A DNA stretch of 64,000 nt, taken from the NCBI GenBank assembly GCA_017519865.1, contig JAFWRQ010000030.1, forward strand, positions 78,573-142,572, written 5' to 3'. Of this stretch, positions 1-64,000 are shown piece by piece. Below the pieces are notes generated by a model. That model saw only the letters and a program-made list of their open reading frames with translations. It made no database searches and was not told the DNA's origin. A program made the position numbers and the translations under genes. Within the stretch, counting starts at the first letter, position 1. The number at the start of each line of letters is the position of its first letter. The DNA is from Bacteroidales bacterium. Its GTDB lineage: Bacteria; Bacteroidota; Bacteroidia; Bacteroidales; UBA932.

Positions 1-575
1 GAGGCGTCATGGGCAGTTCGGAGCGAGAGTACATCGACACCGTCGGCCACATCGATTTCGCACCCGCGCAGTATGCCGGTTTCATCCAGGCGGGGCACGA
101 GGCTGCCAAGAGCGTCTTCCCGCGCGTCAGGACCATCGTCCACCTGGACGACGGGTGGAACCGCGCGGTCTATGACAAAAATCTCGGCGTGCTCGAACAG
201 TACGGCGTCCAATACGATATGGTCGGTATGTCCCTCTACCCCTACTGGGCCATCGAGAAGGGGCGCGACGACGCCGACGGGGTCATCTCCGACTGCATCG
301 CCAACATCGGGTATGTCTATGAGCGCTTCGGCAAGGAAACCATCATCGTGGAGACCGGCTTCCTGGTGGATGAGGGCAATCCCGCCGTTATGGAACAGGG
401 CCGGCGCCAACTCACGCGCATCATCCGGGAGGCGCGCGACAGCACGGCCGGCCATTGCCACGGGGTCTTCTACTGGGAACCTGAGTGCCGCCCCGGCCGC
501 TACCGCCTGGGAGCCTTCGGCTCCGACGGCCGGCCCACCGTCATCATGCGGGCCTTTACGGAATCAGCCTTATAG
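1..575 (+). CDS. Glycoside hydrolase family 53 endo-beta-1,4-galactanase, 3' part only
   Basis: The reading frame is open to the left window edge and encodes the last 190 residues. GH53 enzymes cut beta-1,4-galactan side chains of pectic arabinogalactan, usually in the periplasm or at the cell surface in Bacteroidetes. The visible part has the VHLDDG stretch, the GMSLYPYW strand end, and VETG, whose glutamate (residue 115 counted from the first visible Met) matches the family nucleophile. The closing GVFYWEPE motif is also typical. The acid/base glutamate and signal peptide lie outside the window. The stop overlaps the 3' end of the convergent pgeF gene by 20 bp. A polysaccharide-use locus to the left is likely but cannot be seen. 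Confidence 0.88.
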   Translation, partial: GVMGSSEREYIDTVGHIDFAPAQYAGFIQAGHEAAKSVFPRVRTIVHLDDGWNRAVYDKNLGVLEQYGVQYDMVGMSLYPYWAIEKGRDDADGVISDCIANIGYVYERFGKETIIVETGFLVDEGNPAVMEQGRRQLTRIIREARDSTAGHCHGVFYWEPECRPGRYRLGAFGSDGRPTVIMRAFTESAL

Positions 576-1284
576 CATTGATGTTCCTTCCACAGGCGGT
601 GCCTTCCCTCCTTGCTGAGAAGAACGACGGGTCGGTATATGTGTCGATGTCGTAGATAGAGATGTTTGAGGAGCGTACTCCGCATCTCTCCAGGATCCAC
701 TTGTTGGCCAGGAAAAGGTCGATGTGGTGGCCTCCCGACATGGGGCTACCGTCTCTCGGTCCCCGGAAGGAATGGATCATTTCCATTGGGAAACCGGCGT
801 CCCTGAACTTCTCCACGACTTCCTCTCCGACCTGGAAACTGTCAGGCCCTATTGCCGGGCCTATTATAGCTCGCAGATCCCCGGGCTGACAGCCGAAGTC
901 TCTCTCCATCAGCGAGATGGCCTCCAGGGCTATCTTCAGCACCGTGCCCTTCCAGCCCGAGTGGACGGCGGCGACGACGTGCCGGACCGGGTCGTGCAGC
1001 AGGACCGGCACGCAGTCCGCCGTCCTGACTCCGATGGCCACGCCCGGCAGGGCGCATATGAAAGCGTCATATCCTTCCAGGTCTTCCCTGGTCATGTCCG
1101 GCCGGTCGATGACGGCGACCTTCGTCCCGTGCACCTGATGCCCCTGGATGACCGGGTAGGGCAGTAAAGAGTCCCTCCTTGTCGTGAAGGCCTCAGCTCC
1201 CGTCCCGGGATCGTATCTCAGTAGATCCTTCTTGCTGAAGTACGTCTTTCCCATAACAGGACAAAAATAACTAATTGCCTCCAT
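556..1284 (-). CDS. pgeF: Laccase-domain (YfiH/PgeF) family protein
   Basis: This 242-residue protein belongs to the YfiH/LACC1 family, whose members are described as peptidoglycan editing factors and as purine nucleoside-active enzymes. The conserved metal-site residues are visible: His52 in the HQVHG motif, Cys91 in TADC and His108 in VHSGWKG. IGPAIGP follows further on. The frame stays open upstream through the tRNA gene, so the start was placed at the Met at 1284, after the tRNA and its terminator. A Met ten residues further in (1254) is possible. The exact substrate here is not known. Confidence 0.88.
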   Translation of the reverse strand: MEAISYFCPVMGKTYFSKKDLLRYDPGTGAEAFTTRRDSLLPYPVIQGHQVHGTKVAVIDRPDMTREDLEGYDAFICALPGVAIGVRTADCVPVLLHDPVRHVVAAVHSGWKGTVLKIALEAISLMERDFGCQPGDLRAIIGPAIGPDSFQVGEEVVEKFRDAGFPMEMIHSFRGPRDGSPMSGGHHIDLFLANKWILERCGVRSSNISIYDIDTYTDPSFFSARREGTACGRNINAIRLIP

Positions 1285-1310
1285 TCTGCAAAGCCCCTTC
1301 ACCAGGCACG

Positions 1311-1337
1311 CAAAAGCCCGGCCGTTGGGGCCGGGCT
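1311..1337 (-). terminator. Intrinsic terminator downstream of tRNA-Leu
   Basis: The arms 1315-1323 and 1329-1337 form a 9-bp GC-rich stem (agcccggcc with ggccgggct). On the minus strand it is followed directly by TTTT. It lies between the tRNA and the pgeF start and separates the two units. Confidence 0.85.
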
Positions 1338-1347
1338 CATTAACGTG

Positions 1348-1429
1348 TGCGGGTGAAGGGACTCGAACCCTTACGCCGTGAGGCACCAGATCCTAAGTCT
1401 GGCTTGGCTACCAATTACAACACACCCGC
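1348..1429 (-). tRNA. tRNA-Leu (anticodon UAG)
   Basis: The acceptor stem pairs gcgggtg (1429-1423) with cacccgc (1355-1349). The anticodon stem ccaga/tctgg encloses loop CTTAGGA, giving anticodon TAG, which reads CUA. The variable arm is long (class II), and the T arm carries GGTTCGAGTCC. All of this fits tRNA-Leu. No CCA end is encoded; the bases after the discriminator A are CAC. Confidence 0.95.
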
Positions 1430-1440
1430 AGGAAACAAAT

Positions 1441-1466
1441 ATGTCCGACCGTTACCGGCCGGACAT
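1441..1466 (-). terminator. Hairpin terminator after rpsU
   Basis: A perfect 11-bp stem (one G-U pair) with a GTAA tetraloop lies 24 bp downstream of the rpsU stop. The minus strand continues with a moderately T-rich ATTTGTTT. It probably ends rpsU transcription, perhaps incompletely, because no separate promoter was seen for the tRNA. Confidence 0.6.
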
Positions 1467-1490
1467 GTATCCTATGTGGAAAAGCCGGGA

Positions 1491-1685
1491 TTACTGCTCG
1501 TCCATGAGACGCAGATGCTGTACATAGATAGCCTTCTGCTTGGCGATGCGCTTCTTCTCGGACGGCTTCGCAAAGGTCTTGCGGGAACGGAGCTCACGGA
1601 CGGCGCCGGTCTTCTCGAACTTCCTCTTGAACTTTTTGAGTGCTCTCTCGATGTTTTCGCCTTCTTTGATGGGAACTATAATCAT
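1491..1685 (-). CDS. rpsU: 30S ribosomal protein bS21
   Basis: This 64-residue basic protein has the bS21 family start (MIIVPIKEGE), the ALKKFKRKF helix and the RSRKTF segment. bS21 sits at the platform of the small subunit near the 3' end of 16S rRNA. It has its own near-consensus promoter (1718-1748) and, unusually for this phylum, a very strong Shine-Dalgarno sequence. In Bacteroidia bS21 helps hide the anti-Shine-Dalgarno of 16S rRNA, so the strong site on its own mRNA suggests autoregulation. That regulatory role is known from a related species and inferred here. Confidence 0.97.
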   Translation of the reverse strand: MIIVPIKEGENIERALKKFKRKFEKTGAVRELRSRKTFAKPSEKKRIAKQKAIYVQHLRLMDEQ

Positions 1686-1691
1686 GCTTTT

Positions 1692-1703
1692 ATCACCTCC
1701 TTT
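1692..1703 (-). promoter_or_regulatory. Exceptionally strong Shine-Dalgarno of rpsU
   Basis: On the minus strand the 12 bases read AAAGGAGGTGAT, matching the full complement of the conserved 16S rRNA 3' tail. Six bases separate it from the ATG at 1685. Most other starts in this window lack such a site. Confidence 0.9.
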
Positions 1704-1717
1704 TTATTTGCGGACTG

Positions 1718-1748
1718 CAAAGGTAGCATAAATTATTTTTCTTCCAAA
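1718..1748 (-). promoter_or_regulatory. rpsU promoter (Bacteroidetes type)
   Basis: Minus strand TTTG (1748-1745), exactly 19 bases, then TACCTTTG (1725-1718). This is a full match to the -33/-7 consensus of the phylum. It overlaps the last codons of the upstream sirtuin gene, whose stop is at 1733. Confidence 0.85.
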
Positions 1749-2440
1749 ATTTTTATGAATTTCTCCATTCCCTTGGTAGCGACGTCCTTGATGTGGGTGA
1801 TGCGGGGGTCGTGCAGGGGCAGGTCGGCGGGGTCTACCACGTAGATGGGGGCCCTGGAGTCCGCGTAGCGGTAGAGACCCGCGGCGGGGTACACCTGCAT
1901 TGACGTGCCCACGATGAGCAGGATGTCCGCCGCGGCCACCACGTCGATGGCCTTCTCGATCTTGGGCACGGCTTCGCCGAAGAAGACGATGTGCGGCCTG
2001 AGCTGGCTGCCGTTCGGCGCCTTGTCGCCGAGGTTGACGGCATCGTAGCCGACGTCGATGACCTCGCGCTCGCTGTAGCTGTCATCGTAGACGCCTTTCT
2101 CCGGCCGCACCTTGGTGGCTTCGCCGTGGAGGTGGATGACACGTGTGCTGCCTGCTTTCTCGTGTAGGTTGTCGACGTTCTGGGTGATGACGGTGACATC
2201 GTACTTGTCTTCCAATGAGGCGATTGCGAGGTGTGCCGCATTTGGCTTCGTGTCGCGCAGCTTGGCGCGCTGCATGTTGTAGAAGTCCAGCACCAGCTTG
2301 CGGTTGCGGTACCAGCCTTCGATGGAGGCGACTTCCATCGGGTCGTAGTTGTCCCAAAGTCCGCCGTTGTCGCGGTAGGTCCCCAGGCCGCTTTCGGCGC
2401 TCACGCCGGCGCCGGTCAGCACGGCTATCTTCTTCTTCAT
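1733..2440 (-). CDS. cobB: Sir2-family NAD-dependent protein deacylase, zinc-cysteine-free type
   Basis: This 235-residue sirtuin removes acyl groups from lysines using NAD. The NAD-binding GAGVSAESG (residues 10-18), the ITQNVDNLHEKAG motif and the catalytic His in HLHG are present, followed by VFFGE and GTSMQVYPAAG. The two CxxC pairs that bind structural zinc in most sirtuins are absent; the stretch after HLHG is EATKVRPEKG. Related Bacteroidetes CobB proteins share this lack, so it is a lineage trait rather than damage. The start lies 4 bp after the stop of an ATPase gene on the same strand, so the two are probably co-transcribed. Confidence 0.93.
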   Translation of the reverse strand: MKKKIAVLTGAGVSAESGLGTYRDNGGLWDNYDPMEVASIEGWYRNRKLVLDFYNMQRAKLRDTKPNAAHLAIASLEDKYDVTVITQNVDNLHEKAGSTRVIHLHGEATKVRPEKGVYDDSYSEREVIDVGYDAVNLGDKAPNGSQLRPHIVFFGEAVPKIEKAIDVVAAADILLIVGTSMQVYPAAGLYRYADSRAPIYVVDPADLPLHDPRITHIKDVATKGMEKFIKILEEK

Positions 2441-2444
2441 GGTT

Positions 2445-3599
2445 CTATCCCTTTATCTTGAAATAATACTTCTTCACCCAATACTCGAAGAGGGGATCGA
2501 GGATGTGCGGCTCGTCCTTCTCGTCGAAAGTGAGGATCTCCTTCTTGCAGAGGGCGTCCTTGAGGCGGCGGACATTTGCGGATGAGTTCAGCCCGTAACG
2601 GCCGATGACCTCGGCGGTGCTGAACTTGGTATGTCCGTCCACCACGGCGCGCAGCAGGCTGACCTGGTAGGTCGTCAGGTCGAACATGGTCGCCGCGAAA
2701 CGCGGCTCGTGGATGGCGAGGATCATGGACAGTGAATCCAGCAGGACCGGCTCCATGATGTAGCCCTTGGAAAGGGAATCGCAGATGGAGATGAAGTGGT
2801 TGATGTACCACAGATGTCCGTTGAAGAGACGGCAGGCGCCCTGGAGCAGGTCCCTGTCGATGACCTTTCCGCTGGCGAGGAAACCCTTGACAATGTGCTC
2901 GATGATCTCCTTGTCCTCCACCGGACCCAGGGCGAAATGCTCCACCTGGCGGTAGAAGAAGCGCCTGTGCTCGAAGATCTCCTTCATCGCGTTCACCTGT
3001 GAGCCGCAGAGCAGGAAGGAAGCGAGCGGCTTGCCGGCCTCGCGCATCTCTTTCATGATCCCTTCCAGTATCTTGCAGACCTTGTCGCCGTTCTCGGTGA
3101 GGTCGACATTCTGGAACTCGTCCATGATGACGAAAAGCTGCGTCCCGTTCTCGGATGCCAGGCGGTAGGGCAGACGCATGACGGCGCGGATGTCCTCGTC
3201 GTCCACATCCCAGGTCAGCGACAGGACTTCGTCGGTCTCGGCGTAGTTCTGCTGGTCGAAGACCAGATGCGTGCCTTGCAGCAGGCGCCCTGCGATGTCG
3301 GAAAACTCTCCGGGCGTGGAGGCGAAGGCGCTGATGCAGGCGTCTCCGAGCTGCAGCAGCAGCTGGCCGATGCTCCGCGTAGCGGTCAGGTTCACCTCGG
3401 CGATGGCGAAGCGCCTGCCCTGTATGCGCATGTTGAAGAATGCCTGCTGGATGGCGGAGGTCTTGCCGCTGCGCGGGGGCTCGTAGATGGAGATGTTCTC
3501 TCCTGCAGCCATGAGGTTGCCGAGGATGTTGATGTCGTTCTTGCGGCCTATGAAGTTCTTGCCGGTTACGTATTTATTATAGATGAACGGTGACTCCAT
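2445..3599 (-). CDS. AAA ATPase with C-terminal winged helix (archaeal-ATPase-like)
   Basis: This 384-residue soluble P-loop ATPase starts with a FIGRK segment typical of archaeal-type ATPases. Its Walker A is PPRSGKTS (41-48), Walker B ends in IMDEF (about 158-162), and a sensor-like LLCGSQ follows. The last 80 residues look like a winged-helix DNA-binding domain and end in a DPLFEYWVKKYY motif common to this family. Related proteins are common in Bacteroidetes genomes, but I know of no proven function. It precedes cobB by 4 bp, so a shared process with the sirtuin is possible. It is divergent from rplU. Confidence 0.8.
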   Translation of the reverse strand: MESPFIYNKYVTGKNFIGRKNDINILGNLMAAGENISIYEPPRSGKTSAIQQAFFNMRIQGRRFAIAEVNLTATRSIGQLLLQLGDACISAFASTPGEFSDIAGRLLQGTHLVFDQQNYAETDEVLSLTWDVDDEDIRAVMRLPYRLASENGTQLFVIMDEFQNVDLTENGDKVCKILEGIMKEMREAGKPLASFLLCGSQVNAMKEIFEHRRFFYRQVEHFALGPVEDKEIIEHIVKGFLASGKVIDRDLLQGACRLFNGHLWYINHFISICDSLSKGYIMEPVLLDSLSMILAIHEPRFAATMFDLTTYQVSLLRAVVDGHTKFSTAEVIGRYGLNSSANVRRLKDALCKKEILTFDEKDEPHILDPLFEYWVKKYYFKIKG

Positions 3600-3642
3600 T
3601 GCGGATTAACAAAATTGTTTCAATGCAAAATTAGTAAAATAT

Positions 3643-3673
3643 TTTGCAGAATGGACGAAAAACGCTAAATTTG
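3643..3673 (+). promoter_or_regulatory. rplU-rpmA promoter
   Basis: TTTG at 3643-3646, 19 bases, then TAAATTTG at 3666-3673. This is a full match to the Bacteroidetes consensus. The predicted 5' leader of about 90 bases contains a small hairpin (ccgtt/aacgg around 3718-3732). Confidence 0.85.
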
Positions 3674-3766
3674 CAGTCCTAAATTTTGTTATGACCGCTA
3701 AGCCACTGAAAAAGAGCCGTTTCGAGAACGGACGCTTACGGTTGAAACTTTTTGATAAAGTTTATT

Positions 3767-4078
3767 ATGTACGCAATCGTAGACATTGCAGGCCAGCAGT
3801 TCAAGGTAGAGGCTGGCAATGAAATCTTCGTCAACCGCCTGGCGGCTGCGAATGGTGCTGATTTAGCGTTCGACAAGGTCCTCCTCGTCGCTGGTGACGC
3901 GGGTGTCAAGGTCGGAACGCCTTACGTAGATGGTGTAGTGGTCAACGCCACTGTCCTCGATGACGATGTAAAGGCTGACAAGGTCCTCGTCTTCAAGAAG
4001 ATCCGCCGCAAGGGCTTCCAGAAGTGCAACGGACACCGCCAGAAACTTACCAAGATCAAGATTAACGGCATTGCTTAA
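3767..4078 (+). CDS. rplU: 50S ribosomal protein bL21
   Basis: This 103-residue protein has the bL21 start [14 protein letters not shown] and the C-terminal [15 protein letters not shown] segment that binds 23S rRNA. The start was set at the ATG at 3767 because it gives the standard family start; an in-frame TTG at 3752 would add five residues unlike the family. rpmA follows 14 bp downstream, the usual bL21-bL27 pair. Confidence 0.97.
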
Positions 4079-4092
4079 AAACAGTACGAATT

Positions 4093-4353
4093 ATGGCACA
4101 CAAGAAAGGTCAATCCAGTTCCAAGAACGGTCGTGAGTCGCAGAGCAAGCGCCTGGGTCTCAAGAAGTTTGGTGGTCAGGTCGTAAAGGCCGGCAACATC
4201 ATCGTCCGTCAGAGGGGTACCGTCCACAATCCCGACAGGAACGTCGGCATGGGCAAGGATCATACGCTCTACGCCCTCGTGGATGGCACGGTCAAGTTCA
4301 CCAAGAAGAAAGCTGACAAATCCTACGTATCGGTCATCCCGTTTGAGAACTAA
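4093..4353 (+). CDS. rpmA: 50S ribosomal protein bL27
   Basis: This 86-residue protein has the family start [22 protein letters not shown], without the N-terminal cleavage extension found in Firmicutes. It also has the conserved [22 protein letters not shown] core. The basic N-terminus reaches towards the peptidyl-transferase centre in known structures. It is the second gene of the rplU-rpmA unit and is followed by an intrinsic terminator. Confidence 0.97.
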
Positions 4354-4377
4354 TCTCGGAGGGTTTGCCACGGCATA

Positions 4378-4421
4378 AGAGAGGACTGTACTCCGAGAGC
4401 GGTGTAAGTCCTCTTTTGTTT
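4378..4421 (+). terminator. Intrinsic terminator after rpmA
   Basis: agaggact (4380-4387) pairs with agtcctct (4407-4414). A T-rich run, TTTTGTTTTT, follows. The loop is long (19 bases). It ends the ribosomal-protein unit 27 bp before serS. Confidence 0.75.
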
Positions 4422-4447
4422 TTATAAGGATCAAACATTTACAAGAT

Positions 4448-5719
4448 ATGCTCACACTGAAAGTGCTTCGCGACGATCCCGAGAAAGTGATCGCGAAACT
4501 TGCCGTCAAGAATTTCGATGCACGCGAGACTGTTGAAAAGATACTCGAACTCGACACCCGCCGCCGCTCCCTCCAGACCGAGAGCGACGCCATCCTCGCC
4601 CAGCAGAGGGTAAAGGCCGGCGAAATCGGCCGCCTGATGAAGCAGGGCCTCAAGGCTGAGGCCGAGGCCGCCAAGGCTGAAGTGGCCGAGATGAAGGCCC
4701 GTTCGGGCCGTCTCCTCGCCGAATACGACGAGGTCTCGGCAGAACTCGACGCCAAGATCGTCCTTCTGCCCAACCTCCCCTGCGACCTCGTTCCCGAAGG
4801 TAAGGGTGCAGAGGACAACCTCGTCGTCAAGATGGGCGGCCCGGAAGTCAAGCTTCCGGAAGGCGCCCTCCCGCACTGGGAGCTTTGCAAGAAGTACGAT
4901 ATCATCGACTTCGACCTCGGAGTGAAGATCACCGGTGCCGGATTCCCCGTTTACAAAGGCAAGGGAGCCAAACTCCAGCGCGCCCTGATCAACTTCTTCC
5001 TCGACTGCAACACCGCCGACGGATACAAGGAGGTCGAACCGCCCGTGATGGTCAATGCGGCATCGGGTTTCGGCACGGGCCAGCTTCCCGACAAGGAAGG
5101 CCAGATGTATCATGCCAATCTCGATGATTTCTATATGGTGCCGACCGCCGAGGTTCCCGTCACCAACATCTTCCGCGATGTCATCCTCACCGGCGAGCAG
5201 CTGCCGCAGGCCCTCACGGCCTACACTCCCTGCTTCCGCCGCGAGGCGGGCTCGTACGGCAAGGACGTCCGCGGCCTCAACCGCCTGCACCAGTTCGACA
5301 AGGTCGAGATCGTGCGCGTCGAGAAGCCCGAGGACAGTTATGCCGCCCTCGATGCCATGGTCGCCCATGTCGAGGAGATCGTCAACAAGCTCGGCCTGAA
5401 GTACAGGATTCTCCGCCTCTGCGGCGGCGACATGTCCTTCACTTCCGCCATCACCTATGACTTCGAGCTCTGGAGCGCCGCCCAGGGACGCTGGCTGGAG
5501 ATCTCTTCCGTCTCCAACTTCGAGACTTACCAGGCCAACCGCCTGCATCTCCGCTATCGCGACGAGAACGGCCGTACCCAGCTCTGCCACACCCTCAACG
5601 GCAGTTCGCTTGCGCTTCCGCGCGTCGTGGCCGCCCTTCTCGAGGACAACCAGACCGCCGACGGCATCATCATCCCCGAGGTCCTGAGGCCTTACACCGG
5701 ATTCGACAGGATTGACTAA
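4448..5719 (+). CDS. serS: Serine--tRNA ligase
   Basis: This 423-residue class II aminoacyl-tRNA synthetase charges tRNA-Ser (and tRNA-Sec where present). Residues 1-105 are the N-terminal coiled-coil arm that grips the tRNA long variable arm. The catalytic core carries TAEVPVTN, motif 2 (CFRREAGSYGKDVRG near 262) and motif 3 (GSSLALPRVVAALLEDNQ near 383). Length is standard. The last 8 bases overlap ruvC. Confidence 0.97.
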   Translation: MLTLKVLRDDPEKVIAKLAVKNFDARETVEKILELDTRRRSLQTESDAILAQQRVKAGEIGRLMKQGLKAEAEAAKAEVAEMKARSGRLLAEYDEVSAELDAKIVLLPNLPCDLVPEGKGAEDNLVVKMGGPEVKLPEGALPHWELCKKYDIIDFDLGVKITGAGFPVYKGKGAKLQRALINFFLDCNTADGYKEVEPPVMVNAASGFGTGQLPDKEGQMYHANLDDFYMVPTAEVPVTNIFRDVILTGEQLPQALTAYTPCFRREAGSYGKDVRGLNRLHQFDKVEIVRVEKPEDSYAALDAMVAHVEEIVNKLGLKYRILRLCGGDMSFTSAITYDFELWSAAQGRWLEISSVSNFETYQANRLHLRYRDENGRTQLCHTLNGSSLALPRVVAALLEDNQTADGIIIPEVLRPYTGFDRID

Positions 5720-6269
5720 GGCCAGAACCATATTAGGAATAGATCCCGGAACCAACATACTAGGTTTCGGGATCATTTCCGTTGATGCGCACGGGCCTCA
5801 TTATGTCACGATGGGTGTGTTCGACCTGCGCAGGATCTCCGATCCCTTCGAGAAACTCGCGAACATCAATGCCGGCGTGAAGGAACTCATCGCCGAGCAT
5901 TGCCCCGACGAGATGGCCGTCGAATCGCCGTTCTACGGCAAGAACGCCCAGGTCATCCTCAAGCTCGGCAGGGCGCAGGGCGCCGCGATCATCGCGGCGA
6001 CGGAGGCCGGCATACCCGTGCACGAATACGCCCCCCGCAAGGCCAAGATAGCCATCTGCGGCAACGGCGCGGCCTCCAAGGAGCAGGTGGAGACGATGGT
6101 ACAGAAAACCCTCGGCGTGGAGCTCGAGCCGAAATACCTCGACGCGACCGACGCTCTGGCTATCGCACTCTGCCACTATTACCAGACTACGAGCCCCCTG
6201 GCGGGCGTTTCTTCCGCTTCTTCGTGGGAGAAATTCATCGCTGCCAATCCCGGCCGCATCAAGGATTGA
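5712..6269 (+). CDS. ruvC: Crossover junction endodeoxyribonuclease RuvC
   Basis: This 185-residue Holliday-junction resolvase cuts four-way junctions delivered by RuvAB. Its acidic catalytic residues are visible in GIDPGT near the start, in AVESPFYGKN and in the closing DATDALAIALCHYY. The gene begins with TTG at 5712, inside the last codons of serS. No ATG lies upstream of the catalytic IDPGT, so a TTG start is required. Coupled translation with serS is likely. Confidence 0.95.
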   Translation: MTKARTILGIDPGTNILGFGIISVDAHGPHYVTMGVFDLRRISDPFEKLANINAGVKELIAEHCPDEMAVESPFYGKNAQVILKLGRAQGAAIIAATEAGIPVHEYAPRKAKIAICGNGAASKEQVETMVQKTLGVELEPKYLDATDALAIALCHYYQTTSPLAGVSSASSWEKFIAANPGRIKD

Positions 6270-6327
6270 AGGGTTTTACAGGTAATTGTAAATTTTTTAA
6301 AAAAACTTCGTTTCCGATTAAACCGCG

Positions 6328-6362
6328 CACGTCCTTTTCTGTCTAAAAGGATGTGTTTTTTT
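6328..6362 (+). terminator. Intrinsic terminator between ruvC and the beta-barrel gene
   Basis: cacgtcctttt (6328-6338) pairs with aaaaggatgtg (6345-6355) in an 11-bp stem with one G-U pair. Seven Ts follow (6356-6362). It ends only 21 bp before the next start codon, so it either insulates that gene or acts in its leader. Confidence 0.8.
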
Positions 6363-6383
6363 GATAATAACAGGATTCAAAAT

Positions 6384-9300
6384 ATGAAAAGAAGTATTTC
6401 GCTACTCTTCACAGTGCTGCTTTCGATGTTCATCGCAGCATCTTCTTTCGCCCAGTCCACGCATTCCGTGAGCGTAACCCTTATCGATGCCAGCAATGGC
6501 GAACCCGTCGGCTACGCCACGGTCTCACTGACCGCCAAAGGCTCGACCGATCCCGCCAAGTACACCCTTACGGGCGAGAAGGGAAACGCCACTCTCAGCG
6601 GTCTCAGGGACGGCACCTATACCTTCGTCGCCGAGATGATGGGCTATGTCAAATATGAAAAGGAAGTCACCGTCAAGGGCGCCAACGTCGCCCTCGGCGA
6701 GGTGAAGCTCGAGCTCGACCGCGAGATGCTCGAGGCCGCCAGCGTTACTGACGTCGGCGCTCCCGTCACCATCAAGAAAGATACCATCGAATACAATGCA
6801 GCGGCCTTCAAGACCACTGAGAACGATGTCCTCGAGGACCTTCTGAAGAAGCTCCCCGGCGTCGAGGTCAACGATGACGGCTCCATCGTCGTCAACGGCC
6901 AGACCGTCACCAAGGTGTACATGGAGGGCAAGACCTTCTTCATGAACGATCCCCAGGTAGCGACCAAGAACATCCCTGCCAAACTCGTCGAGAAGGTCAA
7001 GGTCGTTCAGAAGAAGTCCGACCAGGCCGAGTTCACCGGCATCGATGACGGACAGGAAGAGACAGTCCTCGACCTCTCTGTCGTCGGCGGCACCATGAGC
7101 GGTTTCATGGCCAACGTCACCGCAGGTGTCGGTCATGACATTCCCTCCACGTCCGCAGCCAGCGACAACCTTGTCGCCAATTACGACGATTACCGTTATC
7201 AGGGCAACCTCTTCCTCGGCAACTTCAGCAACGGCACCCAGCTCTTCGTCATCGGAAACGGCAACAACGGCGCCGGCGGCATGGGCTTCGGCGGAGGCGG
7301 CATGGGCGGCATGATGGGTGGCATGATGGGCGGTTTCGGCGGAGGCGGCATGGGCGGCTTCGGAGGCGGCGGTGTCACCAGCTCCTACATGCTCGGTTCC
7401 AACCTCGGCTTCAACCTCTTCGACGACAAGATGGAGGCCAGCGGCAACTACAGCTTCAACGGCAGCAACTCCGACTCCAAGTCCAGCACCTACAGCAACA
7501 ACCACCTCGAGGAGCAGGGATTCGACATGATCACCAGGCGCAACAGCAGCTCCCTGTCCGACAGCAAGGGACACAGCATCAGCATGCGTATCCAGCATAC
7601 GTTCAACAAGAACGCCTCCCTCATCTTCCAGCCCCAGTTCAGCTACAGGCTGAGCGGCTCCGAGTCCCTCAGCAACTCCTCCACCCAGTACGACTACTTC
7701 AACGGCGGCCTCGTCAACATGAATGACAGCTGGAGCATCAACAGCAACAACTCCAAGAGCCTCAGCGCTTCCGGTAACCTCATGTACCGCCAGAGGATCA
7801 TCATCCCCGGCCGTACCCTCACCGTCAATGTCCAGTACAATCTCAGCAATACCCTCTCCGACGGCTTCACCCAGTCGCTGACCAATACCTTCAACCAGTT
7901 CACGAACGCGACCAATTCCACCATCGTGAACCAGAGGAACGACCAGACCAGCAACCAGGCTTCCGTCACCGCCACCGCCACTTATACCGAGCCTCTCGGC
8001 AACTATTTCTACGTGGAAGGCAACTACTCTTACGGCTGGAACCACTCCAAGTCCGAAAGGAATGCATATAGCAGCGGACTCTTCGATATCGATGCTTTCA
8101 ACATGGACACCCATCCCTACAACAGGTCCGGCGAGGTGCTCGATCCGAGCTACTCCAACAGCATCCTGAACGATTATGTGAACCAGAGCATAGGCGCGAA
8201 CCTCCTCTACCAGGGTGACAACCTCCGTGCACAGGTCGGTGCAAGCCTGCGTCCCACCACTACGCACAACGCTACCACCAGGGCGAGCTACCAGATTGAC
8301 ACCACCTTCACCGTCTACAACTGGTCTCCTAATGCCCAGGTTATCTGGGATGCCAATGACTACCTGAACATCCGCTTCTTCTACCGCGGCAACTCCAGCC
8401 AGCCGAACATCTCCCAGCTCATGCCTGTCCCGGACAACACCAACCCTATCAACGTGTCCCTCGGCAATCCTTCCCTGGCTCCTTATTTCTCGCACAACGT
8501 CAACGGTGAATTCCGTTACAACAACCGTCAGAGGTTCTCTTCCGCCAACCTCCGCTTCACCGCGGGCATGGTCCAGAATCCTATCGTGAACGCCCAGATG
8601 ATCGTCAGCGGCCGTACCTTCACGATGCCTTTCAACGGCCACGACACCTACAACGGAAGCCTCAACCTCACGACCAATACCCCGATCTTCACTACCAGGT
8701 TCACCCTGTCCACCCAGACCGGTCTCAACGGATCGCGTTCCTACAGCTATACCGGCAACAACCTCGACGTAACGAAGTATTTCAGCGACGATACCTTTGC
8801 AGACTTCAACTACAACGCGTTCCTCAACGACTACAGCGACATCAGCCACAGCAAGGATTTCGTCCTGAAGTCCAACACCTCGATGAGCGCCAACGAGCGT
8901 ATCACCTTCGCATGGCGTGCCGACGACTTCGACTTCCGCCTCGGTGCCAGCACCAACTACCAGAGGACCTGGGTCGACACTGACGTAACCACCTCGACGT
9001 TCCGCAATGCAGTCACCGGCTCCTTCACCTGGGACTGGGACCTGACCGGCATCACCTTCGATACCGATGTGAACTACAACTGGTATAACGGTTACGCCAC
9101 CAATCCTACCCCGACCCTCCTTTGGAACATGGAGATCGAGAAGCTCATCTTCAGGAACCAGGCCACCATCGCCCTGCGCGGATATGACCTGCTCGGCCAG
9201 ACCAAGAACTTCTCCCTCAGCACCAATGGTACTACCTATACCGAGTCCTTCACCAACTCCCTCGGACGCTACGTTATGGTGTCCTTCACCTGGCGCTTCA

Positions 9301-9410
9301 ACTCCTTCGGAGGACAGCGTGGCCGTGGCGGAATGCCTGGCATGGGCGGCGGCCGTGGCGGCCGTGGCGGTATGGGCGGCTTCGGCGGCGGTATGCCCCC
9401 TATGATGTAA
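6384..9410 (+). CDS. Large outer-membrane beta-barrel protein with Gly/Met-rich segments
   Basis: This 1008-residue protein starts at 6384, giving a clear signal peptide (MKRSISLLFTVLLSMF, cleavage near SSFAQ). A carboxypeptidase-regulatory-like beta-sandwich follows at about 24-110, then a plug-like region with KLPGVEVNDDGSIVVNG and VEKVKVVQKKSDQAEFTG. The rest is rich in alternating Asn/Ser/Tyr strands typical of the Bacteroidetes OMP_b-brl_3 family and ends in an aromatic strand (VSFTWRF). Two low-complexity segments made of Gly, Met, Phe and Arg lie at about 294-331 and 975-1008. The substrate is unknown and no SusD partner is present. Standard TonB-box features were not identified. Confidence 0.85.
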   Translation: MKRSISLLFTVLLSMFIAASSFAQSTHSVSVTLIDASNGEPVGYATVSLTAKGSTDPAKYTLTGEKGNATLSGLRDGTYTFVAEMMGYVKYEKEVTVKGANVALGEVKLELDREMLEAASVTDVGAPVTIKKDTIEYNAAAFKTTENDVLEDLLKKLPGVEVNDDGSIVVNGQTVTKVYMEGKTFFMNDPQVATKNIPAKLVEKVKVVQKKSDQAEFTGIDDGQEETVLDLSVVGGTMSGFMANVTAGVGHDIPSTSAASDNLVANYDDYRYQGNLFLGNFSNGTQLFVIGNGNNGAGGMGFGGGGMGGMMGGMMGGFGGGGMGGFGGGGVTSSYMLGSNLGFNLFDDKMEASGNYSFNGSNSDSKSSTYSNNHLEEQGFDMITRRNSSSLSDSKGHSISMRIQHTFNKNASLIFQPQFSYRLSGSESLSNSSTQYDYFNGGLVNMNDSWSINSNNSKSLSASGNLMYRQRIIIPGRTLTVNVQYNLSNTLSDGFTQSLTNTFNQFTNATNSTIVNQRNDQTSNQASVTATATYTEPLGNYFYVEGNYSYGWNHSKSERNAYSSGLFDIDAFNMDTHPYNRSGEVLDPSYSNSILNDYVNQSIGANLLYQGDNLRAQVGASLRPTTTHNATTRASYQIDTTFTVYNWSPNAQVIWDANDYLNIRFFYRGNSSQPNISQLMPVPDNTNPINVSLGNPSLAPYFSHNVNGEFRYNNRQRFSSANLRFTAGMVQNPIVNAQMIVSGRTFTMPFNGHDTYNGSLNLTTNTPIFTTRFTLSTQTGLNGSRSYSYTGNNLDVTKYFSDDTFADFNYNAFLNDYSDISHSKDFVLKSNTSMSANERITFAWRADDFDFRLGASTNYQRTWVDTDVTTSTFRNAVTGSFTWDWDLTGITFDTDVNYNWYNGYATNPTPTLLWNMEIEKLIFRNQATIALRGYDLLGQTKNFSLSTNGTTYTESFTNSLGRYVMVSFTWRFNSFGGQRGRGGMPGMGGGRGGRGGMGGFGGGMPPMM

Positions 9411-9432
9411 TCTGTTGAAAGTTATATGTTGA

Positions 9433-9468
9433 CCGTGGCTCCGGATTGTCCGGAGTCACGGTTTTTTC
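9433..9468 (+). terminator. Intrinsic terminator after the beta-barrel gene
   Basis: A 13-bp stem (9433-9445 with 9449-9461, one G-U pair) with a 3-base loop is followed by TTTTTT. This is a textbook terminator. Confidence 0.92.
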
Positions 9469-9493
9469 TTTTATTTGTACAAATCAATCGATC

Positions 9494-9638
9494 GACGACT
9501 CCCGTTACTGGGAAAGCCTCGGCGTGAACCGCGGACGCCTGCATCGACTGCAACGCCTGCCTGCCGAAATGCCCGTAGCGCATACGCATCCCCAGCCAGC
9601 TTCACATGATCAGCGACCTTGTGAAGAGCCTGGGATAG
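9494..9638 (+). pseudogene. Decayed 3' fragment of a 4Fe-4S oxidoreductase (aldo/keto-reductase-like tail)
   Basis: Bases 9540-9575 read CIDCNACLPKCP, a clear 4Fe-4S motif. After an in-frame TAG (9576-9578) the same frame continues RIRIPSQLHMISDLVKSLG to a TAG at 9636. The upstream part DDSRYWESLGVN lies in another frame, so a one-base frameshift sits near 9528. The order of a short helix, CxxCxxCxxxCP and an I-x-I-P segment resembles the C-terminal ferredoxin tail of iron-sulfur aldo/keto reductases. No body of the gene remains, because the terminator of the preceding gene lies directly upstream. The family assignment is tentative; the decay is visible in the sequence. Confidence 0.55.
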
Positions 9639-11237
9639 TTATTTCCTGATGAAGAACCGCACTGCCAGTGCGAGAAGGAGCAGAAGGAAGACGAAGGTGC
9701 AGATCCTGCCGGCGATGTCTCCGTGCTCAGCGAAGAACGTGACCCTGGAGTTGAAGTTCACACTTCCCTCCAGGGTTGTCTTTTCCCACCACGGGCCACG
9801 CTCCAGGATGCGGCCTTTCTGGTCTATGAAGCAGGAGATGCCGGTGTTGCCGCAGCGGGCGATGTCGCGCCTGAGCTCTATGGCGCGCAGCGCCGAGTAG
9901 CTCAGGTGCTGCCTGTAGCCCGGGGTATTGCCCCACCAGGCATCATTGGTGATGACTGCCAGGAACTTCGCACCCTTGCGGACATACTCCGTGCAGTATT
10001 CGCCATAGACCGATTCGTAGCATACGGCGCAGCCGTAGGGGACGTCGAAGGCGTGAAGCAGGGTCACCTCCGGCTGGCCTACGCAACGGCCGATGGAGGC
10101 GCCCAGGAGGCGCGCAAGCGGCAGTATGACCTTGGGATAGGGAGTCAGTTCGGTGCCCACGACAAGGCGGCTCTTATGGAAGATCTCGGTGGTCCCGTCG
10201 GGTTTGAGGCTGAGGGCGGAGTTGTGTGCCTCTATCCAGCCTCCCTGGTCGAGTTTGTAGTCGCTGGGGTTGCGGGGCTCCGCATCGGAATAGTACTCCC
10301 GTGAAGATGCTCCGAAGAGCATCTCCGTGCCGGGATGCTCGTTCAGCAGCTGGACGAAGCGTCTCCAGGTGGAACTGGTCTCGTAGGCGCCTACGACGAT
10401 GTCGTTGGTGAAGGTCTCCGGGGCGACTATCAGGAGAGGCTCTCCCGACGTCCTGGAGGCGAGAGCCTGCTCTGCTATGTCTGTGAGGATGGCGTTCTGC
10501 TGGCTCTGGTTGAGGAGCTGGAACTTCTGGTAAGGGTCGATGTTGGGCTGGCAGACGAGAACGTCGAGGCTGCCTTCCGAGACTTCCTTATAGCGGCTTC
10601 CGATCACGGCGGACGTGACCGCAGGGCCTATGAGCAGCAGCGCGATGCCGCTGACGGCGGCGATGCGAGCCTTGGCGTTCCAGCGCTCCGTGCGACGCTC
10701 CCGCAGGGCGGTGAGGAAGCCGAACAACGCAAGGTTGCAGGCCCAGATCCAGAGCGATCCGCCGAGCGTGCCGGTATACTCGTACCACTGCGCCAGCCCT
10801 GTCGAGCGGGCGAATGCATTGCCCAGCACGAGCCAGGGCCAGGAAATCTGCGCGCTGAAATATGCCCTCTCCCAGGCAATCCACATCGTGGCGAGGAAGA
10901 TATAGGGCAGGGGACCGTCCATTTTCTTCCTCGAGAGGCGGAACAGCCCGAAGACCAGCGACATCTGCAACGCATTCGCCAGCACGGCGAAGATGCCGCC
11001 GCCTACCGTGGCCCAGCAAACCCAGAAAGTGGTGAAGGCGTTCCACAGGACGAACGCTCCGTAGTGCCACGGCCATAGGCGCCTGATGCCTGCGGCGGAG
11101 GCCCTGCGCTCCATTTCAAGCAGGGGGATGAAACCGAACAGTGCCAGGAAACCGGTGTGGGGGACGAGCCACGGCAGGCTCATCATGACTGCGAAGGCAA
11201 GCGCGAGTGCCGCCAGTGTCTTATTGTGTCTGGGCAT
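9639..11237 (-). CDS. lnt: Apolipoprotein N-acyltransferase
   Basis: This 532-residue inner-membrane enzyme adds the third acyl chain to the N-terminal cysteine of lipoproteins. Several membrane helices fill the first 215 residues, and a carbon-nitrogen hydrolase domain follows. The catalytic triad is visible: Glu in VAPETF (about 275), Lys in FHKSRLVVG (about 352) and Cys in AVCYESVYG (about 405). A final membrane helix lies near the C-terminus. The gene is divergent from the PASTA gene, and its stop abuts the decayed fragment to its left. Confidence 0.95.
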   Translation of the reverse strand: MPRHNKTLAALALAFAVMMSLPWLVPHTGFLALFGFIPLLEMERRASAAGIRRLWPWHYGAFVLWNAFTTFWVCWATVGGGIFAVLANALQMSLVFGLFRLSRKKMDGPLPYIFLATMWIAWERAYFSAQISWPWLVLGNAFARSTGLAQWYEYTGTLGGSLWIWACNLALFGFLTALRERRTERWNAKARIAAVSGIALLLIGPAVTSAVIGSRYKEVSEGSLDVLVCQPNIDPYQKFQLLNQSQQNAILTDIAEQALASRTSGEPLLIVAPETFTNDIVVGAYETSSTWRRFVQLLNEHPGTEMLFGASSREYYSDAEPRNPSDYKLDQGGWIEAHNSALSLKPDGTTEIFHKSRLVVGTELTPYPKVILPLARLLGASIGRCVGQPEVTLLHAFDVPYGCAVCYESVYGEYCTEYVRKGAKFLAVITNDAWWGNTPGYRQHLSYSALRAIELRRDIARCGNTGISCFIDQKGRILERGPWWEKTTLEGSVNFNSRVTFFAEHGDIAGRICTFVFLLLLLALAVRFFIRK

Positions 11238-11261
11238 GTCTTTTCAATAAATGGACATGAA

Positions 11262-11289
11262 CAAATATAATGAATTATTTGTAACTTTG
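11262..11289. promoter_or_regulatory. Divergent -7 elements for lnt and the PASTA gene
   Basis: The minus strand reads TATATTTG at 11269-11262 (25 bp before lnt). The plus strand reads TAACTTTG at 11282-11289 (20 bp before the PASTA gene). Both match TAnnTTTG, but neither has a clean TTTG at the right spacing. The two lie back to back within 28 bp. Confidence 0.5.
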
Positions 11290-11309
11290 CGAGGATATAA
11301 GAGACTAGC

Positions 11310-12095
11310 ATGGAAGAAAATACCAATACCAAGAAATTCTGGGTCCTCAGGAACCTCGTCGGCGCCGTGCTCTTTTTCGCGGTACTCGCCTTCGTCGTAA
11401 ACCTCCTTCTTGGGATCTTCACCCATCACGGAAAGGTCCTGCAGGTGCCCGACATGGTCGGCGTTTCCGTCCGCGAAGCGGACCGCCTTGCCGATTCCGC
11501 AGGAGTGCGCATCGACGTCGTGGACTCCATCTACGTCCGCGGCATGGCAAAGGGCGCCGTCTACAAGCAGAATCCCGCCGCCGGCGCCAGCGTCAAGCGC
11601 GGCCGCCGCATCCTGCTCACCATCAACGCCACCGTACCCAAGAAAGTTACCATGCCCAATCTCGTAGGGTATTCCATGCGCCAGGCCAAGGCCGAACTCT
11701 CCACCCGCGGCCTCAATCTCGGCAAGCTCATCTACGTCAGTGACATCGCCACCAACAACGTCCTGAAGCAGCAGTACCGCGGCCGCGACATCGCTGCCGG
11801 CAGGAGCGTTGAGAGCGGCTCGGACATCGACCTCGTAGTCGGTCTCAACGACACCGACAACCGCACCTACATCCCCAAGGTCACGGGCATGAAATACATC
11901 CGCGCCGTGGACGTCGTGCACGAGAACTCCCTGAACATCAGCAGGCTGATGTTCGACGAGAGCGTCCGCAACTACAACGACTCCACCAACGCCGTGGTCT
12001 ATCGCCAGAGTCCCGCCCCTTCACAGGCCCCGACCCCCATGGGCTCCGACGTCACCCTCTACCTTACGGTCAATCCCGAGCGCATCCCCAAATAA
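11310..12095 (+). CDS. Membrane-anchored PASTA-domain protein
   Basis: This 261-residue protein has a short cytoplasmic start, one membrane helix (about 14-36) and three PASTA repeats on the periplasmic side. The repeats begin near VLQVPDMVGVSV, VTMPNLVGYSM and TYIPKVTGMKY. PASTA domains bind peptidoglycan fragments or act as spacers in kinases and penicillin-binding proteins. No kinase or transpeptidase domain is attached here. It lies 5 bp before rluD, an arrangement I regard as common in Bacteroidales. A cell-wall role is inferred. Confidence 0.9.
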   Translation: MEENTNTKKFWVLRNLVGAVLFFAVLAFVVNLLLGIFTHHGKVLQVPDMVGVSVREADRLADSAGVRIDVVDSIYVRGMAKGAVYKQNPAAGASVKRGRRILLTINATVPKKVTMPNLVGYSMRQAKAELSTRGLNLGKLIYVSDIATNNVLKQQYRGRDIAAGRSVESGSDIDLVVGLNDTDNRTYIPKVTGMKYIRAVDVVHENSLNISRLMFDESVRNYNDSTNAVVYRQSPAPSQAPTPMGSDVTLYLTVNPERIPK

Positions 12096-12100
12096 CAGCC

Positions 12101-13162
12101 ATGGCTGACTACTCCGACGAAGAGCTGGACATCCTCCCCGGTGACGAGGAGCAGGGAATGTTCGAGCATTTCCGCTTCCTGGTCGACAAGGGCCAGGAGC
12201 CCATGCGCGTGGACAAATACATGTCCTCGCACATGGAGGACACTTCGCGCCACCGCATCCAGTGCGCCATCAAGGAGCAGTACGTCCAGGTCAACGACAA
12301 GGTCGTAAAAGCCAATTACATAGTGCGCCCCGGCGACGTCATCCGCTTCGTGATGCCGTACCGCCGCCGCGGCCTTGAGATACTTCCGCAGGACATCCCT
12401 CTCGACATAGTCTATGAGGACGAAGACCTGCTCGTCGTGAACAAGCCCGCCGGTATGGTAGTCCATCCCGGCCACGGGCATTTCGAGAGCACACTCGTCA
12501 ACGCCCTGGCTTTCCACCTAGGCATCTCCCAGGGGCCCGAGGCCGAGGACGAGCGCATGGGCATCCTCGTCCACCGCATCGACAAGGACACCTCCGGCCT
12601 GCTGGTCGTCGCCAAGAACGACGAGGCCCAGTTGAACCTGGCCCGCCAGTTCTTCGTCCACAGCATCGACCGCCTCTACGTCGCGGTCGTGTGGGGGAAC
12701 ATCAAGGAGGACGAGGGCACCATCGACGCCAACATCGGCCGAGACCCTTCCGACAGGCTCCGCTTCAAGGTCTATGACGATCCCGAGAAGGGCAAGCACG
12801 CCGTCACCCACTACCGTGTCCTGGAGCGCTTCGGCTTCGTCACGGTCGTTGAATGCCGTCTGGAGACCGGCCGCACGCACCAGATACGCGTGCATATGTC
12901 CTCAATCGGCCACCCCCTCTTCGGCGACGACCGTTACGGCGGCACCGAGATCCGCAAGGGCACGATCTACGCCAAGTACCGCCAGTTCATCCAGAACTGC
13001 TTCGAACTGTGCCCCCGCCAGGCCCTGCACGCCAAAGTCCTGGGCTTCGACCATCCCCGCACGCGCAAGCGCGTCCGCTTCGATTCGGAGCTCCCTGCGG
13101 ACATGCAGGCGCTCATCGCCAAGTGGCGGGCCTATACAAAAGAAAAAAGAGAGGAGCCCTAA
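12101..13162 (+). CDS. rluD: 23S rRNA pseudouridine synthase, RluD type
   Basis: This 353-residue enzyme makes pseudouridines in helix 69 of 23S rRNA (1911/1915/1917 in E. coli numbering). An S4 RNA-binding domain spans about 32-85. The catalytic domain shows NKPAGMVVHPGHG, the catalytic Asp in HRIDKDTSG (about 162) and GRTHQIRVHM. It follows the PASTA gene in one unit. Its stop overlaps the convergent ribonuclease gene by 4 bp. Confidence 0.94.
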   Translation: MADYSDEELDILPGDEEQGMFEHFRFLVDKGQEPMRVDKYMSSHMEDTSRHRIQCAIKEQYVQVNDKVVKANYIVRPGDVIRFVMPYRRRGLEILPQDIPLDIVYEDEDLLVVNKPAGMVVHPGHGHFESTLVNALAFHLGISQGPEAEDERMGILVHRIDKDTSGLLVVAKNDEAQLNLARQFFVHSIDRLYVAVVWGNIKEDEGTIDANIGRDPSDRLRFKVYDDPEKGKHAVTHYRVLERFGFVTVVECRLETGRTHQIRVHMSSIGHPLFGDDRYGGTEIRKGTIYAKYRQFIQNCFELCPRQALHAKVLGFDHPRTRKRVRFDSELPADMQALIAKWRAYTKEKREEP

Positions 13163-14721
13163 AAGAGCTTCTCTCCTTTTTCATTGTAGAATTCATACTG
13201 CAGGACGGTGAAGTCGTTGCTTTCGCTGACTTTTACCTTGCATTTGTACTTTCTCCTCCATCTTCCGACATAGGACTGCAAACCCCTTGTCAGGTAGGCT
13301 CCCAGGATGGGACTCACTTTCAGCGTGACGGCCTTCAGGCCGTTGTCCTTCACCAGGTCCGCGAGGTCGCGCTCGATCTGTTCGTCGATGACGGCGCTCG
13401 ATGTGATCTTGCCCGTGCCGTGACAGAGGGGACAGATCTCGGCGGTGTTGATCTGGGTCGCCGGGCGGATGCGCTGGCGGGTGATCTGCATCAGGCCGAA
13501 CTTGGTGAGCGGCAGCACGTTGTGCTTTGCCCTGTCGTTCTCCATGAGCTCCTGCATGTGCTTGAAGAGGCTGTTGCGGTGTTCTCCCGACGCCATGTCG
13601 ATGAAGTCCACGATGATGATGCCTCCCATATCGCGCAGCCTGAGTTGACGGGCGATCTCTTCCGCTGCAAGTTTGTTGACCTCGAAGGTGTTCTCTTCCT
13701 GGTCGGTGGTCTTCGCGCGCGTTCCGCTGTTCACGTCGATCACTCCCAGTGCCTCCGTAGTTTCGATCACCAGGTATGCGCCCTGCTTCATCGGGACCAC
13801 CTTCCCGAAAGAGCTCTTGATCTGGCGGCTGACCTCGAAATGGTCGAAGATCGGTTCCTTGCCTTCGTAGAGCTTGACGATTTTCTCCTGCTCCGGAGAG
13901 ATCAGGGAAATATACTTCTTTGTCTCCTCGTAGATCTTGACGTCGTTTACATGGACGTTAGTGAACGATTCGTTCAACAGGTCCCTGAGGATGGTGGTGG
14001 TTTTGGAATACTCCGTGAAGAGCAGACCGATACCCTTGTCCTTGGCGATCCTTTTCCAGGAGCTTTCCCATTTCTCTATCAGCGAGCGCAGCTCTCCGAC
14101 CAGTACGGCGGCGTTCTTGCCTTCCGCGGCGGTGCGGATGATGGCTCCGTAGTTCTTGGGCAGGATGCTCCTGACCAGTGTTTCAAGCCTTTTCTTCTCT
14201 TCCTTCGAAGAGATTTTCTGGGATATGCTCACCTTCTCGGCGAAGGGGAGCAGTACAATGTTACGTCCTGCCAATGAAATTTCCGCAGTCAGACGCGAAC
14301 CTTTCGTGGAGATGGGCTCCTTGACGATCTGGGCGATCACCATCTGCCCTACCTTGAGTACATCCTCGATGTGGCCTTCCTTCGCCAGGACAGGTCCGAT
14401 CTTGATGCTGGAGTAGAGCTTGTGCAGATCGGTGTTCGGATTGGACTTCTTGACAAACTCGTCGAACGAGTTGAAGAAGAGTCCCAGATCCAGGTAGTGG
14501 ATGAATGCTTCCTTGGAGTCTCCGATGTCGACGAACGCTGCATTGAGCGCCGGCATGACTTTCTTGACCCTTCCGAGGAAGACGTCTCCGATCGAAAAAG
14601 TGTGACCCTGACTGGATTCCTTGTTGAGCTCGATCAGCCTGTGATTCTCCATCAAGGCGATCTGGACCTCCTTCGAACCTACGTCTACTATGAGGTCTTT
14701 TTCCGATTTCTCAGTTTCCAT
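13159..14721 (-). CDS. rng: Ribonuclease E/G family protein
   Basis: This 520-residue endoribonuclease processes rRNA precursors and mRNAs. It has an N-terminal S1-like segment (GDVFLGRVKKVMPALNAAFVDIG). The catalytic metal site comprises DVNSGT (about 329) and IVDFIDM (about 370). The CPLCHGTG zinc-link half-site lies near 427. The long C-terminal scaffold of RNase E is absent, so it is RNase G-like in size. It lies downstream of the small basic protein and HU genes on the same strand, beyond a hairpin. Confidence 0.93.
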   Translation of the reverse strand: METEKSEKDLIVDVGSKEVQIALMENHRLIELNKESSQGHTFSIGDVFLGRVKKVMPALNAAFVDIGDSKEAFIHYLDLGLFFNSFDEFVKKSNPNTDLHKLYSSIKIGPVLAKEGHIEDVLKVGQMVIAQIVKEPISTKGSRLTAEISLAGRNIVLLPFAEKVSISQKISSKEEKKRLETLVRSILPKNYGAIIRTAAEGKNAAVLVGELRSLIEKWESSWKRIAKDKGIGLLFTEYSKTTTILRDLLNESFTNVHVNDVKIYEETKKYISLISPEQEKIVKLYEGKEPIFDHFEVSRQIKSSFGKVVPMKQGAYLVIETTEALGVIDVNSGTRAKTTDQEENTFEVNKLAAEEIARQLRLRDMGGIIIVDFIDMASGEHRNSLFKHMQELMENDRAKHNVLPLTKFGLMQITRQRIRPATQINTAEICPLCHGTGKITSSAVIDEQIERDLADLVKDNGLKAVTLKVSPILGAYLTRGLQSYVGRWRRKYKCKVKVSESNDFTVLQYEFYNEKGEKLF

Positions 14722-14764
14722 CAGGAAATTCGCATTTTAAAGAACGTGTTTTTGTAGGTACTGA

Positions 14765-14793
14765 AAAGGGTCGGACCTGTCCGGCCAGACCCC
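14765..14793 (-). terminator. Hairpin between the 29-residue protein gene and rng
   Basis: aaagggtc (14765-14772) pairs with gacccc (14788-14793), with an inner ggac/gtcc pair. TTTTC follows on the minus strand. It probably acts as a terminator or processing site. Confidence 0.5.
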
Positions 14794-14833
14794 TTTCCTT
14801 TAGCAGACTGCTAAAATGGCAGACCAGGAAGAA

Positions 14834-14923
14834 TTACTTCTTCTTGTGTCTATTCTTGCGCAAACGCTTCTTGCGTTTGTGCGTTGCCATCTTATGCCTC
14901 TTGTGTTTCTTTCCGTTTGGCAT
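14834..14923 (-). CDS. 29-residue highly basic protein, AURKAIP1/COX24 (mS38/bS22-like) type
   Basis: The minus strand encodes M-P-N-G-K-K-H-K-R-H-K-M-A-T-H-K-R, then a Lys/Arg-rich tail ending RKNRHKKK. About two thirds of the residues are Lys, Arg or His. Such tiny proteins are found widely in Bacteroidetes near HU and ribonuclease genes and are annotated with the AURKAIP1/COX24 domain, which is shared with mitochondrial mS38 and actinobacterial bS22 ribosomal proteins. A ribosomal role is inferred from composition and that relationship. It is too short for default gene callers. It is downstream of hup on the same strand. Confidence 0.75.
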   Translation of the reverse strand: MPNGKKHKRHKMATHKRKKRLRKNRHKKK

Positions 14924-14940
14924 GGTACTAAAGATTTAAA

Positions 14941-15219
14941 TTAGTTCTCCTTGACGGCAGCAACGAAAACCTTGGCCGGCTTGAACGCGGGAATATCGTG
15001 CTCAGGGATGGTCATGGTAGTCCTCTGGGTGATGTTGCGTGCAGCCTTCTGAGCCCTATGCTTGATGATGAAGCTGCCGAAACCACGGAGATAGACCGGG
15101 TTGCCCTTTGCAAGTGAATCCTTTACGCACTCCATGAAGGCCTCAATGACGGTCTGGACTGCAATTTTCTCAATACCAGTTGCTTTTGCAACTTCGTTTA
15201 CGATTTCTGCCTTTGTCAT
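14941..15219 (-). CDS. hup: HU-family DNA-binding protein
   Basis: This 92-residue protein has the HU fold: MTKAEIVNEVAKATG, then the GFGSF turn, with the DNA-binding arm around RAARNITQRTTMTIPEHDIPAFKPAK. It bends and compacts DNA as a dimer. A perfect-consensus promoter lies 46 bp upstream. The 29-residue protein gene follows 17 bp downstream and is probably in the same transcript. Confidence 0.95.
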   Translation of the reverse strand: MTKAEIVNEVAKATGIEKIAVQTVIEAFMECVKDSLAKGNPVYLRGFGSFIIKHRAQKAARNITQRTTMTIPEHDIPAFKPAKVFVAAVKEN

Positions 15220-15265
15220 GATATTAATATTTTGTGTATTAAAGTGTCCTTTCGAAAAGGGATTG

Positions 15266-15296
15266 CAAAAATAGGCTTATTTTTTTAATAATCAAA
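15266..15296 (-). promoter_or_regulatory. hup promoter
   Basis: Minus strand TTTG (15296-15293), exactly 19 bases, then TATTTTTG (15273-15266). This is a full match to the Bacteroidetes consensus. Confidence 0.88.
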
Positions 15297-15401
15297 ATCA
15301 TAAATATAAAAAACTCGCTATTTCCTACCATTGTCCTGCCATACCGTTCCGATGGCATGGAGATTGACAATATAGCTATGCGTGGTACGATGTCCCGATC
15401 T

Positions 15402-15418
15402 CCTGCCAAATTGGCAGG
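15402..15418 (+). promoter_or_regulatory. Operator-like perfect inverted repeat upstream of lon
   Basis: cctgccaa-a-ttggcagg has two perfect 8-base arms around one base and ends 30 bp before the lon start. A second inverted repeat, tgccat N8 atggca, lies at 15338-15357. No TAnnTTTG box was found in this 150-bp gap, so lon may use another sigma factor or a repressor. This is inference from symmetry only. Confidence 0.4.
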
Positions 15419-15448
15419 CTTGGACTTACGTGCCTCTATTGAACGAAT

Positions 15449-17857
15449 ATGACCAACGACAAATTCAACAGCGAATTCATGCTCCCGGGCAATTCCGGAG
15501 TCAATATCATACCCGTGATGCAGGACGAGGCCCCGCTCAAGTTCAACGAGGCCGACCTGCCCTCGAAGCTGGCCATCCTGACCCTCAGGAATGCCGTCAT
15601 CTTCCCGGGCACGGTGTATCCTGTCACCATCGGCAGGGAGAAATCCATCAAGCTCATCCGCGAGGCCGAGAAGAACGACCTCTTCGTCGGCGCCGTCCCC
15701 CAGCTCGACGTGAACGTCGAGGACCCCAAGGCCGAGGACCTCAGCCCGTACGGCACGGTCGTCAAGATCGTCAAGACGCTCGAGATGCCTGACGGTACCC
15801 TCACGGCCATCCTCCAGGGATTCAAGCGCATCTCGGTGGACGGGATCATCTCCTACGACCCGTACATCACCGCGCGCGTGCATTACCTTGATGATTATAT
15901 GAGCGACGAGAACTCGGTGGACAACAGGATGATAGCCGATTCCCTCAAGGAGAAGGCCGGCTACATCATCCGCGCCTCGTCCTTCGTCACGAAGGAGGCT
16001 GTCTCCGCTCTCCGCTCCATCACCAATTTCCAGTTCCTGGTGAACTTCATCGCCACGACCATCGAGGTGGACAACTTCACCGACAAGGCCGACCTCCTGC
16101 AGTACGACGACCTCAGGGTACGTGCAATGAAACTCCTCACCGTCCTCGACATACAGGTGGAGTTCCTTAAGATCAAGCAGGAGATCAACCAGAAGGTCAA
16201 GGGCGAGATCGACCAGCAGCAGCGCGAGTACTATCTCAACAACCAGCTCCGCACCATCCAGGAGGAGCTTGGAATGGACGAGTCCGGCGACTTCGAGAAG
16301 TTCCGCCAGAAGGCTGCGACCAAGAAATGGCCCGCCTCCGTCCAGGAGATCTTCGAGAAAGAAATGGCCAAGCTCGAGAAGTACAATCCCAGTTCGCCCG
16401 ACTACAGCATACAGTACAATTACATACAGTTCATGCTCGACCTGCCCTGGGGCGAGATGTCCGAGGATAACCTCGACCTCAAGAACGCCCAGAAGGTCCT
16501 GGACGACGACCACTATGGTCTCGAGAAGGTCAAGGACCGCATAATCGAGTACCTGGCCGTACTGAAACTCAAGGGCAACATGAAGTCGCCCATCCTGTGC
16601 CTCTACGGGCCTCCGGGCGTCGGCAAGACGAGCCTCGGCAAGTCCGTTGCCCGCGCCCTAGGGCGCAAGTACGTGCGCATATCGCTCGGAGGCATGCACG
16701 ACGAGGCCGAGATCCGCGGCCACCGCAAGACCTATGTGGGGGCACTTCCCGGCCGTATCCTGAACGGCATCTGCCGGGCCGGCACCTCCAATCCCGTCAT
16801 CGTCCTGGATGAGATCGACAAACTCGCCAGCGACTTCAAGGGCGACCCTTCGTCCGCTCTCCTGGAGGCGCTCGACCCTGAGCAGAACTCCACGTTCCAC
16901 GACAACTATCTGGACATCGACTACGACCTTTCCAACGTCCTGTTCATCACCACGGCCAACAATACCGCCCCCATCCAGCCGGCTCTGCTGGACCGTATGG
17001 AGATGATCAACGTCACCGGCTACCTCGCTGAGGAGAAGATTGAGATTGCCAAGAACTTCCTGCTGCCCAAGCAGTTGAAGGAGCATGGCATAGCTAAGGA
17101 CGAGCTCCGCATCAGCAAACCCGGACTCGCTGCCATCGTCGACAGTTACACCCACGAGTCGGGTGTCCGCGGCCTGGAGAAGCAGATAGCCAAGATCGCC
17201 CGCGTGACCGCCAAGAAGATAGCCCTCGGCGAGGACTATCCCAAGGTCATCAAGCCCGAGCACCTCAAGGAGTATCTCGGCCTGCCGACCAACTTCCACG
17301 ACCTGCAGAAGGGCAACGAGATGCCCGGCGTGGTCACCGGCCTTGCATGGACGTCCATGGGAGGAGAGATCCTCTTCGTGGAGAGCCAGGTGAGCGTCGG
17401 CAAGGGCAACCTGTCGATGACCGGTAACCTCGGCGACGTGATGAAGGAGTCCGCCACCATCGCCTACCAGTACATCAAGGCCCATCCCGACCTCGCCGGC
17501 ATCACTCCGGAGGAGTTCGCCTCCAAGGACATCCACGTCCATGTGCCGGAGGGCGCCGTACCGAAGGACGGCCCTTCGGCCGGCATCACCATGGTCAGCT
17601 CGATGGTCTCCGCTTTCCGCGGCAAGGCCCTCAAGAGCGGCATCGCGATGACGGGCGAGATGACCCTCCGCGGCCGCGTGCTTCCCGTCGGAGGCATCAA
17701 GGAGAAGATCCTTGCCGCCAAGCGCGCAGGCGTCACCACCATCGTACTTTCGGAAGACAACAGAAAAGATATAGAGGATATCAAGGATATTTACGTAAAA
17801 GGCCTTACATTTGTATATGTCAAGACTATCAAGGACGTAATCGACAGTATCTTCTGA
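15449..17857 (+). CDS. lon: ATP-dependent protease Lon
   Basis: This 802-residue serine protease degrades misfolded and regulatory proteins. The N-terminal substrate-binding domain (about 40-240) starts with [16 protein letters not shown]. The AAA module has Walker [10 protein letters not shown] (about 388) and Walker [10 protein letters not shown]. The protease domain has the catalytic Ser in [10 protein letters not shown] (about 707) and Lys in [12 protein letters not shown] (about 750). Length is standard. The stop shares a base with the ung start (TGATG), so ung is translationally coupled. Confidence 0.97.
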
Positions 17858-18525
17858 TGGACGTAAAAATAGAACAAAGCTGGAAACAAGCCCTGCAGAG
17901 TGAGTTCGACAAGCCCTACTTTGCGGAGCTTGTCCGTTTTTTGCACGAGGAGAAAGCCGGAGGGCAGGTCATCTTCCCTCCCGGCAACAGGATTTTCCGG
18001 GCATTCGAGCTCACACCGCTCGACCAGGTCAAGGTAGTGATCCTTGGCCAGGACCCGTATCACGGGTATGGCCAGGCCATGGGCCTGTGCTTCTCTGTGC
18101 CGGATGGAGTGCCGGCCCCGCCTTCCCTCAAGAACATTTTCAAGGAGATCGAGGACGACCTCGGCATCCGTATGAGCGGACGCCCCAACCTCGAGGGATG
18201 GGCGAGGCAGGGCGTGCTGCTGCTCAACGCCGTCCTTACGGTCCGGGCTTCGCAGCCTGCCTCGCACAGCGGGATAGGCTGGCAGCAGTTCACAGACTCC
18301 GTCATCCGATGCATCAACGACCGCTGCGAGGGCGTGGTATTCCTCCTCTGGGGGAACTACGCGCGCGCAAAGCGCGAACTCATCGACACCTCCAGGCACT
18401 ACGTGCTGGAGGCGGCGCATCCTTCGCCCCTCGCGCGCGGCGCCTTCTTCGGCTGCAGGCATTTCTCCCGTACCAACGACATCCTTGTCCGTCAGGGCAA
18501 AACCCCCATTGATTGGCAGTTATGA
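17857..18525 (+). CDS. ung: Uracil-DNA glycosylase
   Basis: This 222-residue family 1 enzyme excises uracil from DNA. The water-activating loop GQDPYHG (about 63-69) and the [16 protein letters not shown] minor-groove loop (about 187) are present. It overlaps lon by one base and coaD by four (ATGA), so lon-ung-coaD form one tightly packed unit. Confidence 0.96.
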
Positions 18526-18992
18526 AAAAGACAGCATTCTTCCCGGGATCGTTCGACCCCTTTACCGCAGGCCATCTCAACATACTCAAGAGGGCCCTCA
18601 CAATGTTTGACGAGGTCGTCATCGCCGTCGGTATCAACCAGGACAAGCGCGGCTTCTTCGACATGGACCAGCGCATGGACATCATCCGCCAGGCCACGGC
18701 GGGCATCGAGGGCGTGAGCGTCATCAAGTATGACAGCCTAACCGTCGATGCGTGCCGCCAGCTCGGCATCCACCATATAGTGCGCGGCGTGCGCAACATG
18801 CTCGATTTCGAGAACGAGCGCGCCATCGCCGACGCCAACCGCCGCATAGCGCCTGAGATCGAGACGGTGATAATCCCTACTGCACAGGAGTTTGCGCACA
18901 TATCCTCGTCCGCGGTACGCGACATCCTCAAGCATAAGGGCGACACGAGCCTCTTCCTGTCGGAGGGCGTAGTGCTCCCGGAAGTCGAATAA
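18522..18992 (+). CDS. coaD: Pantetheine-phosphate adenylyltransferase
   Basis: This 156-residue enzyme transfers AMP to 4'-phosphopantetheine, the penultimate step of coenzyme A synthesis. It shows the nucleotidyltransferase motif [10 protein letters not shown] near the start, RGVRN and the ISSSAVRDI signature. The start was set at the ATG at 18522, which overlaps the ung stop; an in-frame TTG at 18513 is less likely. Confidence 0.96.
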
Positions 18993-18995
18993 GCC

Positions 18996-20459
18996 ATGGG
19001 ACGCCGGCTCCTCCTGTCATTCCTGCTCATCCTGCTGTCCCTAGGGCTGCAGGCGCAGTTGCCGTCGCCGCTGGACTCCGCCACCACCGCTGCGCTCGAG
19101 TCGCGCCTGGAGGAGTATTTCGCGGCTCTCGAGCGCGAGCCCGTGCAGGTCAAGATAGGGGAGTGCGACTTCATGCTCGAAAACTGTACGGACTCGCTGG
19201 TACGGCAGTATGTTGCCGTCCGTATCTACGACCATTTCCTGGGCTCCAACGTGATGGGTGACGAGGCTGTCGCCGTGCATATGGTAGACGACTGGTTCAT
19301 CCCCGGCAAGGTCTCGATGTACAGCGACATAGACATGCTCAATGCACGGGTTTATGCCGAGTTCCACCGCAGTTCCCTGATAGGGATGGAAGCGCCGCGG
19401 CTGACGCTGCGGGCCCTGGACGGCTCCGCCGTCACGGCCCCCGCGCAGGGCGCCGCCAGCGTCCTGTTCTTCTACGACACTTCCTGCGCCAAGTGCAAGC
19501 TCGAAATGCTCCGGCTCAGGGAGTATCTCCCTCAGTTGGATGTGCCGCTGGAATTCTTCGCCGTATACACGGGAGTGTCCGAGGAGCAGTGGAAGGAATT
19601 CATCGACACCCGTTGGGACTTCGATTTGCCCTCGGTGAGGGTACATCACGTCTGGGATCCGGAACTGGAATCCAACTTCCAGATGCTCTACGGCGTGCTC
19701 CAGACTCCCCAGATGCTTCTCGTCGGCCCCGACGGCATCATAGCGGGACGCTCGCTGGACACGGATGCCCTCGCCCAGCTGCTGCCGTCGGTGCTGCCCC
19801 AGGCATATGAATACGGCTCCAACACCTCACTCTTCGAGTCCCTTTTCGCTGGCGGGGGGACCAGCGCCGCCAACATTCTCGAGATGGCTGAGTACATCAA
19901 GGAACAGGCTTTGGCGCGGTCCGACTCCACGATGTGCCGCCACATGCTTGGCGATATGCTCTACTATCTGATGGATACGCCCGGGGAGGAGGTCAAACTG
20001 GCCCTCAGGACTTTCATAACAATGTATGTCGAAGGGGATCCCGCCCTCTGGAGCGATCCGTCCGACATCAGGCGCATAGTGCGTCCGGCCGAGGTCTGCA
20101 AGGACCTGCTGGACCGCGTGCCTGTCGGGTCGCGCATCCCGCGCCTGAAGGTGCGCGGCGTCCTGCTGAAGGATGGCGGTCCCGTGGACCTTTCGGATGT
20201 GCGGAACCGGCGCCTGCGGAGCCTGCGCGGCAATCCCGCCTACATCCTTTTCCATACTCCGGGCTGCTCGACCTGCGACGCGGAACTTGAGGCTGTGCGG
20301 AGTGTTTTCGAGGCCGAACCCGGTGCCCGGGTCCTGCTCGTAAACCCTGAAGAAAACGGGGTGGAACTCCTCGATGCCTTCGACCTTTCCGTGCTTCCGT
20401 TCGCCCTCAAGATGGACAGGAAGGGTACCGTCCTGGCGAAATACATTTCATTTCTCTGA
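18996..20459 (+). CDS. Exported protein with two thioredoxin-like domains
   Basis: This 487-residue protein begins with a signal peptide (LLLSFLLILLSLGLQAQ). Residues about 25-125 resemble the DUF5106/DUF4369-type N-terminal region of Bacteroidetes TlpA-like proteins. The first thioredoxin-like domain has CAKC (164-167) with a downstream cis-Pro (TPQMLLV). A second, shorter one near the C-terminus has CSTC (about 425) and VLPFALKM. A periplasmic thiol-disulfide role is inferred. It follows coaD by 3 bp. Having two redox motifs in one chain is less common than one. Confidence 0.78.
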   Translation: MGRRLLLSFLLILLSLGLQAQLPSPLDSATTAALESRLEEYFAALEREPVQVKIGECDFMLENCTDSLVRQYVAVRIYDHFLGSNVMGDEAVAVHMVDDWFIPGKVSMYSDIDMLNARVYAEFHRSSLIGMEAPRLTLRALDGSAVTAPAQGAASVLFFYDTSCAKCKLEMLRLREYLPQLDVPLEFFAVYTGVSEEQWKEFIDTRWDFDLPSVRVHHVWDPELESNFQMLYGVLQTPQMLLVGPDGIIAGRSLDTDALAQLLPSVLPQAYEYGSNTSLFESLFAGGGTSAANILEMAEYIKEQALARSDSTMCRHMLGDMLYYLMDTPGEEVKLALRTFITMYVEGDPALWSDPSDIRRIVRPAEVCKDLLDRVPVGSRIPRLKVRGVLLKDGGPVDLSDVRNRRLRSLRGNPAYILFHTPGCSTCDAELEAVRSVFEAEPGARVLLVNPEENGVELLDAFDLSVLPFALKMDRKGTVLAKYISFL

Positions 20460-20484
20460 TATTGAATCCTTTCAATATTATTGT

Positions 20485-20492
20485 TATATTTG
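20485..20492 (+). promoter_or_regulatory. -7 element for the small regulator gene
   Basis: TATATTTG, with TTGA at 20462-20465 about 19 bases upstream, gives a near-consensus promoter. Its position excludes translation starts before about 20497 and supports the TTG at 20520. Confidence 0.6.
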
Positions 20493-20519
20493 CAGGTACT
20501 GACCAACACTTGCAAAGCC

Positions 20520-20753
20520 TTGAAACGTAAAACCAAGAAAACCCCGGCAGTCTCGCCCGACTTCCTGGACAGGCAGCGGGCATCCCTGCGCCGCACCCAC
20601 AGGCAGGTCATCTATCTAAACGAAAAAGAACTGGCAGCCATAGATGAATATTGCCGCCAGTTCAAGATTTCCGCCAAGTCGGCACTTTACCGACAGGCCA
20701 TCATGGAAAGGATTCTCGCCGGTCTGGACGAGAATCATCCTACCCTTTTCTAA
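20520..20753 (+). CDS. Small ribbon-helix-helix-like protein
   Basis: This 77-residue basic protein starts with TTG at 20520 (MKRKTKKTPAVSP). The second half has a ribbon-helix-helix-like pattern: VIYLNEKELAAIDEYCRQF, a turn, then SAKSALYRQAIMERIL, ending DENHPTLF. I believe proteins of this shape are conserved in Bacteroidales, usually without an assigned function. CopG-like DNA binding is inferred. The start was chosen because the -7 element overlaps any earlier one. Its stop overlaps the convergent peptidase gene by 4 bp. Confidence 0.65.
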   Translation: MKRKTKKTPAVSPDFLDRQRASLRRTHRQVIYLNEKELAAIDEYCRQFKISAKSALYRQAIMERILAGLDENHPTLF

Positions 20754-21421
20754 TTCCTCCGGGCCATCCCTATGTAATAGAGCAGGGTGGCCAGCGAACC
20801 TATCGCCGCTATGACGTAGGTGTAAGCCGCCCACTTGAGCGCATCCTGCGCCATCGGGGCAGTTTCAACATCAGTGATACGTGAGTCCTTGAGCCACGCG
20901 ACGGCGCGCTGGCTGGCATTGACCTCGACCGGCAGCGTCACGAAGCTGAAGAGCGTGGAGGCTGCGAAGAGGGCTATGCCTATCCATAGCAGGGAAGGGG
21001 TGATGTTGATCAGCAATACTCCCAGAAGAATGACCCACTGGACCGTGCGGTTCGCGAAAGTGACCACCGGAACGAGTTTGGAGCGCAGCCTGAGCGGGGC
21101 GTAGCCCTGCGCGTGCTGCAGCACGTGGCCGCACTCGTGTGCGGCTACCGCGGCTGCGGCTATGCTGCGCTGACCGTATACGGCCTCGCTGAGGTTTACG
21201 GTCATCGTCTCGGGGTTGAAATGGTCCGTAAGCTGACCCTCGACGCTGGTGATGCGTACATTGGTGATGCCGTTGGCCTCGAGCATCCTGCGCGCGACCT
21301 CTGCACCGGTGAGTCCGCCGGGGGTGGGGATCTGCGAATACTTCCTGAACCTGCTCTGCAGGGTCTGCTGGATGATGAAACTGGCCACCATCACGGCAAT
21401 GAGTATGATCCAAATGTTCAT
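20750..21421 (-). CDS. Membrane zinc metallopeptidase (YugP family)
   Basis: This 223-residue protein has an N-terminal membrane helix (MNIWIILIAVMVASFII), the zinc-binding HECGH motif within AVAAHECGHVLQHAQGY, and more helices around VILLGVLLINI, IGIALFAASTLFSF and the C-terminus. These features match the neutral zinc metallopeptidase 2 family (YugP, PF04298). The start was set at 21421 because the longer frame would run through a -7 element at 21443-21450. Substrates are unknown. Confidence 0.88.
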   Translation of the reverse strand: MNIWIILIAVMVASFIIQQTLQSRFRKYSQIPTPGGLTGAEVARRMLEANGITNVRITSVEGQLTDHFNPETMTVNLSEAVYGQRSIAAAAVAAHECGHVLQHAQGYAPLRLRSKLVPVVTFANRTVQWVILLGVLLINITPSLLWIGIALFAASTLFSFVTLPVEVNASQRAVAWLKDSRITDVETAPMAQDALKWAAYTYVIAAIGSLATLLYYIGMARRN

Positions 21422-21442
21422 GTCGATTGTCTTTATCAACTC

Positions 21443-21469
21443 CAAATATACAAAAAATTCTTATTTTTG
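21443..21469. promoter_or_regulatory. Divergent -7 elements for the zinc peptidase and alr
   Basis: Minus strand TATATTTG (21450-21443) lies 21 bp before the peptidase start. Plus strand TATTTTTG (21462-21469) lies 23 bp before alr. No perfect -33 boxes were found. Confidence 0.5.
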
Positions 21470-21492
21470 TCGTTTGTAATCGAGTATAGGAG

Positions 21493-22614
21493 ATGCCACA
21501 TCCGGAAAATGATTTCTCGCGGCTGGAGCTCAACCTCCCTGCCTGTCAGGAGAACTACCGATACTTCCGCTCACGGCTGGAGCCTTCCACCAGACTTCTG
21601 GTCTTGGTGAAGGCCAACGCGTACGGGCACGGAGCCGTGGAGTTCGCCGCGATGATGCAGTCGTGCGGGGCGGACTACCTCGCAGTGGCCCTGCCCGTGG
21701 AGGGCATGGAACTCCGGCAGGCCGGTATCAGCCTTCCCATACTCGTGCTCACCGCCGGGACCGACTTCTTCGAGGAGATCATTGACAACCATCTCGAGCC
21801 CGGCATCCCCAACCTGTACACGCTCCAGGCCCTATGCGAGGTGCTCAAGGCCCGCGGACTGCGGGATTTCCCCGTTCACATCAAGCTCGATACAGGAATG
21901 CACCGCCTGGGCTTCATGCCAAGCGAGATGCCGGAGTTGATGTCCTTCCTCAAGGATTGCCCTTGGGTGAAGGTGAAGTCCGTATACTCGCATCTTGCCG
22001 CGGCGGAGGACCCTTCGGCCGACGACTTCACCCTGGGACAGATCGGACTGTTCAAGACCGGGGCCGACGAACTCACCGCTTCGCTGGGCTACAAGCCGAT
22101 GTACCATATCCTCAACTCCGCAGGCATCGAGCGTTTCCCGCAGTATCAGTACGACATGGTGCGTCTGGGCATAGGCATCTATGGCATCAGTTCACTTCCC
22201 GGAGTGCATCTGGCCCCGGTGGCTTCCCTTAAGGTGAAAGTGCTGCAGGTCAAGACGTTGACTCCGCTGGACGGAGCCATCGGATACGGCCGCTACGGGC
22301 ACATCGCCCCGGAGGGGACCGTCATTGCTACGGTGCCGGTCGGCTATGCCGACGGCATAGACCGCCACCTCGGCCGCGGCCGGGCCTCGTTTTCGTTGAA
22401 CGGCCGCCGCGTCCCCACCATCGGCAATATCTGCATGGACATGTGCATGCTGGACGTGACCGGTGTCCCTGCGAAGGCAGGCGACACGGTTACCGTCTTC
22501 GGCGAGGATCCTACCGTGTCCGAACTCGCCGAAATACTGGGCACCATACCCTATGAGATCATGACTTCGGTCCCGCGCCGCATCGAGCGCGTGATCATCC
22601 GAAAGAAGCAGTAA
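21493..22614 (+). CDS. alr: Alanine racemase
   Basis: This 373-residue PLP enzyme makes D-alanine for peptidoglycan. Lys40 in VLVKANAYGHG binds PLP. HILNSAGIERFP, the AIGYGRYGH segment with the second catalytic Tyr region, and VPVGYADGIDR are all visible, as is GNICMDMCMLDV. In many Bacteroidales alr is fused to a MurF-like domain; here it stands alone at normal length. A -7 element precedes it, and it is divergent from the zinc peptidase. Confidence 0.94.
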   Translation: MPHPENDFSRLELNLPACQENYRYFRSRLEPSTRLLVLVKANAYGHGAVEFAAMMQSCGADYLAVALPVEGMELRQAGISLPILVLTAGTDFFEEIIDNHLEPGIPNLYTLQALCEVLKARGLRDFPVHIKLDTGMHRLGFMPSEMPELMSFLKDCPWVKVKSVYSHLAAAEDPSADDFTLGQIGLFKTGADELTASLGYKPMYHILNSAGIERFPQYQYDMVRLGIGIYGISSLPGVHLAPVASLKVKVLQVKTLTPLDGAIGYGRYGHIAPEGTVIATVPVGYADGIDRHLGRGRASFSLNGRRVPTIGNICMDMCMLDVTGVPAKAGDTVTVFGEDPTVSELAEILGTIPYEIMTSVPRRIERVIIRKKQ

Positions 22615-22620
22615 GTAAGG

Positions 22621-23049
22621 TTATTCCTCGTCGTCTGTGTCGTCGTCCTCGAACGGGTCGGCCGAGAAGTCGATGCCGTCCCAGATAGCGTCCATCTCGC
22701 GCCTGTCCTTCTTGGTGGGGCGGCCCGCTCCGCGGTCGCGCCTGACGAAGAAGGTCTCGTGCGGCGCGTGGAGCTTGTCAAGCTCGCTCTGCGGCGTGAG
22801 GTTCTCGGCGAATTCGGGGACTTTCTGCGCCCCCATCCTCTGTTCCGCTATCTGCAGGACCTTGAATGTATACAGCGCCACGCCCTTGCGGACGGAGACC
22901 GTGTCTCCGACCTTGACGGGCTTGGAAGCCTTGACGGGAGCGCCGTTGAGCTGCACCTTGTTGCCGTTGCAGGCTTCGGTGGCGTCGCTCCGCGTCTTGT
23001 ACAGGCGGATGGCCCATACGTACTTGTCAATTCTTACTGAATCTGCCAT
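22621..23049 (-). CDS. S4-domain RNA-binding protein (Hsp15/HslR-like)
   Basis: This 142-residue protein begins MADSVRIDKYVWAIRLYKTRSDATEAC, an S4 domain like that of heat-shock protein 15, which binds 50S subunits carrying stalled nascent chains. VRKGVALYTFKVLQIAEQRMG completes the domain. The C-terminus is acidic (EDDDTDDEE). The start at 23049 was chosen over longer frames because it opens directly with the S4 motif. It overlaps the end of manA by 23 bp and is its downstream partner. Confidence 0.87.
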   Translation of the reverse strand: MADSVRIDKYVWAIRLYKTRSDATEACNGNKVQLNGAPVKASKPVKVGDTVSVRKGVALYTFKVLQIAEQRMGAQKVPEFAENLTPQSELDKLHAPHETFFVRRDRGAGRPTKKDRREMDAIWDGIDFSADPFEDDDTDDEE

Positions 23050-24157
23050 ATACGCTGTTGAATTTATATTCTTCGCCTTCGCCCGGGAGTTCGGGCTCGG
23101 CGGACGGGTCGATGTAGGCGTCCGGCTCCTCTTCCCGTTCCACCAGGACCTCGACAAGGACTGTGCCGCTCTGGCGTGGGACGAGATAGAAATCTTCGAT
23201 CTCGGCGGGGACGAGGACGGTCTCGCCGGCCTGCAGGATGGTTGACTCCATCCCTCCGGCGGCCGGCACCTGCACCGAGGCTTCGCCTGAGGCGCAGAAG
23301 TAGACGGCGAAGCCGCCGTTCTCTCCGGCCACTATGTGCACGGGATCCTTGAGGTCCATCCTCGTGGCGGTGAATTCCGGGCTCTTGACGAGCTTTCCGT
23401 CAGGAGCCGCATCGGAAGGCTTCCAAGCCTTGAAGTCGATGAAGTCCAGGGCCTCGACGAGGCCGAGGGCGGAGTCGAACTCCTCCTCGGGGAGTTCCTC
23501 GCCCCAGGCGTGGAGGCAGAAGTCCAGGGGCGAAGCCTCGCTGACTTCGAGGAGCACGACGCCTTCTGCGGCGTGCACCGTCCCGGGCTGGATGTGGAAA
23601 CAGTCGCCGGGCCAGGGCTTCACTTCGTTCAGCAGGCCCTCGACGCCTCCGTCCTGGCAGGCCCGGTACAGTTCGTCGGCGCCGGTGTCCCGGCGGAAGC
23701 CCAGCCAGAGGCTGGCGTCCGGCCGGGCATCCAGCACGTACCACATCTTGGCCTTGCCGAGGAAGTCGTAGCGCTGTCCCGCCGTCTCGTCGTCGGGATG
23801 GACCATCAGCGGAGTGCGTCCTTCCGCGTCTATCAGCTTGATGCTCAAGGGGAACTGCCGGCCGTAGTATGCGAAGGCCTTCTCGCCGACTATGCGGTCG
23901 AGATACATATCCATAACTTCGCTGAGGGTATTGCCCGCAAGCCAGCCATCGAGGATCTGCGAGTCGCGGTATCCGAGGTCGGCGATCTCGTGGCTCTCGG
24001 CCACGGGGCCTCCCTTCTCCAACTTGCTCAGGCGGCCCTTGCCGTCGCTGGTCACGAAAGACTTGCCGTAATTCTTTTCAAGCTTCCGGCCGCCCCAGGC
24101 GAAGGATTCGCCGATGGGCAGGAACTTGAAGGGATATAGTTTCCTGGGTTCTTCCAT
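23027..24157 (-). CDS. manA: Mannose-6-phosphate isomerase, class I
   Basis: This 376-residue cupin isomerase interconverts mannose 6-phosphate and fructose 6-phosphate. The zinc-site motifs MVHPDDE and FHIQPGTVHA, with a conserved KAKMWYVLDA stretch, are visible, followed by a C-terminal cupin half. The Met at 24157 fits the family start (EEPRKLYPFKFLPIGES); the longer frame would run through the intergenic region. The length is within the range for Bacteroidetes ManA. It is divergent from the DJ-1 gene. Confidence 0.92.
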   Translation of the reverse strand: MEEPRKLYPFKFLPIGESFAWGGRKLEKNYGKSFVTSDGKGRLSKLEKGGPVAESHEIADLGYRDSQILDGWLAGNTLSEVMDMYLDRIVGEKAFAYYGRQFPLSIKLIDAEGRTPLMVHPDDETAGQRYDFLGKAKMWYVLDARPDASLWLGFRRDTGADELYRACQDGGVEGLLNEVKPWPGDCFHIQPGTVHAAEGVVLLEVSEASPLDFCLHAWGEELPEEEFDSALGLVEALDFIDFKAWKPSDAAPDGKLVKSPEFTATRMDLKDPVHIVAGENGGFAVYFCASGEASVQVPAAGGMESTILQAGETVLVPAEIEDFYLVPRQSGTVLVEVLVEREEEPDAYIDPSAEPELPGEGEEYKFNSVYGRFSKN

Positions 24158-24231
24158 ATTTTCAATGATTCCTTTTACAAAGTAAACAAAAAATCGTAAC
24201 TTGGCCAAGAATACCAAACCGGTCAAATCAG

Positions 24232-24816
24232 ATGAAAGGAGTTTATATTTTCCTGGCTGAAGGCTTCGAGGATGTCGAGGCCCTCGCCACTGCCGACGTC
24301 CTCCGCAGGGGAGGCGTTCCCGTAGAACTCGTCTCGCTTGGCGACGAACCGTTCGTTGTGTCCTCGCACCGGGTTGCGGTGGGAGTCGACCAGACTTTCG
24401 ATTATTTCGCCCTTCATCTGGACCGCGGTGCCGATGAGCGGGACGTGATGATATTCCCCGGGGGAATGCCCGGCACCCGTAACCTCGCAGGCAACGGAAT
24501 GCTCATGGACATGATGCAGGAGCATTATGACGAGGGAGGCACCGTAGCCGCCATCTGTGCTGCCCCCGGCCTCGTCCTCTCGCAGCTCGAAGGCATAGCC
24601 GGCAAGCGCGTGACCTGCTTCGACGGCTTTGAGGGCATCCTGGAGGAGGCCGGCGCCAAGTTCGAACCGCGCCCGGCCATCACTGACGGCCGCGTCATCA
24701 CCGGCCGCAGCGCCGGCCACGCCATCGCCTTCGGACTCGAGATTCTCAAGAAGATCAAGGGCGAAGAGAAGGCCGCCGAGGTCCGTCACGCCTTGATGCT
24801 CGAGACCCTGGACTAG
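24232..24816 (+). CDS. DJ-1/PfpI family protein
   Basis: This 194-residue protein has the DJ-1 fold. Glu14 in EGFEDVEA and the nucleophile Cys109 in AAICAAPG match the DJ-1/YajL branch, which is linked to protection of thiols and reported glyoxalase or deglycase activity. PGGMPGTRNL and TGRSAGHAIAFGLEI complete the signature. The true activity in this organism is unknown. A near -7 box (TAACTTGG, 24198-24205) lies upstream. The stop overlaps the convergent DUF4249 gene by 4 bp. Confidence 0.92.
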   Translation: MKGVYIFLAEGFEDVEALATADVLRRGGVPVELVSLGDEPFVVSSHRVAVGVDQTFDYFALHLDRGADERDVMIFPGGMPGTRNLAGNGMLMDMMQEHYDEGGTVAAICAAPGLVLSQLEGIAGKRVTCFDGFEGILEEAGAKFEPRPAITDGRVITGRSAGHAIAFGLEILKKIKGEEKAAEVRHALMLETLD

Positions 24817-25718
24817 AATCCCGGAGGGAGCATCCCGTGGTCGGCGAGCATTTCCATGCGGGTGCGGTTGGGGTTGCCGATCACCAGGCTCATCTTGAAA
24901 CAGTGGGCCAGGGCGAAGACACCGGCCGCGCCGCCCCGGATGTTGGTCGGGAGGTTGGCAGGCTGTGGCGAGAACAGCGGCATGTGGGCCATGCTTTCGG
25001 TCATCAGAGCCGTCATATACGAGTAGAAGAAATCTGACATCGAGTAGGTATAGAGCTCGATTACATCGCCTTCCTTCAGGGGAGGCGTTTCTTCTCCTGT
25101 CCCGAGGATGTCGAAGGCGGTGTAGAAGAAGTATTCGCCTCCGTTGAGGTAGTTCCCGTCGAACATCTGGTAGCCGTCGATGGATATCCATTTGCCGTAG
25201 CCGTGGGCCTCGCCGTTCACGCGGAGGTCCGCGGCGTAGTGGCTGATGATGCCCGGCAGGTCCTGGCCCCAGATAGCGAAGCACCACAGCGAATCGGACA
25301 TCTTGTAGTAATCGAAATCGTCGCCGCGTACGCCTGCAGGCGGCATGGTGTCCGAAGCTTCGAAGTGGAAGGCTTCTCCTTCGTCTTCTCCGTCGACGGT
25401 AAGGGTGTAGGTCTTGCCGACTTCTCCGGCGTAATCTTCAGGAGTATAGTAGCATCCGGTGCCCTGTTCCTCTTCGAGATCGATCTCCCGTGTGCCGTCC
25501 GAGAGCCTGACACGTGCTCCGGTGATGACCGGGATGCGCTCCGAAGGCGTCCCGTAGGGCGCCGAGGCGCTGAGGCGGACGCAGTGCGCCGTCGTGTCCG
25601 TGGTCAGGACCGCGTCCACCACGACGCGGCGCACGTCCGACTCCTTGATGTCGGGGACGAAGTCCTCGACGCAGGAGACGGCCGCCAGCAGCGTCAGTAT
25701 CAGGAGCAACTTTCTCAT
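24813..25718 (-). CDS. DUF4249 lipoprotein, partner of a TonB-dependent receptor
   Basis: This 301-residue protein has a lipoprotein signal (LLLILTLLAAVSC, lipid-modified Cys16). It matches the DUF4249 pattern: an N-terminal VVDAVLTTD segment, Ig-like strands, and the ending GNPNRTRMEMLADHG. DUF4249 genes regularly follow TonB-dependent receptor genes in Bacteroidetes, as here, where the start overlaps the receptor stop by 4 bp. An outer-membrane accessory role in uptake is inferred. The ligand is unknown. Confidence 0.85.
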   Translation of the reverse strand: MRKLLLILTLLAAVSCVEDFVPDIKESDVRRVVVDAVLTTDTTAHCVRLSASAPYGTPSERIPVITGARVRLSDGTREIDLEEEQGTGCYYTPEDYAGEVGKTYTLTVDGEDEGEAFHFEASDTMPPAGVRGDDFDYYKMSDSLWCFAIWGQDLPGIISHYAADLRVNGEAHGYGKWISIDGYQMFDGNYLNGGEYFFYTAFDILGTGEETPPLKEGDVIELYTYSMSDFFYSYMTALMTESMAHMPLFSPQPANLPTNIRGGAAGVFALAHCFKMSLVIGNPNRTRMEMLADHGMLPPGF

Positions 25719-28090
25719 AGGGTCAGCGTATATGAGATTGAAGGGATCGCGGTGAAAAGATAGACTTTCCGGGCCGTAATTTCTTCTGTATCATCGTTGT
25801 AATGAAAGTCAAGCGCCCACGCGTTGTGGCGTGAATAGACGTTGTACACGGAGAAGTTCCACTCGCCGTGGCCACGTTTGCCGGCGGGCACGCGCCTGCC
25901 CTGGAGCGTCAGCGACAGGTCGAGGCGGTGGTAGTCCGGGAAGTGGTCGCGGTTGCGGTCGGAGTACAGGGGCACGCGCGAGCCGCCGACCTCGTAGACC
26001 CCGGAGGGGTACGTTGTCGGCGCGCCGCTGTAGTACACCCAGTCGGCCGATGTCGAAAGTCTCTTGCTGAACCGGTAGGTTCCTATCACCGAGACGCTGT
26101 GCTTATGGTTCATAGGGGAGTCGTAGGGCTTGCCTCCGTTGATCTCCGGTATTTTGTAACGGGCCTGGGAGAGGGTGTAACTTATCCAGCCGTCGAATTT
26201 CCCTTTCTCGTACTTGACCATGAATTCCGCGCCGCGCGCGAATGAGGTGCCGGTGCGGATCTCCGCCTCGAGATCCTCGTTCATAATGACGTTGGGGTGG
26301 TCCTTGAAGTCTATTGTGTTGCGGTTGTCCTTGTAGAAAAGCTCTACCGAGGTTTCCAGTGCGTCGTTGAAGAAATTCTTGAAGAATCCCACGGTGTACT
26401 GGTCCGAGACCTGAGGCTTGATGTTGGGCGAGGCCGAGAACCAGATGTCCAGCGGCGAGCCTGAAATGCTGTAGATTGCCTGCTGGATGTATTGGACATT
26501 CCGGCTCCAGGCAGCCTTGAAGGACATCGAGGGGGTGATGCTGAAGGAGGAGGAGAAGCGCGGCTCGAGGGCGTGCCATGCCTTGACGGTTTCGCCCTTG
26601 GCGAAATCCTCGGTGTGGTCGAGCCTGTGCTCATCGTTGTAGTAACGCTGCGTGCGCTCGCCCACGGTGGCGAAGTTAGACAGGCGCAGGCCATAGCGCA
26701 GCGTGACCTTTGTGCCTATCTTCTGCTCGTTCTGGAGGTAGAAATCCGGGGCGTACGCCATGGTCTCGGGATAGGTATATTCACTGAAAATGCCCTCGCT
26801 CCTCGGGGTGAAGATGGCCGGACTGATGACGTAGCGGTTGCCTTGGAAGCCGAAGCTGACAGTGTTGGAAGCGTTCAGGAACCAGTTGAAGTCTGCCTTG
26901 AAGCCCTGGTTGTGGAGGTTTGAGCCCATGTCCACGTCCGTAGCCGAAAATTCCAGCAAGGTATTGAAGTCATAGTGTGAGTTCAGCAGGGTGAAGTTGG
27001 AGAACAGTTTCGGGGAGAAGATATGGTTCCAGCGCAGGGACTGTGTATTGTTGGCAAAGCCCATGTCGAGGTTCAGGTCGGCGGCCTCGGAGTTTTTCAT
27101 GGCGAAAACGTCCTTGCCGTTGAAAACGCTCAGGTACAGGCGGTTGTTGTCGTTTATGATCCAGTTGGCCTTGGCGTTGACGTCGTAGAAGAACATCCTG
27201 TCTCCTTTCAATGCCCCGAACAGCGGGAAGAACAGGTCGATGTATGTGCGTCGTGCGGCGACCATGAAACTGGCCTTGTCCTTCACTATCGGGCCCTCGA
27301 TGAGGGCCTTGGAGGAGATGAGGCCGAGGCTCAGCGAGCCGCCGAGTTCAGTCATATTGCCGTCGATGGTGTGGATGTCCAGCAGCGAGGACAGGCGGCC
27401 GCCGTATTTCGCGGAGATGTCGCCCTTGTAGAGGTCGCCGGTCTTGACGGCGTCGTTGTTGAAGACGGAGAAGAAGCCCATGAAGTGGCCGGCGTTGTAG
27501 ACCGGGGCCTCGTCCATCAGGACGAGGTTCTGGTCAACGCCGCCGCCACGGACGCTGAAGCCCGTCGAGCCTTCGCTCGGCGCCTGCACGCCCGGCATCA
27601 TCTGGATGACCTTGATGATGTCCGTCTCGCCGAAGAGGACGGGGACCTTCTTTATGAAATCGCCCGAGAGATTGACCAGGCTTGTCTCCGGGCGGAGCAG
27701 TTTCTCGCGCTTCGAGACGGCCGTGACGGTCGAACCCTCGATGGCGAACGAGTCCTCTTCCAGGATGAAATCCTTGCGGAGATTGCCCTTCAGGCTTATC
27801 TGCAACGAGTCTGTACGATATCCGATGGCTTCGCAGACTATCGTATATTCCCCTGCAGGCAGTTCCAGGGAGTAGAAGCCGTAGGCGTTGGTGGCTTTCC
27901 CGGCGCGGATGTTGCCGGAAGGGTACACCGCCACTCCGATCAGCACCTCGCCCGTCGCGGCATCCTTCACGTGTCCGCTGACGGTGTAGCGCCCCTCCGG
28001 CGCCACTCCCTCCGGCGCCTGCCTCGCCATACTCCCGATATGGCCCGACATCGCTGCCAGCAGCAGTATTACGCTCAAAAGTCTCTTCAT
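25715..28090 (-). CDS. TonB-dependent receptor with carboxypeptidase-like N-terminal domain
   Basis: This 791-residue outer-membrane receptor has a signal peptide (MKRLLSVILLLAAMSGHIGS). A carboxypeptidase-D-regulatory-like domain follows (about 38-115, VSGHVKDAATGEVLIGVAVY). The plug domain has VIQMMPGVQAPSEGSTGFSVRGGGVDQN, and the beta-barrel ends with an aromatic strand. The start at 28090 was chosen because the longer frame reads through a repeat array. It pairs with the DUF4249 lipoprotein. It lacks features of SusC glycan receptors, so the substrate may be an ion, peptide or siderophore; that is uncertain. Confidence 0.9.
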   Translation of the reverse strand: MKRLLSVILLLAAMSGHIGSMARQAPEGVAPEGRYTVSGHVKDAATGEVLIGVAVYPSGNIRAGKATNAYGFYSLELPAGEYTIVCEAIGYRTDSLQISLKGNLRKDFILEEDSFAIEGSTVTAVSKREKLLRPETSLVNLSGDFIKKVPVLFGETDIIKVIQMMPGVQAPSEGSTGFSVRGGGVDQNLVLMDEAPVYNAGHFMGFFSVFNNDAVKTGDLYKGDISAKYGGRLSSLLDIHTIDGNMTELGGSLSLGLISSKALIEGPIVKDKASFMVAARRTYIDLFFPLFGALKGDRMFFYDVNAKANWIINDNNRLYLSVFNGKDVFAMKNSEAADLNLDMGFANNTQSLRWNHIFSPKLFSNFTLLNSHYDFNTLLEFSATDVDMGSNLHNQGFKADFNWFLNASNTVSFGFQGNRYVISPAIFTPRSEGIFSEYTYPETMAYAPDFYLQNEQKIGTKVTLRYGLRLSNFATVGERTQRYYNDEHRLDHTEDFAKGETVKAWHALEPRFSSSFSITPSMSFKAAWSRNVQYIQQAIYSISGSPLDIWFSASPNIKPQVSDQYTVGFFKNFFNDALETSVELFYKDNRNTIDFKDHPNVIMNEDLEAEIRTGTSFARGAEFMVKYEKGKFDGWISYTLSQARYKIPEINGGKPYDSPMNHKHSVSVIGTYRFSKRLSTSADWVYYSGAPTTYPSGVYEVGGSRVPLYSDRNRDHFPDYHRLDLSLTLQGRRVPAGKRGHGEWNFSVYNVYSRHNAWALDFHYNDDTEEITARKVYLFTAIPSISYTLTL

Positions 28091-28097
28091 TGCGCTG

Positions 28098-28105
28098 CAA
28101 AGATA
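28098..28105 (-). promoter_or_regulatory. -7 element of the TonB receptor
   Basis: Minus strand TATCTTTG lies 7 bp before the ATG at 28090, predicting a nearly leaderless transcript. No good -33 box is seen; that position falls in the repeat array. Confidence 0.45.
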
Positions 28106-28124
28106 CTGCTTTTTTCGCGTCCTG

Positions 28125-28223
28125 TCGCATCCTTCGGGCATTTCCCGAAGGTTGTGCTCAAAACCGCCGCTTCCTTCGGGCTTTTCCCGAAGGTTGTGCC
28201 TAAAACCGTCGCATCCTTCGGGA
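28125..28223. repeat. 42-bp tandem repeat with internal hairpins (about 2.2 copies)
   Basis: Units start at 28131, 28173 and 28215, exactly 42 bp apart. Each full unit contains ccttcggg-N4-cccgaagg, able to form a hairpin, followed by a conserved ttgtgcnnaaaaccg stretch. The two full copies differ at only a few positions. The array lies just upstream of the TonB receptor promoter. It is in frame with the receptor gene, which falsely lengthens the ORF. Confidence 0.85.
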
Positions 28224-28224
28224 G

Positions 28225-28384
28225 AAGCCGGTATATACAACGATGCGGACAGTGGCCTCGACTCCGATGCAGGCGAAATGGTCATGTTCGCGACGATTTG
28301 CGGAAGACCTGATTGAGGCCAGGGAAAGCGTGGTGATCGCTGAGTATTATGGTTGTTGCCGGGAGGGAAAGAGGGGAGCGGGAC
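28225..28384. other. Non-coding stretch with no recognised feature
   Basis: Short frames are present on both strands, but none shows a family motif, start context or good codon pattern. I see nothing that I can name. Confidence 0.5.
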
Positions 28385-28415
28385 ATTGAATAAATGAAAA
28401 TAATCCTTAACTTTG
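28385..28415 (+). promoter_or_regulatory. Promoter of the ybjQ-like gene
   Basis: ATTG (28385-28388), 19 bases, then TAACTTTG (28408-28415). It matches consensus except the first base of the -33 box. The predicted leader is about 120 bases long and holds no recognised structure. Confidence 0.65.
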
Positions 28416-28541
28416 AGATGCTGGCGGACCTTTCTTAATCAGCGGCCGTATTCCAGGACAATCCTGCTCCCACCGGATTTCTAGCATTCTCGATGTTCGA
28501 GGTTCGGAAATATTGATCGGATAATGTAAACGTACGGAATT

Positions 28542-28862
28542 ATGATACTTACCACTACACCTACCGTCGAAGGACGGACAATTGCAGAGTACCGGGGCAT
28601 CGTGTTCGGCGAAGTAATCTCCGGGGTGAATTTCTTACGGGATTTCGCTGCGAACATAAGGAATCTTGTCGGAGGCAGAAGCGGGTCCTACGAAGAAGAA
28701 CTGGTCAAGGCACGTTCCCAGGCCCTGGACGAAATGGCCTCAAGGGCGGTTAAGCTCGGCGCTGACGCCGTCGTTGGCATCGATATCGATTATGAAGTGC
28801 TGGGAGAGAATGGCGGTATGCTTATGGTGACCGCTTCCGGGACAGCCGTCAGGCTTTCTTAA
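28542..28862 (+). CDS. YbjQ family (UPF0145) protein
   Basis: This 106-residue protein matches the YbjQ/UPF0145 family: an N-terminal [21 protein letters not shown] strand pair, a central [34 protein letters not shown] helix-strand unit and an ending [10 protein letters not shown]. The family forms ring-like oligomers and is sometimes called a heavy-metal-binding domain, but its function is not settled. It probably shares a transcript with the membrane protein that follows 31 bp downstream. Confidence 0.9.
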
Positions 28863-28893
28863 TGGTTTTTCAATGAATTGATTATCTGCAACT

Positions 28894-29328
28894 ATGAAAA
28901 TCCGTTTGAATGATCCGAGGACATGGAGCATCATCAAAAGCGTCCTGTTCTTTGCCGTATTCTTCAATGAACTGATCGATACGGTCAGCGGTCTCCCGGG
29001 GACAAGGGCCGTTATCTTTACGATTATATGGACGTCAGGACTGGTTATGGAACTGTTCTTTCTTGCCCGGGCGATCCGTATGAAACCCGCTGAGGTCACC
29101 CAGGAAACAGCCGGTATTCAGAAACGGAGGATCGCCGGCGGCCTCAAGCACGGCGTGTTCACCGCGGTCCTGTTGGTCGCGACAGTATCCATCCTGCTGC
29201 TTTTGACCGGTAAGGATTATTCGTGGGGCGATTTCTTCATTCTGGCAGGGACCTCGATCATACTGGTCCCGTTGATATCCGTCCTCTTTGCGTTGAGTGA
29301 GACGACCGCTCCCGGAGAAGAGGATTAG
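28894..29328 (+). CDS. Small membrane protein of unknown function
   Basis: This 144-residue protein has four predicted membrane helices (about 14-30, 37-57, 86-105 and 112-133), with a charged loop around residues 60-82 and an acidic end (PGEED). I recognise no family. It follows the ybjQ-like gene on the same strand, so a joint role is possible. A large inverted repeat downstream separates it from the convergent rubrerythrin gene. Confidence 0.65.
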   Translation: MKIRLNDPRTWSIIKSVLFFAVFFNELIDTVSGLPGTRAVIFTIIWTSGLVMELFFLARAIRMKPAEVTQETAGIQKRRIAGGLKHGVFTAVLLVATVSILLLLTGKDYSWGDFFILAGTSIILVPLISVLFALSETTAPGEED

Positions 29329-29366
29329 CCGGGAACCGCAGGTCGGGAGACTGACGTGAATGACAA

Positions 29367-29411
29367 GCGATAGCACTGACGGAGCATTTTCCGCTGAGTC
29401 AGTGCTATCGC
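29367..29411. terminator. 14-bp inverted repeat between convergent genes
   Basis: gcgatagcactgac (29367-29380) and gtcagtgctatcgc (29398-29411) pair perfectly around a 17-base loop. It lies between two convergent stops, so it could stop transcription in both directions. There is no T run on either side. Confidence 0.55.
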
Positions 29412-29431
29412 CTGCAATTCCGTAGTCTGAA

Positions 29432-29980
29432 CTATTTCTTGAAATAGCGGTTGTAGAGGCCCTGGAAGCCGGCGCCGTGACGGGCTTCGTCCTTGGCCAT
29501 CTCGTGGATGGAGTCGTGGATGGCGTCGTAGCCGAGTTTCTTGGCGCGGACGGCGATGGCGAGCTTGCCTTCGCAGGCGCCGCACTCCGCTTCCATACGC
29601 TTCTTGACGTTGGTCTCGGTGTCCCAGACAACCTCTCCGAGAAGTTCGGCGATGCGGGCGGCATGGTCAGCCTCCTCGAAGGCATAGCGCTTGAAGGCGT
29701 CGGCGATTTCGGGATAGCCCTCGCGTTCCGCCTGGCGGCTCATCGCGAGGTACATTCCGACCTCGGAGCATTCTCCCGTGAAGTGGTCGTGGAGACCCTG
29801 CATTATCTCTTCGTCCTCGACTTTGCCGTCGCCGAGCTTGTGCTCGCAGGCCCAGTTCAGGCCTTCATCCTTGATCTCGACGAATTTCTCCGCTTTGGCG
29901 CGGCATACGGGGCACTGCTCGGGCGGAGTGTCGCCCTCGTGGACGTATCCGCATACCAGACATCTGAATTTCTTTTTCAT
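29432..29980 (-). CDS. Reverse rubrerythrin (rubredoxin domain first)
   Basis: This 182-residue protein starts with a rubredoxin-type iron site, CLVC (7-10) and CPVC (23-26), followed by a four-helix diiron domain with ExxH-type ligands ([28 protein letters not shown]). The order is reversed compared with classical rubrerythrin. Such proteins reduce hydrogen peroxide in anaerobes, taking electrons from NADH via a partner. The Met at 29980 is the natural start ([14 protein letters not shown]). It appears to stand alone, in keeping with an anaerobic host. Confidence 0.9.
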
Positions 29981-30134
29981 GACTGAAGTTTTAAGTGTTA
30001 TTTTGAGTAATTCCAAATAAGTTCATAAAGATACCTCTTATTTTTCGTATAATCAAGGGTTGTGCGGATAAAAAAACGTAAGCAATAGAGAAAAATTCTT
30101 TAGCTTGTATCGCTGCTATGGCACAAGCTTTAGG

Positions 30135-30142
30135 TATATTTG
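30135..30142 (+). promoter_or_regulatory. -7 element touching the addB-like start
   Basis: TATATTTG ends only 4 bases before the ATG at 30147, so the predicted transcript begins at or next to the start codon. No clear -33 TTTG was found. Confidence 0.5.
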
Positions 30143-30146
30143 CAGC

Positions 30147-33071
30147 ATGAAAGCTTTTTTGGAACAAGTGGCGGAGCACTGGTACGCTGCCGGGGATATC
30201 AGGAAGATGTGTTTCATCTTCCCGAACAAGCGCTCCCTGGCGTTTTTCCGCAAGTATCTTTCGGAGATTGTCGCAAAGCGGAGCGACGTCCCCGTAGAGG
30301 CTCCGGCACTCGTTACCATAAAGGACTTTTTCTATCAGGTGACCGGTGCGTCGGAAGCTTCGCGGGTGGCGCTGCTGCTGGAGCTTTACCGATGCTACTG
30401 CAAGGTCTATCCCGGTCACGAGTCGTTGGACGACTTCATCTTCTGGGGCGATGTCCTCCTTGCGGACTTCGGGGACTTGGACAAGTATCTCATAGATCCT
30501 GCGCAGCTGTTCACCAACCTCTCTGAACTCAAGGACATGCGCGACGGCTTTTCCTATCTCTCCGAAACCCAGCGGGCCGCGATGGAGCGTTTCCTCGGGC
30601 ATTTCCAGAGGGGAGACCGCCTCAAGGACGGGAAAAAGGATGTCAAGGGCAGTTTCCTGCAGGTCTGGAACATCCTCCTGCCGCTGTACCGGTCGTTCCG
30701 CGAGGCGCTGCAGGCGCGCGGGCTGGCCTATGAGGGCCAGGTCTACCGCGCCTTCGCCGAGCGGCTCGCTGCCGAGCCTGCGGCAGACGTCCTCGCTCCG
30801 GCATTCCCTCAGGCCTATCACTTCGTTTTCGTCGGGCTTAACGCCTTGAACGAGTGTGAGAAACGCGTAATGCGGCGCATGAGGGATGCCGGGCTGGCGT
30901 CATTCTGCTGGGACTGGTCAGACGGCTGGATGAGCGATCCGCAGAACAAATCGTCGCTCTTCATGCGCGACAATCTCCGGGAGTTCCCCCAGGCCTTCCC
31001 GCTGGAAGGCCTGGGAGGCCATACTCCCGGCATCGACGTGCTCGCCGTACCTTCGTCGGCGGGCCAGGCCATGCAGTTGCCTGCTGTCCTGGCCGCGCTC
31101 GCCGGGCGTACCGGAGGCGGGATGGGGAGCCTGGGCATGGATACGGCCGTCGTCCTTCCGGACGAGAGCCTTCTCATGCCCGTGCTCAACGCCATCCCGC
31201 CCGAAATAGGCGACATCAACGTCACTATGGGCTATCCCATGCAGGCTGGCTGCTTCTACACATTCCTGACCGAGATATGCACCATGCAGATGCATCTGCG
31301 CCGCCGTGACGACGGCTGGTATTTCTATCATCGGCAGGTGTACGGCATCTTCTCGAACGGCATCTTCAAGGCCGCTGCGGGAGAAGCCGGGCGCGAAATC
31401 GCTGCGCGTGTCAAGTCCGGTTCGAAGTATTACATCCCGCAGGCGGAGCTCGCGGGAGACCCGGTGTTGGAGGCGGTCTTCCGCCCCGTGGTGGAGGATC
31501 CCCGCAAAGCCGACGCCGGCGTCATCCACAGTTTCTGTTTGTACCTCTGCGATGTCATCAGGACGGTCGCTCCACTGCTGAAGGATGTGCCGGACATGGC
31601 TGTGGAACTGGATTTCGCCAAGGAATGCTATCTCGCGGTCAACAGGCTTTCCGACGAGGACCTGCCTCTGCTGCCGGCCACTTTCGTCAGGCTCCTTTCG
31701 CAGGTGCTCTCAACGGTCACGGTCCCCTTCACAGGAGAGCCCCTCAAGGGGCTGCAGGTGATGGGACCGCTCGAGACGAGGGCCCTTGATTTCCGCAACC
31801 TCGTGATCCTCTCGGCCGGCGAGGGCATGTTCCCGCGCCGTTCCACTTCCTCGTCGTTCATCCCTCCGGAGCTCCGCAAAGGCTTCGGACTGCCTACGTT
31901 CGAGTACCAGGATGCGGTCTGGGCATACTATTTCTACCGCATGATAAGCCGTGCCGAGAATGTCTGGATGCTCTACGATTCCAGGACCGAAGGCCTCAAG
32001 GCGGGGGAGGAGAGCCGCTACATCAAGCAGCTTGAACTGCATTTCCGCGCCGGGCTGGTCCGGCACGTAGCCAAGGCGTCGGTGTCCGTCGAGAAGGAGG
32101 ACGAGCCTATCGTCAAGACTGATGAGGATATCGCCGCCATCCGTGCAGCCTCCTTGTCGGCATCTTCGCTCCAGGCATATCTTGCCTGCCCGGCCAAGTT
32201 CTACTACCACGTCGTGAGGAGGCTGAGGCCCGACGAAGACGTGGCCGAGTCGCTCGATGCCGGGATGATAGGCAATGTCTTCCATAATACGATGTGCGCC
32301 CTGTACACGGGTCCTTTCGCGATGGATCCGTCATTCCCTATGGACAGGAAATCGCTGGAGAGCCGGAGGAGCGACGCCCTGCGCACCGTGACGCGGGACT
32401 ATATAAAGTCGTGGATGTCGCGTCCCGCGGCCGTCAGGGCGCGCATACGCTCCCTGATCAAGGCCGAACTCAATACCTTCGAGGTCAGCGGGCGCAACCT
32501 CGTTTTCGAAGACGTAGTGTTCCAGTATGTCATGAAGGTGCTGGAGCGTGACCTGGAGCATCTGGAACGCGCCGGAGTCGATTCCTTCGAGATACTCGGG
32601 TTGGAAAAAGAATGCTTCTGGACCTATGAAGGATTCAGTTTCAAGGGCTATATCGACCGTTTGGACAGCCTCTTCCCGGGGACTGCCCGCGTTGTGGACT
32701 ACAAGACCGGAAAGGTCGAGGATGACGACATCAACGTGTTCGACCACAATGCCTCCAAGATAGTCGACAAACTGTTCGGGAGTGACAACTCCAAACGTCC
32801 GAAGATAGCCCTGCAACTCTTCCTTTACGACATGTTCGCCGAGCAGGAAACCGGCCTGGGCACCGTCCTGTCCAACTCAGTGTATGCCCCTGCCAAACTG
32901 TTCGTCTCGCAAGTGCAGGACGTCCCGGCCAGCGGCGGTTTCATCTCCCTAATGAAGGAAAGGCTTTCGGACCTTCTCGGCGAGATGGCCGACCCCGGTG
33001 TACCGTTCTCCAGGACGGAAGATACCAAGACCTGTTCCATGTGTGACTTCAAAACCATCTGCGGCCGATGA
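30147..33071 (+). CDS. AddB-like PD-(D/E)XK nuclease with 4Fe-4S cluster site
   Basis: This 974-residue protein is the AddB-type subunit of a double-strand-break-processing helicase-nuclease. It begins MKAFLEQVAEHWY with CFIFPNKRSLAFF, the degenerate P-loop region typical of Bacteroidetes AddB. The C-terminal nuclease has FKGYIDRLDS and VVDYKTGK (about 848). Four cysteines that would hold a 4Fe-4S cluster are visible: one in YLACPAKFYY (about 680) and three in CSMCDFKTIC at the very end. The stop overlaps the addA-like start by 4 bp (ATGA). The start at 30147 gives the family N-terminus. Confidence 0.88.
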   Translation: MKAFLEQVAEHWYAAGDIRKMCFIFPNKRSLAFFRKYLSEIVAKRSDVPVEAPALVTIKDFFYQVTGASEASRVALLLELYRCYCKVYPGHESLDDFIFWGDVLLADFGDLDKYLIDPAQLFTNLSELKDMRDGFSYLSETQRAAMERFLGHFQRGDRLKDGKKDVKGSFLQVWNILLPLYRSFREALQARGLAYEGQVYRAFAERLAAEPAADVLAPAFPQAYHFVFVGLNALNECEKRVMRRMRDAGLASFCWDWSDGWMSDPQNKSSLFMRDNLREFPQAFPLEGLGGHTPGIDVLAVPSSAGQAMQLPAVLAALAGRTGGGMGSLGMDTAVVLPDESLLMPVLNAIPPEIGDINVTMGYPMQAGCFYTFLTEICTMQMHLRRRDDGWYFYHRQVYGIFSNGIFKAAAGEAGREIAARVKSGSKYYIPQAELAGDPVLEAVFRPVVEDPRKADAGVIHSFCLYLCDVIRTVAPLLKDVPDMAVELDFAKECYLAVNRLSDEDLPLLPATFVRLLSQVLSTVTVPFTGEPLKGLQVMGPLETRALDFRNLVILSAGEGMFPRRSTSSSFIPPELRKGFGLPTFEYQDAVWAYYFYRMISRAENVWMLYDSRTEGLKAGEESRYIKQLELHFRAGLVRHVAKASVSVEKEDEPIVKTDEDIAAIRAASLSASSLQAYLACPAKFYYHVVRRLRPDEDVAESLDAGMIGNVFHNTMCALYTGPFAMDPSFPMDRKSLESRRSDALRTVTRDYIKSWMSRPAAVRARIRSLIKAELNTFEVSGRNLVFEDVVFQYVMKVLERDLEHLERAGVDSFEILGLEKECFWTYEGFSFKGYIDRLDSLFPGTARVVDYKTGKVEDDDINVFDHNASKIVDKLFGSDNSKRPKIALQLFLYDMFAEQETGLGTVLSNSVYAPAKLFVSQVQDVPASGGFISLMKERLSDLLGEMADPGVPFSRTEDTKTCSMCDFKTICGR

Positions 33072-36000
33072 TCAAGATACTCAAAGCATCCGCCGGATCC
33101 GGCAAGACATACAACCTGGCCAAGGAATACATCTCCATCCTGCTGGGCAGCACCGACCGCTATGCCTACAGGCATATCCTCGCCGTGACCTTCACAAACA
33201 AGGCTACGGCCGAGATGAAGTCACGAATACTCAAGGAGTTATATGTGCTGGGCACGGACCCTGCCTCGTCCGGATATTTCAAGGACTTCGTCCCAGGGCT
33301 CTGCCCGGACGCGGAAGCGCTGCGCGCCAAGTCCGGCAGGATCCTTACGGACATCCTCCACGACTACGGCTCCTTCTATGTCAGTACCATCGACCGGTTC
33401 TTCCAGATGACCCTCAAGGCATTCTCACGCGAAGCCGGGCAGTTTGCCTCCTATCAGATTGAACTTGACCGCAAAGCGTTGATCCACGAGTCTGTGGACC
33501 GGATGCTCGATTCCATAACAGAGGAGTCCAAAGGGCTTATCGGCCGCCTCGAAGAGGGTGTCATGGAGCAGTTGCGCCAGGGCCGCAGGGTCAATCTCGA
33601 GAGAGGTCTTTACGACATGGCGGACAGGCTCAAGAATGAGGAGCGCCGCGAGCGCTCTGAAACCCTGGGCATCGATCCTGCGGTAGCGTTCTCCGAGGAG
33701 AACCTCGCGGCCGTGGGCGCGGAGTGCGACCGCGTCATCGACGCGTTCGTCACCGCGCTGGCCGCCGCGGCAAGGGCCGTCTCGGACATCATGGCCGCGG
33801 CCGGAGTCCCGCCTGAGGAGTCTTACAGGGGCTTCCTGACCCAGGTCCAGAAGTATCTCCAACCCATTCCGGGCCAGGTGATCGAGAAACCCAAACCGGC
33901 TTTCCTGGAAAGGGCGGCCGACAATTCGTCATGGTTTTCCAGTGCCAAGGCGAAGAAATACCTTCCTCTGGTGGAAGGTGTACTGGAAGGTCCCCTGGGG
34001 GACTTCTGCGCCATGTTTGACGTTCCCTTCAAGATGTACGGCACGGCCGTCCTTCTGAAGGAGCAGAGCTTGAGCCTCAAGCTGGCCGGCGATTTTTACC
34101 GGGAGTTCGATGCCCTGCTGAAGGAGAAGAATGTCCTCGGCATCGACGACTCCAATACCATCCTCAGGGACATTATCGACGGTAGCGACGCTCCTTTCGT
34201 CTACGAAAAAATGGGCGTCCGCTTCGAGGATTTCCTGCTGGATGAGTTCCAGGATACTTCCACCATCCAGTGGCAGAACTTCCTTCCGCTGCTTCGCGAA
34301 AGCGATGCTTCCGGACGTCCCAACCTCGTGGTCGGCGACGTCAAGCAGAGCATCTATCGCTGGCGTGGCTCCGACTGGAAACTTTTGGCCGATCGCCTCC
34401 CCGGGCAGTTCCACGGGGCGGAGGTTCACACTCTCGACTCCAACTGGCGCAGTTGCGGGGCCATCGTCAGGTTCAACAATGCTTTCTTCCGCCATGCCGC
34501 CGAGGCGGTCGGAGTCGGTGGCATTTATGCCGACGTGGAGCAGAAGGTCAGGACGGATGATGCTCAGGAGGGCTATGTCAGGCTGTCGTTCTGCGCTCCT
34601 GAAGAGGAGGAGCAGTTGGTCCTGGACAGCATCCGCGAGGCACGCGGCGCAGGAGCCCGTTTCGGAGACATCGCCGTGCTTGTCCGCAACAAGGCGGAAG
34701 GAGGGCACGTCGCCGCCCTGCTGATGCGCGAGCATATACCTGTCATCAGTGATGATTCGCTCAAGCTGAAGTCCTCCTCTGCAGTGCGCCGCCTGGTTTC
34801 CTTGCTCTCCTGCGTGGAGAATCCCGGCGATACCGTCAGCAGTTACCTCGCATCCTCGATGGATGTCGGATTCCCTGAAGTGTACCATTCTTTGCCCGAT
34901 CTCTGTGAGGCCCTTCTGCGAGAGATGTATGAAAAGGACCCTTCATCCTTCGAAGGGGAGACCCTGTATGTCCAGTCTTTCCTGGATTACCTTCAGGACT
35001 GGTGCGTCAAGGGCGGAAACAACCTGATGCGCTTCCTCAAGGACTGGAACGACCTGGATCCCGAGAATGAGCCATGCATCAGTTCTCCGGCTGACGGTGA
35101 TTCGGTCCGGATCATGACCATCCACAAGTCCAAGGGCCTTGAGTTCCCCTTCGTCATCTTCCCTTATGCCGAGAAAGTCAAGTTCTACAAAGGGGACTGG
35201 CACTGGTGCCGTCCGGAGGGCGCGTCGGATGCTTTCCCGAACGCTTCCCAGGCCATCTTCCCGGTCAATCTCACGAGTTCCATCTCGGATACGGCTTTCT
35301 CCGGCGACTACGATAAAGAGAGGGACCTGCAGGTCGTGGACAATATAAATACCTTCTATGTAGCGTTTACCCGCGCGGAGAAGTCGCTCCACGTTATAGC
35401 CTGCAGACCACCTGCGTCGTTCAAGGAGGACAGCCCTGCCGATTTCTCCCAGGTCCTCCGGGTATACGCCGGCTCGAGCCCGCTGATGGTGGAAAGACTC
35501 TCCTCGGAGGATGAGCCCGATGTCTTCGAGTACGGGACGCCGTACGATTTCAAAAGTATGAAACGGTCGAAGCAGACGGAAGAGAAACCTTTCCCGGTCG
35601 CTTTCCGTTCATATCCTCTCGCTGGCCGCCTGCGCCTGAGCGCAGATGCCTCCGATTTCTTCTCTCCTGACGGTACCGCCGGTGTTTCTGCCTCCAGGCG
35701 TCTGGGGGGTATCGTCCTGCACGACATCCTTGCGTCGGTCATCCGTCCGTCTGACCTTCGGGCAGCGGTCGACGCCGCCGTCCTGGGCGGCCGTATCACC
35801 GTCGCTGAGGGCGAGGCGGATTTCGCGCTCCTGCGGGAGCGCATCGCCTCCGCCTCCGCGCGCGGCTGGTTCCCGGCCGAAGGCACCGGCGTGCTCAATG
35901 AGCACACAGTCTTCGACTCTGACGGCCGGGAGTTCCGCCCCGACAGGGTGGTCGTCACCCCCGGACATACCTTCATCATCGACTATAAGACCGGTGAACG

Positions 36001-36118
36001 TTCCGATTCGTACAAGTTCCAGGTGCGCCGGTATGTGCGGCTTTACCGGCAGATGGGCTATCCCGATGTCTCCGGACACGTCTGGTATCTGCACGACGAT
36101 CATGTAGAGAATATCTGA
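33068..36118 (+). CDS. AddA-like UvrD-family helicase/nuclease
   Basis: This 1016-residue protein has superfamily 1 helicase motifs: Walker A ASAGSGKT (7-14), TFTNKATAEMK, DEFQDTS (about 391), GDVKQSIYRWRGSD, HKSKGLEFP (about 686) and YVAFTRA. A C-terminal nuclease domain ends with FIIDYKTGE (about 970). With the AddB-like subunit it should resect broken DNA for recombination and also degrade foreign linear DNA. The ATGA overlap with the upstream gene implies coupled synthesis. A hairpin follows. Confidence 0.92.
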   Translation: MIKILKASAGSGKTYNLAKEYISILLGSTDRYAYRHILAVTFTNKATAEMKSRILKELYVLGTDPASSGYFKDFVPGLCPDAEALRAKSGRILTDILHDYGSFYVSTIDRFFQMTLKAFSREAGQFASYQIELDRKALIHESVDRMLDSITEESKGLIGRLEEGVMEQLRQGRRVNLERGLYDMADRLKNEERRERSETLGIDPAVAFSEENLAAVGAECDRVIDAFVTALAAAARAVSDIMAAAGVPPEESYRGFLTQVQKYLQPIPGQVIEKPKPAFLERAADNSSWFSSAKAKKYLPLVEGVLEGPLGDFCAMFDVPFKMYGTAVLLKEQSLSLKLAGDFYREFDALLKEKNVLGIDDSNTILRDIIDGSDAPFVYEKMGVRFEDFLLDEFQDTSTIQWQNFLPLLRESDASGRPNLVVGDVKQSIYRWRGSDWKLLADRLPGQFHGAEVHTLDSNWRSCGAIVRFNNAFFRHAAEAVGVGGIYADVEQKVRTDDAQEGYVRLSFCAPEEEEQLVLDSIREARGAGARFGDIAVLVRNKAEGGHVAALLMREHIPVISDDSLKLKSSSAVRRLVSLLSCVENPGDTVSSYLASSMDVGFPEVYHSLPDLCEALLREMYEKDPSSFEGETLYVQSFLDYLQDWCVKGGNNLMRFLKDWNDLDPENEPCISSPADGDSVRIMTIHKSKGLEFPFVIFPYAEKVKFYKGDWHWCRPEGASDAFPNASQAIFPVNLTSSISDTAFSGDYDKERDLQVVDNINTFYVAFTRAEKSLHVIACRPPASFKEDSPADFSQVLRVYAGSSPLMVERLSSEDEPDVFEYGTPYDFKSMKRSKQTEEKPFPVAFRSYPLAGRLRLSADASDFFSPDGTAGVSASRRLGGIVLHDILASVIRPSDLRAAVDAAVLGGRITVAEGEADFALLRERIASASARGWFPAEGTGVLNEHTVFDSDGREFRPDRVVVTPGHTFIIDYKTGERSDSYKFQVRRYVRLYRQMGYPDVSGHVWYLHDDHVENI

Positions 36119-36140
36119 CCAACCCTCCCGTTTTAATACA

Positions 36141-36177
36141 AATGCTGCCGATTCTGTTACGGAATCGGCAGCATTTT
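36141..36177 (+). terminator. Strong hairpin after the addA-like gene
   Basis: aatgctgccgattc (36141-36154) pairs perfectly with gaatcggcagcatt (36162-36175), followed by TT. The left flank is also A/T-rich, so it may work in both directions. Confidence 0.75.
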
Positions 36178-36180
36178 GAA

Positions 36181-36379
36181 TAATACCCATTTGGGCATTG
36201 ATTGTAACAACAGGGTTGAGTTCCTTTGTTCCGGAGTCACGAAGAGCTGTGCAGTTCCAACTGATTCCAAAGAACGCTGATTTAAGACAGATCGCTAATG
36301 GTTAAAGGCGATTAAAAGAGTTTAGTTATCAGGGTGGGAAAAGTCGTGAGATTTTTCCCATTTCTTTTTATGTGTCTGC
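36181..36379. other. Intergenic stretch with a second hairpin
   Basis: About 200 bp without a credible gene. tgggaaaa and ttttccca (around 36335-36361) form a stem followed on the plus strand by TTTCTTTTTA, a second terminator-like element. The remainder holds nothing I recognise. Confidence 0.5.
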
Positions 36380-37507
36380 CTATAGTTTTACGAGTTCGTA
36401 CTCACGTGTCCCGAGCCCTATCTTCTCCGCGTGCCCCAGGCAGCTTTTCCAATCCGTGGTCGGGCGGTTGTTCTTGAACAGTTCATGATAATTCACGAAA
36501 CCGGGCTTTGCCATATTGTCTCCTACCTGGCTGTTCTTGAAAGGCTGTACGGCGTTGCAAAGGTCCGAGCAGGCCTGGTCCAGGGCCAGCGGGTCGAACG
36601 AGCAGAGCATGCCGATGTCCGGTATGATCGGGGCATCGTTCTCGGAGTGGCAGTCGCAGTTGGGCGATACGTCCACGATAAGGGAGATATGGAAATTGGG
36701 CCTTCCATCGACGACCGCCTTGGCGTATTCCGCCATCCGGCGTCCCAGCATCTCGTTTGCTACGTTGTCGGCAAAACTGATGGCGTCGAAGTTGCAGGCT
36801 CCCAGGCATCGGCCGCAGCCCACGCAATGCTCCGATACCGTCATCTTGCGGCGTTCAGCGTCGTATACAAGCCCTCCGTTTGCACATTCCTTCTGGCATT
36901 TGCGACATCCGCGGCAAAGGACCTCGTCGATCTGCGCCTTGCCGGCGCTGTGCTGGTCCTTCTTGCCGGCCCGGGAGCCGCATCCCATTCCTATGTTCTT
37001 GATGGCTCCGCCGAAGCCGGCTTCCTCATGTCCCTTGAAGTGGCTTAGGCTGATGAAGATATCAGCATCCATCACGGCCCGGCCTATGTGGGCGGCCTTG
37101 ACATACTCGCCGCCCCTGACGGGGACGTCGATGTCGTCAGTGCCCTTGAGGCCGTCAGCGATGATGACGGGGCAGCCGACGGTCAGCGGCGTGAAGCCGT
37201 TCTCCCAGGCGCAATACAGATGCTCCAGGGCGTTCTTCCTGAAGCCCGGATACATGGTGTTGCAGTCGGTGAGGAAAGGTTTTCCACCAAACTCCTTCAC
37301 TACGTCCACCACCGCCTTGGCGAAGTTGGGACGCAGGAAACTTATGTTGCCGAGTTCGCCGAAATGCATCTTGATGGCGACGAACTTGCCGTCAAAATCG
37401 ATCTGGCCGATGCCGGCGGTCTTGATGAGCCTCTGGAGTTTATTGGGTATAGGCTCGCCGTAGGCCTTGGTACGGAAATCGGTAAAATAGACTTTGGATT
37501 TCTCCAT
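36380..37507 (-). CDS. DUF362 protein with two 4Fe-4S clusters
   Basis: This 375-residue protein has the DUF362 fold, with FVAIKMHFGE, LTDCNTMYPG, HFKGHEEAGFGGAIKNIGMGCGSRAGK and VDVSPNCDC. A bacterial ferredoxin insert carries two clusters (CRGCRKCQKEC and CVGCGRCLGAC, about residues 205-250). The family is widespread in anaerobes, but the reaction is unknown; electron transfer is inferred. It lies 32 bp after the lolA-like gene and probably belongs to the ftsK transcript. Confidence 0.88.
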   Translation of the reverse strand: MEKSKVYFTDFRTKAYGEPIPNKLQRLIKTAGIGQIDFDGKFVAIKMHFGELGNISFLRPNFAKAVVDVVKEFGGKPFLTDCNTMYPGFRKNALEHLYCAWENGFTPLTVGCPVIIADGLKGTDDIDVPVRGGEYVKAAHIGRAVMDADIFISLSHFKGHEEAGFGGAIKNIGMGCGSRAGKKDQHSAGKAQIDEVLCRGCRKCQKECANGGLVYDAERRKMTVSEHCVGCGRCLGACNFDAISFADNVANEMLGRRMAEYAKAVVDGRPNFHISLIVDVSPNCDCHSENDAPIIPDIGMLCSFDPLALDQACSDLCNAVQPFKNSQVGDNMAKPGFVNYHELFKNNRPTTDWKSCLGHAEKIGLGTREYELVKL

Positions 37508-37539
37508 GGATGGTTATTTTGGTTGGTTTATGTCGGGTA

Positions 37540-38150
37540 TCATCTGAGGTCCGTGACGATGTAGTCTCCGGACAGTTTCCTGGTGTTGAAACTGAAGTCC
37601 TTGACGTCGGATTTGCCTCCAATGGCGAAATCCTTTACGGTTACCGTGATGAGATTGCCTTCGGAAGTCTTGACCAGGAGTCCTGCGGGCTTCCTGGCAG
37701 CAGTGAGCATAAGGGAAAGTTCGGTGATGTTGCCCCCGTCAGTGAGCGGCACCAGCACAGCCTCTGTCACTTTCTGCGAATTGAAAGTGGCGGAAGAGGT
37801 TTTCTTCAGTTTGAAGGCCTTGTCCACCGCGCCGACGAGCAGCGCGGGATTGGCCTCGTAATCGAGGCCTCCGGGCTTGACGCCCTCGATGTAGCATTCC
37901 TCGGCTACGGTGTCCACGGTCCAGCGGGTGGTGCCGTCGCACCAGACCTCCAGGCCGTCACCCTCCATGGAGAAGGCGTCTCCCTGAAGGCGTATGGTCC
38001 CGGAACCGCTCAGGGGAACGTTTCCGGTCATCGAGTAGCTGTATCCGAACGTCGCGCAACCCTCAGCCAGGTCTTTGGCGAACTCGGCCACGATGTTCTG
38101 CCCGGCGGCATTAAGTGCCACGAGCAGGAAAAGGAGTGCAGTCAGTCTTT

Positions 38151-38154
<4 letters not shown>
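37540..38154 (-). CDS. LolA-like outer-membrane lipoprotein carrier
   Basis: This 204-residue protein has a signal peptide (MKRLTALLFLLVALNAAGQ) and a LolA/LolB-like beta-sheet region that carries lipoproteins across the periplasm. Sequence identity to classic LolA is weak, but the gene sits directly after ftsK with a 4-bp overlap, the same ftsK-lolA order as in E. coli. The assignment therefore rests on fold pattern plus context. Confidence 0.75.
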
Positions 38155-40606
<2,452 letters not shown>

Positions 40607-40610
<4 letters not shown>

Positions 40611-41284
40611 TTCTTGCGGTTGTTCTTTCTTCTCTTGTTGTTCCAGTTACGGTTCTGCGCCTGCTGGGCGCCGCCGACGTTGATACTCATACCGGGGCGG
40701 GAGAACGATGCGGAGTCGGCGATCTTGGAGAGACTGATGCCCTCGGGGACCTTGATCCTGTAGTCGGAGAGTTTCTCGATGTCGTTGAAGATGGTCTGGT
40801 CGGCGACGCTGTCCTTGTTCCAGATGAGATACTGCTGGCGCATGTAGATGGCCAGGGAGCGTATCATGGCGGTCTTGACCTCACCGTCAGGTTCGTCGGC
40901 TATGAGGTCGATGATGCTTTCGATGTTGCGTCCGTAATGGGTGGCCTTGACGGGCTTGCCCTTGAGGGGGATCACCTGCGGACGGGCCTGAAGGTCCTCG
41001 ACCACCGGGGCGGGATAGGGAGCATCTATGTCGAGGTCGAGACCTGCCATGAGGTACAGGTGGTCCCAGAGTTTCTGCTCGTAGTTCTCCTGCTGGTGGA
41101 CCTGGGGGTTCAGGAGTTCCATGACCTTGACCACGGCCCTGGCCTGCTCGCTGCGCTTGTCCCTGTCCTCTATGTCCCTGAGCTGCTCGACCATCTCCAG
41201 CACGTTGCGCCCGTATTCGGGCATGCGGAGTTTCTCCCTTTCGGTGTTGTAATATAGCTTGATGGTATTGTTGTTGGCTTCCAT
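40607..41284 (-). CDS. DUF4290 protein
   Basis: This 225-residue protein matches the Bacteroidetes-specific DUF4290 family: LYYNTEREKLRMPEYGRNVLEMVEQL, a helical middle with HYGRNIE, and a basic, Asn/Arg/Lys-rich tail (NRNWNNKRRKNNRKK) that could bind nucleic acid. No function is established. It is the first gene of the ftsK unit and overlaps ftsK by 4 bp, which hints at a role in division or chromosome biology. Confidence 0.82.
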
Positions 41285-41307
41285 GACGATAAATTTTACT
41301 TAACCTA

Positions 41308-41315
41308 CAAAGATA
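41308..41315 (-). promoter_or_regulatory. -7 element of the DUF4290-ftsK unit
   Basis: Minus strand TATCTTTG lies 23 bp before the start at 41284. The -33 position has no TTTG. Confidence 0.45.
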
Positions 41316-41363
41316 ATCAAAAACCGCGACTTATCAGTGGTTAATCCTATAAAAGAACTCCGA

Positions 41364-41395
41364 TTTGCCAAAGAGTTTTTTTATGTGTAAATTAG
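41364..41395 (+). promoter_or_regulatory. Promoter of the kinase-PqqD-exporter cassette
   Basis: TTTG (41364-41367), 20 bases, then TAAATTAG (41388-41395), one mismatch from the -7 consensus. It lies 24 bp before the kinase gene and is the only promoter seen for the four genes. Confidence 0.6.
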
Positions 41396-41419
41396 CAGGT
41401 TGAAATCAAAGACAAAGGC

Positions 41420-42316
41420 ATGTTACAGGCTTATTGCGTAGCAGGACATACGTTCCACCTCGACCTTCCGGACGGATCCCCGGTACTGCCCCTCCTTTCG
41501 CAGTACAAAGGATTCGTAACCGATCCGGTTGACGACCCCCTTTTCATCCTTCGGGTCGTGGAGGAGATTCCGGAGCGCGAAAAGGAACCGCTCTATGTCG
41601 TCGAACCCGAGGATGAAGGCCAGCCCAGGCTGGACCTCTATTCTTGTGCAGACGGCGTGCTGGTTGAGATGGCGCCGATTGCAAAACTTCCAGTTTGCGC
41701 CCGCTTGCTGGCCTCCAAGGATTACAGGAGGGGAGAACTTGCTTTCCTTAGAGATTCGTTACAGTCCTCCGTGTTCGCGGTCAACAACTCCCTGATGCTC
41801 CTATTCGCTTTCTGCAGCGCACCCTACAAGACCCTGGAGATGCATGCTTCGGTCATCCTGAACGGGGGGAAGGGATATCTCTTCCTGGGCAGGAGCGGCA
41901 CCGGTAAGAGTACTCACAGCAGCCTCTGGCTCAAACATATAGAAGGCAGTGAACTGATGAACGACGACAATCCCGTCCTTCGGGTCGGCGATGACGGAGT
42001 GACGCGCGTTTACGGCTCCCCCTGGAGCGGCAAGACACCGTGCTACCGCAACATCAGCGCCCCGGTCGGCGCCATTGTGCGCATCCATCAGGCCAAGCAT
42101 AATACGATCACCAGACAGAGCGTCATCGAGTCCTACGCTTCGGTCTATTCCTCCTGCTCCGGCTTCAAGGCCGACCGCGGGATGGCGGACGGACAGCACG
42201 AGACCCTCGAGCACATAGCCCTGAATGTGCCGTGCTATGTACTGGACTGCCTCCCCGACGAGGAAGCAGCCAGGGTCTGCGCAGCGGAGGTCCGTAAGGA
42301 GGGAGGCGATGCATAA
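41420..42316 (+). CDS. HprK-related serine kinase-like protein
   Basis: This 298-residue protein has a P-loop GRSGTGKST (157-165) preceded by MHASVIL and followed by ELMNDDNPVL, the arrangement of HPr kinase/phosphorylase and PEP-carboxykinase-like folds. It lacks the N-terminal HprK domain and is often misannotated as PEP carboxykinase. HprK homologues in lasso-peptide clusters phosphorylate the precursor peptide, and this one also sits with PqqD and an exporter. Its substrate here is unknown. It overlaps the next gene by 8 bp. Confidence 0.75.
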   Translation: MLQAYCVAGHTFHLDLPDGSPVLPLLSQYKGFVTDPVDDPLFILRVVEEIPEREKEPLYVVEPEDEGQPRLDLYSCADGVLVEMAPIAKLPVCARLLASKDYRRGELAFLRDSLQSSVFAVNNSLMLLFAFCSAPYKTLEMHASVILNGGKGYLFLGRSGTGKSTHSSLWLKHIEGSELMNDDNPVLRVGDDGVTRVYGSPWSGKTPCYRNISAPVGAIVRIHQAKHNTITRQSVIESYASVYSSCSGFKADRGMADGQHETLEHIALNVPCYVLDCLPDEEAARVCAAEVRKEGGDA

Positions 42317-42755
42317 GGTCGTCGTACCGAATGCCATCCTCCTGGGCGAGGTGAAGTCGCTGCTGGCAGAGGGCAAGGACGTGGTGATCCCCACCAAGGG
42401 GAACAGCATGCTCCCTTTCATCCGCGGAGGTCGCGACAGCGTCAACCTCCGCAGGCTCGATACCCTTGAAATGGGGGACATAGTCCTTGCGGAGATACGT
42501 GAGAGGTCCTACGTGCTCCACCGGGTGATAGGAGTGGACGGCGACACCGTGACCCTGATGGGTGACGGCAACCGCCGCGGAGTGGAAGTATACCGGCGCA
42601 AGGACATAGCCGGTACGGCAATGACAATATTGAAGGATGGTGCCAAGGAAGTGGACTGCAGGAGCCGCAAGGCCCTCCGCAGGGCACGCAACTGGCGCAG
42701 GCTCATGCCTTTGCGCCGTATCATCCTCGGTTTTTATAGAAGACTTTTCTTATGA
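42309..42755 (+). CDS. S24/S26-fold peptidase-like protein with Ser-His pair
   Basis: This 148-residue protein has GNSMLPFIRGG (Ser33), GDIVLAE, VLHRVIGVDGD (His71) and LMGDGN. The order matches signal-peptidase-type S26 enzymes of the Sec11/SipW kind, where His replaces the Lys of bacterial LepB. No membrane anchor is predicted, so it may act in the cytoplasm on a peptide leader. This is inference. It is tightly embedded, overlapping the kinase by 8 bp and the PqqD gene by 4 bp. The basic C-terminus (RRARNWRRLMPLRR) is notable. Confidence 0.72.
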   Translation: MHKVVVPNAILLGEVKSLLAEGKDVVIPTKGNSMLPFIRGGRDSVNLRRLDTLEMGDIVLAEIRERSYVLHRVIGVDGDTVTLMGDGNRRGVEVYRRKDIAGTAMTILKDGAKEVDCRSRKALRRARNWRRLMPLRRIILGFYRRLFL

Positions 42756-43021
42756 AACTTATCGAAGGGTTCAGGCTCCGCCCCCTGGGCAAGGAGTTCA
42801 TCGTGACGCCGGAGAGCGTCGCGCAGATCAATTTCAACAAGATGATCTCGCTCAATTCGTCGGCTGCATATCTGTGGAAATCCGTAGAGGGCAAGGAGTT
42901 CTCTCCCGAGGACCTCAAGCGCCTCCTGCTCGACCGATATGACGTCGACGAGGCGATTGCCGGCCGTGACGCCGAGGCCATCGCCCGTACGTGGATCGAA
43001 GCCGGCATCGCCGAAGCGTAA
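42752..43021 (+). CDS. PqqD-family peptide-binding protein (RRE fold)
   Basis: This 89-residue protein matches PqqD: an N-terminal strand region (GFRLRPLGKEFIVTPES), SLNSSAAYLWKSVEGKEF and a C-terminal helical half (LKRLLLDRYDVDEAIAGRDAEAIARTWIEAGI). PqqD-like domains bind leader peptides of ribosomally made, modified peptides. No precursor or radical SAM enzyme is nearby. It overlaps the peptidase-like gene by 4 bp and precedes the exporter by 6 bp. Confidence 0.85.
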   Translation: MKLIEGFRLRPLGKEFIVTPESVAQINFNKMISLNSSAAYLWKSVEGKEFSPEDLKRLLLDRYDVDEAIAGRDAEAIARTWIEAGIAEA

Positions 43022-43027
43022 TCCGTC

Positions 43028-44674
43028 ATGAAAGATTTCCGCACCTGCATGAAGGGCCTGGCCGCGATGGGCCGTCCGCTCCGGGGGAGGATCCTCGTGA
43101 GCTGTGTCATCGGCGTGTTCAGGATTGCCGCCTCGATGGCTTTCGTGTGGGTGTGCAAGGCGCTTGTGGATATCGCCACAGGCGAATCCTCCGAGCCTTT
43201 GGGCCTCTATGTGGGCCTGATGATCGGCATCATGCTTGCTCAGGTCATCCTGAGCACGGCCTTCAGCTGGTGGGAGGGGATGATTGTGACCAAGACCCAG
43301 AACTCCTTCCGTGCCGAGGTCTTCGGCCACGTCCTGGCCAGCGAGTGGCACGGCCGCGAGGCCTTCCATTCGGGAGACATGGTCAACCGCCTCGAGGAGG
43401 ACACCCGCGTGGTTGTCGACCTGCTCTGCGTCCGTGTACCCGATTTCATCGTTACCCTGGTGCAGCTTGTGGCGGCATCGGGATTTCTTTTCGTCCTGGA
43501 GCCTTCCCTCCTGTGGGTCCTCCTCATCCTTATGCCCGTCGCGGCCATCGGCAGCAAGATGTTCTTCAAGACCATCCGCCGCCTCACTTCGCTGATCAGG
43601 GCCAAGGACAGTGAGATCCAGGGGCACATGCAGGAGAATCTCCAGCAGCGCGTCCTCGTCAAGACGCTCGGCTGCGAGGACCGCGTACTGGACCGTCTCG
43701 ACGACCTGCAGGGTGATGTCATGGGCAACACCATCCGCAGGCTCAACTATAATGCGGGAGCCCGCGCTTTCCTGCGCGTCGGTTTCATGGCCGGATATGC
43801 CGCGGCGTTCCTGTGGGGTGTCTTCGGCATCAGGAGCGGCGCCGTGACCTTCGGTATGATGACCGCCTTCCTTCAGCTCGTAGGTCAGGTCCAGAGGCCA
43901 ATTGCGGACATCAGCCGCCATATCCCGGCCTTCATCCATTCGCTCACTTCAGTGGAGCGCCTCCTTGAGTTGACCGACCTCGAACTCGAGGACAAGGGCG
44001 GGGATATCCTGTTCGACGCGGCTCCTGGCATCAGGATCGACGACGTGACCTTCGGATATACCGATGTCCCCGAGGGAATGGAGCCGCAGAAGGTTTTCGA
44101 GCATTTCTCCTATGATTTCAAACCGGGAACGGTGACTGCCATAATGGGCGTCACCGGAGTGGGCAAGAGCACGCTGACAAGGCTCGTGCTGGCGCTGCTG
44201 CGCCCCGCCGAAGGCAGCGTGACGCTGTACGACGGCGTGCGTGCCGTGCCCGCCAGCCCGGCGACGCGCTGCAATTTCCGCTATGTCCCTCAAGGCAACA
44301 GCCTCATGAGCGGAACCGTGCGCGACAATCTCCTGCTGGCCAATCCTTCGGCAAGTGAGGACGAGATGAAGGATGCACTGCATCTGGCAGTGGCCGACTT
44401 CGTCCTGGCGCTGCCCGACGGGCTGGACACCGTCTGCTCCGAAAAGGGCAGCGGCCTCAGCGAGGGCCAGGCCCAGCGCATCGCCATCGCCCGCGCACTC
44501 CTGCACTCCGGCGGAGTGCTCATCCTGGACGAAGCAACTTCCGCACTGGACCGTGAGACCGAGGATGAACTTCTCCGGCGGTTGTCACAAAAAGTAAGCG
44601 GCGGGAAAACCATTCTCTGGATTACCCACCGCGAGTCTGTCACGAGCATCGCAGATGCCGTGCTGAAAATCTAA
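43028..44674 (+). CDS. ABC transporter, fused membrane and ATPase domains
   Basis: This 548-residue half-transporter has an exporter-type membrane domain (about 1-310, five to six helices) and an ATPase domain with Walker A GVTGVGKST (about 377), signature GLSEGQAQR and Walker B VLILDEATS. There is no N-terminal C39 peptidase, so any leader cleavage would depend on another protein such as the S26-like gene. It is the last gene of the four-gene cassette and converges on a lipoprotein gene 4 bp away. Confidence 0.9.
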   Translation: MKDFRTCMKGLAAMGRPLRGRILVSCVIGVFRIAASMAFVWVCKALVDIATGESSEPLGLYVGLMIGIMLAQVILSTAFSWWEGMIVTKTQNSFRAEVFGHVLASEWHGREAFHSGDMVNRLEEDTRVVVDLLCVRVPDFIVTLVQLVAASGFLFVLEPSLLWVLLILMPVAAIGSKMFFKTIRRLTSLIRAKDSEIQGHMQENLQQRVLVKTLGCEDRVLDRLDDLQGDVMGNTIRRLNYNAGARAFLRVGFMAGYAAAFLWGVFGIRSGAVTFGMMTAFLQLVGQVQRPIADISRHIPAFIHSLTSVERLLELTDLELEDKGGDILFDAAPGIRIDDVTFGYTDVPEGMEPQKVFEHFSYDFKPGTVTAIMGVTGVGKSTLTRLVLALLRPAEGSVTLYDGVRAVPASPATRCNFRYVPQGNSLMSGTVRDNLLLANPSASEDEMKDALHLAVADFVLALPDGLDTVCSEKGSGLSEGQAQRIAIARALLHSGGVLILDEATSALDRETEDELLRRLSQKVSGGKTILWITHRESVTSIADAVLKI

Positions 44675-44678
44675 AAGT

Positions 44679-45665
44679 CTATTGATGGTCCCGGACGCAG
44701 CGGACGCTTGCCGCGAACGAGGACTTTGCCGCTGACCCGATGAACAGGTCGGGACTCTCGTCGTAGAAATAACGGTAGTAGGCCTGCTCGCCGTCCTTTT
44801 CGTCGGCAGTCCAGAATGCGGCATAGTCGAACTGGGACTTGAATGCCGTGCCGGTCTCCCTCTTGACGGCATAGCCCATGGGCGTCATCGACAGCCGGAG
44901 ATCGTTGGTAATGCTGACCTTTGGCCAGTACTCCCACATCCTCTGACCGTTGAAATAGATGTTGCCCATGAATCCGCCGGCGATGGAAAGGAACCTGTCC
45001 TTGGGATCGGGATTCTCTCCGAGGATAACCGAGGCGGCATCGCTCCAGTCTCCGAGGCTTGACATGCGCCATCCTTCAGGGCAAGCCTTCACAGCCTCGT
45101 CCCAGGTATAGAAGCGACCGAACACGTCAGAAGTGGATTCGCAGTTCTCCAAAGGCACTCCCGCACCCCTGTAGGCGAGGTTTTCCTTGAACCAGTCGGT
45201 GCCTTTGACCGTCGTGCACCAGTATTCGCGGCCGTCGCGCGGGTCGGTGAAACTGAAATCCTTCGACTGGTCGAAATCCAGTCCTTTGATGCTGCCTTTC
45301 TTCCTGTCGGAATTGACGATGGTGATGGTATGGGAGGTAGAGGAGGGGTTGTAACCTTCCGCAAACGCCACGCAGTGGACGGTGACCGTGCAGAGCGAGT
45401 CGGTCAGGTTAACATAATAGACGGGAACGGTGTCCCTGTGCGTGCTGATGGGCTCGGCATACCAATAATACTTCACCGTCGTGCCGTCTTCAGCGGTCAC
45501 TCCCTTGGACGGGAGCTCGAACCTGTCTCCGGAAACTCCGTAAGCCGGGATGGTGAATTCCGGTTCTCCGGTGAGGTACTTGAGCGTCTCGGTCTCGTCT
45601 CCCTTGCAGGAAGTCAGCGCCAATGCGGCGACGGCTGAAATGAGGAGGATTCTGTTGATATGCAT
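44679..45665 (-). CDS. FISUMP-domain lipoprotein
   Basis: This 328-residue protein has a lipobox (AVAALALTSC). The middle has Ig-like strands with YYWYAEP. The C-terminal half is a Fibrobacter succinogenes major paralogous domain: DPRDGREYWCTTVKGTDWFKENLAY, GRFYTWDEAVKACPEGWRMSSLGDW and the ending ASVRCVRD. FISUMP proteins are surface lipoproteins of unknown role, frequent in fibre-degrading gut bacteria. The start at 45665 was preferred over 45686 because a -7-like box (minus strand GATATTTG, 45702-45695) lies directly upstream. Confidence 0.85.
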   Translation of the reverse strand: MHINRILLISAVAALALTSCKGDETETLKYLTGEPEFTIPAYGVSGDRFELPSKGVTAEDGTTVKYYWYAEPISTHRDTVPVYYVNLTDSLCTVTVHCVAFAEGYNPSSTSHTITIVNSDRKKGSIKGLDFDQSKDFSFTDPRDGREYWCTTVKGTDWFKENLAYRGAGVPLENCESTSDVFGRFYTWDEAVKACPEGWRMSSLGDWSDAASVILGENPDPKDRFLSIAGGFMGNIYFNGQRMWEYWPKVSITNDLRLSMTPMGYAVKRETGTAFKSQFDYAAFWTADEKDGEQAYYRYFYDESPDLFIGSAAKSSFAASVRCVRDHQ

Positions 45666-45724
45666 ATAGATGCCTTTCGTAATCATTTAACGTGCAAATA
45701 TCGTCATTTTTGGCGTAAAACCAT

Positions 45725-45732
45725 TACCTTTG
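45725..45732 (+). promoter_or_regulatory. -7 element of the apbE-like gene
   Basis: TACCTTTG lies 24 bp before the start at 45757. A TTTTTG run at 45707-45712 is too close to be a standard -33 box. Confidence 0.5.
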
Positions 45733-45756
45733 TGCAAATACTTTGCCGTTCCTTAT

Positions 45757-46785
45757 ATGAGGGTAAGAGAAATAGCCGCTGCCGCCTTGCTGCTGGCCCT
45801 GTGCGCGTGTTCGGGGCGCGGCCGCTATGTCGCCGTGACCGGGTATGCCCAGGGAGGGACTTACTCCGTCAAGTTCAATACCGCCGGCCTGCGCGTTTCC
45901 AAAGAGAGCATCGCTGCGGCCGTCGACTCCATCCTTACGCTCGTCGACACCACGCTTTCAGGGTACAACAAATCTTCGCAGCTGAGCCGTTTCAACGCCG
46001 GTGAAACCATCGTTCCGAACAGACTTTTCTCCGACATCTATTCATTCTCGCGGGACATTTGGGAGGATACCGGAGGATGCGTGGATGTGGCTGCGGGGCC
46101 TCTTTTCGATATCTGGGGCTTCGGCTTCTCGACCGATTCACTGCCCTCCGACGACAAGGTCCGGGAGACCTTGGAGGCTTGCGGGATGGGACGCCTCGGC
46201 GATTCCATCGCCCCGGGAGTCCCCCTCGACGCCTCCTCCCTCGTGACTGAAGGGAAGGCTCCGGCACTCCTGAACTTCAATGCCGTAGCGCAGGGGTATA
46301 CCTGCGACCTGGTTGCTGACTATCTCCGCTCCGTCGGAGTGACCGACATGCTGGTGGACATAGGCGAGATTTTCTGTTCCGGGCACAATCCTTCAGGGCG
46401 CGACTGGAGCATCGGGGTGGACCGTCCGGTGGACGGTAACGATACCCCGGGCGCTGACCTCGACGGCATCTGGCTTTCCGGAGGACGTTCCTGCGGCATC
46501 GTCACATCCGGCAACTACCGCAAGTATTACGTACGTGACGGCCGCAAATACTCCCACACCATAGATCCCCGCACAGGCTTCCCTGTGGAGGATTCTCTAC
46601 TCAGCGCCACGGTGGTCGCCTCCACTGCCGCCGCGGCCGATGCATACGCGACGTACTGCATGGTGCTGGGCTTCGACAAAGCCCGAGCCTTCATCGAGTC
46701 CCGTTCCGACCTGGAAGGGTATCTTATCTACGATGCGGAAAGTACCATGACGGAGTGGGCATCCGGTGGTTTCACCCTTCGCTGA
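45757..46785 (+). CDS. apbE: FAD:protein FMN transferase (ApbE), lipoprotein form
   Basis: This 342-residue protein has a lipobox (LLLALCACSG). ApbE attaches FMN covalently to threonine in Rnf/Nqr subunits and related proteins. The core shows DTTLSGYNKSSQLSRFN, FNAVAQGYTCDLVADYL, DIGEIFCSGHNPSG and the signature YSHTIDPRTGFPV. The metal-binding region near the C-terminus (VVASTAAAADAYAT) is intact. The start at 45757 was chosen because the longer frame overlaps the promoter. No Rnf or Nqr genes are visible. Confidence 0.93.
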   Translation: MRVREIAAAALLLALCACSGRGRYVAVTGYAQGGTYSVKFNTAGLRVSKESIAAAVDSILTLVDTTLSGYNKSSQLSRFNAGETIVPNRLFSDIYSFSRDIWEDTGGCVDVAAGPLFDIWGFGFSTDSLPSDDKVRETLEACGMGRLGDSIAPGVPLDASSLVTEGKAPALLNFNAVAQGYTCDLVADYLRSVGVTDMLVDIGEIFCSGHNPSGRDWSIGVDRPVDGNDTPGADLDGIWLSGGRSCGIVTSGNYRKYYVRDGRKYSHTIDPRTGFPVEDSLLSATVVASTAAAADAYATYCMVLGFDKARAFIESRSDLEGYLIYDAESTMTEWASGGFTLR

Positions 46786-46831
46786 ATCCTGCCGTACGGT
46801 ACCGTCATTTGCACGAAAGGGACCGGCATGT

Positions 46832-46862
46832 TTTGTGTTATTGGCAGAATTTGCTATATTTG
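46832..46862 (+). promoter_or_regulatory. Promoter of the small membrane protein pair
   Basis: TTTG (46832-46835), exactly 19 bases, then TATATTTG (46855-46862). This is a full consensus match 32 bp before the ATG at 46895. Confidence 0.88.
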
Positions 46863-46894
46863 AATATTGTACAACCCATTAATTCCCAAATACT

Positions 46895-47314
46895 ATGAAT
46901 AACATTCAGAAAGGTTTCCTGGTCGAATCCGCCCGCTGGCAGAAGCTCCTTGGAGTAGTCATGATGATCAGCAGCATCCTGATCGCCCTGCTCGGCATCT
47001 TTTTCTTCGTTATCGGATTCGTTGACGGAGAGGATTTCATGGAATCCGAAGTCCTGGGAAAGATAACCGGAGCCCTGCTCGGCATCATGTATCTCCTGTT
47101 CGCCGTGCTTTACTATTTCTTCGCCGTCTATCTCCTTCGTTCCGCAAAGGCCTTCAAGACGTGGGAGACGAGCGATGACGATGCCGACCTGACGGAAGGC
47201 CTGAGAAACACCAAGTCCTTCTTCAGGCTGTCAGGCATCCTGACCATCATCGGTCTCTGCGCCATAGGACTCATGTTGGTCGGCGTTGTCGTCACCATTG
47301 CCTTCACCCTTTAG
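46895..47314 (+). CDS. DUF5362-like membrane protein
   Basis: This 139-residue protein has helices at about 17-42, 57-80 and 108-137, separated by a charged loop (WETSDDDADLTEGLRNTKSFFRL). The layout fits the DUF5362 family of small Bacteroidetes membrane proteins, but I am not sure of the family. No function is known. It has a perfect-consensus promoter, so it is probably well expressed. Confidence 0.65.
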   Translation: MNNIQKGFLVESARWQKLLGVVMMISSILIALLGIFFFVIGFVDGEDFMESEVLGKITGALLGIMYLLFAVLYYFFAVYLLRSAKAFKTWETSDDDADLTEGLRNTKSFFRLSGILTIIGLCAIGLMLVGVVVTIAFTL

Positions 47315-47346
47315 TTTCCTTGTCTTTTTTTTTCTGACGGTACAAG

Positions 47347-47673
47347 ATGGAAAAGAAAGGAATCACCAGAAAGCAGTTCTGGATCCAGATGATCTCGCCG
47401 GTCATCAACCTTGCCCTGGGTATAATGTGGCTCGTCATGGGCATCAACGGAGACGGAGACTACCATCTCTTATCGTTGATCCTCGGTCCTTTGTTCATTG
47501 TTTTGTCAGTCGTCCTGATCTGCTCCCTGATAGTCCAGCGGAGGCGTCACCCCATCGAAGATGCTTCCGTGGACAAGGAGGTGTCGGAAGGCCTCAAGGC
47601 CGGAGGAATTGCCTTTCTGCTCCTTGCCCTGGGCTTCCTGTTCGCGATAGGCATGGCACTCCTGTTCCGGTAA
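47347..47673 (+). CDS. Small membrane protein of unknown function
   Basis: This 108-residue protein has three predicted helices (about 15-32, 42-63 and 86-107) and a charged loop (QRRRHPIEDASVDKEVSEGLK). It follows the DUF5362-like gene by 32 bp and is probably in the same transcript. No family is recognised. It converges on purF 22 bp away. Confidence 0.6.
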   Translation: MEKKGITRKQFWIQMISPVINLALGIMWLVMGINGDGDYHLLSLILGPLFIVLSVVLICSLIVQRRRHPIEDASVDKEVSEGLKAGGIAFLLLALGFLFAIGMALLFR

Positions 47674-47695
47674 TACGCCGGGGCCGCAGGTCTCC

Positions 47696-49084
47696 CTATA
47701 TCCCTTTCAGGTTATATAAATCCGTCGGGTAGTCGCCGTTGAAACAGGCGGTGCAAAGGCCGGAGCGGCCGGAAGCTTTGAAAAGGGCCTGTTCGGAGAG
47801 ATAGTGAAGGGAGTCTGCACCTATGTACCGGCAGATTTCCTCTACAGTGTGGTCCGAGCCGATCAGCTGCTCTTTCGTGCCGGTGTCGATGCCATAGAAA
47901 CAGGGCCAGGCGTATTTCGGACTGGCGATGAGCATATGGACCTCCGTGACTCCTGCATCGCGAAGCATCCTTACGATCTGCCTTGATGTAGTCCCGCGGA
48001 CTATGGAATCATCTATGACGGCTACACGTTTGCCTTTCACTATGCTCCGTACGGGGGACAGTTTCATCTTTACCCCGATGTCACGCATCGACTGGGCCGG
48101 CTGGATGAAGGTCCTGGCTACGTACATATTCTTCAGCAATCCCATTTCCAAAGGCAGACGGGCGGCTTCGGCGTAGCCTATGGCCGCGCTCATGCTCGAC
48201 TCGGGAACGCTTATGACGATATCTGCCGGGACGGGGTGTTCCTCATACAGGATCTTCCCCGTCCGTTTGCGGAATACGTGTACTCCGCATCCTTCGATAA
48301 TGCTGTCAGGCCGGGCGAAATAGATATACTCCATTGCGCACATCCGCCTGCCTGAACATTGCGAATGACTGAAACTCTTCAGCCCGTCAGGGCCAATGCT
48401 GATGAGTTCCCCGGGTTCGACGTCCCTGATGAATTCCGCTCTTAGGGCATCCAGGGCGCAGGTTTCGCTGGCGACGACATAACCTCTGCCAAGCCGTCCT
48501 ATCGACAGTGGACGGAATCCATATTTGTCCCTGCACGCGTATAGGATACCATCGGCCAGGACGACGGTGGAAAAAGCCCCGTCAAGCTGGTTGGCGGCAG
48601 CCATGATTCTGGTTTTCCAGTCTCCGGTTTTCTGTTCTCCTATGAGATGTGCGAACAGTTCGCTGTCAGAAGTGGAATGGAACAGGTGCCCCATCGTTTC
48701 GAGACGTCCCTTGATATTGGCGGCATTGACTATGTTCCCGTTATGGGCAAGTGCGAAGCAACCTGCCCGGCAGGACATCCTGAACGGCTGGATGTTCTCC
48801 ATTCCGCCCACCTCGGTCGTAGGATACCTTACGTGGCCTATGAGGGTGTTGCCTGAAAGGCCGGCCAAAGCGGTCTCCGAGAAAACGTCCTTGACCAGAC
48901 CTTCGCCTTTGTGGACACGAATTGCCCCGTCTTGGTCATATACCGCGATTCCGCAGGCCTGCTGTCCTCTGTGCTGCAGCGCCTGCAGCGCCAGGAAGGC
49001 CTGTTCCGAGGCATTCTTTACTCCGTAGATTCCCAGTACTCCGCACTCCTCGTGCAGCTCGTCAAAGCAATGATTACAATTCAT
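47696..49084 (-). CDS. purF: Amidophosphoribosyltransferase
   Basis: This 462-residue enzyme makes phosphoribosylamine from PRPP and glutamine, the first step of purine synthesis. A 13-residue propeptide precedes the nucleophile Cys14 (EEC-GVLGIYG). The glutaminase domain shows GHVRYPTTE and LAHNGNI; the transferase domain has the PRPP loop VIDDSIVRGTT. The four cysteines needed for a Bacillus-type iron-sulfur cluster seem present (CAMEYIYF near 248 and C-terminal SGLCTACF). It overlaps dapL by 11 bp and is the last gene of the nitrogen operon. Confidence 0.95.
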   Translation of the reverse strand: MNCNHCFDELHEECGVLGIYGVKNASEQAFLALQALQHRGQQACGIAVYDQDGAIRVHKGEGLVKDVFSETALAGLSGNTLIGHVRYPTTEVGGMENIQPFRMSCRAGCFALAHNGNIVNAANIKGRLETMGHLFHSTSDSELFAHLIGEQKTGDWKTRIMAAANQLDGAFSTVVLADGILYACRDKYGFRPLSIGRLGRGYVVASETCALDALRAEFIRDVEPGELISIGPDGLKSFSHSQCSGRRMCAMEYIYFARPDSIIEGCGVHVFRKRTGKILYEEHPVPADIVISVPESSMSAAIGYAEAARLPLEMGLLKNMYVARTFIQPAQSMRDIGVKMKLSPVRSIVKGKRVAVIDDSIVRGTTSRQIVRMLRDAGVTEVHMLIASPKYAWPCFYGIDTGTKEQLIGSDHTVEEICRYIGADSLHYLSEQALFKASGRSGLCTACFNGDYPTDLYNLKGI

Positions 49085-50279
49085 TTATGCAATTATACAG
49101 CCTGTCCATAGCTTCAATTGTCCTGGCTTTGTCCGAAAAGGAGGTAAGCCTGAAATATCCGCGCCCGGCTTTGCCGAAACCCGATCCCGGAGTGATTACG
49201 ATTCCTGCCTTTCTCAACAGGACATCGAAGAACTCCCAGTCATCCATACCGTCAGGCGTCCGGGCCCAGACGTACGGGGCGTTCTCGCCGCCGGAGGCGT
49301 GCAGCCCCGCCCGTTCCAGTCCCTTGCGAATGACCGCAGCGTTGCCGAGATAGTATCGGATGCTTTCGCGGGTCTGCTCCCGTCCTTCCGGCGAATATAC
49401 TGCATATGCTCCGCGCTGCGATACATATGAAGCACCGTTGAACTTGCATCCCTGCCTGCGCTCCCATAGCGCATTGAAGGACATGTCCTTGCCGTCCCGG
49501 TTCTTGCCACGGAGTTCCTTCGGGATGACGGTGTAGCCGCAGCGGATGCCCGTGAAACCTGCCGTCTTGGAGAAACTCCGGAATTCCATCGCACATTGCC
49601 TGGCACCTTCAATCTCATAGATGGAGTGCGGGACTTCCGGGTCCTGTATGAAAGCCTCGTAGGCAGAATCGTACAGGATCAGCGATCCGTTTCGCAGGGC
49701 ATAGTCCACCCATTCCTCCAACTTGGCATGGGATATCACGGCGCCGGTAGGATTGTTCGGATAGCAAAGATAGACAATATCAAGCTTTTCATCGGGAATT
49801 TCTCCCGTAAAACCGTCGTCTTCAGTACAGGGGATGAACTTGATCCGCCTGCTGTCAATGACATTCGTGTCCACATATACGGGATAGACGGGGTCGATGA
49901 TACCTACCGTGTTCCCCTCCGAAAACAAGTCCAGGATGTTTCCCAGGTCGCTTTTCGCTCCATCGCTGATGAAGACTTCCTCCGGATCGACGGTGATGCC
50001 CCGGGAGGCGTAGTCCCCCTGGACGACGGCTTCCCGGAGCCAGCCGTAACCATGCTCCGGGCCGTAGCCGTGGAACCTCTCCTGCACGGAGAGGTCATCC
50101 ACTGCTTCGTGCATCGCCCGGACGACTGCCGGGGCTATAGGAAGTGTCACATCCCCTATGCCCATCCTGATTATGTCCGTTTCGGGAGAAGCCTCGTGGA
50201 ACGCGGCGACCCTGCGGGCGACTTCTTGGAAAAGATACCGGTGCTCCAGCCGGCAGAATCCTTCTTTAATCTGCACCAT
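49074..50279 (-). CDS. dapL: LL-diaminopimelate aminotransferase
   Basis: This 401-residue PLP enzyme converts tetrahydrodipicolinate directly to LL-diaminopimelate using glutamate. GIGDVTLPIAP, CYPNNPTGAVI and the PLP-lysine motif SFSKTAGFTGIRCGYTVIP are visible. It feeds lysine and peptidoglycan. It lies 3 bp after dapF, giving the last two diaminopimelate steps together, and overlaps purF by 11 bp. Confidence 0.95.
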   Translation of the reverse strand: MVQIKEGFCRLEHRYLFQEVARRVAAFHEASPETDIIRMGIGDVTLPIAPAVVRAMHEAVDDLSVQERFHGYGPEHGYGWLREAVVQGDYASRGITVDPEEVFISDGAKSDLGNILDLFSEGNTVGIIDPVYPVYVDTNVIDSRRIKFIPCTEDDGFTGEIPDEKLDIVYLCYPNNPTGAVISHAKLEEWVDYALRNGSLILYDSAYEAFIQDPEVPHSIYEIEGARQCAMEFRSFSKTAGFTGIRCGYTVIPKELRGKNRDGKDMSFNALWERRQGCKFNGASYVSQRGAYAVYSPEGREQTRESIRYYLGNAAVIRKGLERAGLHASGGENAPYVWARTPDGMDDWEFFDVLLRKAGIVITPGSGFGKAGRGYFRLTSFSDKARTIEAMDRLYNCINEL

Positions 50280-50282
50280 ATC

Positions 50283-51134
50283 TCAGTCCTCCATTTCAAT
50301 AGTCCCTTCGAAAACACTTGTTGCCGTACCTGTCATACGTATATCTTTCGTGATGGGGTCCCACGATACGTCCAGGGATCCTCCGTCCATTATGACGGTG
50401 CATCCATCAGGTCTCGTATAGCCGGCCATGGCGGCAGCAACGGCCGTGGCGCAGGCGCCTGTGCCGCAGGCCTGCGTAATGCCGCTACCGCGCTCCCAGA
50501 CGCGCATCCTGATGTGTCTCTCGTCGATCACTTGAGCGAATTCTATGTTTGCCCTGTCAGGGAACATCAGGTCCTTCTCGAACAGTGGCCCGGCATCGGC
50601 CACAGGCGCGGTTTCGGCATCGGGTACGAAGAGGACGAGATGGGGATTGCCGACATCCACGGCAGTTCCGCGGAAACGCTTCCCGCAGGCGAAGAGGTCT
50701 CCAAGTATCCAGTTCCCGCGTTTTCCGTCGGGAAGGTTGACTTCGAGCGGAATACCCTTGCCCATCTCCACGTTAACGTCGAGAACCCGTCCTTCTTTGT
50801 CAAGACGCAATCGCAGCACCTTGATGCCGGACAGGGTCTCGAGCCTGAGTTCGGTCTTGTCGGACAGCCCCTTGTCGTGGATGTAGCGTCCGACACAGCG
50901 CGAACCGTTGCCGCACATCAGGGCCTCGGAGCCATCGGCATTGAAGATCCTCATGCTGAAATCGGCCTTGTCCGAACTGCCGATCAGGATAAGTCCGTCG
51001 GAGCCTATTCCCTTGTGCCTGTCGCTCCACTTTACAGACATTTCTGACGGGTTCTCAAGGGGATACTCCATAGTATTGACATAGATGTAGTCGTTCCCCA
51101 GTCCGTGCATCTTCGTGAATGCTATCTGTCTCAT
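50283..51134 (-). CDS. dapF: Diaminopimelate epimerase
   Basis: This 283-residue enzyme converts LL- to meso-diaminopimelate. Both catalytic cysteines are in place: MCGNGSRC and ACGTGACAT. FTKMHGLGNDYIYV starts the fold. The start overlaps the gltD stop by 4 bp and the stop lies 3 bp before dapL, firmly inside the nitrogen operon. Confidence 0.96.
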   Translation of the reverse strand: MRQIAFTKMHGLGNDYIYVNTMEYPLENPSEMSVKWSDRHKGIGSDGLILIGSSDKADFSMRIFNADGSEALMCGNGSRCVGRYIHDKGLSDKTELRLETLSGIKVLRLRLDKEGRVLDVNVEMGKGIPLEVNLPDGKRGNWILGDLFACGKRFRGTAVDVGNPHLVLFVPDAETAPVADAGPLFEKDLMFPDRANIEFAQVIDERHIRMRVWERGSGITQACGTGACATAVAAAMAGYTRPDGCTVIMDGGSLDVSWDPITKDIRMTGTATSVFEGTIEMED

Positions 51135-52480
51135 ACGCGTCCTTTTAGGTAGTCGTCAACTTCCTGTGCTACGGCCCTTCCTCCGGCCAATGCCCTCACT
51201 ACCAGGCTGGTGCCGGTCTTGGCATCGCCTGCGAGGAAGACGTTCGGCCCGAATTCCGGGTGCTGGGGCTTCAGGAAGCCCATTGCCAGCAGCACCATGT
51301 CGCACTCGATAATGCTCTTGTTGCCCGTAGGCTTCATCTGCGGACGTCCTCCGTCCGGAGCCGGAAGCCATTCGACTTCCTCGACTTCCACGCCGGCCAC
51401 ACGGCCTTTACCGTCATCGAGGAAGCGGCACGAGGACAGGCTCCACCGCCGGTCGCAGCCTTCTTCGTGACTCGTGGAAGTCCTGAGGATCATAGGCCAC
51501 GCCGGCCATGGTGTTGCGGGGTTGTACCCCTTCGGCGGTTTGGGCATGATCTCGATTTGGGTGACATTCCTGCAGCCCTGCCGGTGACACGTACCGATGC
51601 AGTCGCTGCCAGTATCGCCTCCGCCGATCACCAGGACGGTCCGTCCCTTGGCAGAGACCGTCTCTTCCTTGCTGAACTGCTCACCCGCCAGCCTGCGGTT
51701 CTGCTGGGTAAGCAGGTCCAGGGCGAAGTATATGCCCTTGAGTTCCCTTCCGGGAATGGGAAGGTCGCGTGCGGTCGGCGTCCCCGTGGAAATGACATAT
51801 GCGTCAAATCCTTCCGGGAGATTTTCAGTATCCACCGTCACTCCATAACGGAAGGTGATGCCTTCCTGCTCCAGTACGGATATTCTCCTGTCAATGACAT
51901 ACTTGTCCAACTTGAAGTTGGGTATGCCGTAACGGACGAGGCCTCCTGCGGAGGGCATCTTTTCAAGTACGGTGACATCATATCCGCGCTTGTTGAGCTG
52001 GACGGCCGCGGAGAGTCCGGCGGGGCCGGCTCCTACCACTGCGACCTTCTTCCCGTTACGGGAATAGGAATGCGGGTGGACATATCCTTCGCGGAATGCG
52101 CGCTCTATGATCGAGCATTCGTTCTCGCGGACGGTGACGGGTGCTTCCATGGCGTGGTTGAGCACGCAACTCTTCTCGCATAGCGCGGGACAGATGCGCC
52201 CTGTGAATTCCGGAAAGTCATTGGTCTGCGACAGGAGCTTGTACGCAAGCTCCCACTTGCCTTTGCAGGCGGCGTCCTGCCATTCGGGCTGGCGGTTGCC
52301 TAGAGGGCAGGCCCAATGGCAGAATGGTATGCCGCAGTCCATGCACCGGGAAGCCTGGAGCATGCGGTCGCCCTCGTTAAGGGTCTGCTCCACTTCTCCG
52401 AAATTGGAGACTCTTTCAAATACCGGCCTGTGGCCGGCTTCCTGACGGGGAATGGTCAGGAATGCATTCGGGTTTCCCAT
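51131..52480 (-). CDS. gltD: Glutamate synthase small subunit
   Basis: This 449-residue subunit takes electrons from NAD(P)H to the large subunit through FAD and 4Fe-4S clusters. The N-terminal cysteine clusters CMDCGIPFCHWACP and CPALCEKSC are visible, then the FAD GAGPAGLSAAVQL and the NAD(P)H GGGDTGSDC dinucleotide motifs. Length is standard. It follows gltB by 12 bp and overlaps dapF by 4 bp. Confidence 0.95.
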   Translation of the reverse strand: MGNPNAFLTIPRQEAGHRPVFERVSNFGEVEQTLNEGDRMLQASRCMDCGIPFCHWACPLGNRQPEWQDAACKGKWELAYKLLSQTNDFPEFTGRICPALCEKSCVLNHAMEAPVTVRENECSIIERAFREGYVHPHSYSRNGKKVAVVGAGPAGLSAAVQLNKRGYDVTVLEKMPSAGGLVRYGIPNFKLDKYVIDRRISVLEQEGITFRYGVTVDTENLPEGFDAYVISTGTPTARDLPIPGRELKGIYFALDLLTQQNRRLAGEQFSKEETVSAKGRTVLVIGGGDTGSDCIGTCHRQGCRNVTQIEIMPKPPKGYNPATPWPAWPMILRTSTSHEEGCDRRWSLSSCRFLDDGKGRVAGVEVEEVEWLPAPDGGRPQMKPTGNKSIIECDMVLLAMGFLKPQHPEFGPNVFLAGDAKTGTSLVVRALAGGRAVAQEVDDYLKGRV

Positions 52481-52492
52481 ATTCCGTGTCCG

Positions 52493-55400
52493 TTAATAAT
52501 CCATTTGTACATTGTCAATCTTTTCGTTAAGCTTGCGCAGTTGCTCCTCGTGGAGGACGCGCTTGTATTCGATAGGAGTGACCTGGATGAAGTCCTCGGC
52601 GTATTCTGACCAGTGTTCCAGCATCCTGGCGGCAAGGGCCGAGCCAGTCAGCCTGCGGTGCTCCGCTATTAGGCACTTGAGCTCTTCCATTCTGGTTTTC
52701 TCCTCAATCAGTCCAAGCTCTATCATCTCCATGTTGCAATAGTAGTCGAAATTGTGGTCGGGGTCCCAGACATATGCGAGACCGCCGGACATACCGGCTG
52801 CGAAGTTGCGCCCGGTGGGTCCGAGGACCACTACACGTCCGCCGGTCATATATTCGCAGCAATGGTCTCCGACTCCTTCCACTACGGCAATGGCGCCGGA
52901 GTTGCGGACGGCGAAGCGTTCGCCGGCGCGGCCGGCCATGAACAGCGAGCCGGACGTCGCGCCGTAGAGCAGCGTATTTCCGGCAATCGTGTTTTCAGAA
53001 GCGTCGAAATGGGCGTCAGGGTCGGGCCGGACTATGATGCGGCCTCCGGAAAGGCCCTTGCCCAGATAGTCGTTCGTTTCGCCCTCGAGCCTGAAGCTGA
53101 CTCCCTTCATCAGAAAGGCGCCGAAACTCTGTCCGGCCGACCCGTGGAAAGTGACATTCACCGTTCCGTCAGGCAATCCATCCTCACCGTAGCGTTCCGC
53201 TATGCGGCCGGACAGTAGGGCACCGACTGTTCGGTCGGTGTTAGCGATGCCATAGTGCAGCGATACGCTGCGACCGCTCTCCAAGGCGGGCTTTGCTGCG
53301 GCAAGTATATGCTTGTCCAGAACGTCTCCAAGACTGTTCCTATACTCGGGATTTGCGTGGAGGTGACTGTCTCCTTCTTGGAAAAGGAGACGGCTGAAAT
53401 CCAACGATGCCGCTTTCGTGCCGACCTTTGCAACGTCCACGGTGATAAGGTCCGTACGCCCGACGATGTCCTCGAATTTGCGGAATCCCATGTCAGCGAG
53501 ATACTCTCGGACTTCCTGTGCAAGAAAACGGTAATAATTGACCAAGGCGTCGCTGCATCCGCGGTATAGTTTCAGCAGCTGTGGATTGCGGGTCGCGATG
53601 CCCATAGGGCAGGAATTGGCGTGACACTTTCGCATCAGGACGCAGCCGAGCACGATGAGTTGAGCCGTGCCGAAGCCGAATTCGTCCGCTCCCAAAAGGG
53701 CCATGGCGACGACGTCACGGCCGGTCTTCAGTTGCCCGTCCGTCTGGAGCGTCACCCTGTCACGGAGACCGTTACGGATCAATGTCTGCCTGGTTTCGGA
53801 AAGCCCGATTTCTGGCGAAACGCCCGCATAGCGTATCGAGGACATCGGAGAAGCGCCGGTGCCTCCTTCCGCACCGGAAATGACTATCAAGTCGGCTTTG
53901 GCCTTGGCTACACCTGCGGCAACTGTCCCTACTCCGCTCTCAGCGACGAGTTTCACGCTGATGCGGGCATCGGGGTTGACATTGCGAAGGTCGAAGATCA
54001 GCTGCGCCAGGTCCTCGATTGAATAGATGTCGTGGTGGGGAGGAGGAGAGATGAGGGAGATTCCAGGGATGGAGTGGCGCGTGCGGGCGATTATGCCGTC
54101 GACCTTGTATCCCGGTAGCTGACCGCCTTCTCCGGGCTTTGCACCCTGGGCGATCTTTATCTGTATCTCCTTCGCGTTGACGAGGTATTCGGTAGTTACG
54201 CCGAAGCGTCCGGAAGCAACCTGCTTTATAGCGCTGTTCTTGGGCGAATGGAAGCGTTCGCGGTCCTCTCCACCTTCACCGGTGTTGCTGCGCGAACCGA
54301 GGCGGTTCAGGGCTTCCGCTATGGCCTCGTGGGCGCCCTGGCTGATGGCACCGAAGGACATTGCGGCTCCCACGAAGCGCTTTACTATCTCCTCTACGGG
54401 CTCGACTTCATCGATTGGGATGGGATTGTGCTTGAAACTGAAGAAATCCCTGAGGAACATGGGCTCCCTATGATTGTCCACGATGGAGGTGAACTCCTTG
54501 AATTTCCTATAGTCGCCGGAACGGGTAGCCAGCTGCAGCGCAGCGATCGCTTCGGGTGTCCACGAGTGGGGAATGCCATCCTTCCTGAAGGAGTACTGCC
54601 CGATATGTGGAAGGATGTTGGACACTTCGCAGTCGAATCCCTGCGCATGCATGCTGGCGGCGTCCTGTGCTATCCTGGACAGGGAGATGCCCCCGACAGT
54701 AGAGGATGGGGTGCCGAAATACTCCCTGAGGAGGTCGGCACCCAGTCCGATGCTTTCGAATATCTTTGCTCCGCGATAGGATCGTATCGTGCTGATACCC
54801 ATCTTGCTGAGAATCTTCTTCAGGCCCTTGTCAACCGCCTTGATATAGTTCTTCCTTGCAGTCTCGAAATCGAGCTGAAGGTCTCCTTTCTTTACCAGGT
54901 CGTCGATGATGGCGAACGCCATATACGGATTGACTGCGCTGGCTCCGTAACCGAGCAGAAGTGCGGAGTGCATAGTCTCCCTTATCTCTCCGCTCTCCAC
55001 GATCAAGGCTGTCCGGACGCGCTTCTGGACCTTGACGAGGTAATGGTGGATGGCGCTAACGGCCAGTAGCGAAGGTATGGCAGCGTGTGTTTCGTCAAGG
55101 TCCCTGTCGCTGAGGATGATGTAGTTGATTCCCTGGTCAACGGAGGCTTCTGCCTCGCGGCAAAGGCTGTCCAGGGCTTCTTTCATCCCGACTTCTCCCT
55201 TGGACTTCTCGAAGATGATGGGAAGTACCTCAGTGTTGAAACCCTTGTAGCGTATATGGCAGAGAATGTCAAGCTCATCATTCGTCAGGACGGGCTGGGG
55301 GAGCCTTACCATCTTGCAGTGGTCTTCGTCAGGGGTAAGAATGTTCATTCCGACTGCTCCGATATACTCCGTGAGGGACATCACCAGATCCTCGCGTATG

Positions 55401-56941
55401 GGGTCGATGGGAGGATTTGTGACCTGGGCGAACTGCTGGCGGAAATAGTTGAAAAGCAATTGCGGGCGCTCGGACAATGCTGCCAGCTGCGTGTCGTTAC
55501 CCATGGATGAGATCGGCTCTGAAGCAGAACTGCACATCGGGATGATGATGCGCTCGATGTCCTCGCGGGTATAATCGAATGCCCTGAGCCTCTTCTCGAA
55601 GTCCGGTACGGAGTTTTCCGCTTTACGGCCGCTGCGAAGCTTTGCCAGTTCGATGCGACCGTTCGAAAGCCAACGGCCATAGTCATGACCGTCAGCGAGA
55701 GCCTGTTTGATTTCGTCGTTGCGGTAGATGCGGCCGGTCTGGGTGTCGACCATGAGGATCTTTCCCGGCTGGAGAGACCCCTTTTCGACAACGGAACCTG
55801 CTGCGACGGGAAGGCATCCGGCTTCGGAGGCGATTGCCAGGAGGCCCTTGTCCGTGATAAAGTAACGCGACGGGCGGAGACCGTTTCGGTCCAGCATGCC
55901 TCCGGCATAACGTCCGTCGGAAAAGAGGATGGCCGCGGGGCCGTCCCACGGTTCCATAAGTATGGAGTGGTACTCGTAGAAGGCTTTCAGATCGCTTCCT
56001 ATGGGATTCTTCTCGTTGAACGACTCAGGAATCATCATCGACATCACGTGCGGCAGTTCCATTCCCGAGTGGTAGAAGAACTCCATAGTGTTGTCAAAAG
56101 ATGCGCTGTCGCTCATACCCGGCTGAATGATGGGAGAGATGTCGCGGACATCTCCCAATGCCTTGGACGAAAGCACGCCCTCGCGGGCCTCCATCCATCC
56201 GCGGTTGCCGCGGATGGTATTGATTTCTCCGTTGTGGGCCATCATCCTGAACGGCTGGGCAAGGGACCATGCCGGGAAAGTGTTCGTGCTGAAACGGGAA
56301 TGGACCAGGGCAAGACCCGAGGTGAAGAACGGGCTGGACAGGTCCGGATAATACTCCTTCAGTTGCGTGGATGTCAGCATACCTTTGTATATCAGCACCC
56401 TGCCGGAGAGGGAAACGACATAGAAGTCCTTGTCGGAAATCCTCTGTTCAACGTGCTTGCGTATGCGGTACAGCCTTGTCTCCAGTCCTTCCGGCGCGGA
56501 GTCGGCGCCGGTGATGAAGACCTGGACGACGTGCGGCTCGCAGGCGCTCGCAGTCTCGCCCAGGATATCACTGTTCACCGGAACCTCCCTGACATTGGAA
56601 AGGACAAGTCCCTCCCGCTGCGTCTCTTCCCTGAGGATTCCTAAATAGCTCTCACCTGCCTTACCCTCCTTCGGAAGGAAGATCAGGCCGGTGCCGTACC
56701 TGCCCCTCTCCGGAACAGGAATGCCCTGGAGCAGGATGAATTCGTGGGGGATCTGCACCATGATGCCGGCGCCATCGCCGGTTCTGGCGTCGGCGCCCTC
56801 GGCTCCACGGTGCTTCAGGTTCTCCAGCATGGTAATGGCATCGGACACCAGCTGGTGGGTCTTGTTGCCGTTCAGGTCGGCAATCAATCCCACTCCGCAG
56901 GCATCGTGCTCGTATGCCGGATCGTATAAGGTTCTTTCCAT
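52493..56941 (-). CDS. gltB: Glutamate synthase large subunit
   Basis: This 1482-residue subunit makes two glutamates from glutamine and 2-oxoglutarate. The glutaminase nucleophile is Cys15 (HDACGVG) after a short propeptide. The FMN domain shows PPHHDIYSIEDLAQLI and SGAEGGTGASP, with an iron-sulfur segment (CHANSCPMGIAT). A C-terminal GXGXG beta-helix domain is present. The start at 56941 was preferred because it leaves the normal propeptide; the frame extends 20 residues upstream without a family match. It lies 4 bp after the glutamine synthetase gene. Confidence 0.95.
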   Translation of the reverse strand: MERTLYDPAYEHDACGVGLIADLNGNKTHQLVSDAITMLENLKHRGAEGADARTGDGAGIMVQIPHEFILLQGIPVPERGRYGTGLIFLPKEGKAGESYLGILREETQREGLVLSNVREVPVNSDILGETASACEPHVVQVFITGADSAPEGLETRLYRIRKHVEQRISDKDFYVVSLSGRVLIYKGMLTSTQLKEYYPDLSSPFFTSGLALVHSRFSTNTFPAWSLAQPFRMMAHNGEINTIRGNRGWMEAREGVLSSKALGDVRDISPIIQPGMSDSASFDNTMEFFYHSGMELPHVMSMMIPESFNEKNPIGSDLKAFYEYHSILMEPWDGPAAILFSDGRYAGGMLDRNGLRPSRYFITDKGLLAIASEAGCLPVAAGSVVEKGSLQPGKILMVDTQTGRIYRNDEIKQALADGHDYGRWLSNGRIELAKLRSGRKAENSVPDFEKRLRAFDYTREDIERIIIPMCSSASEPISSMGNDTQLAALSERPQLLFNYFRQQFAQVTNPPIDPIREDLVMSLTEYIGAVGMNILTPDEDHCKMVRLPQPVLTNDELDILCHIRYKGFNTEVLPIIFEKSKGEVGMKEALDSLCREAEASVDQGINYIILSDRDLDETHAAIPSLLAVSAIHHYLVKVQKRVRTALIVESGEIRETMHSALLLGYGASAVNPYMAFAIIDDLVKKGDLQLDFETARKNYIKAVDKGLKKILSKMGISTIRSYRGAKIFESIGLGADLLREYFGTPSSTVGGISLSRIAQDAASMHAQGFDCEVSNILPHIGQYSFRKDGIPHSWTPEAIAALQLATRSGDYRKFKEFTSIVDNHREPMFLRDFFSFKHNPIPIDEVEPVEEIVKRFVGAAMSFGAISQGAHEAIAEALNRLGSRSNTGEGGEDRERFHSPKNSAIKQVASGRFGVTTEYLVNAKEIQIKIAQGAKPGEGGQLPGYKVDGIIARTRHSIPGISLISPPPHHDIYSIEDLAQLIFDLRNVNPDARISVKLVAESGVGTVAAGVAKAKADLIVISGAEGGTGASPMSSIRYAGVSPEIGLSETRQTLIRNGLRDRVTLQTDGQLKTGRDVVAMALLGADEFGFGTAQLIVLGCVLMRKCHANSCPMGIATRNPQLLKLYRGCSDALVNYYRFLAQEVREYLADMGFRKFEDIVGRTDLITVDVAKVGTKAASLDFSRLLFQEGDSHLHANPEYRNSLGDVLDKHILAAAKPALESGRSVSLHYGIANTDRTVGALLSGRIAERYGEDGLPDGTVNVTFHGSAGQSFGAFLMKGVSFRLEGETNDYLGKGLSGGRIIVRPDPDAHFDASENTIAGNTLLYGATSGSLFMAGRAGERFAVRNSGAIAVVEGVGDHCCEYMTGGRVVVLGPTGRNFAAGMSGGLAYVWDPDHNFDYYCNMEMIELGLIEEKTRMEELKCLIAEHRRLTGSALAARMLEHWSEYAEDFIQVTPIEYKRVLHEEQLRKLNEKIDNVQMDY

Positions 56942-56945
56942 AGTC

Positions 56946-59132
56946 TTAGTTGATGAAAAGGAGTTCGCGGTACTTGGGAAGCGGCCACATGTCGTTGTCA
57001 ACGATCTCTTCCAGCTTGTCGATGGGCCTGCGGATCGCGAACAGGCTTTCGGCTATCTCGTGATAGGCCTTTGCCTTCTCATATTCGTTCTCGATGGTGT
57101 TGGCGCTCTTCCTGGCTTCGATCATCTTTGCCACGCCCTTCTGGAGTTGATCTATCCTGTGAGAGATCTTTTCGATGAGGGTGATGGTCACGGCCGCTTT
57201 TTCCTGATAGGAATCGGGGAAGGCTTCCTTCATCATCTTCAGGTTTTTGAGCAGGATGTTCTGATATGCGAGCGCGGCGGGGATGACGTGATTGATGGCC
57301 ATCCTGCCCATCACGCGGGACTCTATCTGCACCTTCTTGGTGTACATCTCCCATTTGACCTCGTTCCTGGCTTCGAGTTCCTTCGGGGAGTAGATGCCCA
57401 GCGAGGTGAACATTTCGACGGATTCAGGCTTAGTGAAGGATTTGATCATCTCCGGAACGCTGGTCTCGGTGTCGAGTCCGCGCCTTGCTGCCTCCTCCTT
57501 CCACTCGTCGGTGTAGCCGTTGCCGTCGAAGCAGACGACGTCGATGATGGAGCTGATGATCGGTTTGAGGACGTCCATTACGGCGACTTCAAGAGCCTTG
57601 CCGGAGGCGAGCTCCTTGTCAAGGGCTTTCTTGAAGATGAGTAGCTGCTCGGCGACGGCGCCGCTGAGCGCAGTCATAGCGCCGGCGCAGTTGGCGGAGG
57701 AACCTACAGCACGGAACTCGAATCGGTTGCCTGTGAAAGCGAACGGCGAGGTACGGTTGCGGTCAGTGTTGTCCACGAAGATCTCTGGGATTTCCACGAT
57801 GCCGACAGATGTCTCCTTCTTGCCGGCAATCTCGATGGGGGTGCCGGAAGGCAGCTCGAGGAGTTTGTGGAGCACTTCAGTCATGGTACGGCCAAGGAAG
57901 GCGGAGACGATTGCCGGTGGAGCCTCGTTGGCACCGAGACGGTGCGCGTTGGTGGCGCTGGCTATGCTGGCCTTCAGCAGGGCGTTATGTTTCTGGACCG
58001 CGGCAAGGATGTTGACGAAGAATGTGACGAACTGGAGGTTTCCTGCAGGATCCTTGCCGGGAGCAAGCAGCAGGGTGCCGGTGTCAGTACCCAGGGACCA
58101 GTTGTTGTGCTTGCCGGAACCGTTGATGCCGTCGAAAGGCTTCTCGTGCAGGAGCACTACGAAGCCGTGCTTGCGCGCGACCTTGTTCATAACGTTCATT
58201 ATCATCTGGTTCTGGTCGTTGGAGAGGTTGCACTCCCCGAAGATCGGAGCAAGTTCGAACTGGTTGGGAGCGACCTCGTTGTGCCTGGTTTTCAGAGGAA
58301 TGCCGAGTTTGTAGCCCTCGTATTCGAGATCCTTCATGAATGCAGCGACGCGGGTGGGGATGGCCGCGAAGTAGTGGTCCTCGAGCTGCTGGTTCTTGGA
58401 GGAGGCGTGGCCCATTAGGGTGCGTCCGGTGAGGATGAGGTCGGGCCTTGCTGCATAGAGATCCTCATCCACGAGGAAATACTCCTGCTCCCAGCCGAGG
58501 TAGGAATGCACCTTGGATACCTTTGGGTCGAAGAGCTTGCAGATAGGTACCGCAGCGTCGGAAACGGCCTTGAGCGCTTTCTTCAGAGGTGTCTTGTAGT
58601 CCAGTGCCTCGCCGGTGTAAGAGATGAACACGGTCGGTATGCAGAGGGTGTCGTCCTGGATGAAGACAGGAGAAGTCGGGTCCCAGGCGGTGTAGCCGCG
58701 CGCCTCGAAGGTGGCGCGGATGCCGCCGCTGGGGAAGGACGAGGCGTCCGGCTCCTGCTGGATCAGGGACTTGCCGTTGAAGGACTCGATCATGCCACCC
58801 TTCCTGTCGTATTCCATCAGGGAGTCGTGTTTCTCGGCAGTCACTTCCGTAAGGGGCTGGAACCAGTGGGTGATGTGCGTAACGCCGTGTCCGAGCGCCC
58901 ACTCCTTCATGCCTTCGGCGACTTTGTCAGCCGTGGCCAGGTCGAGTGAACGGCCGTTGTCGATACAGTCGACCAAGGCCTCGTAGGTCTTGATATCAAG
59001 ATACTTGCGCATCTTTTCGCGGTTGAACACCAGCTCTCCGAAATAGGCCGAAGGTCTCTCAGCGGGAGCAGTCACGTCCAAAGCCCTCTTCTTGAAGGCA
59101 TCCTGGACAACATCGAATCTAAGCTTGCTCAT
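56946..59132 (-). CDS. glnN: Glutamine synthetase type III
   Basis: This 728-residue enzyme makes glutamine from glutamate, ammonia and ATP. The length and motifs (GWEQEYFLVD, TRHNEVAPNQFELAPIF, HEKPFDGINGSGKHNNWSLGT and NRTSPFAFTGNRFEFRAVGSSAN) identify type III, the main form in Bacteroidales. Placement between asnB and gltB makes a complete GS-GOGAT module in one operon. It lies 20 bp after asnB. Confidence 0.95.
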   Translation of the reverse strand: MSKLRFDVVQDAFKKRALDVTAPAERPSAYFGELVFNREKMRKYLDIKTYEALVDCIDNGRSLDLATADKVAEGMKEWALGHGVTHITHWFQPLTEVTAEKHDSLMEYDRKGGMIESFNGKSLIQQEPDASSFPSGGIRATFEARGYTAWDPTSPVFIQDDTLCIPTVFISYTGEALDYKTPLKKALKAVSDAAVPICKLFDPKVSKVHSYLGWEQEYFLVDEDLYAARPDLILTGRTLMGHASSKNQQLEDHYFAAIPTRVAAFMKDLEYEGYKLGIPLKTRHNEVAPNQFELAPIFGECNLSNDQNQMIMNVMNKVARKHGFVVLLHEKPFDGINGSGKHNNWSLGTDTGTLLLAPGKDPAGNLQFVTFFVNILAAVQKHNALLKASIASATNAHRLGANEAPPAIVSAFLGRTMTEVLHKLLELPSGTPIEIAGKKETSVGIVEIPEIFVDNTDRNRTSPFAFTGNRFEFRAVGSSANCAGAMTALSGAVAEQLLIFKKALDKELASGKALEVAVMDVLKPIISSIIDVVCFDGNGYTDEWKEEAARRGLDTETSVPEMIKSFTKPESVEMFTSLGIYSPKELEARNEVKWEMYTKKVQIESRVMGRMAINHVIPAALAYQNILLKNLKMMKEAFPDSYQEKAAVTITLIEKISHRIDQLQKGVAKMIEARKSANTIENEYEKAKAYHEIAESLFAIRRPIDKLEEIVDNDMWPLPKYRELLFIN

Positions 59133-59152
59133 ACTATGGGGAATTTATAAGG

Positions 59153-60820
59153 TTAATATGCTTGGATATGGACTCCGGCGACCGCGCGGCCGCTGGGGTC
59201 GTTGAGGTTCTTGAAAGCGGCGTCCCATTCCAGAGCGATGGCAGTGGAACAGGCTACACTGGCTTCGCTGGGCACCGAGAGTGCAGCGGAGTCGCTCGGA
59301 AACAGTTCGGAGAAAATGCTGCGGTAGTAATACTCCTCCTTGTTCTGAGGGGTATGGATGGGGAAGCGGTTGGCGGCATGCGCCATCTGCTCGTCGCTTA
59401 CGGCCTCGGACGTGACGCGCTTGAGCGTGTCGATCCAGGAGTAGCCGACGCCGTCGGAGAACTGCTCCTTCTGCCTCCAGGCTATCTCAGAAGGTATCAG
59501 GTCTGCACACGCCTCGCGGACGATCTTCTTTTCAATTGTCTGCCCGGGGCACATCTTCGCTGCTGGATTCAAGCGCATGGCTACGTCCAGGAACTCCTTG
59601 TCCAGGAACGGTACGCGTCCTTCGACGCCCCAAGCCGAAAGGCTCTTGTTGGCTCTCAGGCAGTCGTAGAGATGGAGCTTGGAGAGTTTTCTGACCGTTT
59701 CCTCGTGGAAGGCGCGTGCATCTGGCGCTTTGTGGAAATAAAGGTAGCCGCCGAAGACTTCATCGGCCCCTTCTCCTGAGAGGACCATCTTGATGCCCAT
59801 CGACTTGATGACGCGTGCCAGAAGATACATCGGCGTCGATGCGCGTATGGTCGTGACGTCGTAAGTCTCAGTGTAATAGATGACGTCACGTATCGCGTCC
59901 AGACCTTCCTGTATTGTATAGTTGATCTCGTGGTGTACGGTACCGATGTGCTCGGCGACCAGGCGCGCCTTGTCAAGGTCCGGTGCACCTTTCAGCCCTA
60001 CGGCGAAAGAGTGCAGCCGCGGCCACCAGGCACGCGTCCTTGAATCGTCCTCGATGCGCATTGCGCTAAACTTCTCGGCAATTGCAGAAATGACGGAAGA
60101 GTCGAGCCCGCCGGAGAGCAGCACGCCGTAAGGGACGTCGGACATCAGCTGGCGCTTCACCGCGGACTCCAGCGCAGCACGGAGTTGTGCCGGGTCGGCG
60201 GGATTGTCCTTGACATTTTCATATCCGGTCCAGTCGCGCTTATACCAGCGCTTCATTCCGGGCTCGCGGCTCCAGTAGAAATGGCCGGGCAGGAAGGGCT
60301 CGTACCGTTCGCACTGCCCTTCCAGCGCCTTCAGCTCGCTGGCTGCATAGACCTTTCCGTCAGCATCGTCAAAGCCGATATACAAAGGAATGACTCCGAT
60401 GGGGTCGCGGGCGATCAGGAAAGCATCTTTCTCTGCGTCATAGAGCGCAAATGCAAAAATCCCGTTCAGCTCCTCCAGGAAATCCGGCCCCTTGTCGCGG
60501 TACAAGGCGAGGATGACCTCACAATCGCTGCCCGTACGGAAATCATATTTCCCGGAGTAGCGCCGGCGGATCTCCTGATGGTTGTAGATCTCACCGTTCA
60601 CGGCCAGCACCTGCTTCCCGTCAGGGGAGAGGAGCGGCTGCCCGCCGGACTCAGGGTCCACGATGCTCAGGCGCTCGTGGGCCAAGACGGCGCTCCCGCC
60701 GCACCAGATGCCGCTCCAGTCCGGCCCTCTGTGCCGAAGTTTGCGGCTCATTCCGAGAGCCTTCCGGCGCATGGCGTCGGACTGTTCGCGAATGTTGAAA
60801 ATACATGAGATCCCACACAT
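59153..60820 (-). CDS. asnB: Asparagine synthase B (glutamine-hydrolysing)
   Basis: This 555-residue enzyme makes asparagine from aspartate, ATP and glutamine. Cys2 of MCGISC is the glutaminase nucleophile after Met removal. RHRGPDWSG, VNGEIYNH and the synthetase P-loop LLSGGLDSSV are present. It is the first structural gene of the nitrogen operon and lies 120 nt downstream of an Asn/Gln-rich leader frame and 60 nt downstream of an intrinsic terminator, so its transcription is probably attenuated. Confidence 0.96.
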   Translation of the reverse strand: MCGISCIFNIREQSDAMRRKALGMSRKLRHRGPDWSGIWCGGSAVLAHERLSIVDPESGGQPLLSPDGKQVLAVNGEIYNHQEIRRRYSGKYDFRTGSDCEVILALYRDKGPDFLEELNGIFAFALYDAEKDAFLIARDPIGVIPLYIGFDDADGKVYAASELKALEGQCERYEPFLPGHFYWSREPGMKRWYKRDWTGYENVKDNPADPAQLRAALESAVKRQLMSDVPYGVLLSGGLDSSVISAIAEKFSAMRIEDDSRTRAWWPRLHSFAVGLKGAPDLDKARLVAEHIGTVHHEINYTIQEGLDAIRDVIYYTETYDVTTIRASTPMYLLARVIKSMGIKMVLSGEGADEVFGGYLYFHKAPDARAFHEETVRKLSKLHLYDCLRANKSLSAWGVEGRVPFLDKEFLDVAMRLNPAAKMCPGQTIEKKIVREACADLIPSEIAWRQKEQFSDGVGYSWIDTLKRVTSEAVSDEQMAHAANRFPIHTPQNKEEYYYRSIFSELFPSDSAALSVPSEASVACSTAIALEWDAAFKNLNDPSGRAVAGVHIQAY

Positions 60821-60880
60821 GGTATTCGTGTTTATTTGTTAAGTTATGCGTTTCCTTTTTCGGGGGGGATGGAGGGAAAC

Positions 60881-60910
60881 AAAAAAAAGACCGGCTCTCT
60901 CGAACCGGTC
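60881..60910 (-). terminator. Attenuator terminator in the asnB leader
   Basis: On the minus strand GACCGGTT (60910-60903) pairs with AGCCGGTC (60896-60889) in an 8-bp stem with one G-U pair and a 6-base loop. Eight Ts follow (60888-60881). It lies between the leader frame and asnB, so it can stop the whole operon. Confidence 0.9.
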
Positions 60911-60953
60911 CCCTATTATGCTTATACCACAAAAATCACCTTATCCGACCGGC
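60904..60953 (-). promoter_or_regulatory. Putative antiterminator pairing
   Basis: GCCGGTC (60953-60947), in codons 32-34 of the leader frame, copies the 3' arm of the terminator. It can pair over 7 bp (one G-U) with GACCGGT (60910-60904), the 5' arm. The two structures are mutually exclusive. A ribosome at the leader stop (60943-60941) would cover the first segment; one stalled at codons 25-26 would leave it free. Confidence 0.75.
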
Positions 60954-61048
60954 AAGACAAGATACAGCTTATTATTCTGGGAATTCTGTGAATTCTCAGA
61001 GACAAGCTGCTGCTTGAAATTGGCGGATATGATGAAAAGGTTTGTCAT
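60941..61048 (-). CDS. Asn/Gln-rich leader peptide of the nitrogen operon
   Basis: The frame encodes 35 residues from ATG at 61048 to TAA at 60943-60941. It holds six Asn (3, 10, 19, 22, 25, 26) and four Gln (13, 14, 21, 24), with the run NSQNSQNN at 19-26. The predicted transcript start (about 61064) lies 16 nt upstream. Composition, position before a terminator and the overlap of its end with the antiterminator segment mark it as an attenuation leader rather than a functional protein. It is too short for the usual gene callers. Confidence 0.85.
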   Translation of the reverse strand: MTNLFIISANFKQQLVSENSQNSQNNKLYLVLPVG

Positions 61049-61067
61049 TTCGATTGTTCTTCTGTTA

Positions 61068-61099
61068 CAAATTTAGTCAGCGGAAATCTAAAATGCAAG
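61068..61099 (-). promoter_or_regulatory. Promoter of the asnB operon leader
   Basis: Minus strand CTTG (61099-61096), 20 bases, then TAAATTTG (61075-61068). The -7 box is perfect; the -33 box has one mismatch. It would start transcripts just before the leader frame. Confidence 0.75.
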
Positions 61100-61137
61100 A
61101 TATTTTTTTAAAAAATTTATAAATCGTTTTTAGATTT
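61084..61137. repeat. A/T-rich inverted repeat between nadE and the asnB promoter
   Basis: aaatctaaaa (61084-61093) and ttttagattt (61128-61137) are perfect complements around an A/T-rich loop. It could end nadE transcription or serve as an operator, because it overlaps the -33 region of the asnB promoter. The rest of 61138-61272 holds nothing that I recognise. Confidence 0.45.
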
Positions 61138-61272
61138 TTCAACCGCCCCGGCATCAGGAATGATTTCCGGAGCGTATTCTTCTTTCCTACATCGGTAAAT
61201 AATGACAAGGGGCTTTCTCTGCATTTCTTGCCATCACTTCTTCTGAAGCAGGTCCTAAAGTCTTTTATCGCC

Positions 61273-63366
61273 TTATTCCGAAATCATCTCAAGATCCGAT
61301 ATCCACAGCGCCACCTTCGCATCCGAAGGCATCCTGAGGTCCCCTCTCGGAGAAAGGGACACCGAACCGACCTTCGGTCCGTCGGGAAGGCAGGAACGCT
61401 TGAACTGCTGGCTGAAGAACCTCCAGTAGAACTTCTTGAGCCACTTTTGGATTGTCTCCTTGTCATAGTCGTTGGACTTTCCTTCCGGTCCCACGAAAAC
61501 TGATGCGTCCGTCCTCTTTCCGAGGAAGGCCTTCTTCGCGAGGAAGTATATCTTCGAAGGAGAGTATCCGAAACGGAACATATTGTATAGGAAGAAGTCG
61601 TGGAGTTCGTAAGGTCCGACGAGATCCTCTGTCTTCTGCTTTATGTTACCCTTCTCGTCAGCCGGGGTGAGTTCTGGGCTGATGGGGGTGTCGACGACAT
61701 CGAGGAGGATTTCTCGGGCGGTTCTGTCCCCGTCCCCAGCCTCACCGAAGTTGTTCTCCGCCGCCCACTTCACGAGGTACTTCACGAGTGTCTTTGGGAT
61801 TGAGGCGTTCACTCCGTACATTGACATATGGTCTCCGTTGTATGTGGCCCAACCGAGAGCCAGTTCCGAAAGATCTCCCGTTCCGACGACAAGACCGTTT
61901 TCCTTGTTTGCCACATCCATCAGAATCTGGGTCCTTTCCCTCGCCTGGCTGTTTTCGTAGGTGATGTCATGGACCGAAAGGTCATGTCCTATGTCCTCGA
62001 AATGCTGCTTGACGGCAGGGACTATGGAAATCTCCCTCTGGGTGACACCGAGTACAGTCATAAGGTCGACTGCGTTGCTGTATGTACGGTTAGTAGTACC
62101 GAAGCCGGGCATCGTTATTCCGATGATGCCTTTGCGGTCATACCCCAGACCGTCAAAGGCCATCACCGTTACAAGAAGCGCCAGGGTGCTGTCCAATCCT
62201 CCGGATATTCCGATGACGGCTGTCTTGCAGCCTATGTGCTCGAGCCTGGACATGAGGCCGAGGACCTGGATCGAAGTAATCTCCTTGGCCCTGCGGTCAA
62301 TTTCGGCGGGATCTCCGCCGGGAACGAATGGATGTGGTTCTATACTCCGGATAAGTTCTTCGTCGAATGAAGTCGAAGCGGCTTTGCCGAGGTCTACGAT
62401 GCCGTAGCGGCGGCGCATGTCGGAGGAAGTCCTTCCGTCGGGGATTATGGCAGAGAATGTCGTCTCCCTCTGACGCAGGATGGAGAGTTTCTCCATGTCG
62501 AGATCCGCGAGGATCATCTGGGTCTTCGTGGAGAACCTTTCGCTTTCGGCGAGGAAGGAACCGTTCTCGCAGATCATCGATGATCCCGCGAAAACCATAT
62601 CCTGGGTGGATTCACCGTAGGAAGCCGAACAGTAGATGTACCCACTTATGGTCCTTGCTGACTGGTTCGCTACGAGAGCCTTTCGGTAGACGTGCTTTAG
62701 GAGCACCTCGTTGCTTGCGGAAGGGTTGACGATGATTCTGGCTCCGCCCAGGGCGTGGAACGACGAAGGAGGGATGGGCATCCACAGGTCCTCGCAGATT
62801 TCCACGGCGAAGGTCGCCTCCCCGATCGAGAAAATCTGGTTCGGGGAAATCGTCGTCCTGAATCCGGCGTACTTCATCGTGCAGGGGGTACCTTCACGGT
62901 AGTAGTCCTTGCCGTCGTCATGGAAGTTACCGGTGGAGACGTTTCCGGGTGAGAGGAAATCCGCCCCTGAAGAGAACCACCTCGATTCATAGAACTCCCC
63001 GTAGTTGGGTACGTACACCTTGGGGACAAGTCCCCGGAGCATCCCGTTCCGGAAGACGGCGGCGCAGTTATAAAGGCGGTCCAGATGCCTAACCGGCACT
63101 CCGACCACTACCGTCACTTCCTTGGCCCTTGTATGGGCCCTTATCGCTGCTATCGCCTTCTCCGCCTCGGCGATGAGGATATCCTGGCTGAAAAGGTCGC
63201 CGCAGGTGTATCCTGTGACGCAGAGTTCGGGAAAGACCAGAAGCGACACCTTCCTGTTTTCAGCGACGGTAATAGCGGAAAGGATTTCCGCTGTATTGAA
63301 TGCAATGTCGGCCACCTTCACACGAGGTGAACATGCTGCCACTCTTATGAATCCGTAATTTTCCAT
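61273..63366 (-). CDS. nadE: Glutamine-dependent NAD+ synthase
   Basis: This 697-residue enzyme amidates nicotinic acid adenine dinucleotide with glutamine nitrogen. The N-terminal nitrilase-type amidase has Glu47 (FPELCVTGYTCGD), Lys in VPKVYVPNYGEFYE and Cys in VEICEDLW. The synthetase domain has the P-loop GISGGLDSTLA (about 390) and GTGDLSELALGWATYNGDHMS. The two-domain length is standard. It lies upstream of the asnB leader on the same strand but seems to be a separate unit. Confidence 0.95.
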   Translation of the reverse strand: MENYGFIRVAACSPRVKVADIAFNTAEILSAITVAENRKVSLLVFPELCVTGYTCGDLFSQDILIAEAEKAIAAIRAHTRAKEVTVVVGVPVRHLDRLYNCAAVFRNGMLRGLVPKVYVPNYGEFYESRWFSSGADFLSPGNVSTGNFHDDGKDYYREGTPCTMKYAGFRTTISPNQIFSIGEATFAVEICEDLWMPIPPSSFHALGGARIIVNPSASNEVLLKHVYRKALVANQSARTISGYIYCSASYGESTQDMVFAGSSMICENGSFLAESERFSTKTQMILADLDMEKLSILRQRETTFSAIIPDGRTSSDMRRRYGIVDLGKAASTSFDEELIRSIEPHPFVPGGDPAEIDRRAKEITSIQVLGLMSRLEHIGCKTAVIGISGGLDSTLALLVTVMAFDGLGYDRKGIIGITMPGFGTTNRTYSNAVDLMTVLGVTQREISIVPAVKQHFEDIGHDLSVHDITYENSQARERTQILMDVANKENGLVVGTGDLSELALGWATYNGDHMSMYGVNASIPKTLVKYLVKWAAENNFGEAGDGDRTAREILLDVVDTPISPELTPADEKGNIKQKTEDLVGPYELHDFFLYNMFRFGYSPSKIYFLAKKAFLGKRTDASVFVGPEGKSNDYDKETIQKWLKKFYWRFFSQQFKRSCLPDGPKVGSVSLSPRGDLRMPSDAKVALWISDLEMISE

Positions 63367-63415
63367 CTTAGAATATGTGTGTCTTTAACTGGGGCTTTGT
63401 GAATATCTAGAATAA

Positions 63416-64000
63416 TTACGGTTGTAACGTGATGCCAAATACCAAGAAGGCAGACTTGGAATAAGGGTTGGCCTCCACCCGGGCGAAAACCGGAATGGAG
63501 AAAGTATCCGTAACCTGGATGTCCTTCGCCGCCGTCAATGCGAGGTTGGTGACGGCGAATCTGTCCGTACCGTAGAAACCGGTGGCAAACGGGACCGCAC
63601 CGGCCGTGGCCGTCCAATCGACATCGCCGAGCTTAAACGGAACGCTGATTTCCAAATAGCTGCTGTAAGCGAGTTTTCCGGTAGCCTCCACCAGGTCGTT
63701 GCCTGCAAAGTTGGTGTACCACTGCAGCGACGCAAAGCCGAAGTCATAACCGGCATTCGCCTCGAACACATGGTTCGTATAGTCGGCGGCGTACTTGAAG
63801 TAGTGGTTCAGCGGGTCCAGACCCGCATTGAACCAATAATCCGTCACGCCGATATTGAAACCTCCGACCGAGTAAGCAAGCGTCAGGTCCAGTTCCTTCG
63901 TATCGGCCGGGTCGGACAGGCCCACCGAGCCCCAGGCCGAGAGGCTCAAGCCCTTGTAGCTGACGCCGAGCGCCGGCTGCATCGACACGTCGCCCAATTC
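63416..64000 (-). CDS. Outer-membrane beta-barrel-like protein, C-terminal part
   Basis: The frame is open at the right window edge; about 195 residues are visible up to the stop at 63416. The sequence alternates short amphipathic strands (LSAWGSVGLSD, LTLAYSVGGFNIGVTDYWF, ANAGYDFGFASLQWYTNF) and ends FLVFGITLQP, a typical barrel end. I recognise no specific family. The signal peptide would lie outside the window. No terminator is obvious in the 49-bp gap to nadE. Confidence 0.6.
   Translation of the reverse strand, partial: ELGDVSMQPALGVSYKGLSLSAWGSVGLSDPADTKELDLTLAYSVGGFNIGVTDYWFNAGLDPLNHYFKYAADYTNHVFEANAGYDFGFASLQWYTNFAGNDLVEATGKLAYSSYLEISVPFKLGDVDWTATAGAVPFATGFYGTDRFAVTNLALTAAKDIQVTDTFSIPVFARVEANPYSKSAFLVFGITLQP

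Follow-up and report, generated by a model that had tools for sequence, protein, structure and literature searches.

We find that the asparagine synthase gene of a Bacteroidales bacterium is preceded by a leader that is very probably a ribosome-mediated transcription attenuator, reading the supply of both asparagine and glutamine. The parts of such an attenuator are present, they recur in relatives, and a segment near the leader's stop codon covaries with one arm of the terminator. The leader lies on the minus strand of the 64,000-nucleotide stretch of DNA analyzed here (the window). Its elements are as follows.

61068-61098, minus strand: promoter-like site, with TTG at 61098-61096 and TAAATTTG at 61075-61068
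60941-61048, minus strand: leader peptide frame of 35 codons, with six Asn and four Gln, reading MTNLFIISANFKQQLVSENSQNSQNNKLYLVLPVG
61022-61035, minus strand: segment 1, which is predicted to pair with the leader's stop-codon region and would protect segment 2, according to the minimum free energy (MFE) fold of the untranslated leader
60971-60994, minus strand: Asn/Gln cluster NSQNSQNN, codons 19-26, the candidate stall site
60947-60953, minus strand: segment 2, GCCGGTC, codons 32-34, the putative antiterminator partner, from pooled permutation tests and the stalled-ribosome fold
60902-60910, minus strand: segment 3, GACCGGTTC, the 5' arm of the terminator
60889-60897, minus strand: segment 4, GAGCCGGTC, the 3' arm of the terminator
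60881-60888, minus strand: tract of eight Ts, read from the sequence

A preliminary description of this DNA had reported a -7 box, the 35-codon frame with its Asn and Gln content and NSQNSQNN cluster, and a 7-base repeat of the terminator 3' arm within codons 32-34. All of these are present; GCCGGTC at 60953-60947 is an exact copy of part of that arm. The terminator was described as an 8-bp stem followed by eight Ts. The T-tract is as described, but the stem (GACCGGTTC-GAGA-GAGCCGGTC, 60910-60889) has nine pairs, including one G-U, and can be extended to 13 through A-U and G-U pairs. With its T-tract (60910-60881), it is the only terminator-like site found between 58000 and 64000. The spacing between TTG and TAAATTTG is that of a Bacteroidetes promoter. 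When the window was scanned for leaders specific to other amino acids, no candidates emerged, but this result carries little weight, as the strict terminator cut-off also dropped the present leader.

Behind the terminator, the following genes are tightly spaced and in this order.

59153-60820, minus strand: asnB, glutamine-hydrolysing asparagine synthase (NCBIfam PRK09431, 894 bits)
56946-59132, minus strand: glutamine synthetase type III, GSIII (Pfam GSIII_N, 253 bits, Gln-synt_C-ter and Gln-synt_C)
52493-57001, minus strand: gltB, glutamate synthase large subunit (NCBIfam PRK11750, 1720 bits)
51131-52480, minus strand: gltD, glutamate synthase small subunit (NCBIfam TIGR01317, 486 bits)
50283-51134, minus strand: dapF (NCBIfam TIGR00652)
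49074-50279, minus strand: dapL aminotransferase (NCBIfam TIGR03542)
47696-49084, minus strand: purF, glutamine amidotransferase (NCBIfam TIGR01134)

Judged by this spacing, dapF, dapL, and purF are probably part of the asnB operon. The NCBIfam glutamine synthetase models scored the window's GSIII below their cut-offs only, and the real start of gltB may lie further downstream than that of the listed frame.

In the mechanism that we propose, RNA polymerase would start near 61064, with a ribosome translating the leader frame behind it. A shortage of Asn-tRNA or Gln-tRNA would halt the ribosome within codons 19-26, leaving segment 2 (60953-60947) free to pair with the 5' arm before the 3' arm exists. 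The terminator would then fail to form in time, and transcription would continue through asnB, glutamine synthetase, and GOGAT into the remaining downstream genes. With asparagine and glutamine plentiful, the ribosome would reach the stop codon and cover segment 2, and the terminator would form. It would form in the absence of translation too, with segment 1 holding segment 2. We infer from sequence that this leader is translated, that ribosomes stall on it, and that it responds to starvation, as well as its kinetics and the ends of its transcripts.

The two amino acids are likely to be reported separately. GlnRS is encoded in the genome itself (697 bits), and AsnRS scored above its cut-off in 12 of 12 relatives, although it was not found in the genome's own assembly, which is 75% complete. 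Asparagine and glutamine should therefore be charged directly onto their tRNAs, and tRNA charging, as far as gene content can tell, should report each of them.

Leaders of this type recur upstream of GSIII genes. We searched 398 family genomes for GSIII and took 100 stretches down the similarity list, with some skipped, adding the window's own and two less similar ones (G144 and G022); leaders were disregarded in this choice. Among the resulting 98 distinct upstream regions of 300 nt each, 21 contain a short frame in which a run of ten residues includes six or more Asn/Gln, against 0.05 expected from dinucleotide shuffles. Looser length limits raise the count to 24. Leaders occur in 23 of the 60 GSIII genes that start at least 100 nt from the upstream same-strand frame and in one of the other 38. 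At the six-of-ten level, 74 of the 98 regions have no leader; half of these (37/74) lie closely behind another frame. Examples of the encoded peptides are MAYFVYNQQQNQQSQAQQVPGVSVCV (L192), MFTFLNNKQNNNNQNQQALIFSV (L193), and MNVFSQQQNQQQSQSRTLGHFAC (L168). Other residue pairs were also counted in the same 98 regions: Gln/Ser clusters occur in 23 and Arg/Ser clusters in 20, but for the latter 10.95 were expected. In our view, Gln/Ser is as frequent as Asn/Gln because the same Gln-rich frames contain Ser.

Upstream of asnB, the picture is more scattered. At E 1e-150, asnB was matched in 37 of 149 family genomes, and for named genomes the best 80 of at least 588 confirmed matches were kept. A leader directly before asnB in all relatives is rejected: among the loci of the best 80 of at least 588 confirmed matches, only L069 was found to have one. 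L002, L045, and L075 also have a leader, but further upstream of asnB. The preliminary description had named relatives that keep asnB and the terminator but have no short frame or no Asn/Gln enrichment as evidence against an attenuator. In most relatives' loci, no leader was found directly 5' of asnB, but there the neighbors of asnB mostly differ from those in the window, a frequent order being gltB-gltD-asnB. Furthermore, three loci with asnB before GSIII (L148, L149, and L152) do carry an Asn/Gln frame and a hairpin ahead of asnB (e.g., MTGFYWNNQRNNGKNQNQNQVLELLCPIHQS). These three favor an attenuator; they were passed over by our terminator filter, and the scans thus undercount leaders. In G022, from the same genus, no frame above five Asn/Gln in ten precedes asnB or gltB.

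The first scan, which covered 110 loci and called for a terminator in addition to a short frame reaching six Asn/Gln in ten, returned six leaders with terminators from five loci (the window, L002, L045, L069, and two in L075). None came from loci titled Bacteroides, Phocaeicola, Paraprevotella, or Prevotella; L069, with its leader MAKGLVFVTNNNQNNNQNQNNNQVLMITSFGQRES before asnB, carries the title Prevotellaceae. The L045 leader precedes amtB-asnB-GSIII, and the interval separating it from amtB contains a PII-like start. The L002 leader (L002:1904-2085) heads carAB-pyrG-amtB-asnB-GSIII-gltB-gltD, in which asnB is 95% identical to that of the window. This cluster combines glutamine-making and glutamine-using genes. 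L075 has two different leaders in one gene cluster (L075:8241-8425 and L075:12239-12411): the leader before amtB has 15 Asn and zero Gln, and the second, of the Asn/Gln type, lies between asnB and GSIII.

Covariance models extended the range of genes found behind leaders. At E 0.01, model R1, built from 19 GSIII leaders, had matches in 47 of the 101 genomes of the genus but none in the own genome. Only 19 matches reached E ≤1e-5, several of them sequences used to build the model: 17 in GSIII loci, one at gltB, and one at L265, where no gene is mapped and a strong Asn/Gln frame is lacking. Model R2, built from nine asnB, amtB, and GSIII leaders, had matches in 46 of the 149 genomes of the family at E 0.01; at ≤1e-6 there were only six matches, two of them in the own genome, across five genomes. 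Led by the models, we find leaders before gltB (L261, MSFWSNNKGNKQNLNKALSRSLCR), asnB (L267, L271), PII-amtB (L268, L280, L281), and GSIII (L282, L296, and others). Across relatives, the targets are asnB, amtB (mostly as PII-amtB), GSIII, gltB, and carAB-pyrG. The genes directly behind leaders function in the synthesis, use, or import of Asn, Gln, Glu, or ammonia, or in nitrogen signaling.

The codon content of the leaders changes with the gene. The eight asnB and amtB leaders have 61 Asn versus 35 Gln codons, and the 28 GSIII leaders have 95 versus 169 (Fisher test, P = 4e-6; per-leader Mann-Whitney test, P = 0.001; the rows are related). Asn is encoded by AAT in 115 of 156 leader codons versus 140 of 875 in the GSIII genes of the same loci; in eight window genes, the figure is 43 of 175. 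Leaders favor the less used Asn codon, AAC accounting for 735 of 875 in those GSIII genes. The Asn:Gln balance bears on the possibility that the frame is translated but its codon identity is incidental, so that the leader couples transcription to the rate of translation in general. The terminator and antiterminator would indeed work with any stall at the position of the cluster. We nevertheless consider this unlikely, given the excess of Asn/Gln clusters over shuffled GSIII regions, the restriction of leader-headed genes to Asn, Gln, Glu, and ammonia metabolism or nitrogen signaling, and the shift in Asn:Gln balance between them.

We show that the segment around the stop codon is matched to the terminator of its own leader. 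Thirty-six recognized leaders were tested (3 before asnB, 5 before amtB, and 28 before GSIII). A terminator hairpin follows the frame in all 36, with interrupted T-tracts in some GSIII leaders, and the promoter motif TAnnTTTG or TAnnTTGC lies 12-75 nt 5' of the start in 28, against 2.5 expected from mononucleotide shuffles. For each leader, we took the stretch that begins at the last Asn/Gln codon of the cluster and runs no further than 18 nt beyond the stop, and compared it with the 5' arm of the same leader. The summed complementarity of segment 2 and 5' arm is 612, compared with 483 (sd 15) for shuffled stretches, and 0 of 1000 shuffles reach 612; the set was chosen by recognition and includes near-duplicates, so that its rows are not independent. 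When arms are exchanged among the 36 leaders, the sum is 564 (sd 12), and 0 of 2000 exchanges reach the own value. The arm exchange is the important control: it suggests that the segment at the stop codon tends to vary with the terminator sequence. Examples of covarying pairs are GCCGGTC with GACCGGTTC in the window, CCAGCC with GGCTGG in 11 of the 28 GSIII leaders, and TCCGGC with GGCCGGA in L166. Singly, most of the 36 leaders are non-significant, and the window's own has P = 0.09 against shuffled segments. Support thus comes from the pooled set, since the window's own match of segment and arm is not striking alone.

The geometry is also that of a stall-dependent switch, as had been proposed for the window's leader. 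Measured from the last Asn/Gln codon of the cluster, segment 2 begins 15-34 nt downstream in 34 of 36 leaders (the exceptions being L193, with 8, and the amtB leader of L075, with 47). Relative to the end of the stop codon, it lies between 25 nt before and 12 nt after in 35 of 36 (the exception being L161). Folds of the window's own leader agree. With a ribosome on codons 20-26 and the polymerase just past the 5' arm, segments 2 and 3 are predicted to fold together (-14.8 to -15.5 kcal/mol). With segment 2 free and the whole hairpin made, the MFE fold is the terminator (-25.7 to -31.9). The terminator is thus more stable once its hairpin is complete, and antitermination must be kinetic, as it likewise is in known attenuators. 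This caveat counts slightly against an attenuator here. With the ribosome at the stop codon, the own leader folds as the terminator (-21.6), and when it is untranslated, the predicted fold places segment 1 on the stop-codon region. Over the whole set, the MFE fold of the stalled state is the antiterminator in 25 of 36 leaders, whereas shuffles would give 17.2; the excess is weak, and 70% of the own leader's shuffles likewise reach five pairs in this state. With the ribosome at the stop codon, the terminator forms in all 36. Predicted folding energies by themselves support the switch weakly.

The preliminary description had proposed looking in relatives for Asn/Gln-rich frames and for compensatory changes in both pairings. 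The frames recur and segment 2 covaries with the 5' arm, but RNAalifold on 19 GSIII leaders found the terminator as the only structure, and the consensus structure of the asnB/amtB leader group is likewise the terminator only. These consensus results also speak against an RNA that senses a metabolite or tRNA directly, such as a glutamine riboswitch or a T-box-like element, and leaves the frame unused: no shared structure other than the terminator is predicted, yet the Asn/Gln frame recurs. The own leader does fold unusually well compared with shuffles (z = -5.7), and GSIII leaders have common conserved bases around the stop codon, as direct sensing might predict. Searched with Rfam covariance models at the gathering score, however, the whole window matched only a tRNA, and there was no match to the glutamine riboswitch (glnA RNA), the T-box, or Bacteroid-trp (RF01692). 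We regard direct sensing as very unlikely.

In some GSIII leaders (L171:8508-8670, L174:11792-11953, and similar ones), CCAGCC stands immediately 3' of the leader stop, a layout that differs from that of the window's leader. By eye, a small hairpin with the stem GTGC...GCAC encloses it in its loop; RNAalifold does not predict this hairpin in these leaders.

Three leaders occur in the own genome, of which one is weak. The second (L308:1986-2099, on contig C7 of G000) lies before PII-amtB and reads MIDIFTITANFKQQLVSENSQNSQNNNAVSCLAGRIR. The third (L202, MANGFQKKQKRSQAQSWQGVCRRIHPVG) lies before a second GSIII and is weaker, being Gln-rich with four Asn/Gln in ten. The asnB and PII-amtB leaders have near-identical Asn/Gln cores at the DNA level, and the RNA behind the cluster is also common to both. 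A one-base difference after codon 26 shifts the frame into a nearby stop, while the RNA around segment 2 is nearly unchanged; thus, what has been kept is the RNA and not the end of the peptide. By their sequences, the switch may have been copied recently from one operon to the other. The starts of the PII-amtB and asnB leaders are 4.9 kb apart on one contig in the close relative G304. The altered peptide end argues against a functional Asn/Gln-rich small protein whose ratio to asnB is set by the terminator. Although the closest relative retains the window's leader frame (L001, L141), peptides vary freely outside the cluster, with little in common between groups beyond it, and such a protein is highly improbable. 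That an ordinary terminator of the nadE transcript met a random short frame before asnB is scarcely credible: nadE does lie upstream on the same strand, ending at 61273, but leaders recur and covary across many loci, in some of which the leader is preceded by nadE in the opposite orientation or by a different gene.

The attenuator reading put forward in the preliminary description is thus supported by the Asn/Gln frames and hairpins of relatives and by the covariation of segment 2 with the 5' arm. A broader proposal is that this lineage reads its nitrogen status mainly at the ribosome, with separate leaders before PII-amtB, asnB, GSIII, gltB, and carAB-pyrG forming a regulon that needs no regulator protein of its own, the Asn:Gln mix of each leader being tuned to its product. 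This could well be so, though we lean slightly against it. Bacteria usually gauge nitrogen status by glutamine, which PII and two-component systems normally sense. If the proposal is true, separate leader switches over nitrogen genes would amount to protein-free nitrogen control, and the regulation of nitrogen assimilation in gut Bacteroidales would become directly testable.

Leader attenuators are textbook regulators for Trp, His, and the branched-chain amino acids, and trp, his, leu, thr, ilv, and phe leaders are known in Proteobacteria. The Bacteroid-trp RNA has been read as a Trp leader. For Actinobacteria, a passage in PMC1262725 gives candidate trp, trpS, leuS, ilvB, and cys leaders. The leader described here resembles those of Proteobacteria and Actinobacteria in its clustered codons for the regulated amino acid, its terminator before the first gene, and its near-stop segment able to pair with the terminator 5' arm. 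Unlike them, it would sense Asn and Gln, and within one lineage individual copies serve the genes for ammonium uptake, Gln, Asn, Glu, and carbamoyl phosphate. Leader-peptide attenuation has also been proposed within the same phylum, for the Bacteroid-trp RNA (RF01692, listed in PMC2864571) and from hints of leader peptides ahead of amino-acid operons in Flavobacterium psychrophilum (a passage in PMC9723704); the former names Trp, not Asn or Gln, and the latter passage names no amino acid. In B. thetaiotaomicron, long 5' regions contain short frames reminiscent of leader peptides (a passage in PMC7366714). The glnA RNA of cyanobacteria, a glutamine riboswitch (passages in PMC2864571 and PMC8632094), similarly places glutamine synthetase, GOGAT, PII, and ammonium transporter genes under RNA control. 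It binds glutamine directly, whereas the window's leader has a short frame and no match to the glnA family.

The preliminary description knew of no Asn/Gln attenuator in Bacteroidetes. This holds for the literature that we searched, mainly papers open without subscription, in which no Asn or Gln leader is described; one may nevertheless have appeared in print. The words "asparagine" and "glutamine" are absent from the main text of PMC2965389 and from that of PMC1262725. We judge the attenuation logic to be of the known trp/his kind, and the sensing of Asn and Gln, with its use across a pathway, to be new.

Beside nadE, at the contig end, lies a 193-codon frame (63416-63997) with no Pfam match at 1e-10 and no NCBIfam match at 0.001. 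It has relatives in many Bacteroidales loci. In G304 (L141), the order is PII-amtB, then the 193-codon frame and nadE; the start of contig C7 probably adjoins the end of the window.
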